NCBI GenBank assembly: GCA_021821045.1
Contig: JAKACW010000021.1
Coordinates: 1 to 64,000, forward strand
Source: Pseudomonadota bacterium
Lineage (GTDB): Bacteria > Pseudomonadota > Gammaproteobacteria > JAADHS01
Length of the DNA stretch: 64,000 bases
Direction of reading: 5' to 3'
A model generated the notes under the pieces. It saw only the letters and a list, made by a program, of their open reading frames with translations, was not told the DNA's origin and made no database searches. Both the position numbers and the translations under genes were made by a program. Positions 1 to 64,000 of this stretch are shown here, piece after piece; the first letter of the stretch is position 1, and each line of letters begins with the position of its first letter.

Positions 1-33
1 TGGTAGGCCGGAGGATTTCCAGAAGTTGCGGGG

Positions 34-720
34 TTGGATCGGCGTCTGCGAATCAAAGTCCACCAAGAGTATTTCAATGCGTTGTTGTTTCGTGACCTGG
101 TGGAACGGCACGACATCTCCCATCCAAAAGCGGTGAGTGATCTGGCGCACCGCTTGGTGGACAACGCCGCATCGATGTATTCGATCAATAGCCTGACGGG
201 ATACCTCAAGTCGTTAGGACACAAAGTCCCAAAGGCATCCGTTGCGGACTACCTGGAGTGGTTCGAGGATGCCTATTTCTTGTTTTCCGTTCGCATTTTC
301 GATCCGTCCCTTGCGCGCCAGAATGCCAACCCGAAGAAAATCTATTGTATCGACCACGCCATGGTGGCGTCGGTGGCGTCGGGCATTTTGGTCAATCGCG
401 GCCATCTCCTCGAAAACATGATCTTCTGCGCATTGCGACGGGTGACGGAGGACATTTACTACTACAAGACCAAGGCCGGACGCGAAGTGGATTTCATTGC
501 ATCGACACGTGATGGTTCGCGCATGCTCGTCCAAGTGTGCGAATCCTTGCAGGAGCCGCAAACGCGCAAGCGTGAAATCGACGCGCTGACGGAAGCCATG
601 TCGGAACTTAAGCTGCAGTCCGCAACCATCGTGACGCTCCATGAAGAGGCGAGCCTTACCGAACCGGCGGGCCGCATCGACGTGGTGCCGGCATGGCGGT
701 TCTTGCTCAATATGGCGTGA
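34..720 (+). CDS. DUF4143 C-terminal part of an AAA_14-type ATPase, 5' part missing or interrupted
   Basis: The 228 residues match the C-terminal half of the AAA_14/DUF4143 ATPases: a stretch like 'GGFPEV' followed by QEYFNALLFRDLVERH, and near the end the nuclease-like segment YYYKTKAGREVDFIA. Full family members are about 400 residues with an N-terminal P-loop, absent here. Family-like sequence (A-G-G-F-P-E-V) already begins at base 7, upstream of the TTG at 34, directly after an in-frame TAG at 4-6. The gene is therefore either cut by the window edge and broken by a stop or frameshift, or restarted at TTG. The function of this family is poorly defined; many sit in accessory regions. The domain call is firm, intactness is not. 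Confidence 0.6.
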   Translation: MDRRLRIKVHQEYFNALLFRDLVERHDISHPKAVSDLAHRLVDNAASMYSINSLTGYLKSLGHKVPKASVADYLEWFEDAYFLFSVRIFDPSLARQNANPKKIYCIDHAMVASVASGILVNRGHLLENMIFCALRRVTEDIYYYKTKAGREVDFIASTRDGSRMLVQVCESLQEPQTRKREIDALTEAMSELKLQSATIVTLHEEASLTEPAGRIDVVPAWRFLLNMA

Positions 721-1009
721 AGAAAAATTCGAACTACCTATTGACAGCTTCAATGAATTGCCGGGTGCCGACGGAACATGGTGAACCGTCGATGATGACA
801 TTGGCGAGCTATATGGAAAGCAGACCGCATCTACGGCCGGTGCAGTCAGCCGTCGCGTGGACTGGGTATCGTTTGGTGCGGACGGTGCGCGTGGCACGGC
901 GCCAGTAAAGCCGGGACTGAAGCGGCGACTTAGCAGCGTAACAGTCGTAGCCTCAGACACGGGCGGGCCGCTGCCGATGCGCGGCGCGTAAGGCTGGCTA
1001 ATTCTGAGC

Positions 1010-1717
1010 TCATCCAGCTCTTGTTGCCCGCAGCCACGCCGAGTACAGCGCATCCGCCACCCGGTGCAGGGCTTCGACGCGTTCGGCGACGTCCTCCATC
1101 ATCTGCGATTTCGTCTGCACCCCCGGCGGCCGGGTGGCCAGCTCGGCGGTGTTGCGCTCGGTCCATTCGACGATCATTGCTGCAGTGATTTCGACGTGAA
1201 ACTGCAGTGCCAGGGTGTTGCCGACGGCGAAGCCTTGGTGTTGGCACAATTCGCTGCGAAAGAGCGGGATCGCACCGCTAGGCAAGCCGAATGTTTCGCC
1301 GTGCCAATGGAAGCCGAGAAAGTGCTGGGGTAGTCCGTTGAGCCAGCGTTCGGCCGCAGGGGAAGCGATCGTCTCGATGTCGTACCAACCGATTTCCTTG
1401 CTGCGATTGGGCTGCACTGTTGCGCCGAATGCTTTGGCGATTAGCTGTCCGCCGAGGCAATGACCCAATATGGGAATTCCTCGTGCATGGGCTTCGCGAA
1501 TGAGATTCACTTCCTGGTCGATCCACGACAATGGATCGTTGACGCTCATGGGGCCGCCCATGAGTACCAGACCACCGACGTCGGTTACATCAGCCGGCGG
1601 CGATTCGCCCTTGTCGATGGCGACGACGCGGTAGGGGATGTTGTCACGGTCTAAAAATGTCGCCAGGTAGCCGGGGCCTTCGCAATCCAAATGCCTCAAA
1701 ATGACGACGGGTTTCAA
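1010..1717 (-). CDS. Class I glutamine amidotransferase-like protein (GMP synthase GATase-like)
   Basis: 235 residues forming one class I GATase domain. The nucleophile elbow GHCLGGQ carries the predicted catalytic Cys, and FHVE carries the catalytic His-x-Glu. An early segment GGLVLMGGPMSVND matches the family's GGP motif. No synthetase domain is attached, so it is one of the stand-alone GMP synthase/YfeJ-like amidotransferases, which often act on gamma-glutamyl compounds or have no known substrate. It is cytoplasmic, with no signal peptide. It is divergent from the protease gene at 1757 with only 39 bases between starts. The fold is certain, the substrate unknown. Confidence 0.85.
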   Translation of the reverse strand: MKPVVILRHLDCEGPGYLATFLDRDNIPYRVVAIDKGESPPADVTDVGGLVLMGGPMSVNDPLSWIDQEVNLIREAHARGIPILGHCLGGQLIAKAFGATVQPNRSKEIGWYDIETIASPAAERWLNGLPQHFLGFHWHGETFGLPSGAIPLFRSELCQHQGFAVGNTLALQFHVEITAAMIVEWTERNTAELATRPPGVQTKSQMMEDVAERVEALHRVADALYSAWLRATRAG

Positions 1718-1756
1718 TCTGTAATCCTTTTTTGATTCTCGGCCGAAAGAGACGGT

Positions 1757-2407
1757 ATGAATTCGCGCGTTTTAAAAACGATTCTACTGCTGCTCTCGCT
1801 CGTTGCCTGCGGGCCAGCGATGGCGATGGATATTGTCGTGGTCGCGTTGTTCAAAGACAAGGCTATCGTGACGATCGACGGCACCCGCCGCGTGCTCAAT
1901 GTCGGCGAAGTTTCGCCCGAGGGGGCGAAGCTCATCAGCGCCAACAGCGACGAGGCGGTGTTCGCGATCAACGGGCAGCGTGAGACGTTCGGTTTGGGCG
2001 CCCATATCGGATCGTCCTTTGTCGGTGCGTCGAGCCGCGAAGTGCAGATCTTTCCCGACCCCGCCGGCATGTACACCACGACCGGCAGCATCAACGGTCA
2101 TCTGATCAATTTTCTGGTCGACACCGGCGCGACGAACATCGCCTTGAATTCGAATCACGCGAAGCGCTTGGGCATCGATTTTCGCTACACCGGCAAGAAG
2201 GGCTATGTGGAAACGGCGTCCGGCGTCGAAGAGGCATACGGCGTCATTCTGCGCACTGTAAAAGTCGGTGAAATTGAACTGCGCGACGTCCAGGCCACAG
2301 TGATTGACGGCGATTTCCCTTCCGACGTTTTGCTCGGAATGTCCTTTCTTGGTCGTCTCGACATGCAGCGCGTGGGCACGACGCTGACGCTGCGCAAAAA
2401 ATTCTAG
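1757..2407 (+). CDS. Periplasmic retropepsin-like aspartic protease (clan AA)
   Basis: 216 residues with an N-terminal signal peptide (hydrophobic LLLLSLVACGPAMA; a Cys lies inside it but the cleavage site looks like AMA). The C-terminal half is a single retropepsin domain: the active-site motif FLVDTGATNIALN, a flap region, and the hydrophobic-Gly signature DVLLGMSFLGRL. Such proteins dimerise to build one active site. The N-terminal half (about residues 25-85) resembles the small periplasmic domain that precedes the protease in the TIGR02281-type family. The start ATG is preceded by GAGACGG. The natural substrate of the family is unknown. Confidence 0.85.
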   Translation: MNSRVLKTILLLLSLVACGPAMAMDIVVVALFKDKAIVTIDGTRRVLNVGEVSPEGAKLISANSDEAVFAINGQRETFGLGAHIGSSFVGASSREVQIFPDPAGMYTTTGSINGHLINFLVDTGATNIALNSNHAKRLGIDFRYTGKKGYVETASGVEEAYGVILRTVKVGEIELRDVQATVIDGDFPSDVLLGMSFLGRLDMQRVGTTLTLRKKF

Positions 2408-2588
2408 GAATTTCCCGCTCAAGTCTGTTAGTAGTGGCGCGTATTTTTAGCGCCCCCATCCCGTTGCACAATGTGCTACCAAAATAACTGAAAATAATCG
2501 GCCGACTTTTTAGCGGCGCTTTGGCGCGCCGAACGCGTCAGACCAGGGATTGGCCTATGTTTTTTTTCCGTATCAAGGACGATTGCCT

Positions 2589-5500
2589 GTGAAGCATTCG
2601 TGGCGACTGCACCTTCGAACCGTCGGCAGCGTTGTTTTGATCGGCGTGCTGGTCTCTGCGTGCGGTGGCGGCAGCAGCGTTTCAACGCGCATGCCGCGGG
2701 GCGGGCCGTCGGCGGGCTCCGTGGCGGGCGATCCCACCGCATTTCAAATCGATGCGCCCGCGACGCTCTCCTTCGAAGCGACGGGTCAGCGCACCACTGT
2801 CACGCTTCCGACTCCGACAACGCGCAATGGCAACGGCGAGGTAGTCGTCGAGAACGATGCACCGAAAGACTTTCCGTTGGGCGAGACGACCGTCAACTGG
2901 ACCGCGCGCGACCAATCCGGCGTGACCGCCAGCGCCCAACAGAAAATTGCTCTGCGAGACACCACGCCGCCGCTGCTTACGGCCCCGGCCGATGTCGTTG
3001 CCACGGCACCCAGCGCGAACGGCATCGAGGTGGATCTTGGCACCCCTGAAGTTTTTGACGCGCTCGGAGCGGTCGATGTCTCTCGCGATGGTCCGGCGCA
3101 GTTTCCCATTGGCGAAACCGCCGTAACTTGGACGGCGACGGATGCCGTCGGCAATTCCGCCACGGCGATGCAAAGGGTGAGCGTTGCGCTTGCCTCATCC
3201 GCTGTTGACGTTAAACCGCCTGTGTTGACCGCGCCGGCTGACGTAAACGCCACCAGCGCCGATGGGCAACCCGTGGCGGTGCAACTGGGCATGCCGACCG
3301 CCTCGGACGATTCCGGTTCGCCGACGGTGAGCAACAATGCGCCTGCGCGCTTTCCCGTCGGACTGACCTTGGTGACGTGGAACGCAGCGGATGCGGCGGG
3401 CAACCGCGCCAGCGCCACACAGCGGGTAACGGTGGTGAACGGCGCGGCGAGCGATAAGTCCGCGCCGGTGCTTGCGCTAACCAAAGCGACCACCATTGGT
3501 CCCGTCGAAGCGAGCGCTACCCTGACTGCCGTGGATATCGGGACCGCGACGGCCCAGGATGCGGTTGACGGCGTGTTGACGCCGCGCAACGATTCGCCGT
3601 CCGGAGGCTTTCCCGTCGGAACGACAACGGTGACGTGGTACGCGACGGACCGCGCCGGGAACACCGCCACGGTGCTACAGAGGATAACCGTCGCCGATCG
3701 TACTCCGCCGAGCGTGACGGCCCCAGCGGATATCGCACAGAGCGGCTTTCGCGCGCTAAATCGTTTGACTCTCGCTGCTCCTCAAGCCCGGGATTTGGTC
3801 GACGGCACGGTGAGCGTGACCAACGACGCGCCGACAGCCGGTTTTCCGCTGGGTGATTCGACAGTCACGTGGACTGCAACGGACCGAGCGGGCAATACGG
3901 CGCGGGCACAACAAAAGGTGACGTTGAATGCCGTCGCCTGCAGCGAAAACATGCCGTTCTTTCGCGATCAGGTTTGGCCTCAGGTGTTGGCCGCCGACTG
4001 TTTGAGCTGCCACACCACGGATGGGGTCACGAGCAACTTTAACTTGGTCAATACTACGGCCAGCGATTTCTTGGCGACCAATTTGGCGGCCGCGCAGCGT
4101 TTTGTCATCCGCAAGGACAGTGCCGGGCAATCGTTGATTCTGAGCAAACCCAGCAATGGGTTGAACGACCACGGCGGCGGTAGGCGATTTGCGGCGGGCG
4201 ATCCGCGATTTGACGCATTGGTCGAGTTGAGCGATCGGTTGAGCGTGTGCATCGATGACAACACGGGCGCGCAGCAAGGGCTTGTGTTGACCACGCCTTA
4301 TCAGCATTTGCGCCGCGCGACACTGGCGCTTGCCGGCCGATTGCCGACTGCGGCGGAGGAGGCCGGGGTCAATGGCGCGACGACCCCGGCAGCGTTCGAG
4401 GCGGCGATGAATTCGATACTCGACGCTGTCATGACAGAGCCGGCGTTCTTCAACCGGGTAAAGGAAATCTACAACGATTTGTTGTTGACCAATGCGCTGG
4501 CCGATGCTTCGGCACTAAACCTGGATCTCAACAATTTTGCCAACGGTAGTTACTACTCGCCATCCCGACTCACCGCGCAGGGTTATGCTTCAGCCGACAT
4601 CAACCGTCTGCGCAACAGCGTCGGCCAAGGCGTGGGTTTTGCTCCGGTCGAACTCGTTGCTTACGTCGTGAGAAATAATCGGCCGTTCACCGAGATCCTC
4701 ACCGCGGACTACACCATGGTCAATCCCTATTCGGCCACCTTATTCGGCGTAACGCCGGAAGGGCCGGCAGGGTTCAATTTCGTGTACGGCGATGCCGCCG
4801 ACGCGAAAAATCCCACCGAATTCCGGCCAGCGGTCATCACGGACGAGAACAGTCGACGTTATCCCCATGCCGGGGTGCTCAATACGCTGGCGTTCCTCGG
4901 GCGTTACCAGAGCACGCCGACCAACCGCAATCGCGCCCGTGCTCGTTATGTATTCAAGTACTTCCTCGACACCGATGTGGAAGGCTTGGCCAATCGCGGC
5001 GGATTGGATTTGGACAACGTCGTCGGCCAATTCCCCACGCTGGAAGATCCTCAATGCAAGGTCTGCCATGACGTCATGGATCCCGTTGCGGGCCTGTTTA
5101 AGAACTGGGACGATGACGGGCCATTTCTGGGCGATGTGCAGAATTGGTTCAACACGCGCACACCGCCGCAAATGCTGGCGCCCGGCTATACCCTTCAGTC
5201 GGTCGATGCCTTGCCCAGCACAGAGTCGCCGCGGGCACTGGCGTGGCTCGCCGGCCGGGTGGCCGCCGACAACCGCTTCGCGGTGAGCACGGTGAAGACC
5301 GTGGTGATAGCGCTGCTCGGATCGGCCGCTGCGGCTGATGTGGCTCTGACGGAAGATCTGAAGGCGAAGTTTGTCGCTGGCGGCTTCAACTTTAAATCGC
5401 TGGTGAAGTCCATTGTCGCCACCGAATATTTTCGCGCGTCCAATATCGGAGCGGCGGACGATCCGGCGCAATTCGCGGCGCATGGCTTGGAGCGCCTGCT

Positions 5501-6056
5501 TACGCCGGAACAGCTCGATCGCAAGATACGCGCGGTGACTGGCGGTTATCGCTGGCGCTCGCCGGCCGGACGCACGCTGTTGCAATCGACGACGTACTTG
5601 TTGCTGTACGGCGGCATTGATTCCGACGAGATCACCGAACGTACCACGTCGCCTACCGGCATGATGGCGGCGATCCAGGACCGCCTGGCCTTTCAAATCA
5701 GCTGCGAGGTGACCGCGGCCGATTTCGCCAAAGTGGCGGCGGAGCGGGCCTTGTTTCCCAATGTCACGATTGACGATACGCCCGATGCCGCGTCGGCGGC
5801 GATTCGCGGCAATCTTCAGTATTTGCATCGGCGCATCCTTGGCGAAGAACTTGCGCTCGATGATCCCGAGATCACACGGACGTTCGATTTGTTCGTTGCG
5901 GCGCGCAACGCCGCCGGGGCGGATGGTTTGTCGGCGGCTTGCGGCGGCGGTTTGCCCGCGCAAGATCCCATTCGTCTTGATGCGCAGCGCACGGTACAGG
6001 CTTGGCAGGCGGTGGTTGCGTACCTGTTGAGCGATTTTCGATTCTTTATGGAATAA
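2589..6056 (+). CDS. Secreted HYR-repeat lipoprotein with two CxxCH motifs (DUF1588/1592-like)
   Basis: I chose the GTG at 2589 because AAGGAC sits just upstream and it gives a clean lipoprotein signal, MKHSWR then VLIGVLVSAC (Cys25); an in-frame start at 2550 is possible. Residues about 45-460 hold five HYR (hyalin) repeats, each ending in a version of FPxGxTTVTWTATDxAGN. Then come a heme-type CLSCH (Cys about 471) and, near residue 823, CKVCHDVMDPV, typical of the DUF1588 family of secreted proteins related to planctomycete cytochrome-like proteins. It sits 11 bases before a DUF1501 gene, a pairing seen repeatedly in such genomes. The role is unknown; extracellular or outer-membrane attachment with polymer binding or degradation is inferred. 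Confidence 0.8.
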   Translation: MKHSWRLHLRTVGSVVLIGVLVSACGGGSSVSTRMPRGGPSAGSVAGDPTAFQIDAPATLSFEATGQRTTVTLPTPTTRNGNGEVVVENDAPKDFPLGETTVNWTARDQSGVTASAQQKIALRDTTPPLLTAPADVVATAPSANGIEVDLGTPEVFDALGAVDVSRDGPAQFPIGETAVTWTATDAVGNSATAMQRVSVALASSAVDVKPPVLTAPADVNATSADGQPVAVQLGMPTASDDSGSPTVSNNAPARFPVGLTLVTWNAADAAGNRASATQRVTVVNGAASDKSAPVLALTKATTIGPVEASATLTAVDIGTATAQDAVDGVLTPRNDSPSGGFPVGTTTVTWYATDRAGNTATVLQRITVADRTPPSVTAPADIAQSGFRALNRLTLAAPQARDLVDGTVSVTNDAPTAGFPLGDSTVTWTATDRAGNTARAQQKVTLNAVACSENMPFFRDQVWPQVLAADCLSCHTTDGVTSNFNLVNTTASDFLATNLAAAQRFVIRKDSAGQSLILSKPSNGLNDHGGGRRFAAGDPRFDALVELSDRLSVCIDDNTGAQQGLVLTTPYQHLRRATLALAGRLPTAAEEAGVNGATTPAAFEAAMNSILDAVMTEPAFFNRVKEIYNDLLLTNALADASALNLDLNNFANGSYYSPSRLTAQGYASADINRLRNSVGQGVGFAPVELVAYVVRNNRPFTEILTADYTMVNPYSATLFGVTPEGPAGFNFVYGDAADAKNPTEFRPAVITDENSRRYPHAGVLNTLAFLGRYQSTPTNRNRARARYVFKYFLDTDVEGLANRGGLDLDNVVGQFPTLEDPQCKVCHDVMDPVAGLFKNWDDDGPFLGDVQNWFNTRTPPQMLAPGYTLQSVDALPSTESPRALAWLAGRVAADNRFAVSTVKTVVIALLGSAAAADVALTEDLKAKFVAGGFNFKSLVKSIVATEYFRASNIGAADDPAQFAAHGLERLLTPEQLDRKIRAVTGGYRWRSPAGRTLLQSTTYLLLYGGIDSDEITERTTSPTGMMAAIQDRLAFQISCEVTAADFAKVAAERALFPNVTIDDTPDAASAAIRGNLQYLHRRILGEELALDDPEITRTFDLFVAARNAAGADGLSAACGGGLPAQDPIRLDAQRTVQAWQAVVAYLLSDFRFFME

Positions 6057-6067
6057 GGGCGAACAGG

Positions 6068-7417
6068 ATGAAGCGGCGCGATTTTCTAAAACTGGCGGGT
6101 CTATCAGCGGCAAGCGTTGCGCTGCCGTTGGCGCCGTCACTTCGTCTGTACGCCGCGCACGACAACTATACCGGTCCTCTTTGGTTAACGATCGAAGCGC
6201 GCGGAGGCTGGGATCCCACCAGCTTCTTTGATCCCAAGGGATACACCACACCCACCGACGCGGCGCGCATGAACAACTATCCCGCGGCCGCCATCCAGCA
6301 GATGGGCAATTTTCGGGTCGCGCCGCCGCCGGACACATTTTTAACCGATACGTCGCTGTATACGGCCGGCCAGTTCATCACGGGCTACGGTCAGCGTTTG
6401 CTGCTGATTAACGGCATCGATTGCCGAACCAATTCCCACAGCGACGGTCAGCGCAACGCATGGAGCGGTGAGCTGTCCCGCGGCGGTTACCCCAACTTCA
6501 GCGCGCTGGCGGCGGCGGCGCTGGCGCCGGGACGGCCGGCGTCGTTCATCACGAACGGCGGCTACTCCGTCGCCGTGAATCCGGTGGTGCCGGTTCGGCT
6601 TACACCCCGCAACCTCGACGTCGTGTTCGAGGTGGCTTATCCCAATCGAGCGGACGCCAAGAACCCCGCCTCAGCGACTTATTTAAACGAGACCGCCGGC
6701 GGCACACTGGATCTTGTCCGCGCCGCGCGCTCGGCCAGGTTGCAGGCGCTTAAGCAGTCAGAGCGCCTCCCGGCGATGTCGGCCGCATTGGAACAGTTCA
6801 TCGCTGTGCATGGCGACAGCGGGCATCTTGGCGATTTCGCCGCCAACCTTGATAGCAAGCCCGAGAAGCCGCTGAGCAGCTTCAACGGCCGGTCAAAAGC
6901 CTGGGACGTCTATCGTCAAGGCCGCATTGCCTTGGCCGGTTTCGAGACCGGCGTCACGGCGGCGGCGCATATTTCCCTGAATGGCTTCGACACCCACAGC
7001 GACCACGACAATCTTCACTATCCCCTGCTGATGGATTTCTTGCAGGGCATCGACGGCATTCTGCAGGAGGCGGCGGAGCGCAATCTCACGGATCGAATCG
7101 TTGTCGTGGTTGGATCGGATTTCGGACGGACAAACAAGTACAACGACAAGGCGGGAAAAGACCACTGGCCGATCACCAGCATGATGTTCATCGGCAACTC
7201 GCGGCAAGTCATTCGCAGCAACCGGGTCATCGGCGGGACCACGCCGGAGTTGCGAGCGCTGACCCTCGATCCAAATACGTTGCAACCCAGCGCCGCGGGG
7301 ACGCGCCTGCGCATGTCCCACGTTCACCGCGCGCTGCGCCGCTTGGCCGGCATCGACGGCAGTCCCGTCGCCCAGCAATTTCCCCTGGGGGATCAAACGC
7401 TCAATTTGTTCGGCTAA
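6068..7417 (+). CDS. DUF1501 family protein with twin-arginine signal
   Basis: The start at 6068 opens with MKRRDFLKLAGLSAASVALPL, a twin-arginine signal, so the 449-residue protein is probably exported folded. The body fits DUF1501, a sulfatase/alkaline phosphatase-like fold: WLTIEARGGWDPTSFFDP near the N terminus, GFDTHSDHDN in the middle, and VVVVGSDFGRT toward the C terminus, which together resemble the metal-binding points of that superfamily. It follows the HYR/CxxCH lipoprotein by 11 bases and is surely cotranscribed with it. No substrate is established for the family. A longer in-frame start exists inside the upstream gene but would bury the Tat signal. Confidence 0.88.
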   Translation: MKRRDFLKLAGLSAASVALPLAPSLRLYAAHDNYTGPLWLTIEARGGWDPTSFFDPKGYTTPTDAARMNNYPAAAIQQMGNFRVAPPPDTFLTDTSLYTAGQFITGYGQRLLLINGIDCRTNSHSDGQRNAWSGELSRGGYPNFSALAAAALAPGRPASFITNGGYSVAVNPVVPVRLTPRNLDVVFEVAYPNRADAKNPASATYLNETAGGTLDLVRAARSARLQALKQSERLPAMSAALEQFIAVHGDSGHLGDFAANLDSKPEKPLSSFNGRSKAWDVYRQGRIALAGFETGVTAAAHISLNGFDTHSDHDNLHYPLLMDFLQGIDGILQEAAERNLTDRIVVVVGSDFGRTNKYNDKAGKDHWPITSMMFIGNSRQVIRSNRVIGGTTPELRALTLDPNTLQPSAAGTRLRMSHVHRALRRLAGIDGSPVAQQFPLGDQTLNLFG

Positions 7418-7459
7418 CGGGCGCCGGAACGCCTCGGCGATTTTCGTGGCCCTACGGCG

Positions 7460-8011
7460 TCACATGGACGACATGACTTTGCGCCTGCAATCGTCACATA
7501 TCGTGTGCGAGATCCGGGGAAGCGTCGCCAATTCGAACAGACCTAACTTCGCGATCGCGGCCTCCACTTCCAGCCAGTGATTGCGGCCGCAGTCGATTTT
7601 CTTGCACCAACTGCACATGCGGATGAACGTTTCTCCCTCGCTCGTCTGGTTGGCGAGGAGCGGTACCGACTCTCGGGGTTCGAGTCTGTCGATTTGACAA
7701 CGATATTCCACCGCGTTGCGTGGCAGCGGATTGATATTCATCGTCATGTAGCGGCGAACGGCGGGGGAGTCGCAGCGAAACGGCACGCTGAGAGTACTTC
7801 GGTTGCGCCGCACCTTGAGTAACAGCGTTTCATGGAAGTGGCGAGTTTCCGGATCGTGGATGAAATGCCATATGGGGAGGGAGACGATGTTCTCTTTCGT
7901 TAATTGGGGGGCATCCTTTTGATGGGCGAAATCGTTCCACTCCTCGCCAAGCTCAACCACCTGATCGGCTTCGTTGATCCGGTAAATGATGCGGCGGCGA
8001 TGAATGCCCAT
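7460..8011 (-). CDS. Conserved hypothetical protein, PAS-like N terminus and C-terminal Cys pairs
   Basis: 183 residues. The start reads IIYRINEADQVVELGEEWNDFA, resembling a PAS-like sensory domain, continuing through WHFIHDPETRHFHETLLLKVR. The C-terminal part has CSWCKKIDC and CDDC, a likely zinc or metal site. I recognise this as a recurrent uncharacterised family with the same layout (PAS-like core plus CSWCK motif), but cannot name it. It starts 12 bases after the kynureninase stop on the same strand, so it is probably in the tryptophan catabolism transcript. A signalling role is inference only. Confidence 0.7.
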   Translation of the reverse strand: MGIHRRRIIYRINEADQVVELGEEWNDFAHQKDAPQLTKENIVSLPIWHFIHDPETRHFHETLLLKVRRNRSTLSVPFRCDSPAVRRYMTMNINPLPRNAVEYRCQIDRLEPRESVPLLANQTSEGETFIRMCSWCKKIDCGRNHWLEVEAAIAKLGLFELATLPRISHTICDDCRRKVMSSM

Positions 8012-8023
8012 GATTGTTTCTCG

Positions 8024-9247
8024 TTACCGACGCGGCGATTCCGTCAAGGCGCCGGTGCCTGAAACCAGATCGACAAGCGCGCTTACCGCCGCGGTCAATT
8101 GCGCATCACTGCAATACGGCGCGGGCCCGATGCGCAAGGTATCGCCGCGGTTGTCCACGATCACGCCACTCTCGGCAAGCTGGGACTTGAGCTTCGCGGC
8201 AAACGGCGTGCGAAATGTCAGGAATCCGCCGCGTTCCGCCAGAGAGACGCGTTTGTCGCGCAGAATAAGGTTGGGATCGGTGTCGCCGCGATCGAATCCA
8301 TCGGCAAGGAGCGCCAGTTGGTGTCGGTTCACCGAGTGGAGCAGTTGCGGAGTAAGCCCCTGTTCGTCGAAAAATTCGAATACCCGCGCTGCACGATAAT
8401 GCGCGGTGGGGTCGTACGTGGCACCGGCGAAGCGCAGTGCGCCCTGTTCGTAGGGTACGGGGCCGGTCATGCGCTGTGACGCCAAATGTTGGAATTCGGC
8501 GAACCAACCAGTGATTACCGGTCGCAGCTGGCAATCCGGTGGGAGCCGAAGAAAGCAGTTGCCCTCGCCGAGTTGGCAATACTTGTAGCCGCCGCCAACA
8601 AAGTAGGCCGTGCCCAGTCCGTCGGCGGCGACATCCAGCGGAACGACATTGAGGTGGTGGTAGACGTCGACCAGCAACGGCACGCCATGCTGGGCGCAGT
8701 ATCGCGCCAATTCGCCCAGTTCCGGAACACGATGGCCCGTGTGATAGAACACGGAAGAAACGATGACCGCGGCAGTGCGATTGTCGATGGCGCGGATCAG
8801 CTTGTCGGCAACGTCAGCGGCGGGAACGGAGGCCACGGAATGGATCTCAATGCCTTCTTCCGCCAGACGCTGCAACTGACGCCGCGCCGAATGAAATTCG
8901 CCGTCGGTGGTGACGATGCGCGGCCGGGTGCGCAACGGTAGCGCCGACAGCCACTGCACCAGCAGGGTATGAGTGTTCTCGCCCAGGGTGTAATGGCCGT
9001 CGGGATCGTTGGCCACCCTGGCGAAGCCCCGTTGCACCTGCGCTGCTTTGGCGAAAGCATGCGACCATTTATCGTCGCCGTAGCGCGCCGCATCGTCCCA
9101 CGCTTCGAGCTGCGCCTCTCGGCAGCAGTCCGGCCAAGCTTGATGGGAGTGACCGGTGAGAAGAATGCGTTCATCGACGCGAAACCGGCTGTAATGGGCC
9201 GCCAACGCATTGGGTGTCGCCCGAAGTTGCTCCAGTGTCACCGTCAT
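8024..9247 (-). CDS. kynU: Kynureninase-type PLP enzyme
   Basis: About 407 residues of aminotransferase class V fold. The PLP-lysine region is GGGYKYCQLGEGNCFL and the cofactor-binding stretch includes VSSVFYHTGHRVPE and LLVDVYHHLNVVP. Kynureninase splits kynurenine or 3-hydroxykynurenine into alanine and (hydroxy)anthranilate. I chose the ATG at 9247 because it overlaps the stop of the upstream dioxygenase in an ATGA, implying translational coupling; an in-frame start at 9268 is possible. The tandem with tryptophan 2,3-dioxygenase supports the substrate assignment, since class V enzymes are otherwise easy to misname. No formamidase gene is visible. Confidence 0.85.
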   Translation of the reverse strand: MTVTLEQLRATPNALAAHYSRFRVDERILLTGHSHQAWPDCCREAQLEAWDDAARYGDDKWSHAFAKAAQVQRGFARVANDPDGHYTLGENTHTLLVQWLSALPLRTRPRIVTTDGEFHSARRQLQRLAEEGIEIHSVASVPAADVADKLIRAIDNRTAAVIVSSVFYHTGHRVPELGELARYCAQHGVPLLVDVYHHLNVVPLDVAADGLGTAYFVGGGYKYCQLGEGNCFLRLPPDCQLRPVITGWFAEFQHLASQRMTGPVPYEQGALRFAGATYDPTAHYRAARVFEFFDEQGLTPQLLHSVNRHQLALLADGFDRGDTDPNLILRDKRVSLAERGGFLTFRTPFAAKLKSQLAESGVIVDNRGDTLRIGPAPYCSDAQLTAAVSALVDLVSGTGALTESPRR

Positions 9248-10026
9248 AGCGCGCTCCGAATCGCCCACAGATCAGGGAACAGCGGTTTGAATAGCGTCGA
9301 TCTTAAGTAATCGGCGCCACTGGAGCCACCGGTGCCCTGCTTGGTGCCAATGGTTCGTTCCACCATTTTGACGTGGCGGTACCGCCACTCCTGCAAACCT
9401 TCGTCGAGATCGACCAGGCGTTCGCAGACCTGCATCAGTGTCGAGCGATCGCGATAGATCGCCACCAACGTTGCCTGCAGCGGCGCCGATGGCGCGGGTG
9501 GTTGCGTCAGGTCGCGAGTGAGTAGGGCCTCCTCGACTGGGCAATGATTGAGCTTGAGAAAGAGCAGAAAGGAATCCCACAACGAGCGCCGGTGCATGAT
9601 CGATTCGAGCCAAGCGTGTCCCTTTTGGTCCGACGTGTAGCGAGCGAGAGCCTTGACGCTGCGCTGACCGAGTGTGAATTCAAGGGCCCGAAACTGTACA
9701 GACTGAAAACCGCTGGCGCTTTCTAAGCGATGACGAAAGCTGTTAAACGATACCGGCGTCATGGTTTCCAAAATGTCGATTTGCGCCACCAAGGTTTTTA
9801 GGATGGACAGCACCCGTTTGAATCCGTGCAGCACCACGGGTTGGTCGTTGGACTCCAGGCCGCGTTGAATCAACGCCATCTCATGTAGCATCTGTTTGAA
9901 CCACAGCTCATAGACTTGATGAATGGTGATGAACAGCAACTCGTCGTGTTCCGGTCCTTGGGAGACGGGTGTTTGCAGCGCGAGAAGCTCTTCGAGGCGG
10001 AGGTAACTCTGGTAGGAGAGGGGCAT
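9244..10026 (-). CDS. kynA: Tryptophan 2,3-dioxygenase
   Basis: 260 residues, matching bacterial heme tryptophan 2,3-dioxygenases. FITIHQVYELWFKQMLHEM carries the distal His that faces substrate, RYRHVKMVERTIG carries the proximal heme-ligand region, and the C-terminal GTGGSSGADYL is the conserved substrate loop. It oxidises L-tryptophan to N-formylkynurenine, the first step of the kynurenine route. It is the first gene of a minus-strand unit with kynureninase and a PAS-like protein. It lacks the longer N-terminal arm of some homologues, but the catalytic core is complete. Confidence 0.95.
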   Translation of the reverse strand: MPLSYQSYLRLEELLALQTPVSQGPEHDELLFITIHQVYELWFKQMLHEMALIQRGLESNDQPVVLHGFKRVLSILKTLVAQIDILETMTPVSFNSFRHRLESASGFQSVQFRALEFTLGQRSVKALARYTSDQKGHAWLESIMHRRSLWDSFLLFLKLNHCPVEEALLTRDLTQPPAPSAPLQATLVAIYRDRSTLMQVCERLVDLDEGLQEWRYRHVKMVERTIGTKQGTGGSSGADYLRSTLFKPLFPDLWAIRSAL

Positions 10027-10168
10027 TTCAATCCTCGCAGCGGGGAATAGCTAAAAGGTGTCAAGAAGATCGCCCGCCGGCCGCTGTGTTACGTTGAACG
10101 CTGTCCCCGAATAATGCGACGGCGCACCGATAAACGGCGAACATCTCCTTAACTATTGTAGCTGCGCC

Positions 10169-10921
10169 ATGACTGAAACCGAAGAATGGATCACTTATCA
10201 CTTGGACCTGCCGAGAGGTAGCTGTCGCGAGTATCGCGTGTCGGTGCTGACCGGTTTGGCGCGCAGAAACGAAGCGCAGGCGTTGCCGCAGTGGACTAAC
10301 CTCTCCCATCATCGCTGCAAGCATTGCACGTTGGATGACAAGCGGCACAGCCAGTGCCCTTTGGCGGCGTCCTTGGTCGACTTGGTCGCCGACTGGTCAG
10401 ATGCCACGTCCCACGATTCGGTCCACTTGAACGTCATCACGGCCCATCGGCAAATCACCGCCGACACCACCATGCAGCGGGCGTTGAGTTCTCTGCTGGG
10501 GTTGGTTATGGCGACGTCCGCCTGCCCGTCGATGGGCTTTTTCCGTCCGATGGCGCGCTATCATCTGCCGGTATCGACGCACGAAGAAACCATGTTTCGC
10601 GTCGTATCGACGTATTTGTTGGCGCGCTATTTCATGAACGGCTCAGCGAACAGCGACGTCGGCTTCGAATCGCTGCTGGCCATATATCGCGACTTGCGCG
10701 AGATCAACATACAGATCGCCAAGCGGATCCAGGATGGCGGCAAGAATGAAGCGACGACCAATGCTGTCGTTCTGCTGCACGTGTTGACTTGCGTGCTGCC
10801 CTCGTCGATGGAGGATTCGTTGCAGGAACTGCGCATGCTTTTCGGTCCTGCCGTGGGCCAGCTGCGCCTGGCTGAATTGGAACGCGACGCTGCGGCCGAC
10901 GAAAACTCCGCACCCACCTAA
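10169..10921 (+). CDS. Conserved hypothetical protein with N-terminal Cys cluster
   Basis: 250 residues, no signal peptide or membrane segment. Around residues 50-65 it has HHRCKHCTLDDKRHSQCPLA, a CxxC plus a further Cys that may bind zinc or an iron-sulfur cluster. The rest is mostly alpha-helical, with a recognisable conserved block CPSMGFFRPMARYHLPVSTHEETMFRVVSTYLLARYF. I have seen this architecture in uncharacterised proteobacterial proteins but cannot assign a function. It is divergent from the dioxygenase gene with a 142-base gap and appears monocistronic. Confidence 0.75.
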   Translation: MTETEEWITYHLDLPRGSCREYRVSVLTGLARRNEAQALPQWTNLSHHRCKHCTLDDKRHSQCPLAASLVDLVADWSDATSHDSVHLNVITAHRQITADTTMQRALSSLLGLVMATSACPSMGFFRPMARYHLPVSTHEETMFRVVSTYLLARYFMNGSANSDVGFESLLAIYRDLREINIQIAKRIQDGGKNEATTNAVVLLHVLTCVLPSSMEDSLQELRMLFGPAVGQLRLAELERDAAADENSAPT

Positions 10922-11095
10922 ACAATTTCTCGCCGATGGCGCCGACGCGTGGCATCCTCTTCCCCAACAGCGATAGCCTTATTTGACTAGGCCTAAATTA
11001 TTGTCGCGGATGCACGTTAACAGGGGACGTCCGCAAGCGCACGTTGTCTAATGTGATTTGAATTGCGGCGCAGAAAGCTGGGAGAATCGAGCGTC

Positions 11096-11245
11096 ATGAA
11101 GTCGAAAACGATGAATGCCACGTTGGGCGTCACCGCGATCGTGGTCGGGATTTTGGCTCTGCCCGTCGCGGCATTTGTGAATTGGGGGCTCGGGTTGTTC
11201 ATGCTGAGCATCCCGGTGTACCTGGTGTACAAAGCCGGAGACTGA
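11096..11245 (+). CDS. Small membrane protein, 49 residues
   Basis: From ATG 11096 the product begins MKSKTMNATLG, then has two hydrophobic stretches (VTAIVVGILALPVAAFV and GLGLFMLSIPVYLVY), so it would be a two-helix inner-membrane peptide. A GGGAG lies about 12 bases upstream; an in-frame start at 11063 would add Arg-rich residues without obvious meaning. No family is recognised. It lies alone between the Cys-cluster protein and a REP-type inverted pair. The balanced hydrophobic pattern argues for a real gene, but small size keeps confidence moderate. Confidence 0.5.
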   Translation: MKSKTMNATLGVTAIVVGILALPVAAFVNWGLGLFMLSIPVYLVYKAGD

Positions 11246-11320
11246 TTCTCTAGGATCGGGGTCGCTGGTGTGGGATGAGTTCGCAATTTGGTTCGGCTCT
11301 GACGCCGAGTCGGTCGGGGA

Positions 11321-11386
11321 ATCGCGCTAGGAAACCGCTTCCACAGCGACAAGTGGGCCGGTTGTGGAGCGGTTTCCTACCGCGAT
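11321..11386. repeat. REP-type inverted pair (REPIN-like), copy 1
   Basis: Left arm 11321-11345 (ATCGCGCTAGGAAACCGC then TTCCACA) and right arm 11363-11386 (TGTGGAGCGG, TTTCCTA, CCGCGAT) are near-perfect inverted copies, separated by 17 bases. Each arm is itself a small hairpin of type GCGG-loop-CCGC. It lies between convergent genes and could also act as a transcription stop. The same unit recurs at three other intergenic sites in the window. Confidence 0.85.
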
Positions 11387-11456
11387 TTTCGATTCGAATC
11401 GACGCCGCCCCCCATTCGAATGTCGGCGCTGACTCAAATCGCGACTGAAGCCGATC

Positions 11457-12263
11457 CTACTCGGTTTTGTCTTTCTCGATTAGCGCGTACGCCGAGTGAT
11501 TGTGGATGGACTCGAAGTTCTCCGATTCCACCGTATACGCTTCGATGCGCGAATCCTTGGCCAAGTGGACTGCGACGTCGCGAACCATGTCTTCGACGAA
11601 CTTGGGATTCTCGTAAGCTTTCTCGGTCACCCACTTCTCGTCCGGACGCTTTACCAAACCGAAAATTTCGCACGACGCTTCCTGCTCGACGATTTGAATC
11701 AAATCCTCGATCCACACAAAGTCGCTGGTGCGCACCGTGACGGTGACGTGAGAGCGCTGATTGTGCGCGCCATGTTTGGAGATCTTCTTCGAGCACGGAC
11801 AGAGACTGGTGACCGGCACCAAGACTTTCAACGTGGTGCGCGCCTCGCCGTTGACCAAGCTGCCGGTGATGGACACATCGTAATCCAGCAGGCTCTTTAC
11901 GCCGGAAACCGGAGCCGTCTTGTTGACGAAGTAGGGGAATGACATTTCGATGTGGCCGGAATCCGCATCCAGCGTTTCGGTCATCTCCCGCAGCATATCG
12001 GCAAAGGACTCCACGGAGATTTCGCGCTCGCGGCGATTGAGAATTTCGACGAACCGCGACATGTGGGTGCCTTTGAAATTGTGGGGCAGATTCACATACA
12101 TGTTGAACGTGGCGATGGTGTGTTGCTCGCCCTCGCTGCGGTCTTTTACGCGGACGGGATGTCGGATGCCCTTGATCCCGACTTTGTTGATGGGGATCTG
12201 GCGGGTGTCGACGCTGCTTTGCACGTCGGCGATCTTGGCATAGGCGTCGTTGGCTGCTGTCAT
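11457..12263 (-). CDS. folE2: GTP cyclohydrolase FolE2 (type IB)
   Basis: 268 residues typical of the FolE2 family: a short N-terminal segment, then [19 protein letters not shown], the metal/catalytic motif [10 protein letters not shown] with the conserved Cys, and HNQRSHVTV. FolE2 converts GTP to dihydroneopterin triphosphate, feeding folate and queuosine, and works with metals other than zinc, often important in zinc-poor conditions. I chose the ATG at 12263, which has GAGGG at good spacing; a GTG three codons earlier overlaps that site. It ends a five-gene minus-strand unit, 19 bases after queD, which fits a queuosine role. Confidence 0.95.
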
Positions 12264-12282
12264 CTTCTTCACCCTCGTTGCG

Positions 12283-12669
12283 TTATGACCGCGTTTCCGT
12301 GTATTTCACACAGGCGCGTTCGGTTTCCCAGATCGTTACCGCGGAGACGTGCACGCGGTCGTTGTTCAATTTCGCGGTTAGGCCGCGGTAGAAAAACTGG
12401 GCAATGTTTTCGGCCGTGGGATTAATCTCCCTGAACGGCGCCAGATCGTTCAAATTGCGATGGTCCAACTCGTCGGCCAATGTTTTCGACGCGGCGCGGA
12501 TGGTTTTAAAATCCAACCCCATGCCCACTTCATCCAAGGCGTTGGCCGTCACTTCGACTTCCACCTTCCAGTTATGACCGTGCAAACGAGAACAATCTCC
12601 CGGATAGTGGCGCAGGCTATGGGCCGAAGCGAAGTCCAACACGACACGCAATGTATATTCAGAGGGCAT
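12283..12669 (-). CDS. queD: 6-carboxy-5,6,7,8-tetrahydropterin synthase (QueD)
   Basis: 128 residues of the PTPS/QueD family. [26 protein letters not shown] carries the conserved Cys and the HGH zinc ligands. The [10 protein letters not shown] block matches the second conserved region, and [11 protein letters not shown] ends the domain. It turns dihydroneopterin triphosphate, the FolE2 product, into carboxytetrahydropterin for deazapurine (queuosine) synthesis. It begins 10 bases after the dxs stop and is followed by folE2, so product and substrate enzymes are cotranslated. A pterin-type PTPS role is less likely in this context. Confidence 0.92.
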
Positions 12670-12679
12670 GAATACCTGA

Positions 12680-14578
12680 CTATTTTGCTAAGATATTAAC
12701 CGGACCGGTTGAGACTGGCAAGGTACGCAGGAAACGCACGATGCTGGCGTGAATCCCCTCGGCTGAGAGTCCGCAGTCCGCCAACAGTTCCTCGCGCTCG
12801 CCATGGGCGACGTAAGTGTCGGGCAATCCGATGATCGAGATCGGGGTTTTTATCTGTTTTTCGGCTAGGAACTCGGCAACCCCCGAGCCCGCGCCGCCGA
12901 TTGCCGCATTTTCTTCCACGGTTATCAGAACATCGTGGGACTGGGCAAGGTCGAGGATGAGATCGACATCGAGCGGTTTGACGAAGCGCATATTGGCCAC
13001 GGTGGCACCGAGCGCGGCACCCGCTTCCAGCGCCGGAGCGAGCATGCTGCCAAACGCGAGAATGGCGATGCCCGCGCCGCGACGGCGAATTTCGCCCTTG
13101 CCAATGGGGAGGGTGCTGAGCGCCGGTTCAATGCGAACGCCGGGACCGGAACCCCGTGGATAACGCACGGCGGCGGGGCCATGGTGGTAGTAGCCGGTGG
13201 AAAGCATCTGGCGGCATTCGTTTTCGTCCGCCGGCGCCATGATGACCATGTTCGGAATGCAGCGCAGGTAGCTCAAATCAAACGATCCGGCATGGGTCGG
13301 ACCATCGGGACCGACCAGGCCGCCGCGGTCGATGGCGAACAACACCGGCAGATTTTGCAGTGCCACATCGTGGATCAATTGGTCGTAGGCGCGCTGCAAG
13401 AAGGTGGAATAGATCGCCACGACGGGTTTCAACCCTTCGCAGGCCAAACCGGCCGCCAGCGTCACGCTGTGCTGCTCGGCGATGCCGACATCGAAATAAC
13501 GCTTGGGGAACCGTTCGGAATACGCCACCAGGCCCGAGCCTTCGCGCATGGCGGGCGTGATCGCCACCAGACGCGGATCGTGCTCCGCCATGTCGCACGC
13601 CCATTGCCCGAAAACCGAGGTGTAGGTGGGTCGGCCGGAGGACGATTTGCGCAGCGTGCCGGTTTCCTTGTCGAACGCGGTCACCCCGTGAAACGTGCAA
13701 GGATTGCTCTCCGCCGGTTCGTAGCCCTTGCCTTTGCGCGTGACGATGTGGAGAAAACGCGGACCCTTTTGCTCGCGCAAATTGCGCAGGGTGGTGACCA
13801 ATGTATCCAAGTCGTGGCCGTCGATCGGGCCGATGTAGTTGAAGCCCAATTCCTCGAACAATGTTCCCGGAACGATCATGCCCTTGACGTGTTCCTCAGT
13901 GCGCCGCGCCAGCTCCCACATGCTGGGCATGACGCCGAGCACTTTCTTGCTGCCTTCGCGCACGGTGGAGTAGAGCTTGCCCGAGAGAATGCGTGCCAGA
14001 TAATTTGACATGCCGCCCACATTAGGTGAAATCGACATGTCGTTGTCGTTGAGGATGACCAGCAGATCCGCGTCCAGGTCGCCGGCGTGATTCAACGCTT
14101 CGAAAGCCATGCCGGCGGTCATCGCGCCGTCGCCAATTATCGCGACTGTTTTGAAATCTTTTTCCAGGCGCTGCGCGGCCAATGCCATGCCCAGCGCCGC
14201 GCTGATGGACGTGCTGGAATGACCGACGCCGAATGCGTCGTACTCGCTCTCGCTGCGATTAGGAAATCCGCACAGTCCATCCTTTTGGCGCAGAGTGGCC
14301 ATGCCTTGGCGCCGCCCGGTTAGAATCTTGTGGGGATAGGTTTGGTGGCCGACATCCCACACCAGGCGGTCGTCGGGGGTGTTGAACACATAGTGCAGCG
14401 CGACGGTGAGTTCGACCGTTCCCAGACCCGCGGCCAAATGCCCACCGGTTCTGCTGACCGATTCGATGAGAAAACGCCGCACTTCGGCGGCCACGTCCTT
14501 CAGCTGGGCGGTTGGCAGAGTACGCAGTTCGTGCGGATAGGAGATCTTATCCAGCAGTGGATAGTTGGCCGTCGGCAT
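12680..14578 (-). CDS. dxs: 1-deoxy-D-xylulose-5-phosphate synthase
   Basis: 632 residues from ATG 14578 (a TTG three codons upstream is possible). It has the full transketolase-like layout: [24 protein letters not shown] near the start, the thiamine diphosphate motif [36 protein letters not shown], the pyrimidine domain with [17 protein letters not shown], and the C-terminal transketolase domain. It condenses pyruvate with glyceraldehyde 3-phosphate, the entry step of the MEP isoprenoid pathway. It follows ispA with a 155-base gap and precedes queD closely. Confidence 0.97.
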
Positions 14579-14733
14579 ATAGTCCAATGTCAGCTCTTGT
14601 GAATGGTTCCGGAGGGGACCTTGGTGTCCCTCTTTATTAGAATTCGTTCCCCGCGCGGTCGGTGGCTTCGCACGATATCTAAGAAAGTCAGAGGGTTGGT
14701 ATTATCTCCAAAAGTCGCTTTTCCCGCCAGCGG

Positions 14734-15642
14734 TTAGCTGGGGCGCGAGACCGTATAAATGGCCAACCAGCGCAGCGGATCCGCTTGGTCGCCAAACAGT
14801 TCAAGTTGGGTTAACGCATCATCCAGGAGGGCCTTGGCATGGTCCCTGGCCGCCGCGAGGCCCATCACGGCGGGGTAGGTGGGTTTGTTGGCGGCGCGGT
14901 CCTTCCCTTGAGTCTTGCCAAGTTGCTCGGTGGGCGCCTCGATATCCAGAATGTCGTCCTGGATCTGAAACGCCAGGCCGATGCGCTGGGCGAAATGGTC
15001 TAGTGCCGAAAGGCTTTTTTCCGACAGACCGTCCACGCTCATGGCGCCCATGACCACCGCCGCGCGAATCAGCGCGCCGGTCTTGTGGATATGCATATTT
15101 TCCAGTTCGGCCAGGCTCAGCTCGCGACCCACGGCGTCCAGATCGATCGCTTGCCCCCCCGCCATACCGCGCGAGCCCGCTGCCACCGCCAGGGCGTCGA
15201 TCATGCGAATGCGAATCGCGGGCGGAACGGTCAGGCTCGGGTCGTGGGCAAGGACGCGGAAGGCTAATGCTTGCAGGGCATCGCCCACGAGAATCGCCGT
15301 TGCTTCGTCGTACGCCACATGACAGGTCGGTTTGCCGCGGCGCAAGTCGTCGTTATCCATGGCCGGCAGGTCGTCGTGCACCAGGGAATAGGCGTGGATG
15401 AGTTCGACTGCGCAGGCGACGCCGTCGGCCTGCTCCAATAGGCCGCCCGCGGCGGTCGCCGCAGCGTACGCCAGCGTGGGTCGAAACCGCTTGCCCCCGT
15501 TAAGCACGGCGTAGCGCATGGCCTCGTGCAGTCGCCCCGGATGAATGGTGGCGGCCGGCAGCCAATGATCCAGCGCAGCGTCGACCCGGTGTCGGTAGTC
15601 GGCGAGCAGGGCGTCGAAGCCGAAGGGAATCTCACTGGCCAT
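14734..15642 (-). CDS. ispA: Farnesyl diphosphate synthase (polyprenyl synthetase)
   Basis: 302 residues with both aspartate-rich motifs of trans-prenyl synthases: LVHDDLPAMDNDDLRRG (DDxxxxD type, with the following RR) and FQIQDDILD. GGKRFRP and KTGALI are also present. It condenses isopentenyl and dimethylallyl diphosphate to geranyl and farnesyl diphosphate for quinones and bactoprenol. The ATG at 15642 overlaps the end of xseB by 11 bases, the usual xseB-ispA coupling, and dxs follows. Confidence 0.95.
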   Translation of the reverse strand: MASEIPFGFDALLADYRHRVDAALDHWLPAATIHPGRLHEAMRYAVLNGGKRFRPTLAYAAATAAGGLLEQADGVACAVELIHAYSLVHDDLPAMDNDDLRRGKPTCHVAYDEATAILVGDALQALAFRVLAHDPSLTVPPAIRIRMIDALAVAAGSRGMAGGQAIDLDAVGRELSLAELENMHIHKTGALIRAAVVMGAMSVDGLSEKSLSALDHFAQRIGLAFQIQDDILDIEAPTEQLGKTQGKDRAANKPTYPAVMGLAAARDHAKALLDDALTQLELFGDQADPLRWLAIYTVSRPS

Positions 15643-15868
15643 TTTCAAAGGGTTCCAGGTTTTCCTCGCCGTCCTTCTCCAGCAGAATCTGCACCTTTTG
15701 TTCGGCTTCGGTCAGTGCTTTTTGGCAGGCGCGGGCGAGTTTGATGCCGCCCTCGAACTGCGCGAGCGATGCCTCCAATGAAAGGTCGCCCTGTTCCATG
15801 GCCTCGACGATTTGCTCGAGCTGGCCAAGCGAGCCCTCGAAGTCGAAGCTCGGTTTCTTCTTTGCCAC
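15632..15868 (-). CDS. xseB: Exodeoxyribonuclease VII small subunit
   Basis: 78 residues, the normal size. FEGSLGQLEQIVEAMEQGDLSLEASLAQFEGGIKLARACQKAL is the diagnostic two-helix XseB fold that packs along the XseA arm. Exonuclease VII degrades single-stranded DNA in both directions. It is the first gene of the minus-strand unit xseB-ispA-dxs-queD-folE2. xseA is not in the window. Confidence 0.95.
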   Translation of the reverse strand: MAKKKPSFDFEGSLGQLEQIVEAMEQGDLSLEASLAQFEGGIKLARACQKALTEAEQKVQILLEKDGEENLEPFENGQ

Positions 15869-15960
15869 GCGGTTGCTCCCTCGCTAGTGTCAGGTAGGGT
15901 GCAACTTTAAACGACCCTTTCCGGCCTCGCCACTGTTGGATGGGGGGAGAATGGGGCCGC

Positions 15961-16012
15961 TTGACAGCGTCGGCGACCGTGGTAGAGTTTAGTCACTTAG
16001 ACTAAGTCTAAG
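15961..16012 (+). promoter_or_regulatory. Predicted promoter with palindromic operator of the rubrerythrin operon
   Basis: A TTGACA (15961-15966) and TAGAGT (15983-15988), 16 bases apart, make a good sigma-70-type promoter. Eight bases downstream lies the perfect palindrome CTTAGACT-A-AGTCTAAG (15996-16012), covering the predicted start site. Its inner 7-1-7 geometry (TTAGACT-A-AGTCTAA) is that of Fur/PerR-superfamily boxes, though the sequence is not canonical. A repressor bound here would block transcription. The operon encodes peroxide/oxidative-stress type proteins, so redox control is plausible but inferred. The rubrerythrin ATG is 125 bases further on. Confidence 0.65.
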
Positions 16013-16137
16013 CTGACCGAGCGGGCTGATTTGAACCGTCGCCCGCCCTGTTAACAGCGCATAAACCCATCTACAATGTGCCCCCTAAAGGGTTGTAATT
16101 ATTTGTGGATTTAGTCGAGCTAACGGAGGAGTGAACC

Positions 16138-16557
16138 ATGAACCTGAAAGGCAGCAAGACAGAGAAGTGTTTGAAGGATGCATTCGCCGGCGAATCGCAG
16201 GCCAACCGTCGTTATCTGTATTTCGCGCAAAAGGCGGATGTGGAAGGTTACAACGACGTGGCGGCCGTGTTCCGCTCCACCGCCGAAGGTGAAACCGGTC
16301 ATGCCCACGGTCACTTGGAATACCTCGAAGCAGTAGGCGATCCGGCGACGGGGCTGCCCATCGGCGCCACCGGTCAAAATCTCAAGTCCGCCATTGCCGG
16401 CGAAACCCATGAATACTCGGATATGTATCCGGGCATGGCGAAGACCGCTCGCGGTGAAGGTTTCGAAGAAATCGCTGATTGGTTCGAAACTCTGGCGAAA
16501 GCCGAACGCTCGCACGCCAACCGTTTCCAAAAGGCGTTGGACGGTCTCGACAAGTAA
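16138..16557 (+). CDS. Rubrerythrin, short form without rubredoxin domain
   Basis: 139 residues, only the four-helix diiron domain. Carboxylate and histidine ligands appear in [32 protein letters not shown] and AERSHANRF. The C-terminal CxxC rubredoxin domain of classical rubrerythrins is missing. Rubrerythrins reduce hydrogen peroxide; without the rubredoxin domain an external electron donor is needed. GGAGGAG precedes the start. The two following genes form a recurrent association with this short form, and the Fe-S protein is a natural candidate donor. Confidence 0.92.
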
Positions 16558-16578
16558 TAAAAATCCTGTTCGAAGTTG

Positions 16579-16604
16579 CAGGGCGGCAGCACGGCGCCGC
16601 CCTG
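16579..16604 (+). other. GC-rich hairpin between rubrerythrin and Fe-S oxidoreductase genes
   Basis: A perfect 9-base stem, CAGGGCGGC paired with GCCGCCCTG, with an 8-base loop, sits in the 74-base gap of the operon. There is no T-run, so it is more likely an mRNA-protecting or partial attenuating hairpin than a full terminator. It would let rubrerythrin be made in excess over the downstream proteins. Confidence 0.6.
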
Positions 16605-16631
16605 TCCTATGGCAAACGGAGGGGTCGTAAC

Positions 16632-17984
16632 ATGGAGGAGAAAGCCACAGCCACCGCGCCACGAGAAGGCAGCCTCGGCGCGCCGACACGCCACCCGCTG
16701 GAGTGGCGCGATCCGACGTTTTACGACGAAACGAGCCTCTTCAAAGAACTCGAACGGGTTTTCGACATTTGCCACGGCTGTCGCCGTTGCGTAAGCCTGT
16801 GCAATTCGTTTCCCACGCTTTTTGATCTGGTGGATGAGTCGGACACCATGGAAGTCGACGGTGTCGACAAGAAGGATTACTGGAAGGTCGTCGACGAGTG
16901 TTACCTGTGCGACCTCTGCTACATGACCAAATGCCCCTATGTGCCGCCCCACGAGTGGAACGTCGACTACCCGCACCTGATGTTGCGGGCCAAGGCGTTT
17001 AAATTCAAAAAGGGCGACGTCAAAACCCGCGACAAGATTCTCTCCGCGACGGATGCCGTGGGTTCGCTCGCCGGTATTCCGGTCATCTCCGCAGCAGTGA
17101 ACGCCGCCAATCGCACCCCGGCGTTTCGCGGCGTGTTGGAGAAGGTATTGGGCGTTCACGCCGATGCGGTGTTGCCAAAATACGAGAGTAAGACCGCCCG
17201 GGCGCGGTTAAGCGGCAAACCCAATCCCAGTCTCAGCGCGCGTCCCGCCGGTGGAACGCAAGGCAAGGTGGCGTTGTTCGCAACGTGCTACGGCAACCGC
17301 AACGAACCCCATCTCGCCGAGGACCTCGTCGCGGTGTTCGAGCACAACGGTATTCCGGTGCGCTTGGTGGATAAAGAACAGTGTTGCGGCATGCCCAAGC
17401 TGGAACTGGGCGACTTGGAGGCGGTGGCGCGGGCGAAGGAAGCGAACATCCCCGTGCTGCACAGGATGATCAAGGAAGGATGGGATATCGTCGCGCCCAT
17501 TCCCTCCTGCGTGCTGATGTTCAAGCAGGAATTGCCGCTGATGTTCCCCGAGGACGCCGCGGTGCAGGAAGTGAAAGAGAATATTTACGATCCCTTCGAA
17601 TATTTAATGCTGCGCCACAAGGAAGGTCAGTTCAAGACCGACTTCAAACAACAGTTGGGCAAGGTCGCTTACCACGCACCCTGCCACCTGCGGGTGCAGA
17701 ATATCGGCCCGAAAACCCGCGACACTTTGGCGCTGGTTCCGGGTACTGAAATCGAAACCATCGAGCGCTGTTCGGGGCACAACGGAACGTATGCGGTGAA
17801 AAAAGAATTTCATGAGGCTTCGATGAAAATCGGCCGTCCGGTGTCGACGCGGGTCAAGACGGCGGCGCCCAATTACTACAGCAGCGACTGTCCCATGGCG
17901 GGGCATCAAATTGAAAACGGCTTGCATGATGGTTCAACGCCCACCCATCCGATGACCTTGTTGAGGAAAGCATATGGAATTTAA
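16632..17984 (+). CDS. Fe-S oxidoreductase (GlpC/HdrD-like, CCG domains)
   Basis: 450 residues from ATG 16632 with GGAGGGG upstream. Two 4Fe-4S motifs lie near the N terminus: [11 protein letters not shown] (Cys47, 50, 53, 57) and [14 protein letters not shown]. The C-terminal half holds two CCG-type domains, with [11 protein letters not shown] and [10 protein letters not shown]...CSGHNG. This is the GlpC/heterodisulfide reductase D-like layout, cytoplasmic or membrane-associated, used for electron transfer. The gene neighbours (rubrerythrin before, DUF3501 after, overlapping by 11 bases) suggest a role in passing electrons to the rubrerythrin or in iron-sulfur redox defence. Donor and acceptor are unknown. 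Confidence 0.88.
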
Positions 17985-18579
17985 AACTATGCAGAAACTT
18001 ACTCGATCAGACTTATTCGGCCTGGAAAAGTACGCCGAGGTGCGCAACGACTTTCGAGCGCGCGTTATCGCCCACAAGAAAAATCGCCACGTGGGGCTGG
18101 GGCCAAACGCGACGGTCGCGTTCGAAGACCGGCTGACCATGCAGTATCAGGTTCAGGAAATGTTGCGCATCGAACGCATTTTCGAACCGCAGGGCATCCA
18201 GGAGGAATTGGACGCCTACAATCCCTTGATCCCGGACGGGCATAACTGGAAAGCCACGTTCATGCTCGAGTTCGAAGATGTCGATCAGCGCCAGCAAGCG
18301 TTGGCCCGCCTGACCGGTATCGAAGATCGGGTGTGGGTGCAAGTCGCGGGTTTCGACAAAGTGTTCGCCGTCGCCGATGAAGACCTCGACCGCGCCACGG
18401 ATGAGAAGACCTCGGCCGTGCATTTCCTGCGCTTCGAATTAACGCCGGAAATGGTGGTTGCCGTGAAGACGGGAGCGGCTCTAGGTATCGGCATCGATCA
18501 CCCGGACTATCGCCACGAGATCGCCGCGTTGCCAACCGCGGTTCGCGACTCGTTGGCGGCCGACCTCGTTACGCACTAA
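17974..18579 (+). CDS. DUF3501 family protein
   Basis: 201 residues with the family's opening KLTRSDLFGLEKYAEVRNDFRARVIAHKKNRHVGLGPNATVAFEDRLTMQYQVQEMLRIERIF. There are no cysteine clusters, signal peptide or membrane segments. The ATG at 17974 has AGGAAA upstream and overlaps the preceding stop by 11 bases; a second ATG at 17989 is possible. The family is uncharacterised but almost always follows rubrerythrin and the CCG-domain Fe-S protein, so it is probably a partner of that redox module. Confidence 0.9.
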   Translation: MEFKTMQKLTRSDLFGLEKYAEVRNDFRARVIAHKKNRHVGLGPNATVAFEDRLTMQYQVQEMLRIERIFEPQGIQEELDAYNPLIPDGHNWKATFMLEFEDVDQRQQALARLTGIEDRVWVQVAGFDKVFAVADEDLDRATDEKTSAVHFLRFELTPEMVVAVKTGAALGIGIDHPDYRHEIAALPTAVRDSLAADLVTH

Positions 18580-18701
18580 CCTATTCTGTTCACCTTCCCG
18601 CGCGTCCCCGTGGAGTTACATCGGGTGGCGTGCTACATTTGTGCGCCAAAACGCTGCGCCGCCCTCAGGCCGGCGTTGGAATTGGTTCAGCAGGAAGGGA
18701 T

Positions 18702-20588
18702 ATGAGCAAAGCCTACGACGCCTCGGCGATAGAAGTTCTCAGCGGGCTTGACCCGGTGCGCAAACGCCCGGGGATGTACACCGACACCACCCGACCCAAT
18801 CACCTCGCGCAAGAAGTCATCGACAACAGTGTCGACGAGGCTATGGCGGGCCATTGCAAGCGCATCGACGTCACGCTCCACAAGGATGGCTCGGTGGAGG
18901 TGCGCGACGACGGGCGCGGCATGCCAGTGGATATTCATCCAGAGCAAAAAGTCCCGGGGGTGGAAGTCATCCTCACCCGGCTCCATGCCGGCGGCAAATT
19001 TTCAAATAAGAATTACCAGTTTTCCGGCGGCTTGCACGGTGTTGGCGTGTCGGTGGTCAATGCATTGTCCAGCAAGCTCGAGGTGTGGGTGCGCCGCGAC
19101 GGCGCCGAGCACCATATGTCGTTTGCCCACGGCGACAAACAAACCAAGCTGAAAGTCGTTGGCAAGGTCGGCAAGCAGAACACCGGCACGACCATTCGTT
19201 TCTGGCCTGACCCAAAGTATTTCGATACGCCGAAGTTCAACACGCCGCGCTTGAAACATTTGCTGCGGGCCAAGGCGGTGCTCTGCCCGGGGTTGGAGAT
19301 TCGCTATTACGACGAAAAAGGCGATGACCGCGAAACCTGGCTGTACGAAGGCGGGCTCAGAAGTTATCTCGTCGATGCGTTGAAAGGGCAGGAGGTTTTG
19401 CCGGCCGACCTGTATTTCGGTTCGTTCCAGAGCGAGCGCGAGGCGGTGGACTGGGCGCTCGGCTGGCTCGCCGAGGGCGGGGAGTTGGTGACGGAGAGCT
19501 ACGTTAACCTGATCCCCACCGAGCAGGGCGGTACCCATGTCAACGGTTTGCGCGCCGGTTTGACCGACGCCGTGCGCGAATTTTGCGAGTTCCGCAATCT
19601 GGTTCCCCGCGGCGTGAAAATCGCGCCGGAGGATGTGTGGGAGCGGTGCAGCTATGTACTGTCGCTCAAGCATCACGATCCCCAGTTCAGCGGGCAAACG
19701 AAAGACCGGCTTACGTCGCGGGAAAGCGCCGCGTTCGTCTCCGGCGTGGTGAAGGACGCCTTTGGGTTGTGGTTGAATCAAAACGTCGCCGAAGGCGAAG
19801 CCATCGCCACGCTGGCGATCAACGCGGCGCAGCGGCGACTGCGGGCGGATAAAAAAGTCGCGCGCAAGAAAATTACTTCCGGTCCGGCGCTGCCGGGAAA
19901 ATTGGCCGATTGCACATCGACGGATCTGTCGCGGACGGAGCTATTTTTGGTCGAAGGGGATTCAGCCGGCGGTTCAGCCAAACAGGCCCGCGACCGCGAA
20001 TTCCAGGCCATCATGCCGTTACGCGGCAAGATCCTGAACACCTGGGAAGTGGATCCGACAGAAGTGCTCGGATCGCAGGAAGTGCACGATATCTCCGTCG
20101 CGGTCGGCGTCGAGCCGGGGTCGGAGGATGTCAAAGGACTGCGCTACGGCAAGATTTGTATTCTGGCCGATGCCGATTCCGACGGCGCCCATATCGCGAC
20201 GCTGCTGTGCGCGTTGTTTCTGCGCCATTTCCGCGCTTTGGTGGAGGCGGGACATATTTATGTCGCCATGCCGCCGTTGTTCCGCGTCGACGTGGGCAAG
20301 CAGGTTTACTACGCCCTCGATGAAGCGGAGAAGCAGGGCGTGCTGGATCGCATCGCGGCGGAGAAGGTCAAGGGCAAGGTGGTGATTCAGCGTTTCAAGG
20401 GCTTGGGCGAGATGAATCCTTTGCAGCTGCGCGAAACCACCATGGCGACGGAGACGCGGCGCTTGATTCAGTTGGCGGTGGACGCGGGGGCGGATACCCA
20501 TTCCCTCATGGACATGCTGCTGGCGAAGAAGCGCGCGGCGGATCGCAAGAGCTGGCTCGAGAGCAAGGGCGATCTGGCGATCATATGA
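18702..20588 (+). CDS. parE: DNA topoisomerase IV subunit B
   Basis: 628 residues. The GHKL ATPase site is visible in KRPGMYTDTTRPNHLAQEVIDNSVDEA and GGLHGVGVSVVNALS; the TOPRIM part has LVEGDSAGGSAKQARDREFQAIMPLRGKILN and DADSDGAH. It supplies ATP hydrolysis and DNA gating for decatenation of daughter chromosomes with ParC. I chose the ATG at 18702, preceded by AGGAAGGGA, because the protein then begins MSKAYDASAIEVL like its homologues. parC follows after a REP-containing gap. Confidence 0.97.
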   Translation: MSKAYDASAIEVLSGLDPVRKRPGMYTDTTRPNHLAQEVIDNSVDEAMAGHCKRIDVTLHKDGSVEVRDDGRGMPVDIHPEQKVPGVEVILTRLHAGGKFSNKNYQFSGGLHGVGVSVVNALSSKLEVWVRRDGAEHHMSFAHGDKQTKLKVVGKVGKQNTGTTIRFWPDPKYFDTPKFNTPRLKHLLRAKAVLCPGLEIRYYDEKGDDRETWLYEGGLRSYLVDALKGQEVLPADLYFGSFQSEREAVDWALGWLAEGGELVTESYVNLIPTEQGGTHVNGLRAGLTDAVREFCEFRNLVPRGVKIAPEDVWERCSYVLSLKHHDPQFSGQTKDRLTSRESAAFVSGVVKDAFGLWLNQNVAEGEAIATLAINAAQRRLRADKKVARKKITSGPALPGKLADCTSTDLSRTELFLVEGDSAGGSAKQARDREFQAIMPLRGKILNTWEVDPTEVLGSQEVHDISVAVGVEPGSEDVKGLRYGKICILADADSDGAHIATLLCALFLRHFRALVEAGHIYVAMPPLFRVDVGKQVYYALDEAEKQGVLDRIAAEKVKGKVVIQRFKGLGEMNPLQLRETTMATETRRLIQLAVDAGADTHSLMDMLLAKKRAADRKSWLESKGDLAII

Positions 20589-20596
20589 TGCGATGG

Positions 20597-20718
20597 ATTG
20601 TGGGAGCGGGTCAGTCCGCGAAATGAATCGGCGCAGGCGGTGATTCGGGCGAAAAATCGCGGTAGGAAACCGCTCGCACGTCGAAGTGTGTTTTTGTGGG
20701 AGCGGATCATTCCGCGAT
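20597..20718. repeat. REP-type repeat cluster, copy 2 (three units)
   Basis: Units at 20597-20624 and 20694-20718 (TGTGGGAGCGG, short loop, CCGCGA) flank an inverted unit at 20655-20679 (AATCGCGGTAGGAAACCGCT then CGCAC). The cluster fills most of the gap between parE and parC and would lie in their shared transcript if cotranscribed. It is the same family as at 11321, 34095 and 36838. Confidence 0.85.
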
Positions 20719-20750
20719 CTGCGCATTAATCAGAAAATGACTTAACGACT

Positions 20751-23003
20751 ATGGCCAAGCAAACAGAGATCCCCTTCGAATCCGTGGAGCGCATGCCGCT
20801 GCACCAGTTCGCCGAGAAAGCGTACCTGGACTATTCCATGTACGTCATTCTCGATCGCGCGCTGCCCCATATCGGCGACGGGTTGAAGCCGGTGCAGCGG
20901 CGAATCATCTACGCCATGTCGGAACTCGGGCTGGACGCGGCGGCGAAATACAAGAAATCCGCTCGCACCGTCGGCGACGTGCTGGGTAAATATCATCCCC
21001 ATGGCGACAGCGCCTGCTATGAAGCGATGGTGCTGATGTCGCAGTCGTTCTCGTTTCGCTATCCGCTGGTGGACGGCCAGGGCAATTGGGGTTCGCCCGA
21101 TGATCCCAAGTCGTTCGCCGCCATGCGCTACACGGAGGCGCGGCTGGCCAAGTTCGCCGAAGTCTTGCTGAGCGAACTCGGGCAAGGCACGGCGGATTGG
21201 GTGCCGAACTTCGACGGCACGATGGATGAGCCGGCGGTGTTGCCGGCGCGCTTGCCCCATGCACTGCTCAACGGCGCGTCCGGTATCGCCGTCGGCATGG
21301 CCACGGATATTCCGCCCCACAATGTGCGCGAGATCGCCGCGGCGTGCATCCGCTTGCTGGATGAGCCGAAAGCCACGGTCGAACAACTGTGCGAACATGT
21401 TCAGGGTCCGGATTACCCGACCGATGCCGAGATCATCACGCCGCGCAAAGAGATCATCAAGCTCTACGAAGAAGGCGCGGGCTCGATTCGCATGCGCGCG
21501 CGCTGGGAAGTGGAAGGCGGCGACATCATCGTGACGGCGCTGCCCTATCAGGTGTCCGGTAATCGGGTGTTGGAGCAGATCGCACAGCAGATGAACGCCA
21601 AGAAACTGCCCATGGTGGAGGATCTGCGCGACGAGTCGGATCATGAAAATCCGACCCGGTTGGTGATCGTGCCGCGCTCAAATCGCGTGGATACGGAAAG
21701 CTTGATGGCGCACCTGTTCGCGACCACCGATCTTGAGCGGACCTATCGGGTCAATCTTAATATGATCGGTCTGAACGGCCGGCCCCAGGTCAAGACGCTG
21801 CGCACGGCGTTGACCGAGTGGTTGCAGTTCCGCACCGAAACCGTTCGCCGGCGTTTGCAGTTTCGCCTGGATAAAGTGCTCAAGCGGCTGCACATCCTCG
21901 ACGGCCTGTTGATCGCCTATCTGAATATCGATGAAGTGATTCACATCATTCGGACGGAAGACAAGCCCAAGCCGGTGTTGATGAAGCGCTTCAAACTCAG
22001 CGATGAGCAGGCCGAAGCCATCCTGGATTTGAAATTGCGCCATTTGGCCAAGCTCGAGGAAATGAAGATCCGCGGCGAGCAGGAAGAGCTGGCCGAAGAG
22101 CGCGATAATCTCGAGAAAATTCTCGGCTCCGCACAACGGCTCAAGACACTGGTGAAAAAGGAAATCACCGCCGATGCGGAGACTTACGGGGATGCGCGCC
22201 GTTCGCCGTTGGTGGAACGCCAGCCAGCGCAGGCGATGAGCGAAACCGAATTGATGCCGTCGGAACCGGTGATGGTGATCTTGTCCAAGAGCGGCTGGGT
22301 GCGCGCGGCCAAAGGGCACGATCTCGATCCGCTGACCCTGGCCTACAAATCCGGCGATGCATTCTTGAGTGCCGCGACCGGGCGCACCAATCAATTGGCG
22401 GTATTCATCGACTCGACGGGGCGAACTTACGCCTTGCCCGGCCATGGGTTCCCATCGGCCCGTGGCCACGGTGAACCGTTGACGGGGCGTGTCAGTCCGC
22501 CGCCCGGCGCGGTGTTTGCCGGTGTGATGATGGGCGAACCGGATGACTGCTATGTGCTGGCCAGCGATGCGGGCTATGGCTTCATCGCCAAGCTGTCCGA
22601 CATGTACGCGCGCAACAAGGCGGGTAAGGCGGTGCTTAGTCCGCCCAAAGGTGCCAAGGTTTTGGTTCCATCGCCCGTCGCTTTGCCGGAAAAGGATCTC
22701 ATCGCGGCCATCAGCAACGACGGCCGCATGTTGGTTTTCCGGGCTAAGGATCTGCCCCAATTGTCCAAGGGCAAGGGTAATAAGATGCTGGGCATCGACA
22801 CTAAGGAAGGGGCGGGCGAAAAGATGATCGAAGCGGTGGCTGTGGGTCTTCATGACTCCTTGGTGGTCTACTCGGGACAACGGCACTGCACGCTCAAGCC
22901 GTCGGACATCGCCGAGTACATGGGCGAGCGCGGTCGGCGCGGCGGCAAGCTGCCGCGGGGTTACCAAAAGGTCGATCGGATTGCGGTTATTCGTCCGGAG
23001 TGA
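20751..23003 (+). CDS. parC: DNA topoisomerase IV subunit A
   Basis: 750 residues, normal for ParC. The breakage-reunion domain includes the quinolone-determining stretch [22 protein letters not shown], followed by [27 protein letters not shown] with the DNA-linking Tyr. The C-terminal beta-propeller is present but short, as in ParC rather than GyrA. It pairs with ParE encoded upstream. Ser in HGDS and Glu in CYEA are the wild-type residues at the known quinolone sites. Confidence 0.97.
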
Positions 23004-23114
23004 TGGCGGTGTAAGATTACCCGCGCTGTCGTTGCGGAACTTGAAATTTGTCCGACCGGTCCTAGATATCGCCAATAACGAACATGACCGATTTAAAAGA
23101 GGAAGGTTAACGCT

Positions 23115-24032
23115 ATGAAGCGCATTGTGTTGTTTCTCGGTACCAACTTAGCGATTCTGCTTATTCTCAGCCTGAGCATGAAGTTGCTGGGTATAGACAG
23201 CTACCTGGCGCAAAGCGGCAGCGGCATCAACTACCAAGGGTTGTTGATTTTCGCGGCCATTTTCGGCATGGGTGGCGCGTTCATTTCCTTGGCGATTTCC
23301 AAATGGACGGCCAAGCGTTTCACCGGCGCGCGGGTGATCGAACAGCCGTCAAATGACGTGGAACGCTGGCTGGTGGCGACGGTGCAGCGCCAGGCCCAGG
23401 CGGCCGGCATCGGTATGCCTGAAGTGGCGATTTACGATTCCCCCGACGTCAATGCGTTTGCCACCGGCATGAGCCGCAACAACGCCTTGGTGGCGGTCAG
23501 TACCGGCCTGATGAATCGAATGTCCCGCGATGAAGCGGAAGCGGTGCTTGGGCACGAAGTCAGCCATGTGGCCAACGGCGACATGGTGACACTGGCGCTG
23601 ATCTCCGGCGTGGTGAACACGTTCGTTATTTTCCTGTCGCGGGTAATCGGTCAGTTGGTGGACCGAGTCGTTTTCAAGAACGAGCGAGGACACGGTCCGG
23701 CGTTCTGGATCACGGTCATTGTGGCGGAGTTGGTGCTGGGCATCCTGGCCAGCATCATCGTGGCTTGGTTCAGCCGCCAGCGCGAGTTTCGCGCCGATCG
23801 CGGCGGGGCGCAGCTTGCGAGCCGCGGCAAGATGATCGCGGCCCTCAAACGCCTGCAAAGCGTGTCAACCCAGCCGCTGCCTGACCAACTGGCCGCATTC
23901 GGTATCAGCGGCGGCATTCCGAAAGGCTTGGCGGGTTTGTTCATGACCCATCCCCCGCTGGAAAAACGCATCGAGGCGTTGGCGCAGTCGGGCGAGCAGA
24001 GCCAAGGCACGTCGCCCCGCAGCGCGTTTTAG
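23115..24032 (+). CDS. htpX: Protease HtpX (membrane zinc metalloprotease)
   Basis: 305 residues of the M48B family. Two N-terminal transmembrane helices (residues about 4-22 and 36-56), the zinc motif [14 protein letters not shown], then further hydrophobic helices and [17 protein letters not shown] supplying the third ligand. It degrades misfolded inner-membrane proteins together with FtsH in other bacteria. AGAGGAAGG precedes the start. The gene is alone, after parC by 111 bases. Confidence 0.95.
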
Positions 24033-24116
24033 GTTCGTCAAATTCGGCGAGAGGGCTTGGTGGTGCCGCGACCGTTGCATTCGACGGCGCGGCGCCAGTG
24101 GATAATTCAGACGTTA

Positions 24117-24141
24117 CTTAGTACCATTTCGCTTAGTACCA
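24117..24141. repeat. Short tandem direct repeat CTTAGTACCA upstream of GNAT gene
   Basis: Two exact copies of CTTAGTACCA at 24117-24126 and 24132-24141, 15 bases apart start to start, lie 22 bases before the acetyltransferase start. The spacing is not an exact number of helical turns. It could be a regulator site or chance. Confidence 0.4.
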
Positions 24142-24162
24142 GCCGAAGAGAAGGGAGCACCT

Positions 24163-24690
24163 ATGGACGGGGTTATCGTACGGCAGGAAACGGCGGAAGA
24201 CATTCGCGCCATTGATGTCGTCAATATCAGTGCGTTTCAAGGAGAAGACGAAGCGCAATTGGTAACCGAATTGCGCATGTCCGCGGCGTTCATTCCCGAG
24301 CTTTCCCTGGTTGCTGAAGTGAACGGCCGCATCGTCGGCCACGTGCTGCTTTTCTCCGTGACGCTGGTTGGCGAGGCGGGCGAGGCTCGCATTCTCGCGC
24401 TTGCACCGATGGGTGTCGTGCCATCCCAATCTCACCGCGGTATTGGGTCGGCGCTGGTGCGGGCGGCGTTGACGAAAGCGGGTAGTCTCGGCTATGGCGG
24501 AATCGTCGTTATCGGTCATCCCGATTTCTATAAGCGCTTCGGTTTCAAACCCGCATCCGAGTGGAATATCACCTGTGCCGTGCCCGTCGGCGCCGATGCG
24601 GTGACGGCTTATGAGCTGGTGAAGGGCGGATTCAAGGCGGGTGGCGCGGTGCGTTATCCGCAAGCGTTCATCGACTTATTCAAAAAGTAA
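24163..24690 (+). CDS. GNAT family N-acetyltransferase (YhbS-like)
   Basis: 175 residues, one GNAT domain. MDGVIVRQETAEDIRAIDVVNISAF begins the fold, the acetyl-CoA site is PMGVVPSQSHRGIGSALVRAAL, and GIVVIGHPDFYKRFGFKPASEW is typical of the YhbS subgroup. The acceptor is unknown; members of the subgroup have been linked to protein or small-molecule acetylation. It converges on the PilZ gene, with 16 bases between stops. GGGAG precedes the start. Confidence 0.88.
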   Translation: MDGVIVRQETAEDIRAIDVVNISAFQGEDEAQLVTELRMSAAFIPELSLVAEVNGRIVGHVLLFSVTLVGEAGEARILALAPMGVVPSQSHRGIGSALVRAALTKAGSLGYGGIVVIGHPDFYKRFGFKPASEWNITCAVPVGADAVTAYELVKGGFKAGGAVRYPQAFIDLFKK

Positions 24691-24706
24691 GTTGCGCCTG
24701 ATTGCG

Positions 24707-26533
24707 CTATTGCACCGCGGCAGTCGCGGCTGTGGTCTTAAACGCGTCAGGATCTTCGAAGGTGAACTGACGAAACCGGGCGGTGCTCCGAACGGTTGGG
24801 CCGAGAATCAAGCGCTTTTCCTCCCCCAAATAATGCATCAGGATTGTGTCGCCGGTGCGGTATGGCACGTTGGCCGTAATCAGCGTTGGGGCCGACGCGC
24901 TACGGTCGCCCGGGCCGAAGTCGGTGATGAGGAGGCTGCGCAGGTAGTCGCTGTATTTGCCCGACGGATCGCAGACCTTGGTTGCCACGGCAGTGGCTTG
25001 ATGGACCAACCTCTCCACGCCGACCATCACGTAATGGCCGTGGAAATGCCGCAGCCAGCGAATCGTTCCGATGCCCCACGGCCGATACTTTTCATCGCCC
25101 AAGGCGAAGAGGCTGATCAGTTCGCCAATGCGCAGCGAGGCTTCGGCCCCGCCGCGAATCAACAAGCACGCGCCCGTCGTGCTGTCGTTAATGACGCGAC
25201 ACAGAGACTTGCCGAACCGGGTGCTCGTCATGTGCGCATGCGATCCCGTTTCTCGCGGCGTGCCCGTTCGCCTCTCGGCGGGTTCCGCCGCGACGCTCAG
25301 CGCGGCGGCCTGACGATTCATATTGGCCGAGTGAATTCGGTGGGGCGAAGGCGTGTCGGAGGGCTTTCCCCTAAAAACGGCGGAACGGGGCAGAACTCGG
25401 GACTCGCTGGGCGCATCGTCGGCGGTTGACGGGTCGGCGGTCGCGTTCTCGAGGAGTGTCGGCGCGCGTTGGGTTTCGCCAAGGCGGCGCCGGTTGGACA
25501 GAAAGTAATGGCTCGAGCCCAGTCCCACCGTCATGAGTCGACTTACCGCCGATTGCCGACGTTCCGATCGCCGCCGTCGTTCGCCGCACCACAGGGCCAC
25601 GAAGTCCGGCGCCAGGCGTCGTGCGATCGCATTGGCGTCGAAGTCGATGGGCGGCGGCGGAGTATGCGCAAGCAGCGGCAAACGGTCTTCCTCGTGATGC
25701 CGCAGCATCTCGCACAACTTTTCCGTGCACAAATACGACTGGATCGTTTCCGCGCCTGGGTGCCAATTCGAGGGCATTGGCGGGCTATCGCCGGTCAGTA
25801 CGACAAAAAGTACCTCGTCGCTGTAGGTGTCGCGTATCTCGGCCAAGTGCCCCCACTGCGCCACCAGGTGACGCGCGGTGTGCTGCTCGTTGGGCGTCAG
25901 GCCGTAGGGGTTGGCGAGCCACAGCAGCAGCGTCGACTTGTACGCCGCCGCCATGCTCTCCGCCGTTTGTTCCGCGGCGGGTTCGACCATTTGATTGCGC
26001 GCGGCGAACTGATAGAACTGATGCAGTTCCCTCCAGATTCCCGCGGGTGCTGGCCAATAGAGGGCGTATGACAAGGTCAATACGTTGCTCAACGCTTCAA
26101 TGCCACCGTGCACCGCCAAGCGCGGCATCTCGATGTCGAAGATTTCGGCATCGGGTCCGCAAATGTCGTTGAGAAGAGATTTGTAACCCAGAGCCAGCTC
26201 AACGTACAGGCTGCGCGCGCCCAGCGCAGTGTCGACAATGGTCGATCGCACGGGCAATGTGATGTCCTGGGTCATTTGGCGCAGACGCTCGACGACGGCT
26301 TCGACGGGCTCGCGAAAAGCTTCGAGGTGACGCAATCGCTCCCGGGGTTCCAACCTTGCTTCTTCTCGGTTGAACTCAGCCAGCCGCGTTTTCAGCAGGT
26401 CGCAGGTTTCGCGTGTGTTCGTAAACGGAAGATCAAGAGTCGGTGGATTGGGCAGGTCTTGTTGATGATCCATTTTCCGCCGAACCGCTTTGCGCCACAA
26501 ATCGCGCATCCGCTCGGCAAGTCGATTGTCCAT
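24707..26533 (-). CDS. Large PilZ-domain protein with uncharacterised N-terminal region
   Basis: 608 residues from ATG 26533 (MDNRLAERMRDLWRKAVRRK). The first about 400 residues are a mostly helical, soluble region of unknown family (LPFTNTRETCDLLKTRLAEFNREEARLEPRERLRHLEAF...). The C-terminal 150 residues resemble PilZ: a CRVINDSTTGACLLIRGG block like the D/NxSxxG motif, then ISLFALGDEKYRPWGIGTIRWLRHF. An RxxxR c-di-GMP loop is not obvious, so binding is uncertain. Similar large PilZ proteins occur in Pseudomonas. A longer in-frame start to 26689 gives an unlikely N terminus. Confidence 0.7.
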   Translation of the reverse strand: MDNRLAERMRDLWRKAVRRKMDHQQDLPNPPTLDLPFTNTRETCDLLKTRLAEFNREEARLEPRERLRHLEAFREPVEAVVERLRQMTQDITLPVRSTIVDTALGARSLYVELALGYKSLLNDICGPDAEIFDIEMPRLAVHGGIEALSNVLTLSYALYWPAPAGIWRELHQFYQFAARNQMVEPAAEQTAESMAAAYKSTLLLWLANPYGLTPNEQHTARHLVAQWGHLAEIRDTYSDEVLFVVLTGDSPPMPSNWHPGAETIQSYLCTEKLCEMLRHHEEDRLPLLAHTPPPPIDFDANAIARRLAPDFVALWCGERRRRSERRQSAVSRLMTVGLGSSHYFLSNRRRLGETQRAPTLLENATADPSTADDAPSESRVLPRSAVFRGKPSDTPSPHRIHSANMNRQAAALSVAAEPAERRTGTPRETGSHAHMTSTRFGKSLCRVINDSTTGACLLIRGGAEASLRIGELISLFALGDEKYRPWGIGTIRWLRHFHGHYVMVGVERLVHQATAVATKVCDPSGKYSDYLRSLLITDFGPGDRSASAPTLITANVPYRTGDTILMHYLGEEKRLILGPTVRSTARFRQFTFEDPDAFKTTAATAAVQ

Positions 26534-26633
26534 GGTTATTCGCGCGCCCTGGCAGAAGAGAATCGATTTGATGATTGAGAATGAAAATAGCAGGCGAGCG
26601 TGACGGAACAATAGGGTAATGTACGTAGATATT

Positions 26634-27638
26634 TTAAATCGGTGTTTTCGACGGCGCGCCGGCATCTTCGCGCACCAAGCGCGGAACAAGATAGCCCGGC
26701 AGGCGCGCCATCAATTTCTCGTGCAGCGTTTTTGCGTTTCCTTCGTCAACGAGAAAATGACTTGCGCCGACGACGCGGTCGAGCTGGTGGAGGTAATACG
26801 GCAAGATTCCGGCCGCGAACAGCGCATCGCTTAGTTCGGCAAGGATGTCTTCACAATCGTTGACGCCGCGCAGCAGAACGGACTGATTGAGCAGCAACGC
26901 GCCGGACTCGAGCAGGCGATGGCACATCGTGCGAACATCGCCGTCGATTTCACGCGGGTGGTTGATGTGCAGCACGACTATTTTTTTCAACCGCGATGCG
27001 CGCAGTGCGTGGAGCAAGGTTTGCGTTATGCGAGCGGGAATCGTGACCGGCACGCGGGTATGAATGCGCAGGCGTAGCACGTGGCTGATCGAGTTGATGT
27101 CGCCGATGATGGCGCCGAGTTTGTCATCGCTGAGCGTGAGAGGGTCGCCGCCGCTCAAAATGACTTCATGGATGCTGGCGTCGCCAGCGATGTGCTCCAC
27201 GGCTTGCTGCCAATGGCGCTGGCCGGCGTGGGCATCGCCATAGGGATAGTGGCGGCGAAAGCAGTAGCGACAGTGGACGGCGCACGCTCCCGTGGTGACG
27301 AGCAACACTCGCCCCTGGTATTTGTGCAGAACGCCCGGCGCGACCATGGATTTGGTGTCGCCGACCGGGTCGGTTGAGAAGCCGATTTTCGTCTCCAGCT
27401 CCTCGCCCAACGGCAGAACTTGGCGCAACAGCGGGTCGGCCGCATTGCCCTTTTCCATTCGCGCGACGAACGAACGGGGCACGCGCAGGCCGAACAATCG
27501 AGCGGCGTGCTGTGCCGCCGGAATGAACTCGGCAGGCAACTCGAGGAGGGTGATCAATTCCACCGGATCGGTGATGGCTTCCACCATGGCGCGCCGCCAA
27601 TCGGGTTCGGGAAAACAGGGGGAGGGTCGCGGTAACAT
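26634..27638 (-). CDS. epmB: EF-P beta-lysylation protein EpmB (lysine 2,3-aminomutase type)
   Basis: 334 residues, radical-SAM/PLP fold of the lysine aminomutase family. The cluster motif is TTGACAVHCRYCFRRHYPY (CxxxCxxC), followed by EVILSGGDPLTLSD and LLLNQSVLLRGVND. It lacks the C-terminal extension of catabolic 2,3-aminomutases, as EpmB does. It makes beta-lysine for attachment to EF-P Lys34. It is divergent from efp, with epmA just beyond, which settles the role. epmC is not in the window. Confidence 0.95.
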   Translation of the reverse strand: MLPRPSPCFPEPDWRRAMVEAITDPVELITLLELPAEFIPAAQHAARLFGLRVPRSFVARMEKGNAADPLLRQVLPLGEELETKIGFSTDPVGDTKSMVAPGVLHKYQGRVLLVTTGACAVHCRYCFRRHYPYGDAHAGQRHWQQAVEHIAGDASIHEVILSGGDPLTLSDDKLGAIIGDINSISHVLRLRIHTRVPVTIPARITQTLLHALRASRLKKIVVLHINHPREIDGDVRTMCHRLLESGALLLNQSVLLRGVNDCEDILAELSDALFAAGILPYYLHQLDRVVGASHFLVDEGNAKTLHEKLMARLPGYLVPRLVREDAGAPSKTPI

Positions 27639-27771
27639 CGTAAAATTGCTATGATGTGCGGCATTTCGCCGGGGCGGCCTATTTTAGCGCGAGTCCGGAC
27701 AAGGCGCCCACCTTTTTCGCTGATTGCGGCAAAGCGCGGCCAAGTGGTTTTAAACGAGGATCGAGTGGTTT

Positions 27772-28341
27772 ATGGCGTCGTATAGCACGAACGAATTTAA
27801 GTCGGGTTTGAAAATCATGTTGGACGGCGATCCCTATGTGATCGTCGAGAACGAATTCGTCAAGCCGGGCAAGGGGCAGGCGTTTAATCGGGTCAAGGTG
27901 CGCAATCTCAAGACCGGGCGTGTCATCGAACGCACGTTTAAGTCCGGCGACAAGGCCGACGGCGCCGACGTCGTCGATGTCGAAATGCAGTATCTCTACA
28001 CCGATGGCGAGAGCTGGCATTTCATGAATCCGGAATCGTTCGAGCAGTTGACGGCCAATGCCTCCGCCATGACCGATGCATCGCAATGGCTCAAGGGCCA
28101 GGAGACCTGCATCGTGACGTTGTGGAACGGCGAGCCGTTGGCGGTGACCCCGCCCAACTTCGTCACCCTGGAAGTGACCGAAACCGATCCGGGACTGCGC
28201 GGCGATACCAGCGGCGGCGGCGGCAAGCCGGCCACGTTGGAAACGGGCGCGGTCGTGCGCGTGCCGCTGTTCATCAATATTGGCGACGTGCTGAAGATCG
28301 ACACCCGCAGCGGGGAGTACGTTTCCCGCGCCAAGGAATAG
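27772..28341 (+). CDS. efp: Translation elongation factor P
   Basis: 189 residues, three beta-barrel domains. The modification loop reads [24 protein letters not shown], with Lys34 of the loop conserved as in E. coli. The C-terminal domain contains [19 protein letters not shown] rescues ribosomes stalled at polyproline. The adjacent epmA and epmB show that Lys34 is beta-lysylated here rather than rhamnosylated. Confidence 0.98.
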
Positions 28342-28365
28342 CGTTTCCGACCGGCCGGCCGCAGC

Positions 28366-29331
28366 GTGACGATCGACGATTGGCGGCCCGGCGCAACCCT
28401 GCAACGCCTGCGGCAACGGGCGGAGATCCTCGAAAAGATTCGCGCGTTTTTCAAGCAGCGCGGGGTAATGGAAGTCGACACCCCCGCGCTGGCTTCGGCC
28501 ACCACGGCGGATCCGGCCATTGCCAGCGTGGCGGTGAGATTGCACTGTCGACCCGGCAGCCTCTTTTATCTTCAAACGTCGCCCGAGTTCGCTATGAAAC
28601 GGCTGCTGGCGGCGGGCAGCGGTCCGATTTATCAGCTTGGAAAAGTTTTCCGCGATGATGAGATCGGTCGCTTGCACCAGGTGGAGTTCACTCTCCTGGA
28701 GTGGTATCAACCCGGCTATGACGATGTCCGGCTAGTCGACGAGCTGGGTGAACTGCTGACGTATCTGGGCGCGCCGCCCATTTCCCGAATCGCTTACCGC
28801 GACGCGTTCGAGCGCTTCGCTCGCGTCGATCCGTTTAACGCCGACGAACGAAGCCTTCATGCGGCGCTCCGATCCCAGGGCATAGAGCTAGCACCGAGCC
28901 TCGCGGCGGCAGGTCGCGATGTGCTGCTCGATTTGCTCATGAGCCACGTCGTCGGGCCGCGGCTAGGACGGGCGGGACCGCAGGCGCTGGTCGACTATCC
29001 CGCCGCGCAGGCTGCATATGCCCGGATCAAGGCCGGAACGCCGTCCGTGGCGGCCCGCTTCGAGGTGTTTGTCGATGGCATCGAGCTGGCGAACGGCTAC
29101 CATGAGCTGACGGATGCGGCGGAACAGCGGCGGCGTCTTGAGGCGCAGAACGCGGCGCGGCGGTCGGCCGGACAGCCCGAAGTGCCGGTGGATGAACGCT
29201 TGCTTGCCGCGCTGGAGAACGGTTTGCCCGACTGCGCGGGTGTCGCCCTGGGATTCGATCGGCTTGTCATGTGGCTGCTGGGCGAGGGGTTTTTGTCCGC
29301 CGTCATCCCGTTTGATCTTGACCGCGCCTGA
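28366..29331 (+). CDS. epmA: EF-P lysine ligase EpmA (GenX/PoxA)
   Basis: 321 residues of a lysyl-tRNA synthetase-like catalytic core without the anticodon domain. Class II motifs are visible: FKQRGVMEVDTPALA, LFYLQTSPEFAMKRLLAAG, IYQLGKVFRDDEIGRLHQVEFTLLEWY, and GVALGFDRLVMWLLG. It activates (R)-beta-lysine and attaches it to EF-P Lys34. GTG start, 24 bases after efp, so the two are cotranscribed. Confidence 0.96.
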   Translation: MTIDDWRPGATLQRLRQRAEILEKIRAFFKQRGVMEVDTPALASATTADPAIASVAVRLHCRPGSLFYLQTSPEFAMKRLLAAGSGPIYQLGKVFRDDEIGRLHQVEFTLLEWYQPGYDDVRLVDELGELLTYLGAPPISRIAYRDAFERFARVDPFNADERSLHAALRSQGIELAPSLAAAGRDVLLDLLMSHVVGPRLGRAGPQALVDYPAAQAAYARIKAGTPSVAARFEVFVDGIELANGYHELTDAAEQRRRLEAQNAARRSAGQPEVPVDERLLAALENGLPDCAGVALGFDRLVMWLLGEGFLSAVIPFDLDRA

Positions 29332-29475
29332 CCGCTCGCCGTCGTATACGTAAAGCCCCGTATGTCGACCGATTGAACAGCGGACATTTGGCCCGCTCGG
29401 AGCGTTCTTTCAATGCGCTATGCATGTTTTGCTAACTATCTGAAAAATATGCTGTGAGTAGGGATGGGTAGTGGG

Positions 29476-29491
29476 TGGCATGATGATTGCT
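29476..29491 (+). promoter_or_regulatory. Predicted sigma-54 promoter upstream of small PilZ gene
   Basis: TGGCATG-ATGA-TTGCT matches the -24/-12 consensus TGGCACG-N4-TTGC at every key base except one C to T change, with exact GG-N10-GC spacing. Transcription would start near 29502, leaving a leader of about 110 bases before the PilZ ATG. The 281-base gap 29332-29612 has room for activator sites. No factor-independent terminator was noticed after epmA. Confidence 0.8.
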
Positions 29492-29612
29492 CCCAGTTAA
29501 TCGAAGTGCTGCGCTGCGGATTGAATTTATAAACTCGCGCGTGAACGAATCATTGACTAACGACCGACACATGTATGAAATCTAAAGCTTTGAAAATGGG
29601 GGGAGAGGTTTA

Positions 29613-29939
29613 ATGGAGCGTCGTTGGACAACCCGGACGCGACTGGGCATTGACGTGCAAGTGGCGTACGACGGTGGGGAACTGAAGGGCTGCCGTACCC
29701 GGGATATCGGTTTGGGCGGGGTGTACGTCACCAGCGCCGATCCGCTTCCCGTCGGACAGTTTGTGGAGCTAACTTTTGACGTGCCTGTGGGCGGAGAAGA
29801 CGAACAGCCGCGAATTCGCGCCAAAGTCGTACGATCCGCGAACGAAGGCATGGGTTTGATGTTTCGCGATTTCGATGCGACGGCGTTTCGCTCGTTGCAA
29901 CGTGTTATGAAGATCAAGGACAGCGCGTTCGCGCCATAA
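29613..29939 (+). CDS. Small PilZ-domain protein
   Basis: 108 residues, a single PilZ domain. It starts MERRWTTRTRLGIDVQVAYDGG, with an RxxxR-like element (RRWTTR, RTRLG) before the barrel, and has the second signature TRDIGLGGVYV (D/NxSxxG type). This fits a c-di-GMP effector. GGGGAGAGG precedes the start. It stands alone behind a strong sigma-54 promoter and ahead of a terminator, so it is a one-gene transcript probably controlled by an RpoN activator such as PrsR. Confidence 0.85.
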   Translation: MERRWTTRTRLGIDVQVAYDGGELKGCRTRDIGLGGVYVTSADPLPVGQFVELTFDVPVGGEDEQPRIRAKVVRSANEGMGLMFRDFDATAFRSLQRVMKIKDSAFAP

Positions 29940-29982
29940 AAATAAGAACCGGCTGATCAGGACATAGCCTGGCGGGGAAACG

Positions 29983-30015
29983 AAAGCGGCGGTGAAATAC
30001 CGCCGCTTTTTTATT
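29983..30015 (+). terminator. Factor-independent terminator after PilZ gene
   Basis: Perfect 11-base stem AAAGCGGCGGT / ACCGCCGCTTT with loop GAAAT, then TTTTATTT. It also lies after the convergent small Cys-rich gene, but the T-run is better in the plus direction. Confidence 0.9.
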
Positions 30016-30025
30016 TCGCGCGGGC

Positions 30026-30214
30026 TTAAACCGCCTCGCTCTCGGCGTGCTGGCTGTTGTGTTTTTCCCACGTGGCGTAACACTCGAGTCCGCAAAAATA
30101 GTGGATATAGTCTTTCCCTTCCAGACTATTGGCGACAGAGGCGGGAATCTCTTCCAGGCATTCGCTGCAGGACAGCGCAGGGGCGGTATCGGCGTCGTTG
30201 GTCATCGGCATCAT
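30026..30214 (-). CDS. DUF3330-like small Cys-rich protein
   Basis: 62 residues. SCSECLEEIPASVANSLEGKDYIHYFCGLECYATW gives a CxxC followed later by CGLEC, the pattern of the DUF3330 family, probably a zinc ribbon-type fold. I chose the ATG at 30214 because GAAGGAG precedes it at 7 bases; a farther start at 30238 has no such site. Function unknown. It is monocistronic, convergent with the PilZ gene. Confidence 0.75.
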   Translation of the reverse strand: MMPMTNDADTAPALSCSECLEEIPASVANSLEGKDYIHYFCGLECYATWEKHNSQHAESEAV

Positions 30215-30403
30215 GGCGTGGCTCCTTCTCCCGAACATTTTTTCAGTCTACGCCGACGGCCCTTCAATACTATTGTTGTCACTACGACACCAAGTCGCGC
30301 CGGACCGCCTGTGACTAAGGGTGGTTGCGGACTGTGTATGTACTCAGTCCGGGGGAGGGTTCGGGAATGGCCGCGCAGACAGCGAAGTGCCGAACGCCGT
30401 CCG

Positions 30404-31294
30404 CTATCGCGGCTGAAATGCGCTGAGTTGGCCTAGGCGTTGGCCCATGTGCAAGGCCGTTTCCGTGTCGATGGCGGGGTCCCAATGCACCGCGCCGGGA
30501 CCGAGCGCAAGAATGACGGTGGAGCCCATGTTGAAGCGCCCCAGTTCGTCGCCTTTGCGCAGAAAAATCTTGGGTTGGTGCTGGGCCGTATAGTCCCACA
30601 CCTCGATGCCGCGGCGTTCGCGCGGCGTGATCACGCCGGCCCACGTTGTTTCTATGCTGGCCACGAACAGGGCGCCCACGAGGACGACCGCCAACGGTCC
30701 GTGCGCCGTTTCGAATAGGGCTACGACCCGTTCATTGCGGGCGAACAAACCGGGCACCGTCCGCGTCGTGCGCGGCCCGACGCTGAACAGCTTTCCCGGA
30801 ACGTAAACCATGTGTGTCAGTCGACCGTCCATCGGCATGTGGATGCGATGGTAATCGCGGGGCGACAAGTATAGGGTGGCGAAGCTGCCCTTGCGGAACG
30901 GCGCGGCGCGGGCCGGCTCCCCGCCCAAAAGTGTTTCCAGACTGAAGGTGGTGCCTTTTGCTTGGTAAAGTTGGCCATCGACAATTTGGCCGATCTGGCT
31001 GACCCGGCCGTCGACCGGGCTGATCAGTACATCCGCGGCCGGGTCGATGGGACGCGCGTCGGGTTTCAGCGCCCGGGTAAAGAATTCGTTGAAATTGCGA
31101 AACTGCAGGTAATCGTTTTGCACGGGTTCGTTCATGTTGACGTCGTAGGTCTTGATGAACCAGCGCATCTGCCAGTTTTTCCACGGTGCCCATGTGACGC
31201 GAGTAAGGAAGTGCATCAGCCGCGACAACGTATGGTGCGGCCAAATATGTTGACTGAATACAGTGATGATTTTGTCGACGAGATGCGAAGCCAT
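30404..31294 (-). CDS. psd: Phosphatidylserine decarboxylase
   Basis: 296 residues. FNEFFTRALKPDARP, ISPVDGRVSQIG, the SPRDYHRIHMPMDG block and the self-cleavage site FNMGSTVIL (the Ser becomes the pyruvoyl group) are all present. It makes phosphatidylethanolamine at the inner membrane. The M-G-S-T form in place of L-G-S-T is a common variant. A start ten codons upstream (31324) is possible. Divergent from pncC. Confidence 0.96.
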   Translation of the reverse strand: MASHLVDKIITVFSQHIWPHHTLSRLMHFLTRVTWAPWKNWQMRWFIKTYDVNMNEPVQNDYLQFRNFNEFFTRALKPDARPIDPAADVLISPVDGRVSQIGQIVDGQLYQAKGTTFSLETLLGGEPARAAPFRKGSFATLYLSPRDYHRIHMPMDGRLTHMVYVPGKLFSVGPRTTRTVPGLFARNERVVALFETAHGPLAVVLVGALFVASIETTWAGVITPRERRGIEVWDYTAQHQPKIFLRKGDELGRFNMGSTVILALGPGAVHWDPAIDTETALHMGQRLGQLSAFQPR

Positions 31295-31355
31295 GGTTTT
31301 ATCTTGTAAAAATAAGTCGCGCATTTTACTTTAGCCGGGGCAAAAGAGCACGGAA

Positions 31356-31871
31356 ATGACAACGTTGAAGACATCCGACGCGGATATGCACCGTCTGGCG
31401 GCGACGCTGGGCGATGCGGCTGTGGCTCTAGGCTGGGCGATCGCGACGGCGGAGTCCTGTACCGGCGGCTGGGTCGCGCAGGCCATCACGTCCGTCGCCG
31501 GCAGTTCGCGCTGGTTCGATCGCGGATTCGTCACCTACACCAACCAAGCCAAGCACGACATGCTCAGCGTGAGTGTCGCGACATTGGAGCAGTTCGGTGC
31601 GGTAAGCGAGCAAACGGTGACGGAGATGGCGCGGGGCGCTCTGATCCACAGTCGAGCCCAGCTGGCGGTCGCGGTCAGCGGGATCGCCGGGCCGGGCGGC
31701 GGCACGCCGGATAAGGCCGTCGGGACGGTGTGGTTCGCCTGGGCAACCGCGGATGGCGCGCTCAAAACGGCGCTGAACGTGTTCGACGGCGATCGCGAAT
31801 CCGTGCGGCGCCAGGCGGTCGTGACGGCGCTTGCCGGTCTGGCCGAGATGGCCGAGATGGCCCATGGTTGA
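31356..31871 (+). CDS. pncC: Nicotinamide-nucleotide amidohydrolase (CinA C-terminal type)
   Basis: 171 residues, only the CinA C-terminal domain. AESCTGGWVAQAITSVAGSSRWFDRGFVTYTNQAKHDML has the active Ser-Cys-Thr region, and VAVSGIAGPGGGTPDKAVGTVWFA the second motif. It deamidates NMN for NAD recycling. It overlaps thpR by 8 bases and sits just upstream of recA, as cinA-type genes do in Pseudomonas and relatives. Confidence 0.93.
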   Translation: MTTLKTSDADMHRLAATLGDAAVALGWAIATAESCTGGWVAQAITSVAGSSRWFDRGFVTYTNQAKHDMLSVSVATLEQFGAVSEQTVTEMARGALIHSRAQLAVAVSGIAGPGGGTPDKAVGTVWFAWATADGALKTALNVFDGDRESVRRQAVVTALAGLAEMAEMAHG

Positions 31872-32439
31872 ACGTCCGCCAACCCAGCGACTATTTTTTG
31901 CCCTTTGGCCGAGCGATGCCCAGCGCCAAACCATGGTCGACTGGATCGACGCCCTCGGTTTGGGGCAGCAAGGTCGACCGGTCTCGGAACAGAACCTTCA
32001 CATAACCTTGGTGTTCCTGGGGGATACGCCGCTGGACCGGGTCGACTGCATTATTTCTCGCGCCGCGCCGAGCAACGCAGCCTCTTTCGTGTTGCGCTTC
32101 GACCGGCTGGGGTACTTTCGCCGCGCCCAAGTGCTGTGGGCGGGGGTGAGCCACCTTCCGCCCGTGTTGGCTCGCTTGCATCATGAACTCGAGCAAGCGT
32201 TGGTGCCCTGCGGTTACCGGCCGGAGCCGCGGGAGTTTACGCCTCATCTTACTTTGCGCCGCAAGGTGGCGCGCAAACCCGAGCTACCCGCCGACCCCTC
32301 GCCATTGCTGTGGCCGATCGATCAGTTCTGTTTAGTGTCCTCCATGCTCACCCCGGCGGGCGCCGAATATTCAGTCGTAAAACGGTATCCGTTAGGCGCG
32401 CCAAACACCGACAGGATGACGGCCGAAAGTCCGACTTAA
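31864..32439 (+). CDS. thpR: RNA 2',3'-cyclic phosphodiesterase (LigT/ThpR)
   Basis: 191 residues of the 2H phosphoesterase fold, with both catalytic motifs: LHITLVFLG (HxT) and [10 protein letters not shown] (HxT). It opens 2',3'-cyclic phosphates on RNA. The ATG at 31864 overlaps pncC by 8 bases; longer in-frame starts lie within pncC. recA follows after 133 bases. Confidence 0.93.
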
Positions 32440-32572
32440 AGCTGTTCGAAAGTGCTGTATTGTCCCTCTCGATCCTCGGCGGTGCCGATGGAGTTGGTCA
32501 CGCGGCTATGCAATAATGCCGCGCTGGAGTGCAATTATCGGACGCGGAGTAAAAGCTCCGTCGGAGGGATAC

Positions 32573-33613
32573 ATGAACGAGGAACGGCAGAAAGCATTAA
32601 AAGCGGCGCTTTCTCAAATCGAGCGTCAATTCGGCAAGGGCTCCATCATGCGGATGGGCGACCAGGAGGGTGTGGCGCGGGATATCGACGCGGTTTCAAC
32701 CGGTTCCTTGGGGCTGGATATCGCATTGGGCATAGGCGGCTTGCCGCGCGGCCGGGTTGTGGAAATTTACGGGCCGGAGTCCTCGGGTAAAACAACGCTG
32801 ACGCTGCAAGTCATCGCCGAGGCCCAGAAAGTCGGCGGGACAGCGGCGTTTGTCGATGCCGAGCATGCGCTCGATCCGATTTACGCCGGCAAGTTGGGCG
32901 TGGACGTCGAAAATTTGCTGGTCTCCCAACCCGACACGGGCGAGCAGGCATTGGAAATCGTCGACACGCTGGTGCGTTCCGGCGCGGTGGATGTGGTGGT
33001 GGTCGACTCCGTCGCCGCGCTGACACCGAAAGCGGAAATCGAAGGTGAAATGGGCGATGCCCACGTCGGTCTGCAGGCCCGCTTGATGTCGCAGGCGTTG
33101 CGCAAACTGACGGCCAACATCAAGCGTTCCAATACGCTGGTTATCTTTATCAACCAGATTCGCATGAAGATCGGCGTGATGTTCGGCAACCCCGAAACCA
33201 CGACCGGCGGCAACGCGCTGAAGTTCTACTCCTCCGTGCGGCTGGACATCCGTCGCACCGGCGCGGTGAAGAAGGGCGACGAAGTGGTCGGCAGCGAAAC
33301 CCGCGTGAAAGTGGTGAAGAACAAAGTCGCGCCGCCCTTCAAGCAGGCCGAGTTCGACATCTTGTACGGCGAAGGCGTGTCCCATGAAGGGGAGATCATT
33401 GATATCGGTGCGGCAAACGGCATCGTCGATAAATCCGGCGCCTGGTACAGCTACAAGGGCAACCGCATCGGTCAAGGCAAGGACAACGCGCGGGAGTTCT
33501 TGAAGAGCAACCCGGAAATCGCCGCGGAGATCGAGGGCGAGATTCGCGCCAAGTTGATTCCGACCCAGACGATCACGACCACCGAGGCAACGCTCAAAGA
33601 AGCCAGTGGCTGA
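32573..33613 (+). CDS. recA: Recombinase RecA
   Basis: 346 residues, full length. Walker A is GPESSGKTT, the L1/L2 loop regions are complete ([51 protein letters not shown]), and Walker B is [10 protein letters not shown]. The ATG at 32573 has GGAGGG upstream and matches homologues; a start 19 codons upstream does not. It binds single-stranded DNA for recombination and triggers LexA cleavage. recX overlaps its end by 8 bases. I could not see an E. coli-type LexA box in the 133 bases before it. Confidence 0.98.
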
Positions 33614-34100
33614 GACGGATTGTTCGCGCCAAGACGAGATTGAAGAACCCGAGCGGCACGCCTTTGCCATGGCGTGCCGTTTGCTTTCCCGGCGCGAATA
33701 CAGCGCCCAGGAATTGCTGCAGCGCTTGAGTCTGAAAGGCTTCGGCGCGGAGATTGGCGCAAGGGTTTTGGCGCGGCTTCGCGAGCAGAATTTGCAGAGC
33801 GACGCGCGTTTCGCGGAGATGTTCGTCAACGCGAAGCTGAGCCGCGGTTACGGGCCGCGACGGCTGGCCGCCGAGTTGAGCCAGCGCGGCATCGCTGAGG
33901 ACTTGATCGCGCGTTATGTCGACGCCGATCCGGCGGCGTGGCGCCAGGCCGTGAAGGCGGCGTTTCGCAAGAGGTTTAAAATCGCGCCGCAGTCGGCGTT
34001 GGAGCGGGCGAAAGCGCAGCGCTACTTACGCCAAAAGGGTTTTTCGTCGGAGCAGATTAGATACGCTTTGCGGAGCGGGGCTGACGAGAATGAATTGTAG
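33606..34100 (+). CDS. recX: Regulatory protein RecX
   Basis: 164 residues with the three tandem three-helix repeats of Rec[55 protein letters not shown], and [16 protein letters not shown]. It binds the RecA filament and limits its activity. The GTG start overlaps recA by 8 bases. The stop codon TAG lies inside a REP-type repeat (34095 onward), so the last residues abut the repeat. Confidence 0.93.
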
Positions 34101-34158
34101 GAGCGGATTTATCCGCGATAGGCTCGGGCAACCATTGCGGTAGGAAACCTCTCCACAG
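34095..34158. repeat. REP-type repeat pair, copy 3
   Basis: Unit 34095-34120 (TTGTAGGAGCGGATTTATCC then GCGATA) and inverted unit 34133-34158 (ATTGCGGTAGGAAACCTCTC then CACAG). It begins at the end of recX and supplies its stop codon, and ends about 45 bases before alaS. Same family as at 11321, 20597 and 36838. Confidence 0.82.
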
Positions 34159-34203
34159 CGGGAGTGTTTGAAGATTCTGAACATCGAACATTGACTGTGT
34201 AAC

Positions 34204-36828
34204 ATGAAAAGCGCCGAAATTCGAACAGCCTTCCTGGAATATTTCAAACGCAACGGCCACGAAGTGGTGGCCAGCAGCCCCTTGGTTCCCGGCAATGATC
34301 CGACCCTGTTGTTTACCAATGCGGGCATGGTGCAGTTCAAGGACGTTTTTCTCGGTTTAGAGAAGCGTTCCTACGCGCGCGCCGCCAGCTCCCAACGCTG
34401 CGTGCGCGCCGGCGGCAAGCACAATGACCTGGACAACGTGGGCTACACGGCGCGTCATCACACCTTTTTCGAAATGCTCGGCAACTTCAGCTTCGGCGAT
34501 TACTTCAAGCGCGAAGCCATTCGCTACGCGTGGGAGTTTCTCACCGTGACAATGAAACTGCCGGCGGAACGCCTGTGGGTCACCGTGTACGAAGACGACG
34601 ACGAGGCGGCACAGATCTGGCTGAAGGAGATCAAAGTCGATTCGAAACGCTTCACCCGCATCGGCGACAAACCAGGCGGCAAGCAGTACGAAAGCGACAA
34701 CTTCTGGTCCATGGGCGATACCGGCCCCTGCGGTCCGTGCACCGAAATCTTCTACGACCACGGTCCGAGTGTGGCGGGCGGCCCGCCGGGATCGCCCGAG
34801 GCCGACGGTGATCGCTACATCGAAATCTGGAACTTAGTGTTCATGCAGTACAACCGCTCCGCCGATGGCACGATGGCGCCGTTGCCCAAGCCCTCGGTGG
34901 ATACGGGCATGGGTCTGGAACGTCTCGCCGCGGTGATGCAGGGCGTGCACAGCAACTACGAAATCGACCTGTTCCAGAGCCTGATCAAAGCCGCCGCGCA
35001 GTTGGTGGGAACCAAGGAACTCAACCAAAGCTCGCTGCGCGTCATCGCCGATCATATTCGCTCCGCCGCGTTCTTGATTACCGACGGCGTATTGCCCAGC
35101 AACGAAGGGCGCGGCTACGTGCTGCGGCGCATCATTCGGCGCGCCATTCGCCACGGCCACAAGCTGGGCTTGAAGGATTTGTTCTTTCACAAGCTCGTGC
35201 AGCCGCTGGCCAAGGAAATGGGCGAAGCCTATCCCGAACTGGCGCGCGGAGCCGATCACGTCGCGCGCGTGCTGCGCATGGAAGAAGAGCGGTTCTCCGA
35301 GACGCTGGACCAAGGCATGAAGATTCTTGAAGCGGATCTGGCAAAGCTGTCCGGCAAGACCATTCCCGGCGAGACGATCTTCCGCCTGTACGACACGTAT
35401 GGTTTTCCCGTCGACTTGACCAACGACATTGCTCGCGAGCGCGGGTTCACGCTGGACACCGAAGGGTTCGAACGGGAGATGGACGGGCAGCGGGATCGGG
35501 CCCGCGCTGCCAGCCAGTTTGGTGTCGATTACGGCACTCAGTTGGAAGTGAAAGAGAAAAGCTGTTTCACCGGTTATGAAAAACTGGTCGATACCGGCCA
35601 AGTCACCGTCTTGCTGCGTGACGGCAAGCCGGTGGACGCGCTCAATGCGGGCGATAGAGCTGCGGTCGTGCTCGACAACACGCCGTTCTACGCGGAGTCG
35701 GGCGGACAGGTTGGCGACCACGGCTTGTTGGAATGGGCCGACGGGGAGTTCGTCGTCGAGGACACCCAGAAACACGGTCCCGACGTTATCCTTCATATCG
35801 GAGTGCTCAAGCAAGGCGGTTTGAAAGCCGGCGACCGCGTCGAGGCCCGCGTTAATGGCGCCCGCCGCCGCGCCATCATGCTCAACCACTCGGCGACCCA
35901 TTTGCTGCATGCGGCGCTGCGCAAACTGCTCGGCGAGCATGTCACTCAAAAGGGTTCACTGGTCGAAGCGGAACGTTTGCGTTTCGACTTTTCCCACTTC
36001 GAGCCGGTAACGCGCGAGCAATTGGCGCGGCTAGAGGACATGGTCAACGAACAAATCCGCGAAAATCTGGACGTCGAAACCAAGCTCATGGGTTTCGACG
36101 ATGCGAAGAAAACCGGCGCCATGGCGCTGTTCGGCGAGAAGTACGGTGAAACCGTGCGCGTGCTGAAAATGGGCGACTTCTCCACGGAGCTGTGCGGCGG
36201 CACCCACGTGCGCCGGGCCGGCGACATCGGTTTGTTCAAGATTCTATATGAAACCGGCATCGCGGCGGGCGTTCGGCGTATCGAAGCCGTGACCGGTAAG
36301 GGCGCGTTGGATTTCGTCGAACAGAACGAGACCCGTTTATCCCGCGTCGCTCAGCTTGTGAAAGCCAGTCGCGATGATGTGGAAGACAAAGTCGATCAGA
36401 TGGTGCAAAAGCTGCGCAAGCTGGAGAAGGAAAACGAGCAGTTGAAGGGCAAGCTTGCCAGTCAGAAGGGCGGCGATTTGGCCGGGCAGGCGATCGAGAT
36501 CAACGGCATCAAGGTGCTGGCCGCGCAGTTGGACGGCGCGGACCCGAAGTCGCTGCGCGACACGGTCGATCAGCTCAAGAACAAACTGGGCAGCGCGGTC
36601 GTGGTACTGGGAACGGTTGCCGAGGGCAAAGTGAGTCTCGTTGCCGGCGTAACCGCCGATTGCACCAACAAGATCAAAGCAGGTGAATTAGTGAACGAGG
36701 TTGCCACCAAAGTCGGCGGAAAAGGCGGCGGCCGACCGGACATGGCCCAGGCGGGCGGGACGCAACCGGAGGCGTTGCCCGGTGCGTTGAAAGCAGCCAA
36801 TGATTGGATTCAAGCGCGATTGTCATAA
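34204..36828 (+). CDS. alaS: Alanyl-tRNA synthetase
   Basis: 874 residues. N-terminal class II catalytic domain ([36 protein letters not shown]), editing domain with the zinc motif [14 protein letters not shown] and ELCGGTHV, and a C-terminal coiled-coil/DHHA1 region near [17 protein letters not shown]. It charges and proofreads tRNA-Ala. It lies between recX and lysC, the order seen in Pseudomonas-type genomes. REP-type repeats lie on both sides. Confidence 0.98.
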
Positions 36829-36837
36829 CAAGGGTTG

Positions 36838-36936
36838 AATCGCGGTAGGAAACCGCTCCCACAATGGGTCATGACCTGCCGTGGGAGCGGATTATTCCGC
36901 GAAAGAGCGTAGGGGCGGCAACCTGCCGCGATTTTG
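36838..36936. repeat. REP-type repeat cluster, copy 4 (three units)
   Basis: Units at 36838-36865 (AATCGCGGTAGGAAACCGCT then CCCACAAT), 36881-36904 (GTGGGAGCGGATTATTCCGC then GAAA) and a diverged one at 36909-36936 (GTAGGGGCGG, CAACCTG, CCGCGATTTTG). The first two are an inverted pair. The cluster fills the alaS-lysC gap, ending 24 bases before lysC. Confidence 0.85.
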
Positions 36937-36959
36937 CAACAGGGGCATAACTCAACAGT

Positions 36960-38195
36960 ATGGCTTTAATCGTTCAAAAGTACGGTGGCACGTCCGTCGG
37001 CGACGTCGACCGCATCGCCAATGTGGCAAGGCGCGTGGCACGCACCAAGGCGGCCGGCAATGACGTCGTCGTGGTCGTCTCGGCAATGAGCGGCGAGACG
37101 AACCGGTTGATTGGGTTGGCGCGGGCGATTGATCCCGATCACGATCCGCGCGAATTGGACATGTTGGTTTCCACCGGCGAGCAAGTGACTATCGCGTTGC
37201 TTGCTATGGCGCTGCACAAGATCGGGGTGCCGGCACGTTCCTACACGGGCGGGCAAGTCCACATCCGCACCGACAACGCGTTCACCAAAGCGCGCATCGT
37301 CGATATCGACGGCGCCAAGATTCGCAAGGATCTGGCAGAGGGGCGAGTGGTGGTGGTCGCGGGGTTCCAGGGTGTGGACGCCGAAGGCAATATCACCACG
37401 TTGGGCCGCGGTGGTTCGGATACCACGGGCGTCGCCTTGGCCGCGGCGTTGAAAGCCGATGAATGCCAGATCTACACCGACGTCGACGGCGTTTACACCA
37501 CCGATCCGCGCGTGGTCCCGCAAGCGCGCCGGCTCGACTCGATCACCTACGAGGAAATGCTTGAACTGGCGAGTCTCGGAGCGAAAGTGCTGCAAATTCG
37601 TTCTGTCGAGTTCGCCAGCAAATACAACGTGCCCCTGCGCGTGCTCTCGTCCTTCGATGAGGGGCAGGGTACTTTGATCAAATCTGAGGATGCATCAACT
37701 ATGGAACAGCCGCTAATTGCCGGTGTGGCATTCAACCGCGATGAAGCGAAGTTAACGATTATGGGTGTGCCGGACCGTCCGGGCATCGCGTTTCAGATTC
37801 TTGGCCCCGTCGCGGACAAGAACATCGAAGTCGATATGATCGTTCAGAACGTCGGCCAAGATGGATCGACCGACTTCACGTTCACTGTTCATCGCAACGA
37901 CTACAAAAAGGCTTTGGCCGTTTTGCAGGAGCTGAAAGCGAAGCTCGGCGCTCGCGAAGTGGCCGGCGACGACAAAATCGTGAAAGTGTCGGTTGTCGGT
38001 GTGGGCATGCGATCTCATGCCGGCGTCGCTAGCAAAATGTTCAAAGCGCTCTCCGATGAAGGCGTTAATATTCGGATGATTTCAACGTCGGAAATTAAGA
38101 TTTCCGTTGTGGTCGACGAAAAATATCTTGAATTGGCGGTGCGGGCCCTCCATACCGCGTTCGGTCTGGATGCGCCACCGCCGCAGCAACAGTAG
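36960..38195 (+). CDS. lysC: Aspartate kinase (class with alpha/beta forms)
   Basis: 411 residues. The kinase part begins ALIVQKYGGTSVGDVDRIANVA and contains GRGGSDTTGVALAAAL; the C-terminal part from about residue 248 holds two ACT domains (VPDRPGIAFQILGPV and VVGVGMRSHAGVASKMFKAL). It phosphorylates aspartate for lysine, threonine and methionine synthesis, with feedback through the ACT domains. An in-frame ATG at 37701 with GAGG upstream probably yields the separate beta subunit. Terminator at 38211. Confidence 0.97.
   Translation: MALIVQKYGGTSVGDVDRIANVARRVARTKAAGNDVVVVVSAMSGETNRLIGLARAIDPDHDPRELDMLVSTGEQVTIALLAMALHKIGVPARSYTGGQVHIRTDNAFTKARIVDIDGAKIRKDLAEGRVVVVAGFQGVDAEGNITTLGRGGSDTTGVALAAALKADECQIYTDVDGVYTTDPRVVPQARRLDSITYEEMLELASLGAKVLQIRSVEFASKYNVPLRVLSSFDEGQGTLIKSEDASTMEQPLIAGVAFNRDEAKLTIMGVPDRPGIAFQILGPVADKNIEVDMIVQNVGQDGSTDFTFTVHRNDYKKALAVLQELKAKLGAREVAGDDKIVKVSVVGVGMRSHAGVASKMFKALSDEGVNIRMISTSEIKISVVVDEKYLELAVRALHTAFGLDAPPPQQQ
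37686..37703 (+). promoter_or_regulatory. Internal ribosome binding site and start for lysC beta subunit
   Basis: GAGGA (37686-37690) precedes the in-frame ATG at 37701; the product would begin MEQPLIAGVAFNRDEAKLT, about 164 residues with both ACT domains. This is the point where the beta subunit starts in aspartokinases of the alpha2-beta2 class. Spacing of about 11 bases is longer than ideal. Confidence 0.55.
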
Positions 38196-38210
38196 CATTG
38201 TGCGGACTAG

Positions 38211-38240
38211 AAAAGGCCCTGCGGGGTCTTTTCTTTTTGT
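38211..38240 (+). terminator. Factor-independent terminator after lysC
   Basis: AAAAGGCCC and GGGGTCTTTT form a stem with one wobble pair, loop TGC, followed by CTTTTTG. Confidence 0.75.
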
Positions 38241-38440
38241 GATCGAGCGTCTAAACGACCAGAAAAACAGCCGCTTGCGCCCAAAATTAGGACCTCATAA
38301 ATACCTCTTCTATGTCACGCATTTCGAGCTGAAAACGGCTACAGTTTCGCCTTGCAGGGCCGATAGTCAAATGGACAAGAGGAACACTGTCCCGGCACTA
38401 CGGCGAGATAGTGGCTGATGCACCCTAAGGGAGACCGGTT

Positions 38441-38635
38441 ATGCTCATTTTGACGCGGCGCGTGGGCGAGACGCTGATTATAGGAGACGACGTCACCGTT
38501 ACTGTGCTTGGTGTAAAGGGGAACCAAGTGCGTATCGGCGTCAATGCTCCAAAAGAAGTCTCTGTTCACCGCGAAGAGATCTACGAACGCATACAAAAGG
38601 AAAAGGAACAAAATAAAGAGAAGGAAACGACCTAG
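38441..38635 (+). CDS. csrA: Carbon storage regulator CsrA
   Basis: 64 residues. [51 protein letters not shown] is the canonical CsrA core, with the RNA-binding residues at the N terminus (LTRR) and around VHREEIY. It dimerises and binds GGA-containing leaders to alter translation and stability, controlling biofilm, motility and carbon flow. Its own leader ends AAGGGAGA, so self-binding at the Shine-Dalgarno is possible. Two tRNA genes follow, as in Pseudomonas. Confidence 0.98.
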
Positions 38636-38770
38636 ATTTGTTCAGCTCGTTTCACACGTACCAATCCTTCCTGACTTAGTAGTTTCATTCCTATCTAATC
38701 CGATATCGTTTTTTGTTTGGTATCCGCGCGTGAAGCGAGGCTGGGCGGGTATTTTCTGCAATTCAATACA

Positions 38771-38865
38771 TGGCGGAGAGAGAGGGATTCGAACCCTCGA
38801 TACAGGTTTTAGCCCGTATACTCCCTTAGCAGGGGAGCGCCTTCGACCGACTCGGCCATCTCTCC
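38771..38865 (-). tRNA. tRNA-Ser (anticodon GCT)
   Basis: On the minus strand GGAGAGATGGCCGAGTCGG starts the gene and TTCGAATCCCTC forms the T arm. The acceptor GGAGAGA pairs with TCTCTCC, followed by G and encoded CCA (38771-38773). The anticodon loop CTGCTAA gives GCT (38828-38830). The long variable arm is that of tRNA-Ser. Confidence 0.97.
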
Positions 38866-39103
38866 GTGTGACAAGGTGCGGACGATGAAGAGGGCACATG
38901 ATAAACAATTTTGTGGCGTGGAGGAACCGAAAAAACGGTTCGCCGGTCGAATCGGGCGCTCGCATGCCGATCACGACGAAGCAACGCGCTCCATTTTGGT
39001 AAGTGAGCGGGAATTTAGGAAAATTCGCGCTAATGGCTTGCGATCTGCGGGTAGTTTTGTCACAATTCTCCCCCTTCGAAACGGCTCAAGCAGCAACATC
39101 AAC

Positions 39104-39180
39104 GCGCCCGTAGCTCAGTTGGATAGAGTACCAGGCTACGAACTTGGTGGTCGGGAGTTCGAATCTCTCCGGGCGCGCCA
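39104..39180 (+). tRNA. tRNA-Arg (anticodon ACG)
   Basis: GCGCCCG acceptor pairs with CGGGCGC, then G and encoded CCA at 39178-39180. D arm TAGCTCAGTTGGATAGAG, anticodon loop CTACGAA giving ACG, T arm GAGTTCGAATCTC. ACG is read as ICG after tRNA adenosine deamination. Opposite strand to tRNA-Ser. Confidence 0.97.
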
Positions 39181-39201
39181 TTAACTTCCTTTACAACCAA
39201 T

Positions 39202-39231
39202 CGGTTAGCGGAGTGTTGGCTAACCGTTTTT
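39202..39231 (+). terminator. Terminator after tRNA-Arg
   Basis: Perfect 8-base stem CGGTTAGC / GCTAACCG with a 9-base loop, followed directly by TTTTT. It lies 22 bases after the tRNA end. Confidence 0.85.
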
Positions 39232-39456
39232 CAACTTCAACAGCGTCAGTGCGTGACTTTTGCGGGAGTCGGTCTCGCAGACCTTGTTCGCCGCATCGAT
39301 CAGGTTGCCCAACTCACGATGGGCGTGTAACCGAATGACATTCCGAGCAGCATCGATATCGGAACGCTTGCGGCCAGCGAAGGCATTGGATTTGCTGCGC
39401 TGGCGAGGGGCTACGACTACGGCAAATTGCCAGATCGACCACGCCGTCAGTAGCAT
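39220..39456 (-). CDS. Possible small gene or gene remnant, 78 residues
   Basis: The frame ends NLIDAANKVCETDSRKSHALTLLKLKNG, which has the composition of a real helical protein C terminus, and it covers most of the 302 bases (39181-39482) between tRNA-Arg and the nucleotidyltransferase. I recognise no family. The first half (MLLTAWSIWQFAVVVAPRQRSKSN) looks less convincing and no good Shine-Dalgarno is seen, so this may be the tail of a decayed gene or chance. Its stop overlaps the tRNA-Arg terminator hairpin. Confidence 0.25.
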   Translation of the reverse strand: MLLTAWSIWQFAVVVAPRQRSKSNAFAGRKRSDIDAARNVIRLHAHRELGNLIDAANKVCETDSRKSHALTLLKLKNG

Positions 39457-39482
39457 ATGTGCAGGAGTTGGAGGGAGTTCAT

Positions 39483-40238
39483 TTGAGCAACGTAGATGCG
39501 ATCGGCATCATCCCCGCCGCCGGGCGCGCGACGCGACTGGGACCGCTGCCGTGCAGCAAGGAGATTCTTCCCGTTGGCGTGCGTAAAGGACAGCCGTCGG
39601 TTCGCGTCGCGATTTCCTCTTGTCTCGAAAACATGCGCGCCTCGGGGATCAAACAGGCGGTTGTCGGGATTACTTCGAACAAGCAGGACGTGGCGACGTA
39701 TCTGGGCGAGGGTGAAATGTTCGGCATGGGCATCTCATGCCACGTGATCGAGCCAACCCAAAGTGCGCCAGAGACCGTGGCGGCGATTCTGCCATTTGCC
39801 AAGGCCAACCCTTGCGCATTGGCCTTTCCGGACATTTTGTTCGATGCGCCGCACGCCTACCGCGATCTATTGGCGACGCTGGCAACGCGGCAGGCGGATG
39901 TGGTGTTGGGATTGTTTCCCGCCGATCGACCGCACATCTGCGACATGGTGGCCGTCGTGCCGGATGGGACCCTGGAGGACATCGACATCAAACCGCAGAA
40001 AACGAACTTAACTCACACCTGGGGCATCGCGGTTTGGAATGCGGCGTTTAGTAGATTTTTGCTGGACGCGGTGCGGCAACCGCATCAAGGCGCGCGCGAG
40101 CGGTATATGGGCGACGTGGTGATGGCGGCCAAGCGTGCAGGAATGCGCGTGCTGGCCCACAAGGTTTGCGCTGAGCCCTATATCGACGTGGGCACGCCGG
40201 AGGGGTTGAGAGCGGCGTGGCGCGCGAGTCTTACTTGA
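39483..40238 (+). CDS. Sugar nucleotidyltransferase-like protein
   Basis: 251 residues from TTG 39483, which has GGAGGGAG at the right distance; a GTG at 39459 lies upstream of that site. The nucleotidyltransferase signature is IIPAAGRATRLGPLPCSKEILPVG, with FPDILFDAP as the metal-binding Asp region and PYIDVGTPEGLRAAW at the end. It is shorter than RmlA or GalU, so the nucleotide sugar is unclear. It converges on prsR with an 8-base overlap. The polysaccharide context suggests precursor supply. Confidence 0.85.
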   Translation: MSNVDAIGIIPAAGRATRLGPLPCSKEILPVGVRKGQPSVRVAISSCLENMRASGIKQAVVGITSNKQDVATYLGEGEMFGMGISCHVIEPTQSAPETVAAILPFAKANPCALAFPDILFDAPHAYRDLLATLATRQADVVLGLFPADRPHICDMVAVVPDGTLEDIDIKPQKTNLTHTWGIAVWNAAFSRFLLDAVRQPHQGARERYMGDVVMAAKRAGMRVLAHKVCAEPYIDVGTPEGLRAAWRASLT

Positions 40239-41589
40239 TGCCGTGTCGATTCATCAGGTCGTACAGCGTCGGCCGGCTGATGCCCAGGACTTCCGCGGCG
40301 CGGGAGATGTTTCCGTCATAGAGTCCGATCGCGCGTTGAATGGCGGCCTTTTCGGCTTCGTCGCGCACTTGGCGCAGATTCAATGGCCGGGGTTCTTCGC
40401 CGGCTGCCGTCAGTTCCAGGTCTTCCGCTGAGATCAATGCGCCGTCGGCCATGATAGCCGCCCGTTTCACGCGATTTTCCAGTTCGCGCACGTTGCCCGG
40501 CCAGGTGTACATTTCGATGGCGTGAACCGCTTCCTGATTGAAACCCCTGACCGACGTCTTGCTGCCTTTTTCCGCAAGGTAGCTCTCGAGGATGGCGCGG
40601 GCGATGAGAACGCTGTCGCCCTCGCGCTCACGCAGCGGGGGAATGCGAATGGTGATCTCGCTGATGCGATAGAATAAGTCTTCGCGGAATTTGCCTTCAG
40701 CGATTTGTTCCGATAGTTTCTGGTGCGTCGCGCACACTACGCGAACGTCGACGGGGATCTCGCCGCGACCGCCAACCCGCTCGATGACGCGTTCTTGGAG
40801 AAAACGCAGCAGCTTGGCCTGCAAGGCTTGGGGGAGATCGCCGATTTCATCTAGAAAGAGCGTGCCGCCGTCGGCGTATTCGATTTTCCCAATTGTTTGC
40901 TTGGTCGCACCGGTAAAGGCGCCTTTCTCATAACCAAACAATTCACTCTCGAGAAGGTTCTCCGGGATCGCTGCGCAGTTGATCGCCACGAAGCGCTTCT
41001 TCGCCCGCGGGCTTAAGTCGTGCAAGGCGCGCGCCAGAAGTTCTTTGCCGGTGCCGCTCTCGCCCAATAGCAGTGTCGTCACGTCCGTCGGTGCGACCTT
41101 TTCGATGGTGCGGCAGACTTTGACCATTTGCGGACTGGACGCCACGATTCCGTTGAGCGGCGACTGGCCCTTGTTCTGGCTCAGCTTGCGATTCTCCATT
41201 TCAAGCTGAGACACATGAAGCGCGCGCTTGACGATCAGCGACAGAATTTCCGAGTCGATAGGTTTTTGGTAGAAGTCGTAGGCGCCGAGCGCAATGGCCT
41301 TGACCGCGTTGGCGCGATCCTCGTTACCCGTTACAACAACCACTTTGGTGTCCGGCGCGATAGAGAGCACTTGCTCGAGTGTAGCCAGGCCTTCCGAGGC
41401 GCCATCGGCATCTGGTGGCAAACCCAAATCCAATGTCATGACCGGCGGTTCGTGGCGCCTGATGAGTGCCAGCGCGTCCTCGCGATTGTTGGCCATGACG
41501 ACATCGAAGCCCTCGAAGCTCCATTTCAACTGTTTTTGCAGACCGGGATCGTCTTCGACGACCAGCAATTTGATCTTTTCCGTGCTCAC
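40231..41589 (-). CDS. prsR: PrsR, sigma-54-dependent response regulator of PEP-CTERM/exosortase type
   Basis: 452 residues: receiver domain (KLLVVEDDPGLQKQLKW, phospho-acceptor Asp in VMTLDLGLPP), AAA+ domain with LLGESGTGKELLARALH, the sigma-54 contact motif ELFGYEKGAFTGATKQ and GGTLFLDEIGDLP, then a Fis-type HTH (ISRAAEVLGISRPTLYDLMNRHGIK). It fits the PrsR family that accompanies exosortase/PEP-CTERM loci and drives RpoN promoters. It follows prsK by 32 bases. Three sigma-54 promoters in this window (29476, 59157, 59806) are natural candidate targets. Confidence 0.92.
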   Translation of the reverse strand: MSTEKIKLLVVEDDPGLQKQLKWSFEGFDVVMANNREDALALIRRHEPPVMTLDLGLPPDADGASEGLATLEQVLSIAPDTKVVVVTGNEDRANAVKAIALGAYDFYQKPIDSEILSLIVKRALHVSQLEMENRKLSQNKGQSPLNGIVASSPQMVKVCRTIEKVAPTDVTTLLLGESGTGKELLARALHDLSPRAKKRFVAINCAAIPENLLESELFGYEKGAFTGATKQTIGKIEYADGGTLFLDEIGDLPQALQAKLLRFLQERVIERVGGRGEIPVDVRVVCATHQKLSEQIAEGKFREDLFYRISEITIRIPPLREREGDSVLIARAILESYLAEKGSKTSVRGFNQEAVHAIEMYTWPGNVRELENRVKRAAIMADGALISAEDLELTAAGEEPRPLNLRQVRDEAEKAAIQRAIGLYDGNISRAAEVLGISRPTLYDLMNRHGIK

Positions 41590-41621
41590 GGGATCACCTC
41601 GAGAAGCATTCTCTATACCAA

Positions 41622-43754
41622 TCAGTTATCGGCTGTCTCAACCATCTCTCGAGAAACGGCGGGCTTCCCTCTGTCTTCGGCTTCGCCGGGTACGGAGAGT
41701 GGAATATGAATCGTGAATGTCGATCCTTTGCCGGGTTCGCTGACGACCTGAATGGCGCCGCGCAATTCGTTAATGTACTCGCGGCTTTCGTATGCGCCGA
41801 TGCCCATGCCGCCTTGACCCTTGGTGGAATCGAAGGGGCGAAACAGGCGGTCACGAATAAAGTTCGCGTCCATGCCGCAGCCGTTGTCGGCGATCTCGAC
41901 GACGGCATTGTTGCCGTCGCGGCGGGCTTTCACTTTGACCCAGCCGTCCCCGGGGGTGGCATCTTGGGCGTTTTGTACCAGATGTTCCATCACTGAGCTG
42001 AGCCGATCCGCGTCGGCGACAACCATGAGTTCGGATGCTTCCATGGCAAGAGTCGGCCTGGGCTCCCAGTCGGCACGGTGGTTGATGACTTCGCGAAGGA
42101 TGTTGGCGAGATTGACTAAATTGGGTTTGTTCTCGGTGACGTTGCCCTTGCGCAGTTGGGCCAGCAAGCGATTCATTTTTGCGACGCAGTTTTCGACAGT
42201 CGAGATCGCGTCTTCCATGAACTCGGGATTGTGTTTATGTTTGGCGGCGTTGTTGGCGACCAGAGAAAGCTGCGCGACAAGGTTCTTCAAATCATGGATG
42301 ACGAACGCGGAGAGGCGGCTGAATGCCTGGAACTCACGCGCCTCGACCAGTGCTTGCACCGCCATAAGCTGGGCCAAGTGGGTTGCCGCTTGTCGCCCGG
42401 CGGTTTTCAACAGGTCGTGGTCTTCCCAATTTATCTCATGTTCGATTTGTGGCTTGCATACCACGACGAAACCCAGCAGTTCCACGTCTTGCATGAGCGG
42501 CACGACAAGCCACGCATCTCTCATTTCATTCAACCAGGGCGGGAGGACGAGTTCTTGGTATAGATCGGGGTCGTCGCGGTATTCGCGGAGATTGATGATC
42601 CACTGCCAGCTCCGCAGAAACTGCACCAGTGAGCTGGTGGACGATTCCCGTGTCACGGCGCTGGGCGAGACATTAATGTGGGCGACTTGGTCGAAGTTGG
42701 TGGATTCCGAGCGCAGCCACAGTGTGCCGCCCTCGCTATTAACGATTTGACTCAGTGCCTGAATCACGGTTTCCAGCAAATGAGCGCCGGGGCCGCCGCG
42801 GGAAAGCGTGCGAATAAAGCGCAGCCATTCGTCACGGTAGTCGTATTTGTAGTTGAAAAAGTGTTTGTTGAAGAAAACCTTCAATTGGGCGCGCCGCCGT
42901 TCCGACGCGTAGATGATGCTCAAGGCGACGAACGCGGCGAGAAGCAACCCCGACTGCAACCAAGCGGTGCCTTCCACGCCTTGTTTTCCGAAGTAGTAGG
43001 CGCCGATGGCAACGAGGGAAACATAGCTTCCTGCGGCGAGCATGACGACAAAGTGGAACGCTGCGTTGTGCGAGATGTGAATGCGCCGTGACCAGGGATT
43101 CTTGCTGGCGACCGTCAACAGCCCGATTCCCGCAACGACGACGCCGACTGCGCGCAGCTCTTCGGTAGGGCCGGTGATATTCGCCAGGGCTAACCCATGA
43201 TGCAGAAAATCGATCGCCGGGATCGGCAGCAGGCTCAAGGCGAGATATTTAAACGCATGGTCGCCAGCATCGTTGGTGTAGCGGTGCAGCCGAATCAACA
43301 GCAACATGCAAGCGCAGGCGATGAGTGTGAAGCCAATATGGGCCAACGGCATAGAGAATAGGGCCGAGGCGGCGTTTGCATTGGAAGTGGGCGCCGCGAC
43401 GTTGGATGCGAAATACAGCAGTACGCCGCTCGTTCCAACGGCGATGGCCGCGCGAACGGCTCCGCGCGCCCGCGGTGTTTTCTCTAGGGGGTGGGCCAGC
43501 AAATGGAGCAGGAACCCAAGCCAGACGATATTGCGCAGCGTTTCCAGGAAGCCGAGAAACCCGTGGGTATTGGCGTTCTCGATATGATGCGTCGCGAAGT
43601 AGGTGCCGGTGCCCGTCCAAAGCAATGTCGCCACCAGAGCGGTGACCAACAAAAAGACGTCGAGTTGACCGCGCCAGTGGATTAGCTTCTGGGCGCTGGC
43701 GAGACCGACCGCGATGGCGCCGGCGCTCCAGACCGCAATGCCGACATCAATCAT
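41622..43754 (-). CDS. prsK: PrsK, membrane sensor histidine kinase of PEP-CTERM/exosortase type
   Basis: 710 residues from ATG 43754 (MIDVGIAVWSAGAIAVGLASAQ); a start at 43865 adds a charged tail and looks unlikely. About eight transmembrane helices fill residues 1-290, then a GAF-like domain, then the kinase core: FSRLSAFVIHDLKNLVAQLSLVANNAAKH with the phosphorylated His, and ATPase boxes around MEHLVQNAQDATPGDG, IADNGCGMD and KGQGGMGIGAYESREYI. This is the PrsK layout. It presumably phosphorylates PrsR, encoded next. The signal is unknown. Confidence 0.9.
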   Translation of the reverse strand: MIDVGIAVWSAGAIAVGLASAQKLIHWRGQLDVFLLVTALVATLLWTGTGTYFATHHIENANTHGFLGFLETLRNIVWLGFLLHLLAHPLEKTPRARGAVRAAIAVGTSGVLLYFASNVAAPTSNANAASALFSMPLAHIGFTLIACACMLLLIRLHRYTNDAGDHAFKYLALSLLPIPAIDFLHHGLALANITGPTEELRAVGVVVAGIGLLTVASKNPWSRRIHISHNAAFHFVVMLAAGSYVSLVAIGAYYFGKQGVEGTAWLQSGLLLAAFVALSIIYASERRRAQLKVFFNKHFFNYKYDYRDEWLRFIRTLSRGGPGAHLLETVIQALSQIVNSEGGTLWLRSESTNFDQVAHINVSPSAVTRESSTSSLVQFLRSWQWIINLREYRDDPDLYQELVLPPWLNEMRDAWLVVPLMQDVELLGFVVVCKPQIEHEINWEDHDLLKTAGRQAATHLAQLMAVQALVEAREFQAFSRLSAFVIHDLKNLVAQLSLVANNAAKHKHNPEFMEDAISTVENCVAKMNRLLAQLRKGNVTENKPNLVNLANILREVINHRADWEPRPTLAMEASELMVVADADRLSSVMEHLVQNAQDATPGDGWVKVKARRDGNNAVVEIADNGCGMDANFIRDRLFRPFDSTKGQGGMGIGAYESREYINELRGAIQVVSEPGKGSTFTIHIPLSVPGEAEDRGKPAVSREMVETADN

Positions 43755-44097
43755 GCGGGGCGACCTGCGCACCCGGCTGGCTGAGAACTTGCGCTGTGCG
43801 CGATCCTCATCCTTGAAGCGTAATTCAGCGCCATGATGGTGAGACGACTCCTTGGCCGGTACCATAGAGTGCCCCCGAGGCCGTGCCGAGGGCTGGTAAC
43901 TAACTAGCGGAAAACTCGAGACAAATATCGGTTGTTTTGGGGGGGATCTTTAACGCCAGTTTGGGCGCGGGTATTAAACCAATGCAGTGCGCGGGGCTGG
44001 TCAAGTTAATTGGCTGCGAACCGACAATTTTTCAATGTGTTGGGTGTTTGGCGTACAATAGGCGCCCTTGCGATGGCCAGTGCCGTAGGTATTCACG

Positions 44098-45051
44098 ATG
44101 ACCAATAACCTTTCTCTGACTAAAGAATCAAGCATTTTTGTTGCGGGACATCGCGGTCTCGTGGGATCCGCGCTGGTGCGTCGTCTGTCCGACGGCGGGT
44201 ATCGGAACATCGTTACGAAAACCCATAGCGAGGTGAATCTCGAGGACCAATCGGCAACGAGCGCCTTTTTCAAGAATAACCGTATCGACTGTGTATTTCT
44301 GGCGGCCGCCAAGGTTGGCGGAATCTACGCCAACAATACCTATCCAGCGGATTTTATATTTCGGAACCTGATGATCCAGAACAACGTGATCCACGCAGCC
44401 TACAGTTCCGGCGTAAAGCGGCTGGTGTTTTTGGGCTCAAGTTGCATTTATCCGCGCGACTGCCCGCAACCGATCAAGGAGGAGTACCTGCTGACCGGCG
44501 TGTTGGAAAAGACCAATGAGCCCTACGCCATTGCAAAAATCGCGGGGATCAAAATGTGCGAGGCCTACAATCGACAATATGGCACGCAATACGTGAGTGC
44601 CATGCCGACGAATCTTTACGGTCCCAACGATAATTTCGATCTGCAAAACAGCCACGTGTTGCCGGCGCTGATTCGTAAGGCCCATGAAGCCAAGCAACGT
44701 GGCGACAAGGAGCTTGTCGTTTGGGGCACGGGTGCCCCCCGTCGAGAGTTTCTCTACGTCGATGACATGGCCGATGCGTGCGTGTTTTTGGCGGAGAAGG
44801 GCATAAGTGATGGTTTGTACAACGTTGGGGTGGGTGAGGATGTAACCATAGCGGAGCTGGCGAGGCTCGTTTGCGAAGTGGTCGGTTTTTCTGGCGAGCT
44901 TCAATTTGATACGAGCAAGCCGGATGGGACACCGCGCAAGCTGTTGGACGTCTCAAGAATGGCGTCGTTGGGGTGGAAGGCTAAGACCGGACTCCGTGAA
45001 GGGATTCGGCGGTCTTATGAGTGGTATTTGGCTAATCCCTGTAAGAACTGA
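44098..45051 (+). CDS. fcl: GDP-L-fucose synthase
   Basis: 317 residues of the extended SDR fold. [18 protein letters not shown] is the NADP site, [21 protein letters not shown] and [23 protein letters not shown] match the family, and [21 protein letters not shown] carries the Tyr-x3-Lys dyad. It epimerises and reduces GDP-4-keto-6-deoxymannose to GDP-L-fucose. GDP-mannose dehydratase (gmd) is not in the window, so the substrate must come from elsewhere. Preceded by a 232- to 343-base gap from prsK. Confidence 0.93.
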
Positions 45052-45211
45052 TCGAAACAACTCGGCACAACATGCCTACCTAAAGTAAACAGCCCTCGAG
45101 TCGAATTGTACGTATTGAATACAAACGACAAATCGTAATATTTGATTCGCCAGTCTGCCCATGAGGTCGGCTGCGTTGGATGGGCGTTCAACAAAGAAGA
45201 GGATTGAGGAC

Positions 45212-45979
45212 GTGAAAGCGGTCATCTTGGCGGGTGGGCTCGGTACCCGTATTAGCGAGGAGACGCAAGTCAAGCCCAAGCCAATGGTCGAGATCGGCGG
45301 CAAGCCCATTCTCTGGCACATTATGAAAATCTACGCCGCGCACGGCATCAATGAGTTCATCATTTGCTGCGGCTACAAGGGCTACGTCATCAAAGAGTAC
45401 TTCGCTAATTACTTCTTGCACGAATCTGATGTGACCTTTGATATGAAGCATAACCGCATGGAAGTGCATCAGAGCGCATCGGAGCCATGGCGGGTGACGT
45501 TAGTGGACACCGGCATGAACAGCGGTACAGGCGGACGGCTGCGGCGCATTCGCAGTTTTCTTGGCGACGAGGATTTTTGCTTTACCTACGGCGACGGCGT
45601 CACGAACCTTGATATCAACGCGGTGATCAATTTTCATCGCGCGGCGGGAACGATGGTTACGCTCACAACCGTTCAGCCGCCACACCGGTTCGGGGCGCTT
45701 CAGTTCGATGGTGACCGGGTTGCGAGTTTCATCGAAAAGCCGGTCGAGGGTGGTTGGATCAACGGCGGTTTCTGGGTTATGTCGCCCAAAGTCATCGACT
45801 ACATCGAGGACGATGCCACTATGCTCGAGCAGGCACCCATGATGCGGTTGGTCAAGCAAGGGCAGGTTTCCGCTTATCGGCACACGGGCTTCTGGTACGC
45901 CATGGATACGCTCCGTGACAAGAACCATCTCGAGGATCTATGGAAGTCCGGCAAAGCCGACTGGCAGATCTGGTCCTAA
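45212..45979 (+). CDS. rfbF: Glucose-1-phosphate cytidylyltransferase
   Basis: 255 residues from GTG 45212, preceded by [60 protein letters not shown] is the diagnostic start of RfbF, and [16 protein letters not shown] and the [18 protein letters not shown] block follow. It makes CDP-glucose from CTP and glucose 1-phosphate, the first step of CDP-linked dideoxy and branched sugars. rfbG follows by 18 bases. Confidence 0.96.
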
Positions 45980-45997
45980 TAGCGGATTAAGTGCGAA

Positions 45998-47074
45998 ATG
46001 GATAGCGCGTTCTGGCGTGGAAAAAAGGTCTTTCTGACCGGTCACACTGGGTTTAAAGGCAGCTGGTTGTCACTGTGGTTGCAGCAGGCCGGCGCCGAGG
46101 TTGCCGGCTACGCTCTGTCACCACCAACCCAACCTTCTCTGTTCGAGGTTGCCGGTGTTACCAAAGGCATGCGCTCGATCATTGCCGACGTGCGCGATCT
46201 TGATGCTCTGAAAAAGGCCGTCGACCAGTGCAAACCCGAAGTCGTCATTCACATGGCGGCTCAGCCTATTGTGCTGTATTCCTACGACCATCCGGTGGAA
46301 ACGTATGCTACCAACGTGATGGGGACCGTTAACGTACTCGAGGCAGTGCGCGTAGTCGACAGCGTGCGCGCGGTGCTGATTGTTACCAGCGACAAATGCT
46401 ACGAAAACAAGGAGTGGGTCTGGGGTTATCGTGAAGACGAGCCCATGGGCGGCTACGATCCCTATTCAAATAGCAAGGGCTGCGCCGAACTGGTGACCGC
46501 CGCTTATCGGAACTCCTTTTTCCCGGCTGAACGCTATGCACAACACGGTGTGGCCATCGCTTCTGCCCGCGCCGGTAATGTGATCGGTGGCGGCGACTGG
46601 GCCGATTACCGGCTCATTCCGGACATGATGAAGGCGGTAATGGCCAAGCGTCCGCTGGTCGTTCGCAATCCCCATGCTATTCGGCCATGGCAGCACGTGC
46701 TCGAGCCCTTACATGGCTATTTGTGCCTGGCGGAAAAGCTGGTCCAGGATGGGCCGGAATACTGTGGGGGTTGGAATTTTGGGCCTCGCGAACACGATGC
46801 GCAGGATGTGCAGCATATCGTCGAGACGGTCGCGCGTCAGTGGGGCGAGGGCGCGACTTGGCAGCTGGATGGCAAAACCTATCCGCACGAAGCGAATTAT
46901 CTCAAGCTTGACTGTTCGAAAGCCAAGGCGCTGCTCGGGTGGTCGCCGAAAACGACGGTTGCGCTGGCATTGGAGTGGATCGTTGAGTGGTTTAAGGCCT
47001 ATGAAGCGGGGGCCGATATGCACGCAGTGACGTTGGCTCAGATCGCGCGTTTCGACAACCTAGACAAGGGGTAG
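45998..47074 (+). CDS. rfbG: CDP-glucose 4,6-dehydratase
   Basis: 358 residues of the SDR fold: VFLTGHTGFKGSWLSLWLQQAGAEVAGYAL is the NAD site and GYDPYSNSKGCAELVTAAYR holds the Tyr-x3-Lys dyad; PWQHVLEPLHGYL is typical of RfbG. It converts CDP-glucose to CDP-4-keto-6-deoxyglucose. It sits between rfbF and the C-methyltransferase, 2 bases before the latter. No rfbH (dehydrase) is seen, so the pathway does not lead to abequose- or ascarylose-type 3-deoxy sugars. Confidence 0.96.
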   Translation: MDSAFWRGKKVFLTGHTGFKGSWLSLWLQQAGAEVAGYALSPPTQPSLFEVAGVTKGMRSIIADVRDLDALKKAVDQCKPEVVIHMAAQPIVLYSYDHPVETYATNVMGTVNVLEAVRVVDSVRAVLIVTSDKCYENKEWVWGYREDEPMGGYDPYSNSKGCAELVTAAYRNSFFPAERYAQHGVAIASARAGNVIGGGDWADYRLIPDMMKAVMAKRPLVVRNPHAIRPWQHVLEPLHGYLCLAEKLVQDGPEYCGGWNFGPREHDAQDVQHIVETVARQWGEGATWQLDGKTYPHEANYLKLDCSKAKALLGWSPKTTVALALEWIVEWFKAYEAGADMHAVTLAQIARFDNLDKG

Positions 47075-47076
47075 CC

Positions 47077-48312
47077 GTGAGTAAACTAAATTGCCGTTTT
47101 TGTGACACCGCATTGACGCATACGCTGGTCGACCTCGGCATGTCGCCCCTGTCGAATGCCTACGTTAAGCCCGAACGCTTGCAGGCAATGGAAGCTTTTT
47201 TTCCATTGCACGCCTATGTTTGCGACAAATGTTTTCTCGTGCAGCTGCCCGAGGTGGAGAAGCCCGAAAACATTTTCGTCGACTACGCCTACTTTTCTTC
47301 CTACTCGGCCAGTTGGCTGAGGCATTGCGAAGTCTACGTCAACAAGATGATCGAGCGCTTCGGCTACGGCCCCAAGCACCAAGTCATCGAAATCGCCAGC
47401 AACGACGGCTACTTGCTCAAGTACTTTAAGCAGCGGGGCGTGCCGGTGCTGGGTGTCGAGCCGGCGGCCAATGTTGCTAAGGTTGCGCAGAATGCGGGCA
47501 TCAACACGATTACCAAATTCTTCGGCGTAAAGACTGCCAAGGAACTCGCTGCCGGAAACATGAAGGCGGATCTGCTGCTCGGTAACAACGTGCTTGCGCA
47601 TGTGCCTGACATCAACGACTTTGTTGGCGGTATGAAGGTGGTACTCAAGGCCGGCGGCGTCGTGACCATGGAGTTTCCGCATCTGATGCGGCTGATGCAG
47701 GAGAACCAGTTCGACACCATCTATCACGAACATTTCTCCTATTTGTCATTCAGCACGGTGAAGACGATTTTCGCCAAACACGGGTTGACACTGTTCGACG
47801 TCGAGGAGCTGCCTACCCATGGCGGGTCGCTGCGGATCTATGCGCGCCACGTGGAGGACTCGGCTAAGACCGTGTCGGCCGCGGTGACCGAGCTGCTTGA
47901 TCGGGAAGCGAAGGCCGGCTACGGTCGCATAGAGCACTACACGGCATTTTCCGAGCAGGTCAACCGGACCAAGCGCAAGCTACTCAATTTTTTGATCGAT
48001 GCGCGCGAAAGCGGCAAACGCATCGTCGGTTACGGTGCGCCAGCCAAGGGCAATACTTTGCTGAACTACTGCGGGATACGCAGCGACTTTCTCGAGTACA
48101 CGGTGGATCTCAGCCCTCACAAGCAGGGTCAGTATTTGCCGGGCACGCACATTCCCGTCTTTGCGCCGGACAAGATCGCGCAGACCAAGCCCGACTATGT
48201 GTTGATCTTGCCGTGGAACCTGAAGGACGAGGTTATGGAGCAGATGGCGCACATTCGCCAGTGGGGCGGACAATTCGTGGTTCCGATTCCCGAGGTCAAG
48301 GTTTATCCGTGA
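47077..48312 (+). CDS. Sugar C-methyltransferase (SAM-dependent, TcaB9/TylC3-like)
   Basis: 411 residues, GTG start two bases after rfbG. An N-terminal zinc domain (CRFCDTALTH and VCDKCFLVQLP), a Rossmann SAM domain (VIEIASNDGYLLKYFKQRGVPVLGVEP), the active-site block FDTIYHEHFSYLS with Tyr and His conserved in sugar 3-C-methyltransferases, and a C-terminal domain with RIVGYGAPAKGNTLLNYCG. In this context it would methylate CDP-4-keto-6-deoxyglucose or an epimer, giving a branched sugar. The exact position is inferred from the family. Confidence 0.9.
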   Translation: MSKLNCRFCDTALTHTLVDLGMSPLSNAYVKPERLQAMEAFFPLHAYVCDKCFLVQLPEVEKPENIFVDYAYFSSYSASWLRHCEVYVNKMIERFGYGPKHQVIEIASNDGYLLKYFKQRGVPVLGVEPAANVAKVAQNAGINTITKFFGVKTAKELAAGNMKADLLLGNNVLAHVPDINDFVGGMKVVLKAGGVVTMEFPHLMRLMQENQFDTIYHEHFSYLSFSTVKTIFAKHGLTLFDVEELPTHGGSLRIYARHVEDSAKTVSAAVTELLDREAKAGYGRIEHYTAFSEQVNRTKRKLLNFLIDARESGKRIVGYGAPAKGNTLLNYCGIRSDFLEYTVDLSPHKQGQYLPGTHIPVFAPDKIAQTKPDYVLILPWNLKDEVMEQMAHIRQWGGQFVVPIPEVKVYP

Positions 48313-48848
48313 TCTTTGTCGACACGCCGCTGCATGGCGCCAAAGTGATCGAGCTGGAGCGCATCGAAGACGAGCGCGGTTTTTTTGCGCGATCATGGTG
48401 CGAGCGCGAATTCGCCGCGCATGGGCTCAACCCGAATCTGAAGCAGTGCAATGTGTCGTTTAACAACTATCGCGGGACGTTGCGGGGGATGCATTTCCAA
48501 GTCGCGCCCTATGAGGAAGCCAAGCTGGTGCGTTGTACCATGGGCGTAATCTACGACGTGATAATCGATTTGCGGAATGACTCACCGACGTACTTGCGCC
48601 ATTTCGGCATCGAGTTGAGCGCGGAGAACCGACGAATGCTCTACATTCCGGAAGGTTTCGCCCACGGCTTCCAAACGCTAATGGAGAATTCCGAAGTGTT
48701 GTATCAAATGTCGGCGTTCTATCAGTCTGGCGCCGCGAGCGGCGTACGCTGGAACGATCCCGCGTTTGGAATCGAGTGGCCGGCGGTTGATCAGCGAATC
48801 ATTTCTCCGCGGGATGCCGCATATCCTGATTATCACGCGCGTGCGTAG
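48309..48848 (+). CDS. RfbC/RmlC-like sugar 3,5-epimerase
   Basis: 179 residues; GTG start overlaps the methyltransferase stop in GTGA. NYRGTLRGMHFQ has the catalytic His, AKLVRC the conserved Lys, and MLYIPEGFAHGFQTL the barrel motif; EVLYQMSAFY carries the Tyr. It resembles dTDP-4-keto-6-deoxyglucose 3,5-epimerase, but no rmlA, rmlB or rmlD lies nearby, so it more likely works on the CDP-linked, perhaps methylated, 4-keto sugar. Confidence 0.9.
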   Translation: MIFVDTPLHGAKVIELERIEDERGFFARSWCEREFAAHGLNPNLKQCNVSFNNYRGTLRGMHFQVAPYEEAKLVRCTMGVIYDVIIDLRNDSPTYLRHFGIELSAENRRMLYIPEGFAHGFQTLMENSEVLYQMSAFYQSGAASGVRWNDPAFGIEWPAVDQRIISPRDAAYPDYHARA

Positions 48849-48863
48849 AGTGGACTGACGACT

Positions 48864-50171
48864 GTGGCCAACATCATGGACGACAAGAGAGACATGGCAG
48901 CGTTGGGTAAAGCCATGTACGATATGGCCGCGCGGATGTATCCGATTTGCCGCAGCATTACCGGCGACGGCGTGCGGTCGACGTTGAAGATCGTCTCCCA
49001 GGTCATTCCGCTGCAGGTGCACGAAGTTCCTTCGGGCGCTCAAGTCTTCGACTGGGTCGTGCCCCGCGAGTGGAACGTCCGCGACGCCTATGTGGCGAAT
49101 AGCCGCGGCGAGCGCGTCATCGACTTTAAGAAGCATAACCTGCACGTACTGAATTACAGTTCGCCGATCAACGCCACCATGAGTCTGGCGGAACTCAAGC
49201 CCCATTTGTTCAGCTTGCCGGACAAGCCGGATTGGATACCCTACAGAACGTCCTATTACCGGGAGAACTGGGGTTTCTGTCTCAGTCACAAGGCGCTGCT
49301 GGCCCTGCCCGAGGATCAGTACACAGTCGTGATCGACTCAACGCTGGAACCCGGAGCACTCACCTATGGCGAGTACTATGTTCGTGGTGAGCTGGCCGAC
49401 GAGGTCTTGATTTCTTGCCATATTTGCCATCCTTCCCTGGCTAATGACAATCTATCCGGCATCGCTCTGGCATCGCATTTGGCGCGTTTGTTAGGCGATG
49501 CACGGCCGCGGTATTCCTATCGGTTTGTGTTCATCCCAGGCACCATCGGATCGATCGCCTGGCTTAGCCGCAACGAGGAGACGGCGCAGCGAATCAAGCA
49601 CGGTTTGGTCGTGGTGTGCGTGGGCGATGGCGGGAAGTTTACGTACAAGAAGAGTCGGCGCGGCAATGCAGTCATCGACCGTGCCGTGTTGCATGTGCTT
49701 AGCCACGAAGCCGGCGAATTCAATCAAATCGAGTTTTACCCCTACGGATATGACGAGCGCCAGTACTGCTCACCCGGCTTCAATCTTGCGGTGGGAAGTC
49801 TGTCGCGCACGACTCACGGCGAGTATCCGCAGTATCACACGAGCGCGGACGATCTTGATTTAATATCACCGCGCAATCTTGCGGAGTCGTTACAGGTTTA
49901 TTTGAAGGTGGTCGATGTAATCGAGCACGATCGGATCTATATCAATCAGAATCCGAAATGCGAACCTCAGCTCGGCAAGCGCGGCCTGTACGGCGGAGTG
50001 GGGGCGACAGCGCGACCCGCAAATGAAATGGCGCTGCTGTGGGTGTTGAATCTGAGCGACGGTAGTCATAGTTTGCTCGACATCGCTGAGCGGGCGAATA
50101 TGCCGTTCGAGCAGATCAAGCACGCGGCGAAGGCGCTGCTGGGCTGCGGGCTGTTGCGAGCGGCGGACTAA
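48864..50171 (+). CDS. DUF4910 family aminopeptidase-like protein in sugar cluster
   Basis: 435 residues. The core resembles zinc aminopeptidases of the M28-like fold: MYPICRSITGDGVR is a family signature, and EVLISCHICHPSLANDNLSGIALASHLARLL carries the His and Asp metal ligands; SADDLDLISPRNLAESL follows. A C-terminal winged-helix-like segment (LLDIAERANMPFEQIKHAAKALL) is present. Family members commonly sit in polysaccharide loci, where a deacylase or amidase role on a sugar is plausible but unproven. GTG start 48864; ATG 48876 is possible. Confidence 0.88.
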   Translation: MANIMDDKRDMAALGKAMYDMAARMYPICRSITGDGVRSTLKIVSQVIPLQVHEVPSGAQVFDWVVPREWNVRDAYVANSRGERVIDFKKHNLHVLNYSSPINATMSLAELKPHLFSLPDKPDWIPYRTSYYRENWGFCLSHKALLALPEDQYTVVIDSTLEPGALTYGEYYVRGELADEVLISCHICHPSLANDNLSGIALASHLARLLGDARPRYSYRFVFIPGTIGSIAWLSRNEETAQRIKHGLVVVCVGDGGKFTYKKSRRGNAVIDRAVLHVLSHEAGEFNQIEFYPYGYDERQYCSPGFNLAVGSLSRTTHGEYPQYHTSADDLDLISPRNLAESLQVYLKVVDVIEHDRIYINQNPKCEPQLGKRGLYGGVGATARPANEMALLWVLNLSDGSHSLLDIAERANMPFEQIKHAAKALLGCGLLRAAD

Positions 50172-50237
50172 TTCGAGGGCCCCGAAGGGGCGTGGACGAT
50201 CAAGGGCGCGGCGGCGCCCAGACAAAAGTGACGGACT

Positions 50238-51074
50238 ATGAAGCATCAACTGGAAGCAAAGACGGTCAAGACTATCTCACCCCCCTCGGGATGGGAGCGC
50301 ATCGATTTTCGGGAGCTGTGGGAGTATCGCGATCTGTTCGCATCCCTGGTGGTGCGCGACATCAAGGTGATGTACGCGCAGACGGTGCTCGGCTTCCTGT
50401 GGGCGATACTGAACCCGGTGGTTCAGATAGTCATGTTTACCCTGGTGTTTGGAAAAATCGCCAAGCTCTACACGGATGGTATCCCCTACCTGTTGTTCGT
50501 GACGGTGGCGGTCATTCCCTGGTCCTACATGTCGCATGCGCTGACGGCAAGCAGTCAGAGCCTGGTGACCGGGCAGGGCATGCTGGGCAAGGTCTACTTT
50601 CCCCGCATGTTGTTTCCGATTGCGCCGATTCTTTCCAAGATGCTGGATTTCCTGATTTCCCTGGTGCTGATCGCCATTGTCATGATCTACTACCAGATTG
50701 CGCCCAACGCCAATTTTATTTACCTACCGCTGTTCCTGCTGGAAATGATCCTACTGCCCATGGCGATGGGGCTGTGGCTGTCGGCGCTGGCCATTCGCTA
50801 CCGCGACGTCAAGTTCATGCTTCAATTCGTCATCCGCATGCTGATGTTCACGGCGCCCATCGTTTACTCGGCCTCGACCATTCCGGATGTCTATCGCTTT
50901 CTTTACTCGCTCAATCCTCTGGTAAGCGTGATCGAGGGGATTCGCTCCAGCCTGCTCGGGCTGGAGATGCAATGGGCGTTTCTGATTCCAGGCTATATCG
51001 TGACACTGGTGTTGCTGGTCACAGGCGCGCTGTATTTCCGCCGGATGGAGCGCACATTCGCTGACGTGATCTAG
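50238..51074 (+). CDS. wzm: Polysaccharide ABC exporter permease (Wzm type)
   Basis: 278 residues, six predicted transmembrane helices of the ABC-2 type. WEYRDLFASLVVRDIKVMYAQTVLGFLWAILNPVVQIVMFTLVFG is the characteristic N-terminal region; the LNPLVSVIEGIRSSLLG block near the C terminus is also typical. It forms the inner-membrane channel for an undecaprenyl-linked polysaccharide such as O-antigen. Its ATPase partner follows 34 bases later. Confidence 0.93.
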   Translation: MKHQLEAKTVKTISPPSGWERIDFRELWEYRDLFASLVVRDIKVMYAQTVLGFLWAILNPVVQIVMFTLVFGKIAKLYTDGIPYLLFVTVAVIPWSYMSHALTASSQSLVTGQGMLGKVYFPRMLFPIAPILSKMLDFLISLVLIAIVMIYYQIAPNANFIYLPLFLLEMILLPMAMGLWLSALAIRYRDVKFMLQFVIRMLMFTAPIVYSASTIPDVYRFLYSLNPLVSVIEGIRSSLLGLEMQWAFLIPGYIVTLVLLVTGALYFRRMERTFADVI

Positions 51075-51108
51075 GGCGGCGCGAGCACAAATTGAGAGAG
51101 AGTGAACA

Positions 51109-52443
51109 ATGAGCGATGATGATTTCGCCCTCAAGGTTGAGGGCTTGTACAAGGTGTTCCGCCTGGGTTCCAAGGAAGATGACAGCGAGTCCTTGGCGAA
51201 CGCGCTTTTCGGCGCCTTCAAGAATCCATTGGCCAACTACCGGAAGTACCGCTCGCTCTATCGTTTCGACGATATCGATTTTGACAACCCGGACAATCCG
51301 GAGAACGATCCCAATGTACTGTGGGCGCTGCGCGGCGTCTCTTTCACGGTCAAGCCGGGCGAGCTGGTGGGGATCATCGGCCACAACGGTGCCGGCAAGT
51401 CGACGTTACTCAAGTTGTTATCACGGATTTCCTCTCCGTCCCGCGGCACGATCAAGCTCAAGGGAAGGGTTTCCAGCCTGTTGGAGGTCGGCACGGGATT
51501 TCATCCCGAATTGACGGGGCGTGAGAACGTCTATTTGAACGGCACCATTCTCGGCATGCGCAAAAAGGAAGTCGATGTTAAGTTCGACGAGATCGTCGAG
51601 TTCTCCGGGGTGGAAAAATTTCTCGACACCCCGGTCAAGCGTTACTCCAGCGGTATGCGCGTGCGCCTGGCGTTTGCGGTGGCCGCGCACCTCGAGCCCG
51701 AGATCCTGATCGTGGACGAGGTGCTTGCAGTCGGTGATGCCAACTTTCAGAAGAAATGTCTCGCTAAAATGGAAGATGTCGGCCAGACCGGCCGCACGGT
51801 GTTATTCGTTTCCCACAGCATGCCGGCAATCACGCGCCTGTGCCCGCGCACGATTCTGCTGAAGCAGGGTCGCGTTCTGGCCGATGGGCCGTCGCATGAT
51901 GTGGTTACCTCCTATCTGCATGGCGGGGTGGGCTCGACGGCAGCGAGAGAGTGGAGGGAGACCGAGGCAGCCCCCTCCGGCGATGTGGCCCGCCTACGCG
52001 CGGTACGTGTTCGCGGCGAGGGAGGGGAGATCCTGCCGGTGGCCAATATCCGCAAGCCGATGTCAGTGGAAATCGAGTTCGAGATCATCAAGGAAGGCTA
52101 CGTCCTGCTGCCGCAGTTCCGTTTAGTGAACGAAGAGGGGGTGCATATCTTCACTGCGGTGGATCTGGATCCGCAGTGGCGGGGCAAGCGACGGCCGACG
52201 GGCAGATATATCGCGCGCGCGACAATCCCCGGAAATCTGCTCTCCGAGGGCGTTCACTATGTGAGTGTTTCAGCGTTGACCATCGAGCCGAACACCCTCA
52301 AACAGTTCAATGAACGGGAAGTGGTTGCGTTTCAGGTCGTCGATAGCATGGACACCGATGGGGCTCGCGGGGACTGGACGGGCAATTTGGTCGGCGCCGT
52401 TCGGCCTCTGCTGGAGTGGCGAACGGAGTATTCCGCCGCCTAG
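51109..52443 (+). CDS. wzt: Polysaccharide ABC exporter ATPase with C-terminal glycan-binding domain (Wzt type)
   Basis: 444 residues. Walker [19 protein letters not shown], signature [21 protein letters not shown], Walker [16 protein letters not shown]. An N-terminal insertion (about residues 18-60, [26 protein letters not shown]) is common in O-antigen and teichoic-type exporters. Residues about 275-440 form a Wzt-type C-terminal beta-sandwich, which in characterised systems recognises a terminal modification of the glycan. This implies an export-licensing cap, perhaps methyl, on this polysaccharide. Confidence 0.93.
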
Positions 52444-52518
52444 CGATGGGGCGGGGCACCAGCGCGTGTCGATCAGGGCTGGGGAGTTCCTGCCTTTCAA
52501 ACCGTTTCGAAGTCGTGC

Positions 52519-53715
52519 TCAAATGTTTCCGGATGTCTGACGAATGGTGTCGATGATGTCGCCATAGCGCCGCTTGTAGCCATCGGGCGTGTGATGGGAT
52601 CGGGCGTATTCCCACGCTCTCACCGCCATGCCTTGTAGCTCGTCGGCCGGCCGGTCGGCGAAAGTTCGCAGCGTCTGCACCAGGTTCCCGACCGAACAGT
52701 CTGTCAGGGTGATGCCGAAGTCTCGGGTGTCCATGCCCGACTCGTAGCTGGCGATGGGGATCAGGCCCGCCTGAGTGCAGGTGACCACAGCGCCCGCCTG
52801 GCCCTCCGCGCAGGAGGGATAGATCAGCGCGCTGCATTGGTTGACCAATTCCTGGAACCGCGTCGAGCCGACATCGGTCCAGCCGATGGCGTAGATGTTC
52901 GGGGTCTGATGCAGTTCTTTGTGGTATTGCTGGCTGAATTCCTTTTCCTGCTGCAGCGGGCCGCACACATACAGCTCCAGTTCCGGCGTCTGTGCAAACG
53001 CTTCGAGCACCAGGTCCAGGCCCTTGTGCACCAGTCCCGTGCTGCCCAGCCACAGGAAGCGCGTTCTCGCCGCGGCGAAATCCTTGGATTGCGGTGAGGG
53101 GTACACATTCGGCGTCGGCACGTTCAGCGCGTACATGGGCTTCTTGGCGTAGGCGTAGGTTCCCATGGTGAAGTCGTTGCCCAAAACCACGGCATGGTCG
53201 GCATTTTCGACGGCGGCGCTTTTCTCGATGATGCGGATGCTGTTGCTGTTGACGCCGCGGCGCTGTTGCAGGTCGAGCACCCGCTTGAAGGCGACGGCGT
53301 TATTGAAGACATAGTGCGAGGTGTCGAAGTGTGCGATCTTGACGCAGTCGGCGTTGAGCCGGCGCGCGATCTGGCTGAAATTGATCCGGGCCGAGACGAA
53401 GAAATCGTAGCGTTTGCGTGGCGTGAAGGTGTCGTTCAGATAATGAATCACATCCACCGCGTAACCGCGATCCAGGAACACCTGGGCCATCTGCAAGGAT
53501 TCGATGTGGTGGGTATGAGCGCTAGAGACCTTGGCGCTTTCGTCTAGCAGAAAAGGGTCGATGACGTAGGCCAGCAGGACATTACCCTTGACCGCGCCTG
53601 CTGGGGGGCGCGACACCACTTGGCGGTGCTTCGGGTCGATGACCGACACTTCCAGGCCAAGCCGGCGCAGTCGGTTTTTTTGGTTCTTAAGGAAGCTCGC
53701 TATCATGGTGGTCAC
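52519..53715 (-). CDS. Glycosyltransferase family 4-like (GT-B)
   Basis: 398 residues. RFLWLGSTGLVHKGLDLVLEAFAQTPELELYVCG is the GT-B donor-binding start, SALIYPSCAEGQAGAVVTCTQAGLIPIASYESG the E-x7-E-like region, and VNVPTPNVYPSPQ separates the two halves. It should transfer a nucleotide sugar onto the growing glycan. It is convergent with wzt and, like the next two genes, on the minus strand. Donor and acceptor are unknown. Confidence 0.85.
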   Translation of the reverse strand: MTTMIASFLKNQKNRLRRLGLEVSVIDPKHRQVVSRPPAGAVKGNVLLAYVIDPFLLDESAKVSSAHTHHIESLQMAQVFLDRGYAVDVIHYLNDTFTPRKRYDFFVSARINFSQIARRLNADCVKIAHFDTSHYVFNNAVAFKRVLDLQQRRGVNSNSIRIIEKSAAVENADHAVVLGNDFTMGTYAYAKKPMYALNVPTPNVYPSPQSKDFAAARTRFLWLGSTGLVHKGLDLVLEAFAQTPELELYVCGPLQQEKEFSQQYHKELHQTPNIYAIGWTDVGSTRFQELVNQCSALIYPSCAEGQAGAVVTCTQAGLIPIASYESGMDTRDFGITLTDCSVGNLVQTLRTFADRPADELQGMAVRAWEYARSHHTPDGYKRRYGDIIDTIRQTSGNI

Positions 53716-53856
53716 TCTTGGGAAGCATGATGGAACCTGGGGCTATGGTTCAGCGGAGAGGCGTGGTCACAGGATTGAAGGTCATCGAGTGAAATGCGGC
53801 TCGTGGATGCCAACACGGGCGATTGCGTGATCCCAGCATGCTCGAACATGGCCGGC

Positions 53857-54741
53857 TCAGTCCAAACTGACCTTCGTGAAGTCCTTCTCGATCTCCCCGC
53901 AAAACACGCGATTGTAGTTTTCCCATTCGCGCTGCTTGCGCGGTGTCGGAAAGTTGGTGTCCGTCCAATGCCCGAACTCGTTTTCGCGGGTATCCTTGAT
54001 CTCATAGACATCGATGTTTCGGTATTCGATGCGTCTGATCGGAAAACGGGGGAGCAGAATTTCGTAGGATTCGGCCTTGTGAAACCGCACATAGGGCCGG
54101 TTCGGAAAGATGCGAAGCTCCTTGTTGACCTCGCCATCCGATGCGTAGGCTTGCCCCTGCGGGTCTATGTAAACCGTCCGGATGGGTATCGATGCCAGTA
54201 CTTCCGAGCCTTGCAGGCCCATCATGAATGAGCGGAACGCCTCAGCGCCTGAGGGGAGGAGGTACATGTCCGCGTCCCATTTAACGACGAAATTACGCGA
54301 GGCCTTGGAGAGGCACCAATTATAGTAATAGGCGAGGCTGCGCACCGAGTTGACATCGGTTTGGGCGTGCTCCGCGCCGCAGCGGGCGATCTGAAACGGA
54401 TATTCAAAGATTTTTATTTTGTCGGTGGCGTCGATACGGCTTTTGAGATCCTTGACCAATTGCAGCGTCGAGTCGGTGCTGCCATTGTCGATGTAGACGA
54501 TTTCATCGAAGGTGTTGTAAATCGACTGAATGCAGCGTTCAATCTTGGACTCTTCATTTTTTGAACGAATCATTGCCGAAAAGCCGGTCGGTTTCTTTTC
54601 CGACTTCAATGAAAAGAAGAATCGCTCGTCGTTTTCTGTATTCCGAAAGTGTAGATCACGGTCGTAGTACCAGCGCAAGGCCGTGTTTTTGGCATTCTTC
54701 AGCACTCGGCTTATCAATGATGGGGTCTTAGTGTTGGACAT
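53857..54741 (-). CDS. Glycosyltransferase family 2
   Basis: 294 residues with a GT-A core: FSAMIRSKNEESKIERCIQSIYNTFDEIVYIDNGSTDSTLQLVKDL is the nucleotide-binding start and FVVKWDADMYLLPSGAEAF contains the DxD-type metal motif. The C-terminal part (FPNRPYVRFHKAESYEILL) is family-specific. Without a membrane segment, it probably acts at the cytoplasmic face. No preferred substrate can be read from the sequence. Confidence 0.87.
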   Translation of the reverse strand: MSNTKTPSLISRVLKNAKNTALRWYYDRDLHFRNTENDERFFFSLKSEKKPTGFSAMIRSKNEESKIERCIQSIYNTFDEIVYIDNGSTDSTLQLVKDLKSRIDATDKIKIFEYPFQIARCGAEHAQTDVNSVRSLAYYYNWCLSKASRNFVVKWDADMYLLPSGAEAFRSFMMGLQGSEVLASIPIRTVYIDPQGQAYASDGEVNKELRIFPNRPYVRFHKAESYEILLPRFPIRRIEYRNIDVYEIKDTRENEFGHWTDTNFPTPRKQREWENYNRVFCGEIEKDFTKVSLD

Positions 54742-54797
54742 GACATGCGCTCTCGTTTATGTCCTGTGATGGGATCCGCTGCGCGGTCGCGGTGAGT

Positions 54798-55673
54798 CTA
54801 CAGGTAGCCCAGCGCTTTGAGAGTAGGCCAGAACGCCTTCTCGATGCGGGCGATCTGTGCCGGGGTCATCTCCTCACGCCAACTGTCGGTTTTGCCTTTG
54901 CGCACGAAGAAGCCACTCTTGCCTTTCTCGCCCGGGAATGACTCGGCGCCATGGATTTCTTCCTGTTTTCGCATGCTTTTGAACGTTCCGCGCTGCACTG
55001 CGAGGTTTAGAAGATCTTCGTCGCATGGTATTCCGGCGAATTCAAGCACGCCACGAAACTCCTCTTTGGTGTTGGCGAGCAAGTCTTCGTATTTAACGAA
55101 CTTTACGGCCTGCCGTTTTGCGCGCTCTTGCCATTGAGCGATCTGGCGATCCCACCGAAGCAAATCGGGCTCGAGTCGTTTGATGCAGCCGACGGTGAGC
55201 ATTTCATCTAAAAATTCGTCAATGGACCACGAAAATGATTCGCCTTCCAGTTTCTCCAAGTCGTGGGAGCAATGGTGGTAGTAGGAGAGCAGTGCGGCGC
55301 GCGCATCGCGAATGATGTAGATGGTTTTCGGGTAAAGCTCTGGGTAAACGGGCGCTTCGTTGCGAAAGACGCGGGGGTCCGGCAGATGCGCGAAGCGAGC
55401 AATCTTCCAGTCCTGCACATGAATCACGGGAACGAACTCGCCGACGTTTGCCGTCGTGACTTTCTCCGAGCGATCTTTTTGCAGAACGATGCCCAGCATA
55501 TAGGCGAGCCACGTATTCCCCGACTTAGGGTGGCCGATGAAAAAGACGTCAGACGGGCGTAGGGCGTTTTGGAAGGTCGCTTTTTGCTGATTTTTCCGTC
55601 GGCGCTGCTTAATGCGCGTGATCACAGGCTGCGGTAGTACCGCTTTGATGATCTGTTTTAGCGGATTGGTCAT
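54798..55673 (-). CDS. Sulfotransferase (P-loop, PAPS-dependent type)
   Basis: 291 residues from ATG 55673, with GAAGGA upstream. DVFFIGHPKSGNTWLAYML is the 5'-phosphosulfate loop, YIIRDARAALLSYYHH the 3'-phosphate region and FVKYEDLLANTKEEFRGVLEFAGI the next block. GFFVRKGKTDSWREEMTPAQIARI resembles the C-terminal motif of sulfotransferase_1 enzymes. In this setting it would sulfate a polysaccharide or lipid-linked sugar, a modification not common in bacterial O-chains. Its neighbours suggest the glycan is the acceptor. Confidence 0.88.
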   Translation of the reverse strand: MTNPLKQIIKAVLPQPVITRIKQRRRKNQQKATFQNALRPSDVFFIGHPKSGNTWLAYMLGIVLQKDRSEKVTTANVGEFVPVIHVQDWKIARFAHLPDPRVFRNEAPVYPELYPKTIYIIRDARAALLSYYHHCSHDLEKLEGESFSWSIDEFLDEMLTVGCIKRLEPDLLRWDRQIAQWQERAKRQAVKFVKYEDLLANTKEEFRGVLEFAGIPCDEDLLNLAVQRGTFKSMRKQEEIHGAESFPGEKGKSGFFVRKGKTDSWREEMTPAQIARIEKAFWPTLKALGYL

Positions 55674-55769
55674 GTGCGGGTCCTTCGAGATTATGCTTTT
55701 TGCGCGCCGGTGCACGCGCACCGGCGCTGTTTATTATCGGATTCGGAGCGCAGTATTGCACCCTTTGGC

Positions 55770-58700
55770 TCACGGCTGACCGCTGAGCGCATTAAGCCAC
55801 AGTGCGGCCATTGCTTTGTAGCCCGCTCCGTTAGGATGCAAGTTGTCGGCTGTAAGCTGATTCTGATTGGTCTTGAAATGGTTGTAGAAGTCCGGTGGTG
55901 TGACCGTGATGCCGTTGCTGAGGACGAGTTCATCGACAACCGCGTTATAGCTTTGCAGTCGCGCATCGTATTGTGCATCGCCAATCGCATAGGGCAGCTT
56001 GGCCAGGTACGCTTGGGCGCCCGCGGAGCGGACGATGTCGATGATCCGCTGCAGATTATCCTTGAGACTGCCGGCGTAGCCTGCATCGCCCGGGTTGAGT
56101 CCAAGCCCGCTGGGAACCGGCAGTGATCCGCCGCCGTCGTTGGTTCCCAGTTGTATCAGGTACGCATCCGCGCCCGTGTTGGCCGCCACAACGGACGACA
56201 TACGCGCCAGCATGCCGCTGGATGTTATGCCGGGTACCGCTGATTTTTCCTTAGATACGGTGTAAGCGCGGCCCGTCGCGGCGGTGAGTAGGTCATTCAA
56301 TATCGGCGGGTAGCCGCCATCAAAGTTGCGCCCGTCCTGAGAGAAATCATCGGAAGAATCATCGTCGCCCACGCCGAACGAAATGCTGTCGCCAAGGGCT
56401 ACATAGTACTTCCCGATGCCGACAGCGCCAATTTGGTGAAAGGCGTCGGCCCCGTCGACGGCGGTGCCCTGTTGCGTCACGATAAACGCCTGGAGTTCAT
56501 GCTCCCCGGGGCTGACGGAGTTAAAAACTGCTTCGTAGGGCGGCAGGGCGTCAGTTACGGTGGCGCCGCCGTCCAAGACGAACTTTACTCCCCAGCCCGC
56601 GTGAAGGTTCGGGTCAAGACAGACGCTCGCGGTAACGCTGAGCGACGTGGTGGATTGAATGTGATACGGTCGCGGCGACACGATATGAACGAACGGTTCG
56701 TGGCATTCGCCCTCGATATTGATTTCCGCTGCAGCTGCCGATGTTGTTCCATTGATGCCGCTTACAGTGAGCAGTCGGACGAACTGTCCTGTCTTCGGCG
56801 GGAACAGAATCTGTTTCTCTCCGGGGCCACCGGCAAATCCACCGATGGCGACTGGGGCGCCCCAGTCAACACCATTTTCGCTGACGAAAAGGCGATACCC
56901 CTTGATGTTGCCAAGCGTGTCGTCCTGTCGGGGCAGGTACCGCAATCCGTCGAGCGAGTAGGCGGAGCCGAGGTTGATCTGAATTTCGTGGGGGTGGCTG
57001 GGCGGCGTGGCCGAGGAGTAGCTCGTCACCCAGTTGGTGTCAACGTTACCATCAAAGGCATTTACGCCTTTGCCATCCACTGCGGTCGATTCTGCACTGC
57101 TCGCGTGGTGGAGCGACCACTGCGTTTGGTCCAATAGCAACGGATATGTGGAGTCACGTACCTTGATGATTCGCTGAGCCGGAGTGGAGTCAATTCGACC
57201 GGTCGCGTCGACCGTGGTCATGGTGACGACGAACGTGCCCGGTTGATTGAAAGTAATCGGGCCGGCGTTTTGTTGCCACTGATCCGCTACTCCGCTGTCG
57301 CCAAAGGTCCACACGGTTGCTAGAGGCAAATCGTTGTCGCGGTCGACACTCGTTCCTGAAAATATTACTGAGTCTCCCACGTTAATGGTTTGATTGCCGG
57401 CGGGACTGTCGATCACGCCGTTAGGGCGATGATTTCCGCTGAACGGCGCGCCGACAACGTCAAATTCGGCGGCACTCGTCCATGGGGCGTCATTGACCTC
57501 ATTCAGCGCAACGAAACGCACGTAGCGCGCCGTTGCGAGCGGGAACGAGATGCTTTTGGCGCTTTTTGAGTTCTCGAATCGACCGGCGGCAACCGGCGTT
57601 CCCCAGTTGACGCCGTCCTCGCTGACGTAAAATTCATAGTCCTTGATCAGCCCGTTAACGCTAGTGTCCTGACGAGGAACATAGCGGAAACCTCCGACAT
57701 CATGCAGCGCGCCAAGGTTGATCTGAATCTCGTGCGGCGGAGGCGGCTGGGCGGTTCGCCACTCGCTGTGCCAAATGGTGGCCGGGTCGCCGTCGAATGC
57801 CTTTTGTGCATTGCCTGCTCCATCCTGGCTATCGACGTAGTGCAGGCTCCAGGCCGTTTTTGGAATCGTGTTAAGAACATAGAGGACGAACATCTGGTCG
57901 GCCGAGGCAGACGGTGTGCCGCTGTCGGTGGTCCGGACACGAACGCGATGGGTGCCGGACTGCGCGCTGGCGGGGACCCATGTAATCAGTCCACTGGCAT
58001 CGATCTGCATGCCGTTCGGCTTCTCCAGCAATGCGAAATCGAGGGAATTGCCCGGGTCGGGATCGATGGCTATGACGCGATAGGTGAAGAGTGTGTCGAC
58101 GACCGCTGCGGTGGTGGGCAACGAGGCGATCGTCGGGGCTACGTTTACATCTAGGACACGAAGAGTAAACGTCAGCGTGTCTGTGGCGTTGGCCTGATCA
58201 CGAACCTCAACGGTAACGGTGTGGTTGCCGATGTCGCTGGCCTGCGGCGTCCAGCTTAGCTGGCCGGACTGCTCGCCGATGCTCATCGCTGAAGGAGCAG
58301 CAGTCAGTCTGAATCGCAAGCTATCGCCGCTGTCGACGTCGGAGGCCGTGACAGTGTGTTGGTATTGTTCGCTTTCGTTCACCTGCAGATTCGGAGTCCA
58401 GGTGATCGACGGCGGGTCGTTCACATTAACGACAACCACGTTAAAGGACTGTCGATCGGTATCGCCCGCAGCGTCAGTCGCGACGACGGCGACGACGTGG
58501 CTGCCAACGTTTTGATTGGACGGAGTCCATTCGATTAAGCCGGAGCTTGCGGCAATGGTCATGCCCTGCGGGGATTGCTCAAGGCTGAAGACATAGGGTG
58601 CGGAGGTTTCGCCGCCTTCGGCATTGACGTCGTAGCGATAAGCTTGGTCTTCGGTTGCGTTGGTAATTGCGGCCGAAATGATTCGAACGCCCGCGTCTTG

Positions 58701-59093
58701 GCCCGCAACGGATAACGTGAAACTCTGGGTTCCGGTCGCGCGGTCGCCATCGGTGACGACGACCGTGACGGGATGATTGCCGATGTCGTTGTTTCCCGGC
58801 GACCACGAGATCAGCCCGCTGGCGGCATCAACGGCCATGCCGGCCGGGGATTCCGACAACGAATACCGAAGTACGTCGCCGGTATCGGGGTCGATGGCTT
58901 CGACATCGTACTCATAAACTTGGCCCACGGACGCGTGGGTAATGGCGTTTGACACCACAATAGGCGGACGATTCTCGACGACAACCGGGCCCGGGGGCTC
59001 GGGCGGATCGATGGGGGCATCTCCGCCACCGCCGCCACCGCACGCTGCCAGCAACACAAACGGTAAGATCGCCCATGCCTTCTTGATTTTCAC
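55770..59093 (-). CDS. Large lipoprotein with Ig-like repeats, two discoidin domains and SGNH hydrolase domain
   Basis: About 1107 residues from GTG 59093 (GGGA upstream); ATG 59108 is possible. The signal ends in the lipobox LLAAC, followed by a Gly-rich linker. Residues about 40-405 hold four He_PIG/cadherin-like repeats (pattern GLISWSPGNNDIGNHPVTV). Then come a F5/8 type C domain (AWSLHYVDSQDGAGNAQKAFDGDPATIWHSEW), a PKD-like domain, a second F5/8 C domain, an Ig-like domain, and a C-terminal SGNH/GDSL hydrolase with YVALGDSISFG, GTND and DNLHPNG. A surface-anchored esterase acting on acylated glycan is inferred. A sigma-54 promoter lies at 59157. Confidence 0.88.
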   Translation of the reverse strand: MKIKKAWAILPFVLLAACGGGGGGDAPIDPPEPPGPVVVENRPPIVVSNAITHASVGQVYEYDVEAIDPDTGDVLRYSLSESPAGMAVDAASGLISWSPGNNDIGNHPVTVVVTDGDRATGTQSFTLSVAGQDAGVRIISAAITNATEDQAYRYDVNAEGGETSAPYVFSLEQSPQGMTIAASSGLIEWTPSNQNVGSHVVAVVATDAAGDTDRQSFNVVVVNVNDPPSITWTPNLQVNESEQYQHTVTASDVDSGDSLRFRLTAAPSAMSIGEQSGQLSWTPQASDIGNHTVTVEVRDQANATDTLTFTLRVLDVNVAPTIASLPTTAAVVDTLFTYRVIAIDPDPGNSLDFALLEKPNGMQIDASGLITWVPASAQSGTHRVRVRTTDSGTPSASADQMFVLYVLNTIPKTAWSLHYVDSQDGAGNAQKAFDGDPATIWHSEWRTAQPPPPHEIQINLGALHDVGGFRYVPRQDTSVNGLIKDYEFYVSEDGVNWGTPVAAGRFENSKSAKSISFPLATARYVRFVALNEVNDAPWTSAAEFDVVGAPFSGNHRPNGVIDSPAGNQTINVGDSVIFSGTSVDRDNDLPLATVWTFGDSGVADQWQQNAGPITFNQPGTFVVTMTTVDATGRIDSTPAQRIIKVRDSTYPLLLDQTQWSLHHASSAESTAVDGKGVNAFDGNVDTNWVTSYSSATPPSHPHEIQINLGSAYSLDGLRYLPRQDDTLGNIKGYRLFVSENGVDWGAPVAIGGFAGGPGEKQILFPPKTGQFVRLLTVSGINGTTSAAAAEINIEGECHEPFVHIVSPRPYHIQSTTSLSVTASVCLDPNLHAGWGVKFVLDGGATVTDALPPYEAVFNSVSPGEHELQAFIVTQQGTAVDGADAFHQIGAVGIGKYYVALGDSISFGVGDDDSSDDFSQDGRNFDGGYPPILNDLLTAATGRAYTVSKEKSAVPGITSSGMLARMSSVVAANTGADAYLIQLGTNDGGGSLPVPSGLGLNPGDAGYAGSLKDNLQRIIDIVRSAGAQAYLAKLPYAIGDAQYDARLQSYNAVVDELVLSNGITVTPPDFYNHFKTNQNQLTADNLHPNGAGYKAMAALWLNALSGQP

Positions 59094-59156
59094 AGTGTGT
59101 CCCGCCATTGGGCTGAAACGTTAACGTTGACATGCGCCCCGGTATTCGGAGTCGAC

Positions 59157-59172
59157 AGCATGAACCGTGCCA
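59157..59172 (-). promoter_or_regulatory. Predicted sigma-54 promoter of the SGNH lipoprotein gene
   Basis: On the minus strand TGGCACG-GTTC-ATGCT has the full TGGCACG -24 element and a GC at -12 with exact GG-N10-GC spacing. Transcription would start near 59145, about 50 bases before the GTG. An AACTATCT block lies 32 bases upstream (59205-59212), as in the promoter at 29476. Confidence 0.72.
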
Positions 59173-59805
59173 TAGTTTCCCATTTGCGCCATTTTGTGAC
59201 GTCGAGATAGTTGCGAAGCGAAGTGAAATCCCGTTTATGGACAATATGTTTCATTCGCTTTCTCGCGGTCCTCGAATCCCTTGGATCGGCCGCTTTGCCA
59301 CGGCGCCATGATCGGGGGTGTAAACAAGTTCGACGTCGCCCCCCTCTTATTGGAAGTCTAATTCGAGTTCTGATCGGGAACCGAGCGGCTTTTACCAACA
59401 GGGAGTGTGAAAAAATGCCAGTGAAGACGCCACGCGTAGATCGCATCACTTTGGCGGCACCTCGCTGCCGCGTTCTACACTGACACCGGCCTAGAAGCTC
59501 GACAAAGGCGACATTCTAACGTGAGCGCATGCAACGTCCAATAGCGAAATGATTGGGTCGGGGTCGCAGTTTCGCCCTAATTGAAACGTGCGATTACATC
59601 TTCCGCAGGTGGCAACGGCGCATGACATGGCCCCGCTTGTCCCCAAGTCGGGGAACTTTACAGTCGCCCATCGTAGTCTTAAGCAGCTGCACGCGGTACG
59701 GTTGAAAAACGCCGCGGCATTGTTTTGGCGCTTCGTTTGCAACACTTTGATTCATAGATATTTATTGGGCGGACGAGCGGAGCTATCCCGGTGATTTTCG
59801 AGTAA

Positions 59806-59821
59806 TGGCACGGATTCTGCT
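59806..59821 (+). promoter_or_regulatory. Predicted sigma-54 promoter of the discoidin/cadherin lipoprotein gene
   Basis: TGGCACG-GATT-CTGCT: full -24 element TGGCACG and GC at -12 with exact GG-N10-GC spacing; the -12 begins C instead of T. The start would be near 59832, about 93 bases before the ATG at 59925. Confidence 0.72.
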
Positions 59822-59924
59822 ACCTCGACTTCAACGCGAAGAATGCTCGTTGCGGGACTCTCCGACCCGACATGTTCGTTTCGAAGAGCCTTTTATCACT
59901 TTTTAATCGCTTGGGATCAACTTT

Positions 59925-62900
59925 ATGTGCCTGTCACTCGGTCCGGTTCGATCGTTAATTGGTGTTGTGGGGCTGTCTGTACTACTTAGCGCATGCGGTG
60001 GTGGCGGTGGAGGCGATGCCGCGCCGTCCGGATCGGATCAGCCGCGTCCCGCCGGATCAACAACCATCGAAGGGCGCGTTATAAAAGGCCCGGTGTCGAA
60101 CGCTGTTGTCCGTGTCTACGCGTTGGGCGCCGATGGCACTCCCGCGTCGGAACCGCTGGCGCAGGGGATAACAAACGAACAGGGCGCGTTTACCCTCGGA
60201 TTTACCGATCCAGCGGTGGCCCACGTTGTTGTCGTTGCGACAGGCGGAGCTTACGTCGATGAAGTCAGCGGAGAGCAAGTTGCCTTCGCGGAAGCCGACT
60301 CGATGGAAGCCGTATCGTTGCTGCAGTCCAGCGGCAATCACACAGTCAATGTGACTCCGTTGACTACTCTGGCGGCGGCCAAGGCCAAATGGGTCAAGGC
60401 CAACACCGAAAAGACGCTCACCGACGCGATAGTGTTCGGCAATTTGCAGGTGTCGGCGCTATTCGGGATCGAAAACGTGGTCACGGCCGCGATCCCCGGT
60501 CTTGACGCACTCAACGCAGCTCCCCAAGAGCAGCAGACCTACGCCCTGCTTCTGGCGGGTTTCTCCCAGATGGACGCTGACGCTGTCGATCGCACAGCCG
60601 CTCAATTAATCGCGGCCATGGCCAATGATTTCCGGGTTGATGGTCAGATTGGCAATGATCCGAATTCGCCGAACTTTGAGAATCTTGTGGCGGCGGTAGA
60701 ACAGTTCGTTACCGCGCAAGGCGGGGCAATCACCGCTCACCTGCCGGTTGCCGTTCGCGACCGGTTGAACTCGAGCCCGGTTGCGGGAGCTGACTTTCTC
60801 GAGACCGACGAAGAAACTCCGGTATCATTCTTCCCGCTTACCAATGACGGCGATCCGAACAGCGAGCGGATCGAGTTGTTCAGCGTCGAGTCCCAGAGCG
60901 CGCACGGCGGTTCCGTAAGTCGCAACGCCGATGGATCGGTGACCTATACGCCCGCCAAAGACTTTGCCGGCACCGATCAGTTTTCCTACACCATTCTAGA
61001 CGCGAGCCTTAACAGCGGCATCGGTAGTGTCACGATCAACGTGCGCAACGTAAACGACGCGCCGGTAGCCGGTGCGCCTGTATATGATGCGGCCGAAGGC
61101 GTGGCTTTAGTCAGTATCCTGTTGGCGACGGATGTCGACGGCGACGAACTGGTTTATTCGTTTCCCGGCCAGGGCAGCTTGGGGACCGTAACTTTGTTGA
61201 ACGCACGAACCGGTGAGTTCCGGTACGAGCCCCATGCCAATGCGTCCGGCGTCGATTCGATAGCGTTCGCGGTTTCCGACGGCACCCTGGCGTCCACCGG
61301 ACAATTGCAGATTAACGTCGCGGCAATTGACACCGCTCCGGTCGCGCTGTCGGCGCACTTTACGTTGGATGAGGACACCGTCCTTGCCGGGCAATTGCCC
61401 GCGCGGGAGGACGATGGCGATGCATTGGCATTCACCATTGTTGGTCAGCCCACCAAAGGCGTGTTGTCGTTGACCAACGCGGCCACTGGGGAGTTCACCT
61501 ACGTTCCCGCGGCGAATGCCAATGGTCAAGACTCGTTCTCGTTCCAGGTTCGTGATGTCGGTTCCACCAGCCCCGCGGACTCCAATGTTGCTACGGCAAT
61601 CATCTCGATCAATGCGATCAATGACGCTCCATCAGCTCGTCCGGACTCGCTCGGCAGCGTTGCCGAAGATACGAGCTTCAACTTCACTCTGGCGACGCTA
61701 TTGGTTAACGACGTCGATGTTGACGGAGACAACCTGACCGTTACCGCGCTGACCCTCACCCAGGGCGACGGCAATTTGGTTGTCGCGAACGGTTCGGCGA
61801 CTTTCACGCCGACGCCGAACTATTTCGGTCCCGTGGCGTTTGAGTACACGGTGAGCGATTCCACGTCGACTTCCGTTTCGACCGCCAGCCTAACCGTGCT
61901 TGCGGTTGAGGATGCGCCCGTAATCGTGTCAGGCCCCGTCATGACCGCCCACGACGGACAGACTTACACTTACGCTGTTATCGCGACGGACGGCGATTCG
62001 GTCGACGTTTTGCAGTACTCGCTTTCGGCGGCGCCCGCAGGAATGACAATCAATACCGCTTCCGGCGCAATTTCCTGGTTGCCGTCCAACGCCGATGTCG
62101 GTACGCACGCCGTGACAGTCGTTGTCGCTGATCCCCAAGGCAATACAGCGACGCAGAATTTCCAACTTGCCGTGACAAACGTCAACGACGCGCCGATCAT
62201 CATTTCGACTCCGGCAGCGACCAAACTGTCTGCCGGCAACTTGTTTACTTATCAAGTGGTGGCGACCGATGCCGATGCCGGCGATGCGGTCACTTACTCG
62301 ATGGACGCCTATCCCCTGGGCATGGCCATGGACCCCGCGGGCTTGGTGACCTGGACACCGACCGCGGACGTTTGGGGTTCACGTCGCGTGGTGGTGCGTG
62401 TTACGGACTCGGCGGGCGCATTTGTCACCCAGGAGTTTTACCTGACCGTGGTGATCCCGCGCAACCAGTGGAACGTCACGTTCGTGGACAGCGAGGAGAC
62501 CGTGGCCTTTGATCAACGGATCGATAACGCATTCGACGGCAACCCGGACACCATCTGGCACACTCAGTGGTATCAGCAACAACCGACTATGCCGCATCAG
62601 TTCGAGATCGACCTGGGTGCCACCTACATGATCTCTGGCTTTCTTTCGTTGCCCCAGCAGCTGTGCTGCAACGGCCGCATCAGCCACCAGGAGCTTTCGC
62701 TTAGCATGGACGGCGTGACGTGGAATTCGGTCAACGTCAGCAAGATCGATCCTAGTTCGGCGGAAGAAAAGACGACCTTGATCAATCTTTTGCGGGTGCA
62801 GCCAGCACGGTATGTTCGCTACGTCGCCTTGGAGGCCTATGATAGTCGCCCCTATGCAGCTATTGCGGAGTTCAATTTGCTGGGGGTCGCGACCTCGGAC

Positions 62901-63671
62901 ACACCCGCGACCAATCAGATTACATTGCCGGAAATCCATGTCGTGACCATCAACGCAGGGGAAACCGTCAGCTTTGCGGGCACCGCGTTCGATGCGGACC
63001 TCGGCGCGGCTCCTGCGACGACATGGACCTTTGGCGGCGCCGGCGTTGCCAATATAGGTGGTCTGACGCCCGGTGCTGTACAGTTCAATACGCCCGGAAC
63101 CTTTACGGTCAGCTTCAGCGCCGTGGGCGCGCTGGTGCCTGACACGCGGATCGTGCGCGTGCTCGGCGGCGGCGAAACGCTGGTGCCAAAGGCCGACTGG
63201 GCGGTCGTCGATGTCTCGAGCGAAGAGTGGGCGACCTACGTCAATAGAAACAGCGGCGCGACCGAAGTGCTGCTCGATAGCGTGGCGGAGTACGCCTTCG
63301 ACGACGACGCCCGCACTGTCTGGCATACGCGCTGGTTCTATACGACCTCGGACGGGTTCCCGCATACGTTGACAATAGACCTGGCTGACTCATACGCGCT
63401 CACCGGGATGCGTCACCTGCCGCGGCAGGACACAGTCCCGCGCTCGATCAAGAACTTCAGCATCGAAGTCAGCCTTGACGGCAGCACCTGGTCGACGGCG
63501 ATCGCCAACGGAACGTTGCCCAACTCGACCGCTGAGGCGAAAGTTCTTTTCGACGGGGGGCAGACACTGGACGCGCGCTACGTGCGGTTTACCGCGCTCA
63601 CGCCGATGCGGTCGAATTTCTTCGCCGCGGTGGCGGAGCTGAACCTGATCGGCGCCTTGGCAGGGCCGTAG
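59925..63671 (+). CDS. Large lipoprotein with cadherin/Ig-like repeats and two discoidin domains
   Basis: 1248 residues; MCLSLGPVRSLIGVVGLSVLLSAC gives a lipobox, followed by a Gly-rich linker. A carboxypeptidase-regulatory-like domain lies at about 45-110 (EGRVIKGPVSNAVVRVYALG), then a helical stretch. Residues about 285-665 are cadherin-like/Big_9 repeats (NVNDAPVAG, INDAPSARPDS junctions), 665-845 two He_PIG repeats, then a F5/8 C domain (DNAFDGNPDTIWHTQWYQ, with a CC pair in QQLCCNG), a PKD-like segment and a second F5/8 C domain. No enzyme domain and no PEP-CTERM tail. It is probably an outer-membrane adhesin-like protein binding glycan. It has sigma-54 control from 59806. Confidence 0.88.
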   Translation: MCLSLGPVRSLIGVVGLSVLLSACGGGGGGDAAPSGSDQPRPAGSTTIEGRVIKGPVSNAVVRVYALGADGTPASEPLAQGITNEQGAFTLGFTDPAVAHVVVVATGGAYVDEVSGEQVAFAEADSMEAVSLLQSSGNHTVNVTPLTTLAAAKAKWVKANTEKTLTDAIVFGNLQVSALFGIENVVTAAIPGLDALNAAPQEQQTYALLLAGFSQMDADAVDRTAAQLIAAMANDFRVDGQIGNDPNSPNFENLVAAVEQFVTAQGGAITAHLPVAVRDRLNSSPVAGADFLETDEETPVSFFPLTNDGDPNSERIELFSVESQSAHGGSVSRNADGSVTYTPAKDFAGTDQFSYTILDASLNSGIGSVTINVRNVNDAPVAGAPVYDAAEGVALVSILLATDVDGDELVYSFPGQGSLGTVTLLNARTGEFRYEPHANASGVDSIAFAVSDGTLASTGQLQINVAAIDTAPVALSAHFTLDEDTVLAGQLPAREDDGDALAFTIVGQPTKGVLSLTNAATGEFTYVPAANANGQDSFSFQVRDVGSTSPADSNVATAIISINAINDAPSARPDSLGSVAEDTSFNFTLATLLVNDVDVDGDNLTVTALTLTQGDGNLVVANGSATFTPTPNYFGPVAFEYTVSDSTSTSVSTASLTVLAVEDAPVIVSGPVMTAHDGQTYTYAVIATDGDSVDVLQYSLSAAPAGMTINTASGAISWLPSNADVGTHAVTVVVADPQGNTATQNFQLAVTNVNDAPIIISTPAATKLSAGNLFTYQVVATDADAGDAVTYSMDAYPLGMAMDPAGLVTWTPTADVWGSRRVVVRVTDSAGAFVTQEFYLTVVIPRNQWNVTFVDSEETVAFDQRIDNAFDGNPDTIWHTQWYQQQPTMPHQFEIDLGATYMISGFLSLPQQLCCNGRISHQELSLSMDGVTWNSVNVSKIDPSSAEEKTTLINLLRVQPARYVRYVALEAYDSRPYAAIAEFNLLGVATSDTPATNQITLPEIHVVTINAGETVSFAGTAFDADLGAAPATTWTFGGAGVANIGGLTPGAVQFNTPGTFTVSFSAVGALVPDTRIVRVLGGGETLVPKADWAVVDVSSEEWATYVNRNSGATEVLLDSVAEYAFDDDARTVWHTRWFYTTSDGFPHTLTIDLADSYALTGMRHLPRQDTVPRSIKNFSIEVSLDGSTWSTAIANGTLPNSTAEAKVLFDGGQTLDARYVRFTALTPMRSNFFAAVAELNLIGALAGP

Positions 63672-63697
63672 GTGCCTGTGAAATAGTGAAAAACACC

Positions 63698-63721
63698 AAG
63701 GGCGGCAACGATGCCGCCCTT
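63698..63721 (+). terminator. Hairpin after the cadherin-like lipoprotein gene
   Basis: Perfect 10-base stem AAGGGCGGCA / TGCCGCCCTT with loop ACGA, 27 bases after the stop. There is no T-run, so termination efficiency is uncertain. Confidence 0.55.
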
Positions 63722-64000
63722 GTCGTTGAAGCGCTTCGTGGCTGGGGAGTCGTCGGTGGTTAAGCCGTCCCGTAAAAAATTCGCACCGGCGAAAATTTTT
63801 GCTTAAAAAAAGTGGCTTTCTCTGTTATTTTATGCGCTCGGGCTGATTAGGGCAGCACGGGGGCTGTAAGGTCCCAATAACAAAAACACCGCGTCCCGCG
63901 ACTTCGCGAGACAGCGGATGCAAACTCGCTCGATGCTTTGAAGGAAATTCGACCTGATTATTCGCTCGTTGCGCCTTAGTCGGCGCCGAATGGTGGCCGC
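63722..64000 (+). other. Terminal intergenic region, possible start of a gene running off the window
   Basis: AT-rich stretch 63775-63835 (AAAAAATTCGC ... GCGAAAATTTTT forms a hairpin) then GC-rich sequence with a CGCGA/TCGCG hairpin near 63895-63910. AAGGAAA at 63941-63947 looks like a Shine-Dalgarno; the frame from CTG 63954 (or TTG 63969) is open to the end, beginning L-I-I-R-S-L-R-L-S-R-R-R-M. No ordinary ATG sits at the right spacing, so this is only a possibility. Confidence 0.3.

Follow-up and report, generated by a model that had tools for sequence, protein, structure and literature searches.

A candidate back-to-back PrsR/RpoN promoter pair between two paralogous lipoprotein genes, and a putative PrsR regulon apparently without PEP-CTERM genes

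Two divergently transcribed genes for large lipoproteins, here called A (minus strand) and B (plus strand), are separated in this gammaproteobacterial genome by a gap of 816 bases (59109–59924). We consider it likely that two promoters stand back to back in this gap, both activated by PrsR and dependent on RpoN, which would switch on two matrix-binding lipoproteins together with exopolysaccharide (EPS) and c-di-GMP genes. PrsK/PrsR is a known switch of the PEP-CTERM/exosortase system, whose purpose remains poorly understood. In this genome, judging from the sites that precede its genes, PrsR appears to control EPS and surface genes and none of its namesake PEP-CTERM proteins.

Results

What in the gap points to a promoter pair? 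A sequence-only reading had placed there two RpoN (sigma-54) elements, each pointing into a lipoprotein gene, and we find both to be exact, correctly spaced and correctly oriented. The −24/−12 element of gene A, TGGCACGGTTCATGCT, occupies 59157–59172 on the minus strand, with its 3' end 48 nt from the ATG at 59108; the strong element of gene B, TGGCACGGATTCTGCT, occupies 59806–59821 on the plus strand, with its 3' end 103 nt from the ATG at 59925. These are the sole exact matches to TGGCACGN5TGCW within the 64-kb window, by which we mean the whole stretch of DNA analyzed here. The spacing from GG to GC is correct in both, within a TGGCAC-like and TTGCW-like context, and the distances to the start codons agree with those of motif 2 of Haft et al. 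2006 (about 71 nt, range 23–221; PMC1569441). On a sigma-54 matrix built from general knowledge of the consensus, and thus untrained, the two elements score 16.9 and 18.4, and the strong B element ranks among the genome's best matches.

Taken alone, the sigma-54 motif carries little weight: the genome has no more matches to it than to its reversed control (10 matches to TGGCACGN5TGCW in 4.5 Mb versus 13, and 185 versus 257 when one mismatch is allowed), and some matches, including several of the best ones elsewhere in the genome, fall inside genes. The motif by itself was therefore dropped as proof. The sequence-only reading had proposed a comparison with random expectation, and the outcome is divided: two matches in one pre-chosen gap of 816 bases are improbable (Poisson 1.6e-6), but the motif is not enriched genome-wide. 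We also considered an inverted duplication as the source of both promoter arms and rejected it, as the arms have no significant similarity. An orthologous gap for phylogenetic footprinting was not found among 56 genomes and a named genome collection, which held domain-level relatives only, and no PrsR box or sigma-54 site was present at those relatives that were checked.

In front of proteobacterial PEP-CTERM genes, Haft et al. reported a composite site in which a 17-nt motif ending in TTTACA, proposed to bind PrsR, is followed by a spacer of 32–92 nt (mean 62.8) and a sigma-54 element (PMC1569441). Each arm of the gap contains such a box (GTCGN6TTTACA, motif 1 of Haft et al.), upstream of its sigma-54 element and in the same orientation. 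The putative PrsR enhancer box of gene A, CGTCGAACTTGTTTACA, lies at 59319–59335 on the minus strand, 146 nt before the sigma-54 element, and that of gene B, AGTCGGGGAACTTTACA, lies at 59646–59662 on the plus strand, 143 nt from the strong element and 63 nt from a weaker one. Boxes of the GTCG type number 16 in 9 Mb of strand, so the probability of a chance occurrence is below 1 in 1000 per arm. Because PrsR boxes lie upstream of both elements, a chance origin of the gap promoters is not credible.

GTCN7TTTACA occurs 26 times in the genome, and its control 13 times; a sigma-54 site follows most occurrences in non-coding DNA, whereas none follows those within long genes, save one weak match. 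Similarly, the wider box TGTCGN6TNNACA occurs 49 times versus 18. Of 47 such places checked, 10 are followed within 190 nt by a sigma-54 site, all of them before genes, where about 0.5 would be expected (binomial 5e-11); none of the boxes inside long genes among these 47 places has one. A scan of the whole window for the composite returns three promoters only, those of A, B and a PilZ gene. The third is the remaining RpoN element of the sequence-only reading, TGGCATGATGATTGCT at 29476–29491 on the plus strand, and it too has a putative PrsR box, TGTCGACCGATTGAACA (29363–29379, plus strand), 96 nt upstream; the gene that follows encodes a PilZ-domain protein of 108 aa (29613–29939, plus strand; PF07238).

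The proposed regulators lie in the window as well, as the earlier reading had suggested. PrsR, a sigma-54 activator and response regulator with a GAFTGA motif, is encoded at 40231–41589 on the minus strand (TIGR02915, 744.8 bits versus a cut-off of 502.6), and the sensor histidine kinase PrsK at 41622–43865 on the same strand (TIGR02916, 638.8 bits versus a cut-off of 300). RpoN is present in one copy, and the genome thus holds both the sigma factor and a GAFTGA activator for a sigma-54 promoter. A sigma-54-like match within the prsR coding sequence (41021–41036, minus strand; score 14.7) is most likely due to chance, since it has no PrsR box.

Pattern searches and selected stretches yielded at least 17 box-plus-sigma-54 promoters in this genome; the members on contigs C46, C17, C114 and C7 have degenerate boxes, come from the selected stretches only and have weaker support than the others, and genes outside the window were called as the longest open frame. 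The downstream genes encode the EPS export protein EpsE on C64 (box-to-site distance 86 nt), a WcaJ-type EPS priming transferase (96 nt), the PilZ protein of the window (96 nt), a GGDEF protein on C110 (77 nt; sigma-54 score 12.7), a SleB-like cell-wall hydrolase (76 nt), a DUF3575 protein (74 nt), a small exported protein followed by a PD40/PKD protein (74 nt), a 128-aa exported protein (73 nt), a 1098-aa TPR protein (72 nt), a 1907-aa Big/PKD protein (64 nt), a DUF5658 protein, a Sel1-repeat protein, a glycine-rich short protein and a membrane protein without assigned family (62 nt each), a 75-aa exported peptide (52 nt), and lipoproteins A (146 nt) and B (143 nt, or 63 nt to the weaker site). 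The earlier proposal of an RpoN surface regulon built on lipoproteins, not only PEP-CTERM proteins, is upheld insofar as the promoters precede surface and signaling genes, with PEP-CTERM genes absent; the regulon is not built on lipoproteins, as only two of the 17 promoters precede clear ones.

The sequence-only reading had also called for a check of PEP-CTERM tails and exosortases. Four PEP-CTERM genes were found, and for all four the 500 bp examined contained neither a PrsR box nor a sigma-54 site (0/4). Neither A nor B carries a PEP-CTERM tail, so that the gap departs from the sites of Haft et al., where the downstream gene is usually a PEP-CTERM gene. The genome, which is 98.5% complete, encodes XrtD (572.9 bits versus a cut-off of 400; the XrtA score of the same protein is 183.6, under the cut-off of 208) and a second, XrtB-like exosortase just below its cut-off; no exosortase A (XrtA) was found above cut-off. 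XrtD is accompanied on its contig by three VPVPA-tailed proteins, and the XrtB-like protein by one PEP-CTERM protein (contigs C120 and C134, loci L007 and L008). PrsK/PrsR is itself of the XrtA type, in a genome where XrtA was not found above cut-off.

Does the composite recur in other genomes? Among 369 genomes of the class, 41 contain it with a spacing of 45–75 nt, at 60 places in all, and the reversed control has none. Some 28 of the class loci were read; about 16 lead into PEP-CTERM genes, in agreement with the published account, and the rest include genes for GGDEF, DUF5658 and large secreted proteins. In other genera, too, the box precedes the GGDEF target (44% over 417 aa) and the DUF5658 target (34% over about 110 aa). 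At two of the class loci, which belong to two other genera and have spacings of 74–75 nt, the box stands before a PIG-L deacetylase protein that also has discoidin and PKD domains (L200) and before a He_PIG/laminin-G protein with a GDSL domain (L202). These secreted Ig/discoidin/PKD proteins resemble A and B in having the box and sigma-54 site, the same domain types and a deacylating or deacetylating enzyme; they differ in that their spacing is usual, no lipobox was seen in them and they are not full-length orthologues. In a separate observation, a contig labelled as a Nanohalarchaeota MAG (L099) encodes large proteins with discoidin repeats whose identity to A reaches 47%, which may reflect a domain family common to domains of life or a misbinned contig.

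The spacing in the gap is unusual. The strong elements lie beyond the 32–92 nt of Haft et al. and beyond all other cases encountered here, at 146 nt (A) and 143 nt (B), and a class-wide search for spacings of 128–158 nt returned only the A–B gap and one case of tandem boxes. Arm B contains in addition a weaker sigma-54-like element, TGGCGCTTCGTTTGCA, at 59726–59741 on the plus strand (score 12.3), which begins 63 nt from the box and ends 183 nt before the ATG; no alternative sigma-54 element at the usual spacing was found in arm A. Between box and strong element, arm B also holds an exact IHF consensus, AATCAAAGTGTTG, at 59740–59752 on the minus strand, which overlaps the weak element and, with three matches in 64 kb, is suggestive only. 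Given the weak element at 63 nt and the IHF consensus, either bending would put the strong element of B within reach, or the weak element is the working start. The distances of 143 and 146 nt, the helical phase of the 143 nt in B, which does not match that of the usual spacers, and the weaker B element at the usual distance all count against a PrsR/RpoN divergent pair.

The usual spacers themselves appear to be ordered. The 60 class spacers fall into three groups, 51–54, 61–65 and 73–75 nt (centers about 52, 63 and 74), with nothing between, and in this genome (15 canonical spacers) the series extends to 86 and 96 nt. A test for a period near one helical turn gives p 0.0004 with the spacers of this genome and 0.0002, the lowest value that the test can return, with the class set, which includes related genomes and whose search ended at 75 nt. 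We regard the quantization of box-to-site spacing in helical-turn steps as a strong hint and as unfinished, because the best-fitting period is 11.1–11.3 and because of these properties of the class set. It was not found in the literature consulted.

A and B are, as the sequence-only reading held, paralogous lipoproteins rich in Ig/cadherin and discoidin domains; they share 35% identity over about 600 aa. Protein A (55770–59108, minus strand; 1112 aa, from Pfam and translation) contains He_PIG/Big_9 Ig-like domains, two F5/8C discoidin domains, a PKD domain and a C-terminal GDSL/SGNH hydrolase domain, and the latter is complete (Lipase_GDSL_2 1–178 of 178, E 3e-20), with the GDS, GTND and DNLH blocks of the GDS/GxND/DxxH pattern of SGNH/GDSL hydrolases visible in the translation. 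Protein B (59925–63671, plus strand; 1248 aa, from Pfam and translation) contains Big_9/cadherin repeats, He_PIG and two F5/8C discoidin domains. Their lipoboxes, read by eye in the translation at the end of the signal peptides, are LAAC and LSAC, respectively, each followed by GGGGGGD; with Gly after the lipobox Cys and no Asp at +2, both are predicted outer-membrane lipoproteins. The GDSL domain of A, the PrsR boxes and the second candidate start of B were absent from the earlier reading.

Discussion

We propose that the gap would work as follows. On a signal, PrsK would phosphorylate PrsR, and phosphorylated PrsR would bind the box in each arm, meeting by looping the RpoN-RNA polymerase held at −24/−12, perhaps with the aid of IHF in arm B. 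The PrsR ATPase would then open the promoters, so that A and B come on together with the EPS export, EPS priming and c-di-GMP genes, and a lipid anchor would tie the two proteins to the outer membrane. The probable ligand of their discoidin and Ig/cadherin domains is exopolysaccharide made by the cell itself, from which the GDSL domain of A probably removes acyl groups. A and B would in this way retain the matrix and alter it. By analogy, this would be the role of the PrsR-controlled PEP-CTERM proteins in Zoogloea, and it leans on work in that organism (PMC9012009) and on Aquincola pepA (PMC9850573).

In comparison to the site of Haft et al. (PMC1569441), the gap has the same order of 17-nt TTTACA box, sigma-54 −24/−12 element and start codon within a long intergenic region, and PrsR and PrsK are likewise encoded nearby among glycosyltransferase genes. 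It differs in its lipoprotein targets, in its spacing of 143–146 nt, and in that two copies stand back to back. The RpoN/PrsK-PrsR control of pepA in Zoogloea resiniphila and Aquincola tertiaricarbonis (PMC9012009, PMC9850573) offers a second comparison. Zoogloea prsK/prsR mutants make EPS yet release it into the broth (PMC9012009), and the Aquincola pepA start was mapped to TGGCAC/CTGCTT (PMC9850573); the TGGCAC...CTGCT element and the proposed matrix-holding output at the surface are shared. Here, however, a lipid anchor takes the place of PEP-CTERM sorting, and the proteins are of the Ig/discoidin kind and very large, A having a hydrolase domain as well. Furthermore, RpoN did not control EPS synthesis in those systems, whereas in the present genome the box is found at epsE and wcaJ.

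Several other explanations bear on the promoters. It is very improbable that the elements are chance matches and that the genes use another promoter: the sigma-54 motif is indeed no commoner than its reversed control and sometimes falls in genes, but two exact, outward-pointing sites at the proper distance, each with a published box, would seldom arise in a given gap, and the control for the composite gave no match in any of the 369 genomes. More weight attaches to the idea that the sigma-54 elements are real and driven by another enhancer-binding protein, the PrsR boxes being remnants. The out-of-range spacing would fit, as would a strong sigma-54 element on C64 (48297–48312, minus strand) that precedes a discoidin-protein gene and has palindromes, GTCGCTATGCAGCGAC and GTCTCTATACAGAGAC, in place of a PrsR box. 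No such palindromes were noticed in the A–B gap, however, and the box is intact and correctly oriented in both arms, where chance is a poor explanation for it; we judge this idea to be quite unlikely. A stronger contender is that promoter B starts at the weak element, with the strong element as a second start that is served from the same box through IHF bending or by another activator, so that the two arms differ in architecture. The weak element lies exactly 63 nt from the box, the commonest spacing class, its score is near that of the box-linked GGDEF promoter on C110, whose protein is conserved under the box elsewhere, and an exact IHF site separates the box from the strong element. Conversely, few sigma-54 matches in the genome are as good as the strong element, arm A has no counterpart at the usual spacing, and the weak element overlaps the IHF match and is far from the ATG. 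We regard a start at the weak element as a serious possibility, though not the one toward which we lean.

A different objection concerns function: the promoters could depend on PrsR and RpoN while the lipoproteins act as adhesins to foreign surfaces or as glycan-foraging enzymes. Discoidin, Ig/cadherin and GDSL domains are found in all these roles, and paralogues in the genome with chondroitinase-B-like domains could act on foreign glycans, but A and B share the box with the genes by which the cell exports and primes its own EPS, and with c-di-GMP proteins, a putatively co-regulated set. On balance, these alternative functions seem rather unlikely to us, and we retain the reading of A and B as matrix-binding lipoproteins switched on with the EPS genes.

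We further suggest, tentatively and with some doubt, that in this lineage the PrsK/PrsR-RpoN circuit has lost its tie to PEP-CTERM/exosortase sorting and now serves an EPS and surface regulon, in which lipid-anchored Ig/discoidin proteins and an EPS-modifying enzyme replace the PEP-CTERM matrix holders, and in which one divergent gap has enhancers at an unusually long range. The retention of the switch, with 17 box promoters and no PEP-CTERM gene among them, suggests that the circuit governs EPS and surface functions generally; PEP-CTERM proteins would then be one possible output of it. Since its control was without a match in the 369 genomes, the composite could be used to read the regulon in any genome, and the helical-turn spacing makes a direct prediction on how PrsR meets the polymerase.

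Finally, we note related discoidin proteins elsewhere in the genome. Secreted or lipoprotein paralogues bearing discoidin domains are encoded at C64:46182–48239 (minus strand), C64:48663–52322 (plus strand), C63:15972–18554 (minus strand) and C25:1–10977, and some carry a chondroitinase-B-like beta-helix or a cohesin-type domain. The sigma-54 element at C64:48297 (locus L033) stands 57 nt before a discoidin/chondroitinase-B-like protein; no PrsR box precedes this gene, and the two palindromes, which are similar to each other and lie roughly 80–160 nt upstream, are perhaps the sites of another sigma-54 activator. Likewise, the right ends of contigs C70 (64082–66544, L037) and C64 (67864–70935, L034) stop inside near-identical PKD/discoidin repeats in compatible orientation, and may be the two parts of a single gene, broken in the assembly, that encodes a giant discoidin/GDSL protein. 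If this join is true, epsE would lie close to the A–B pair.
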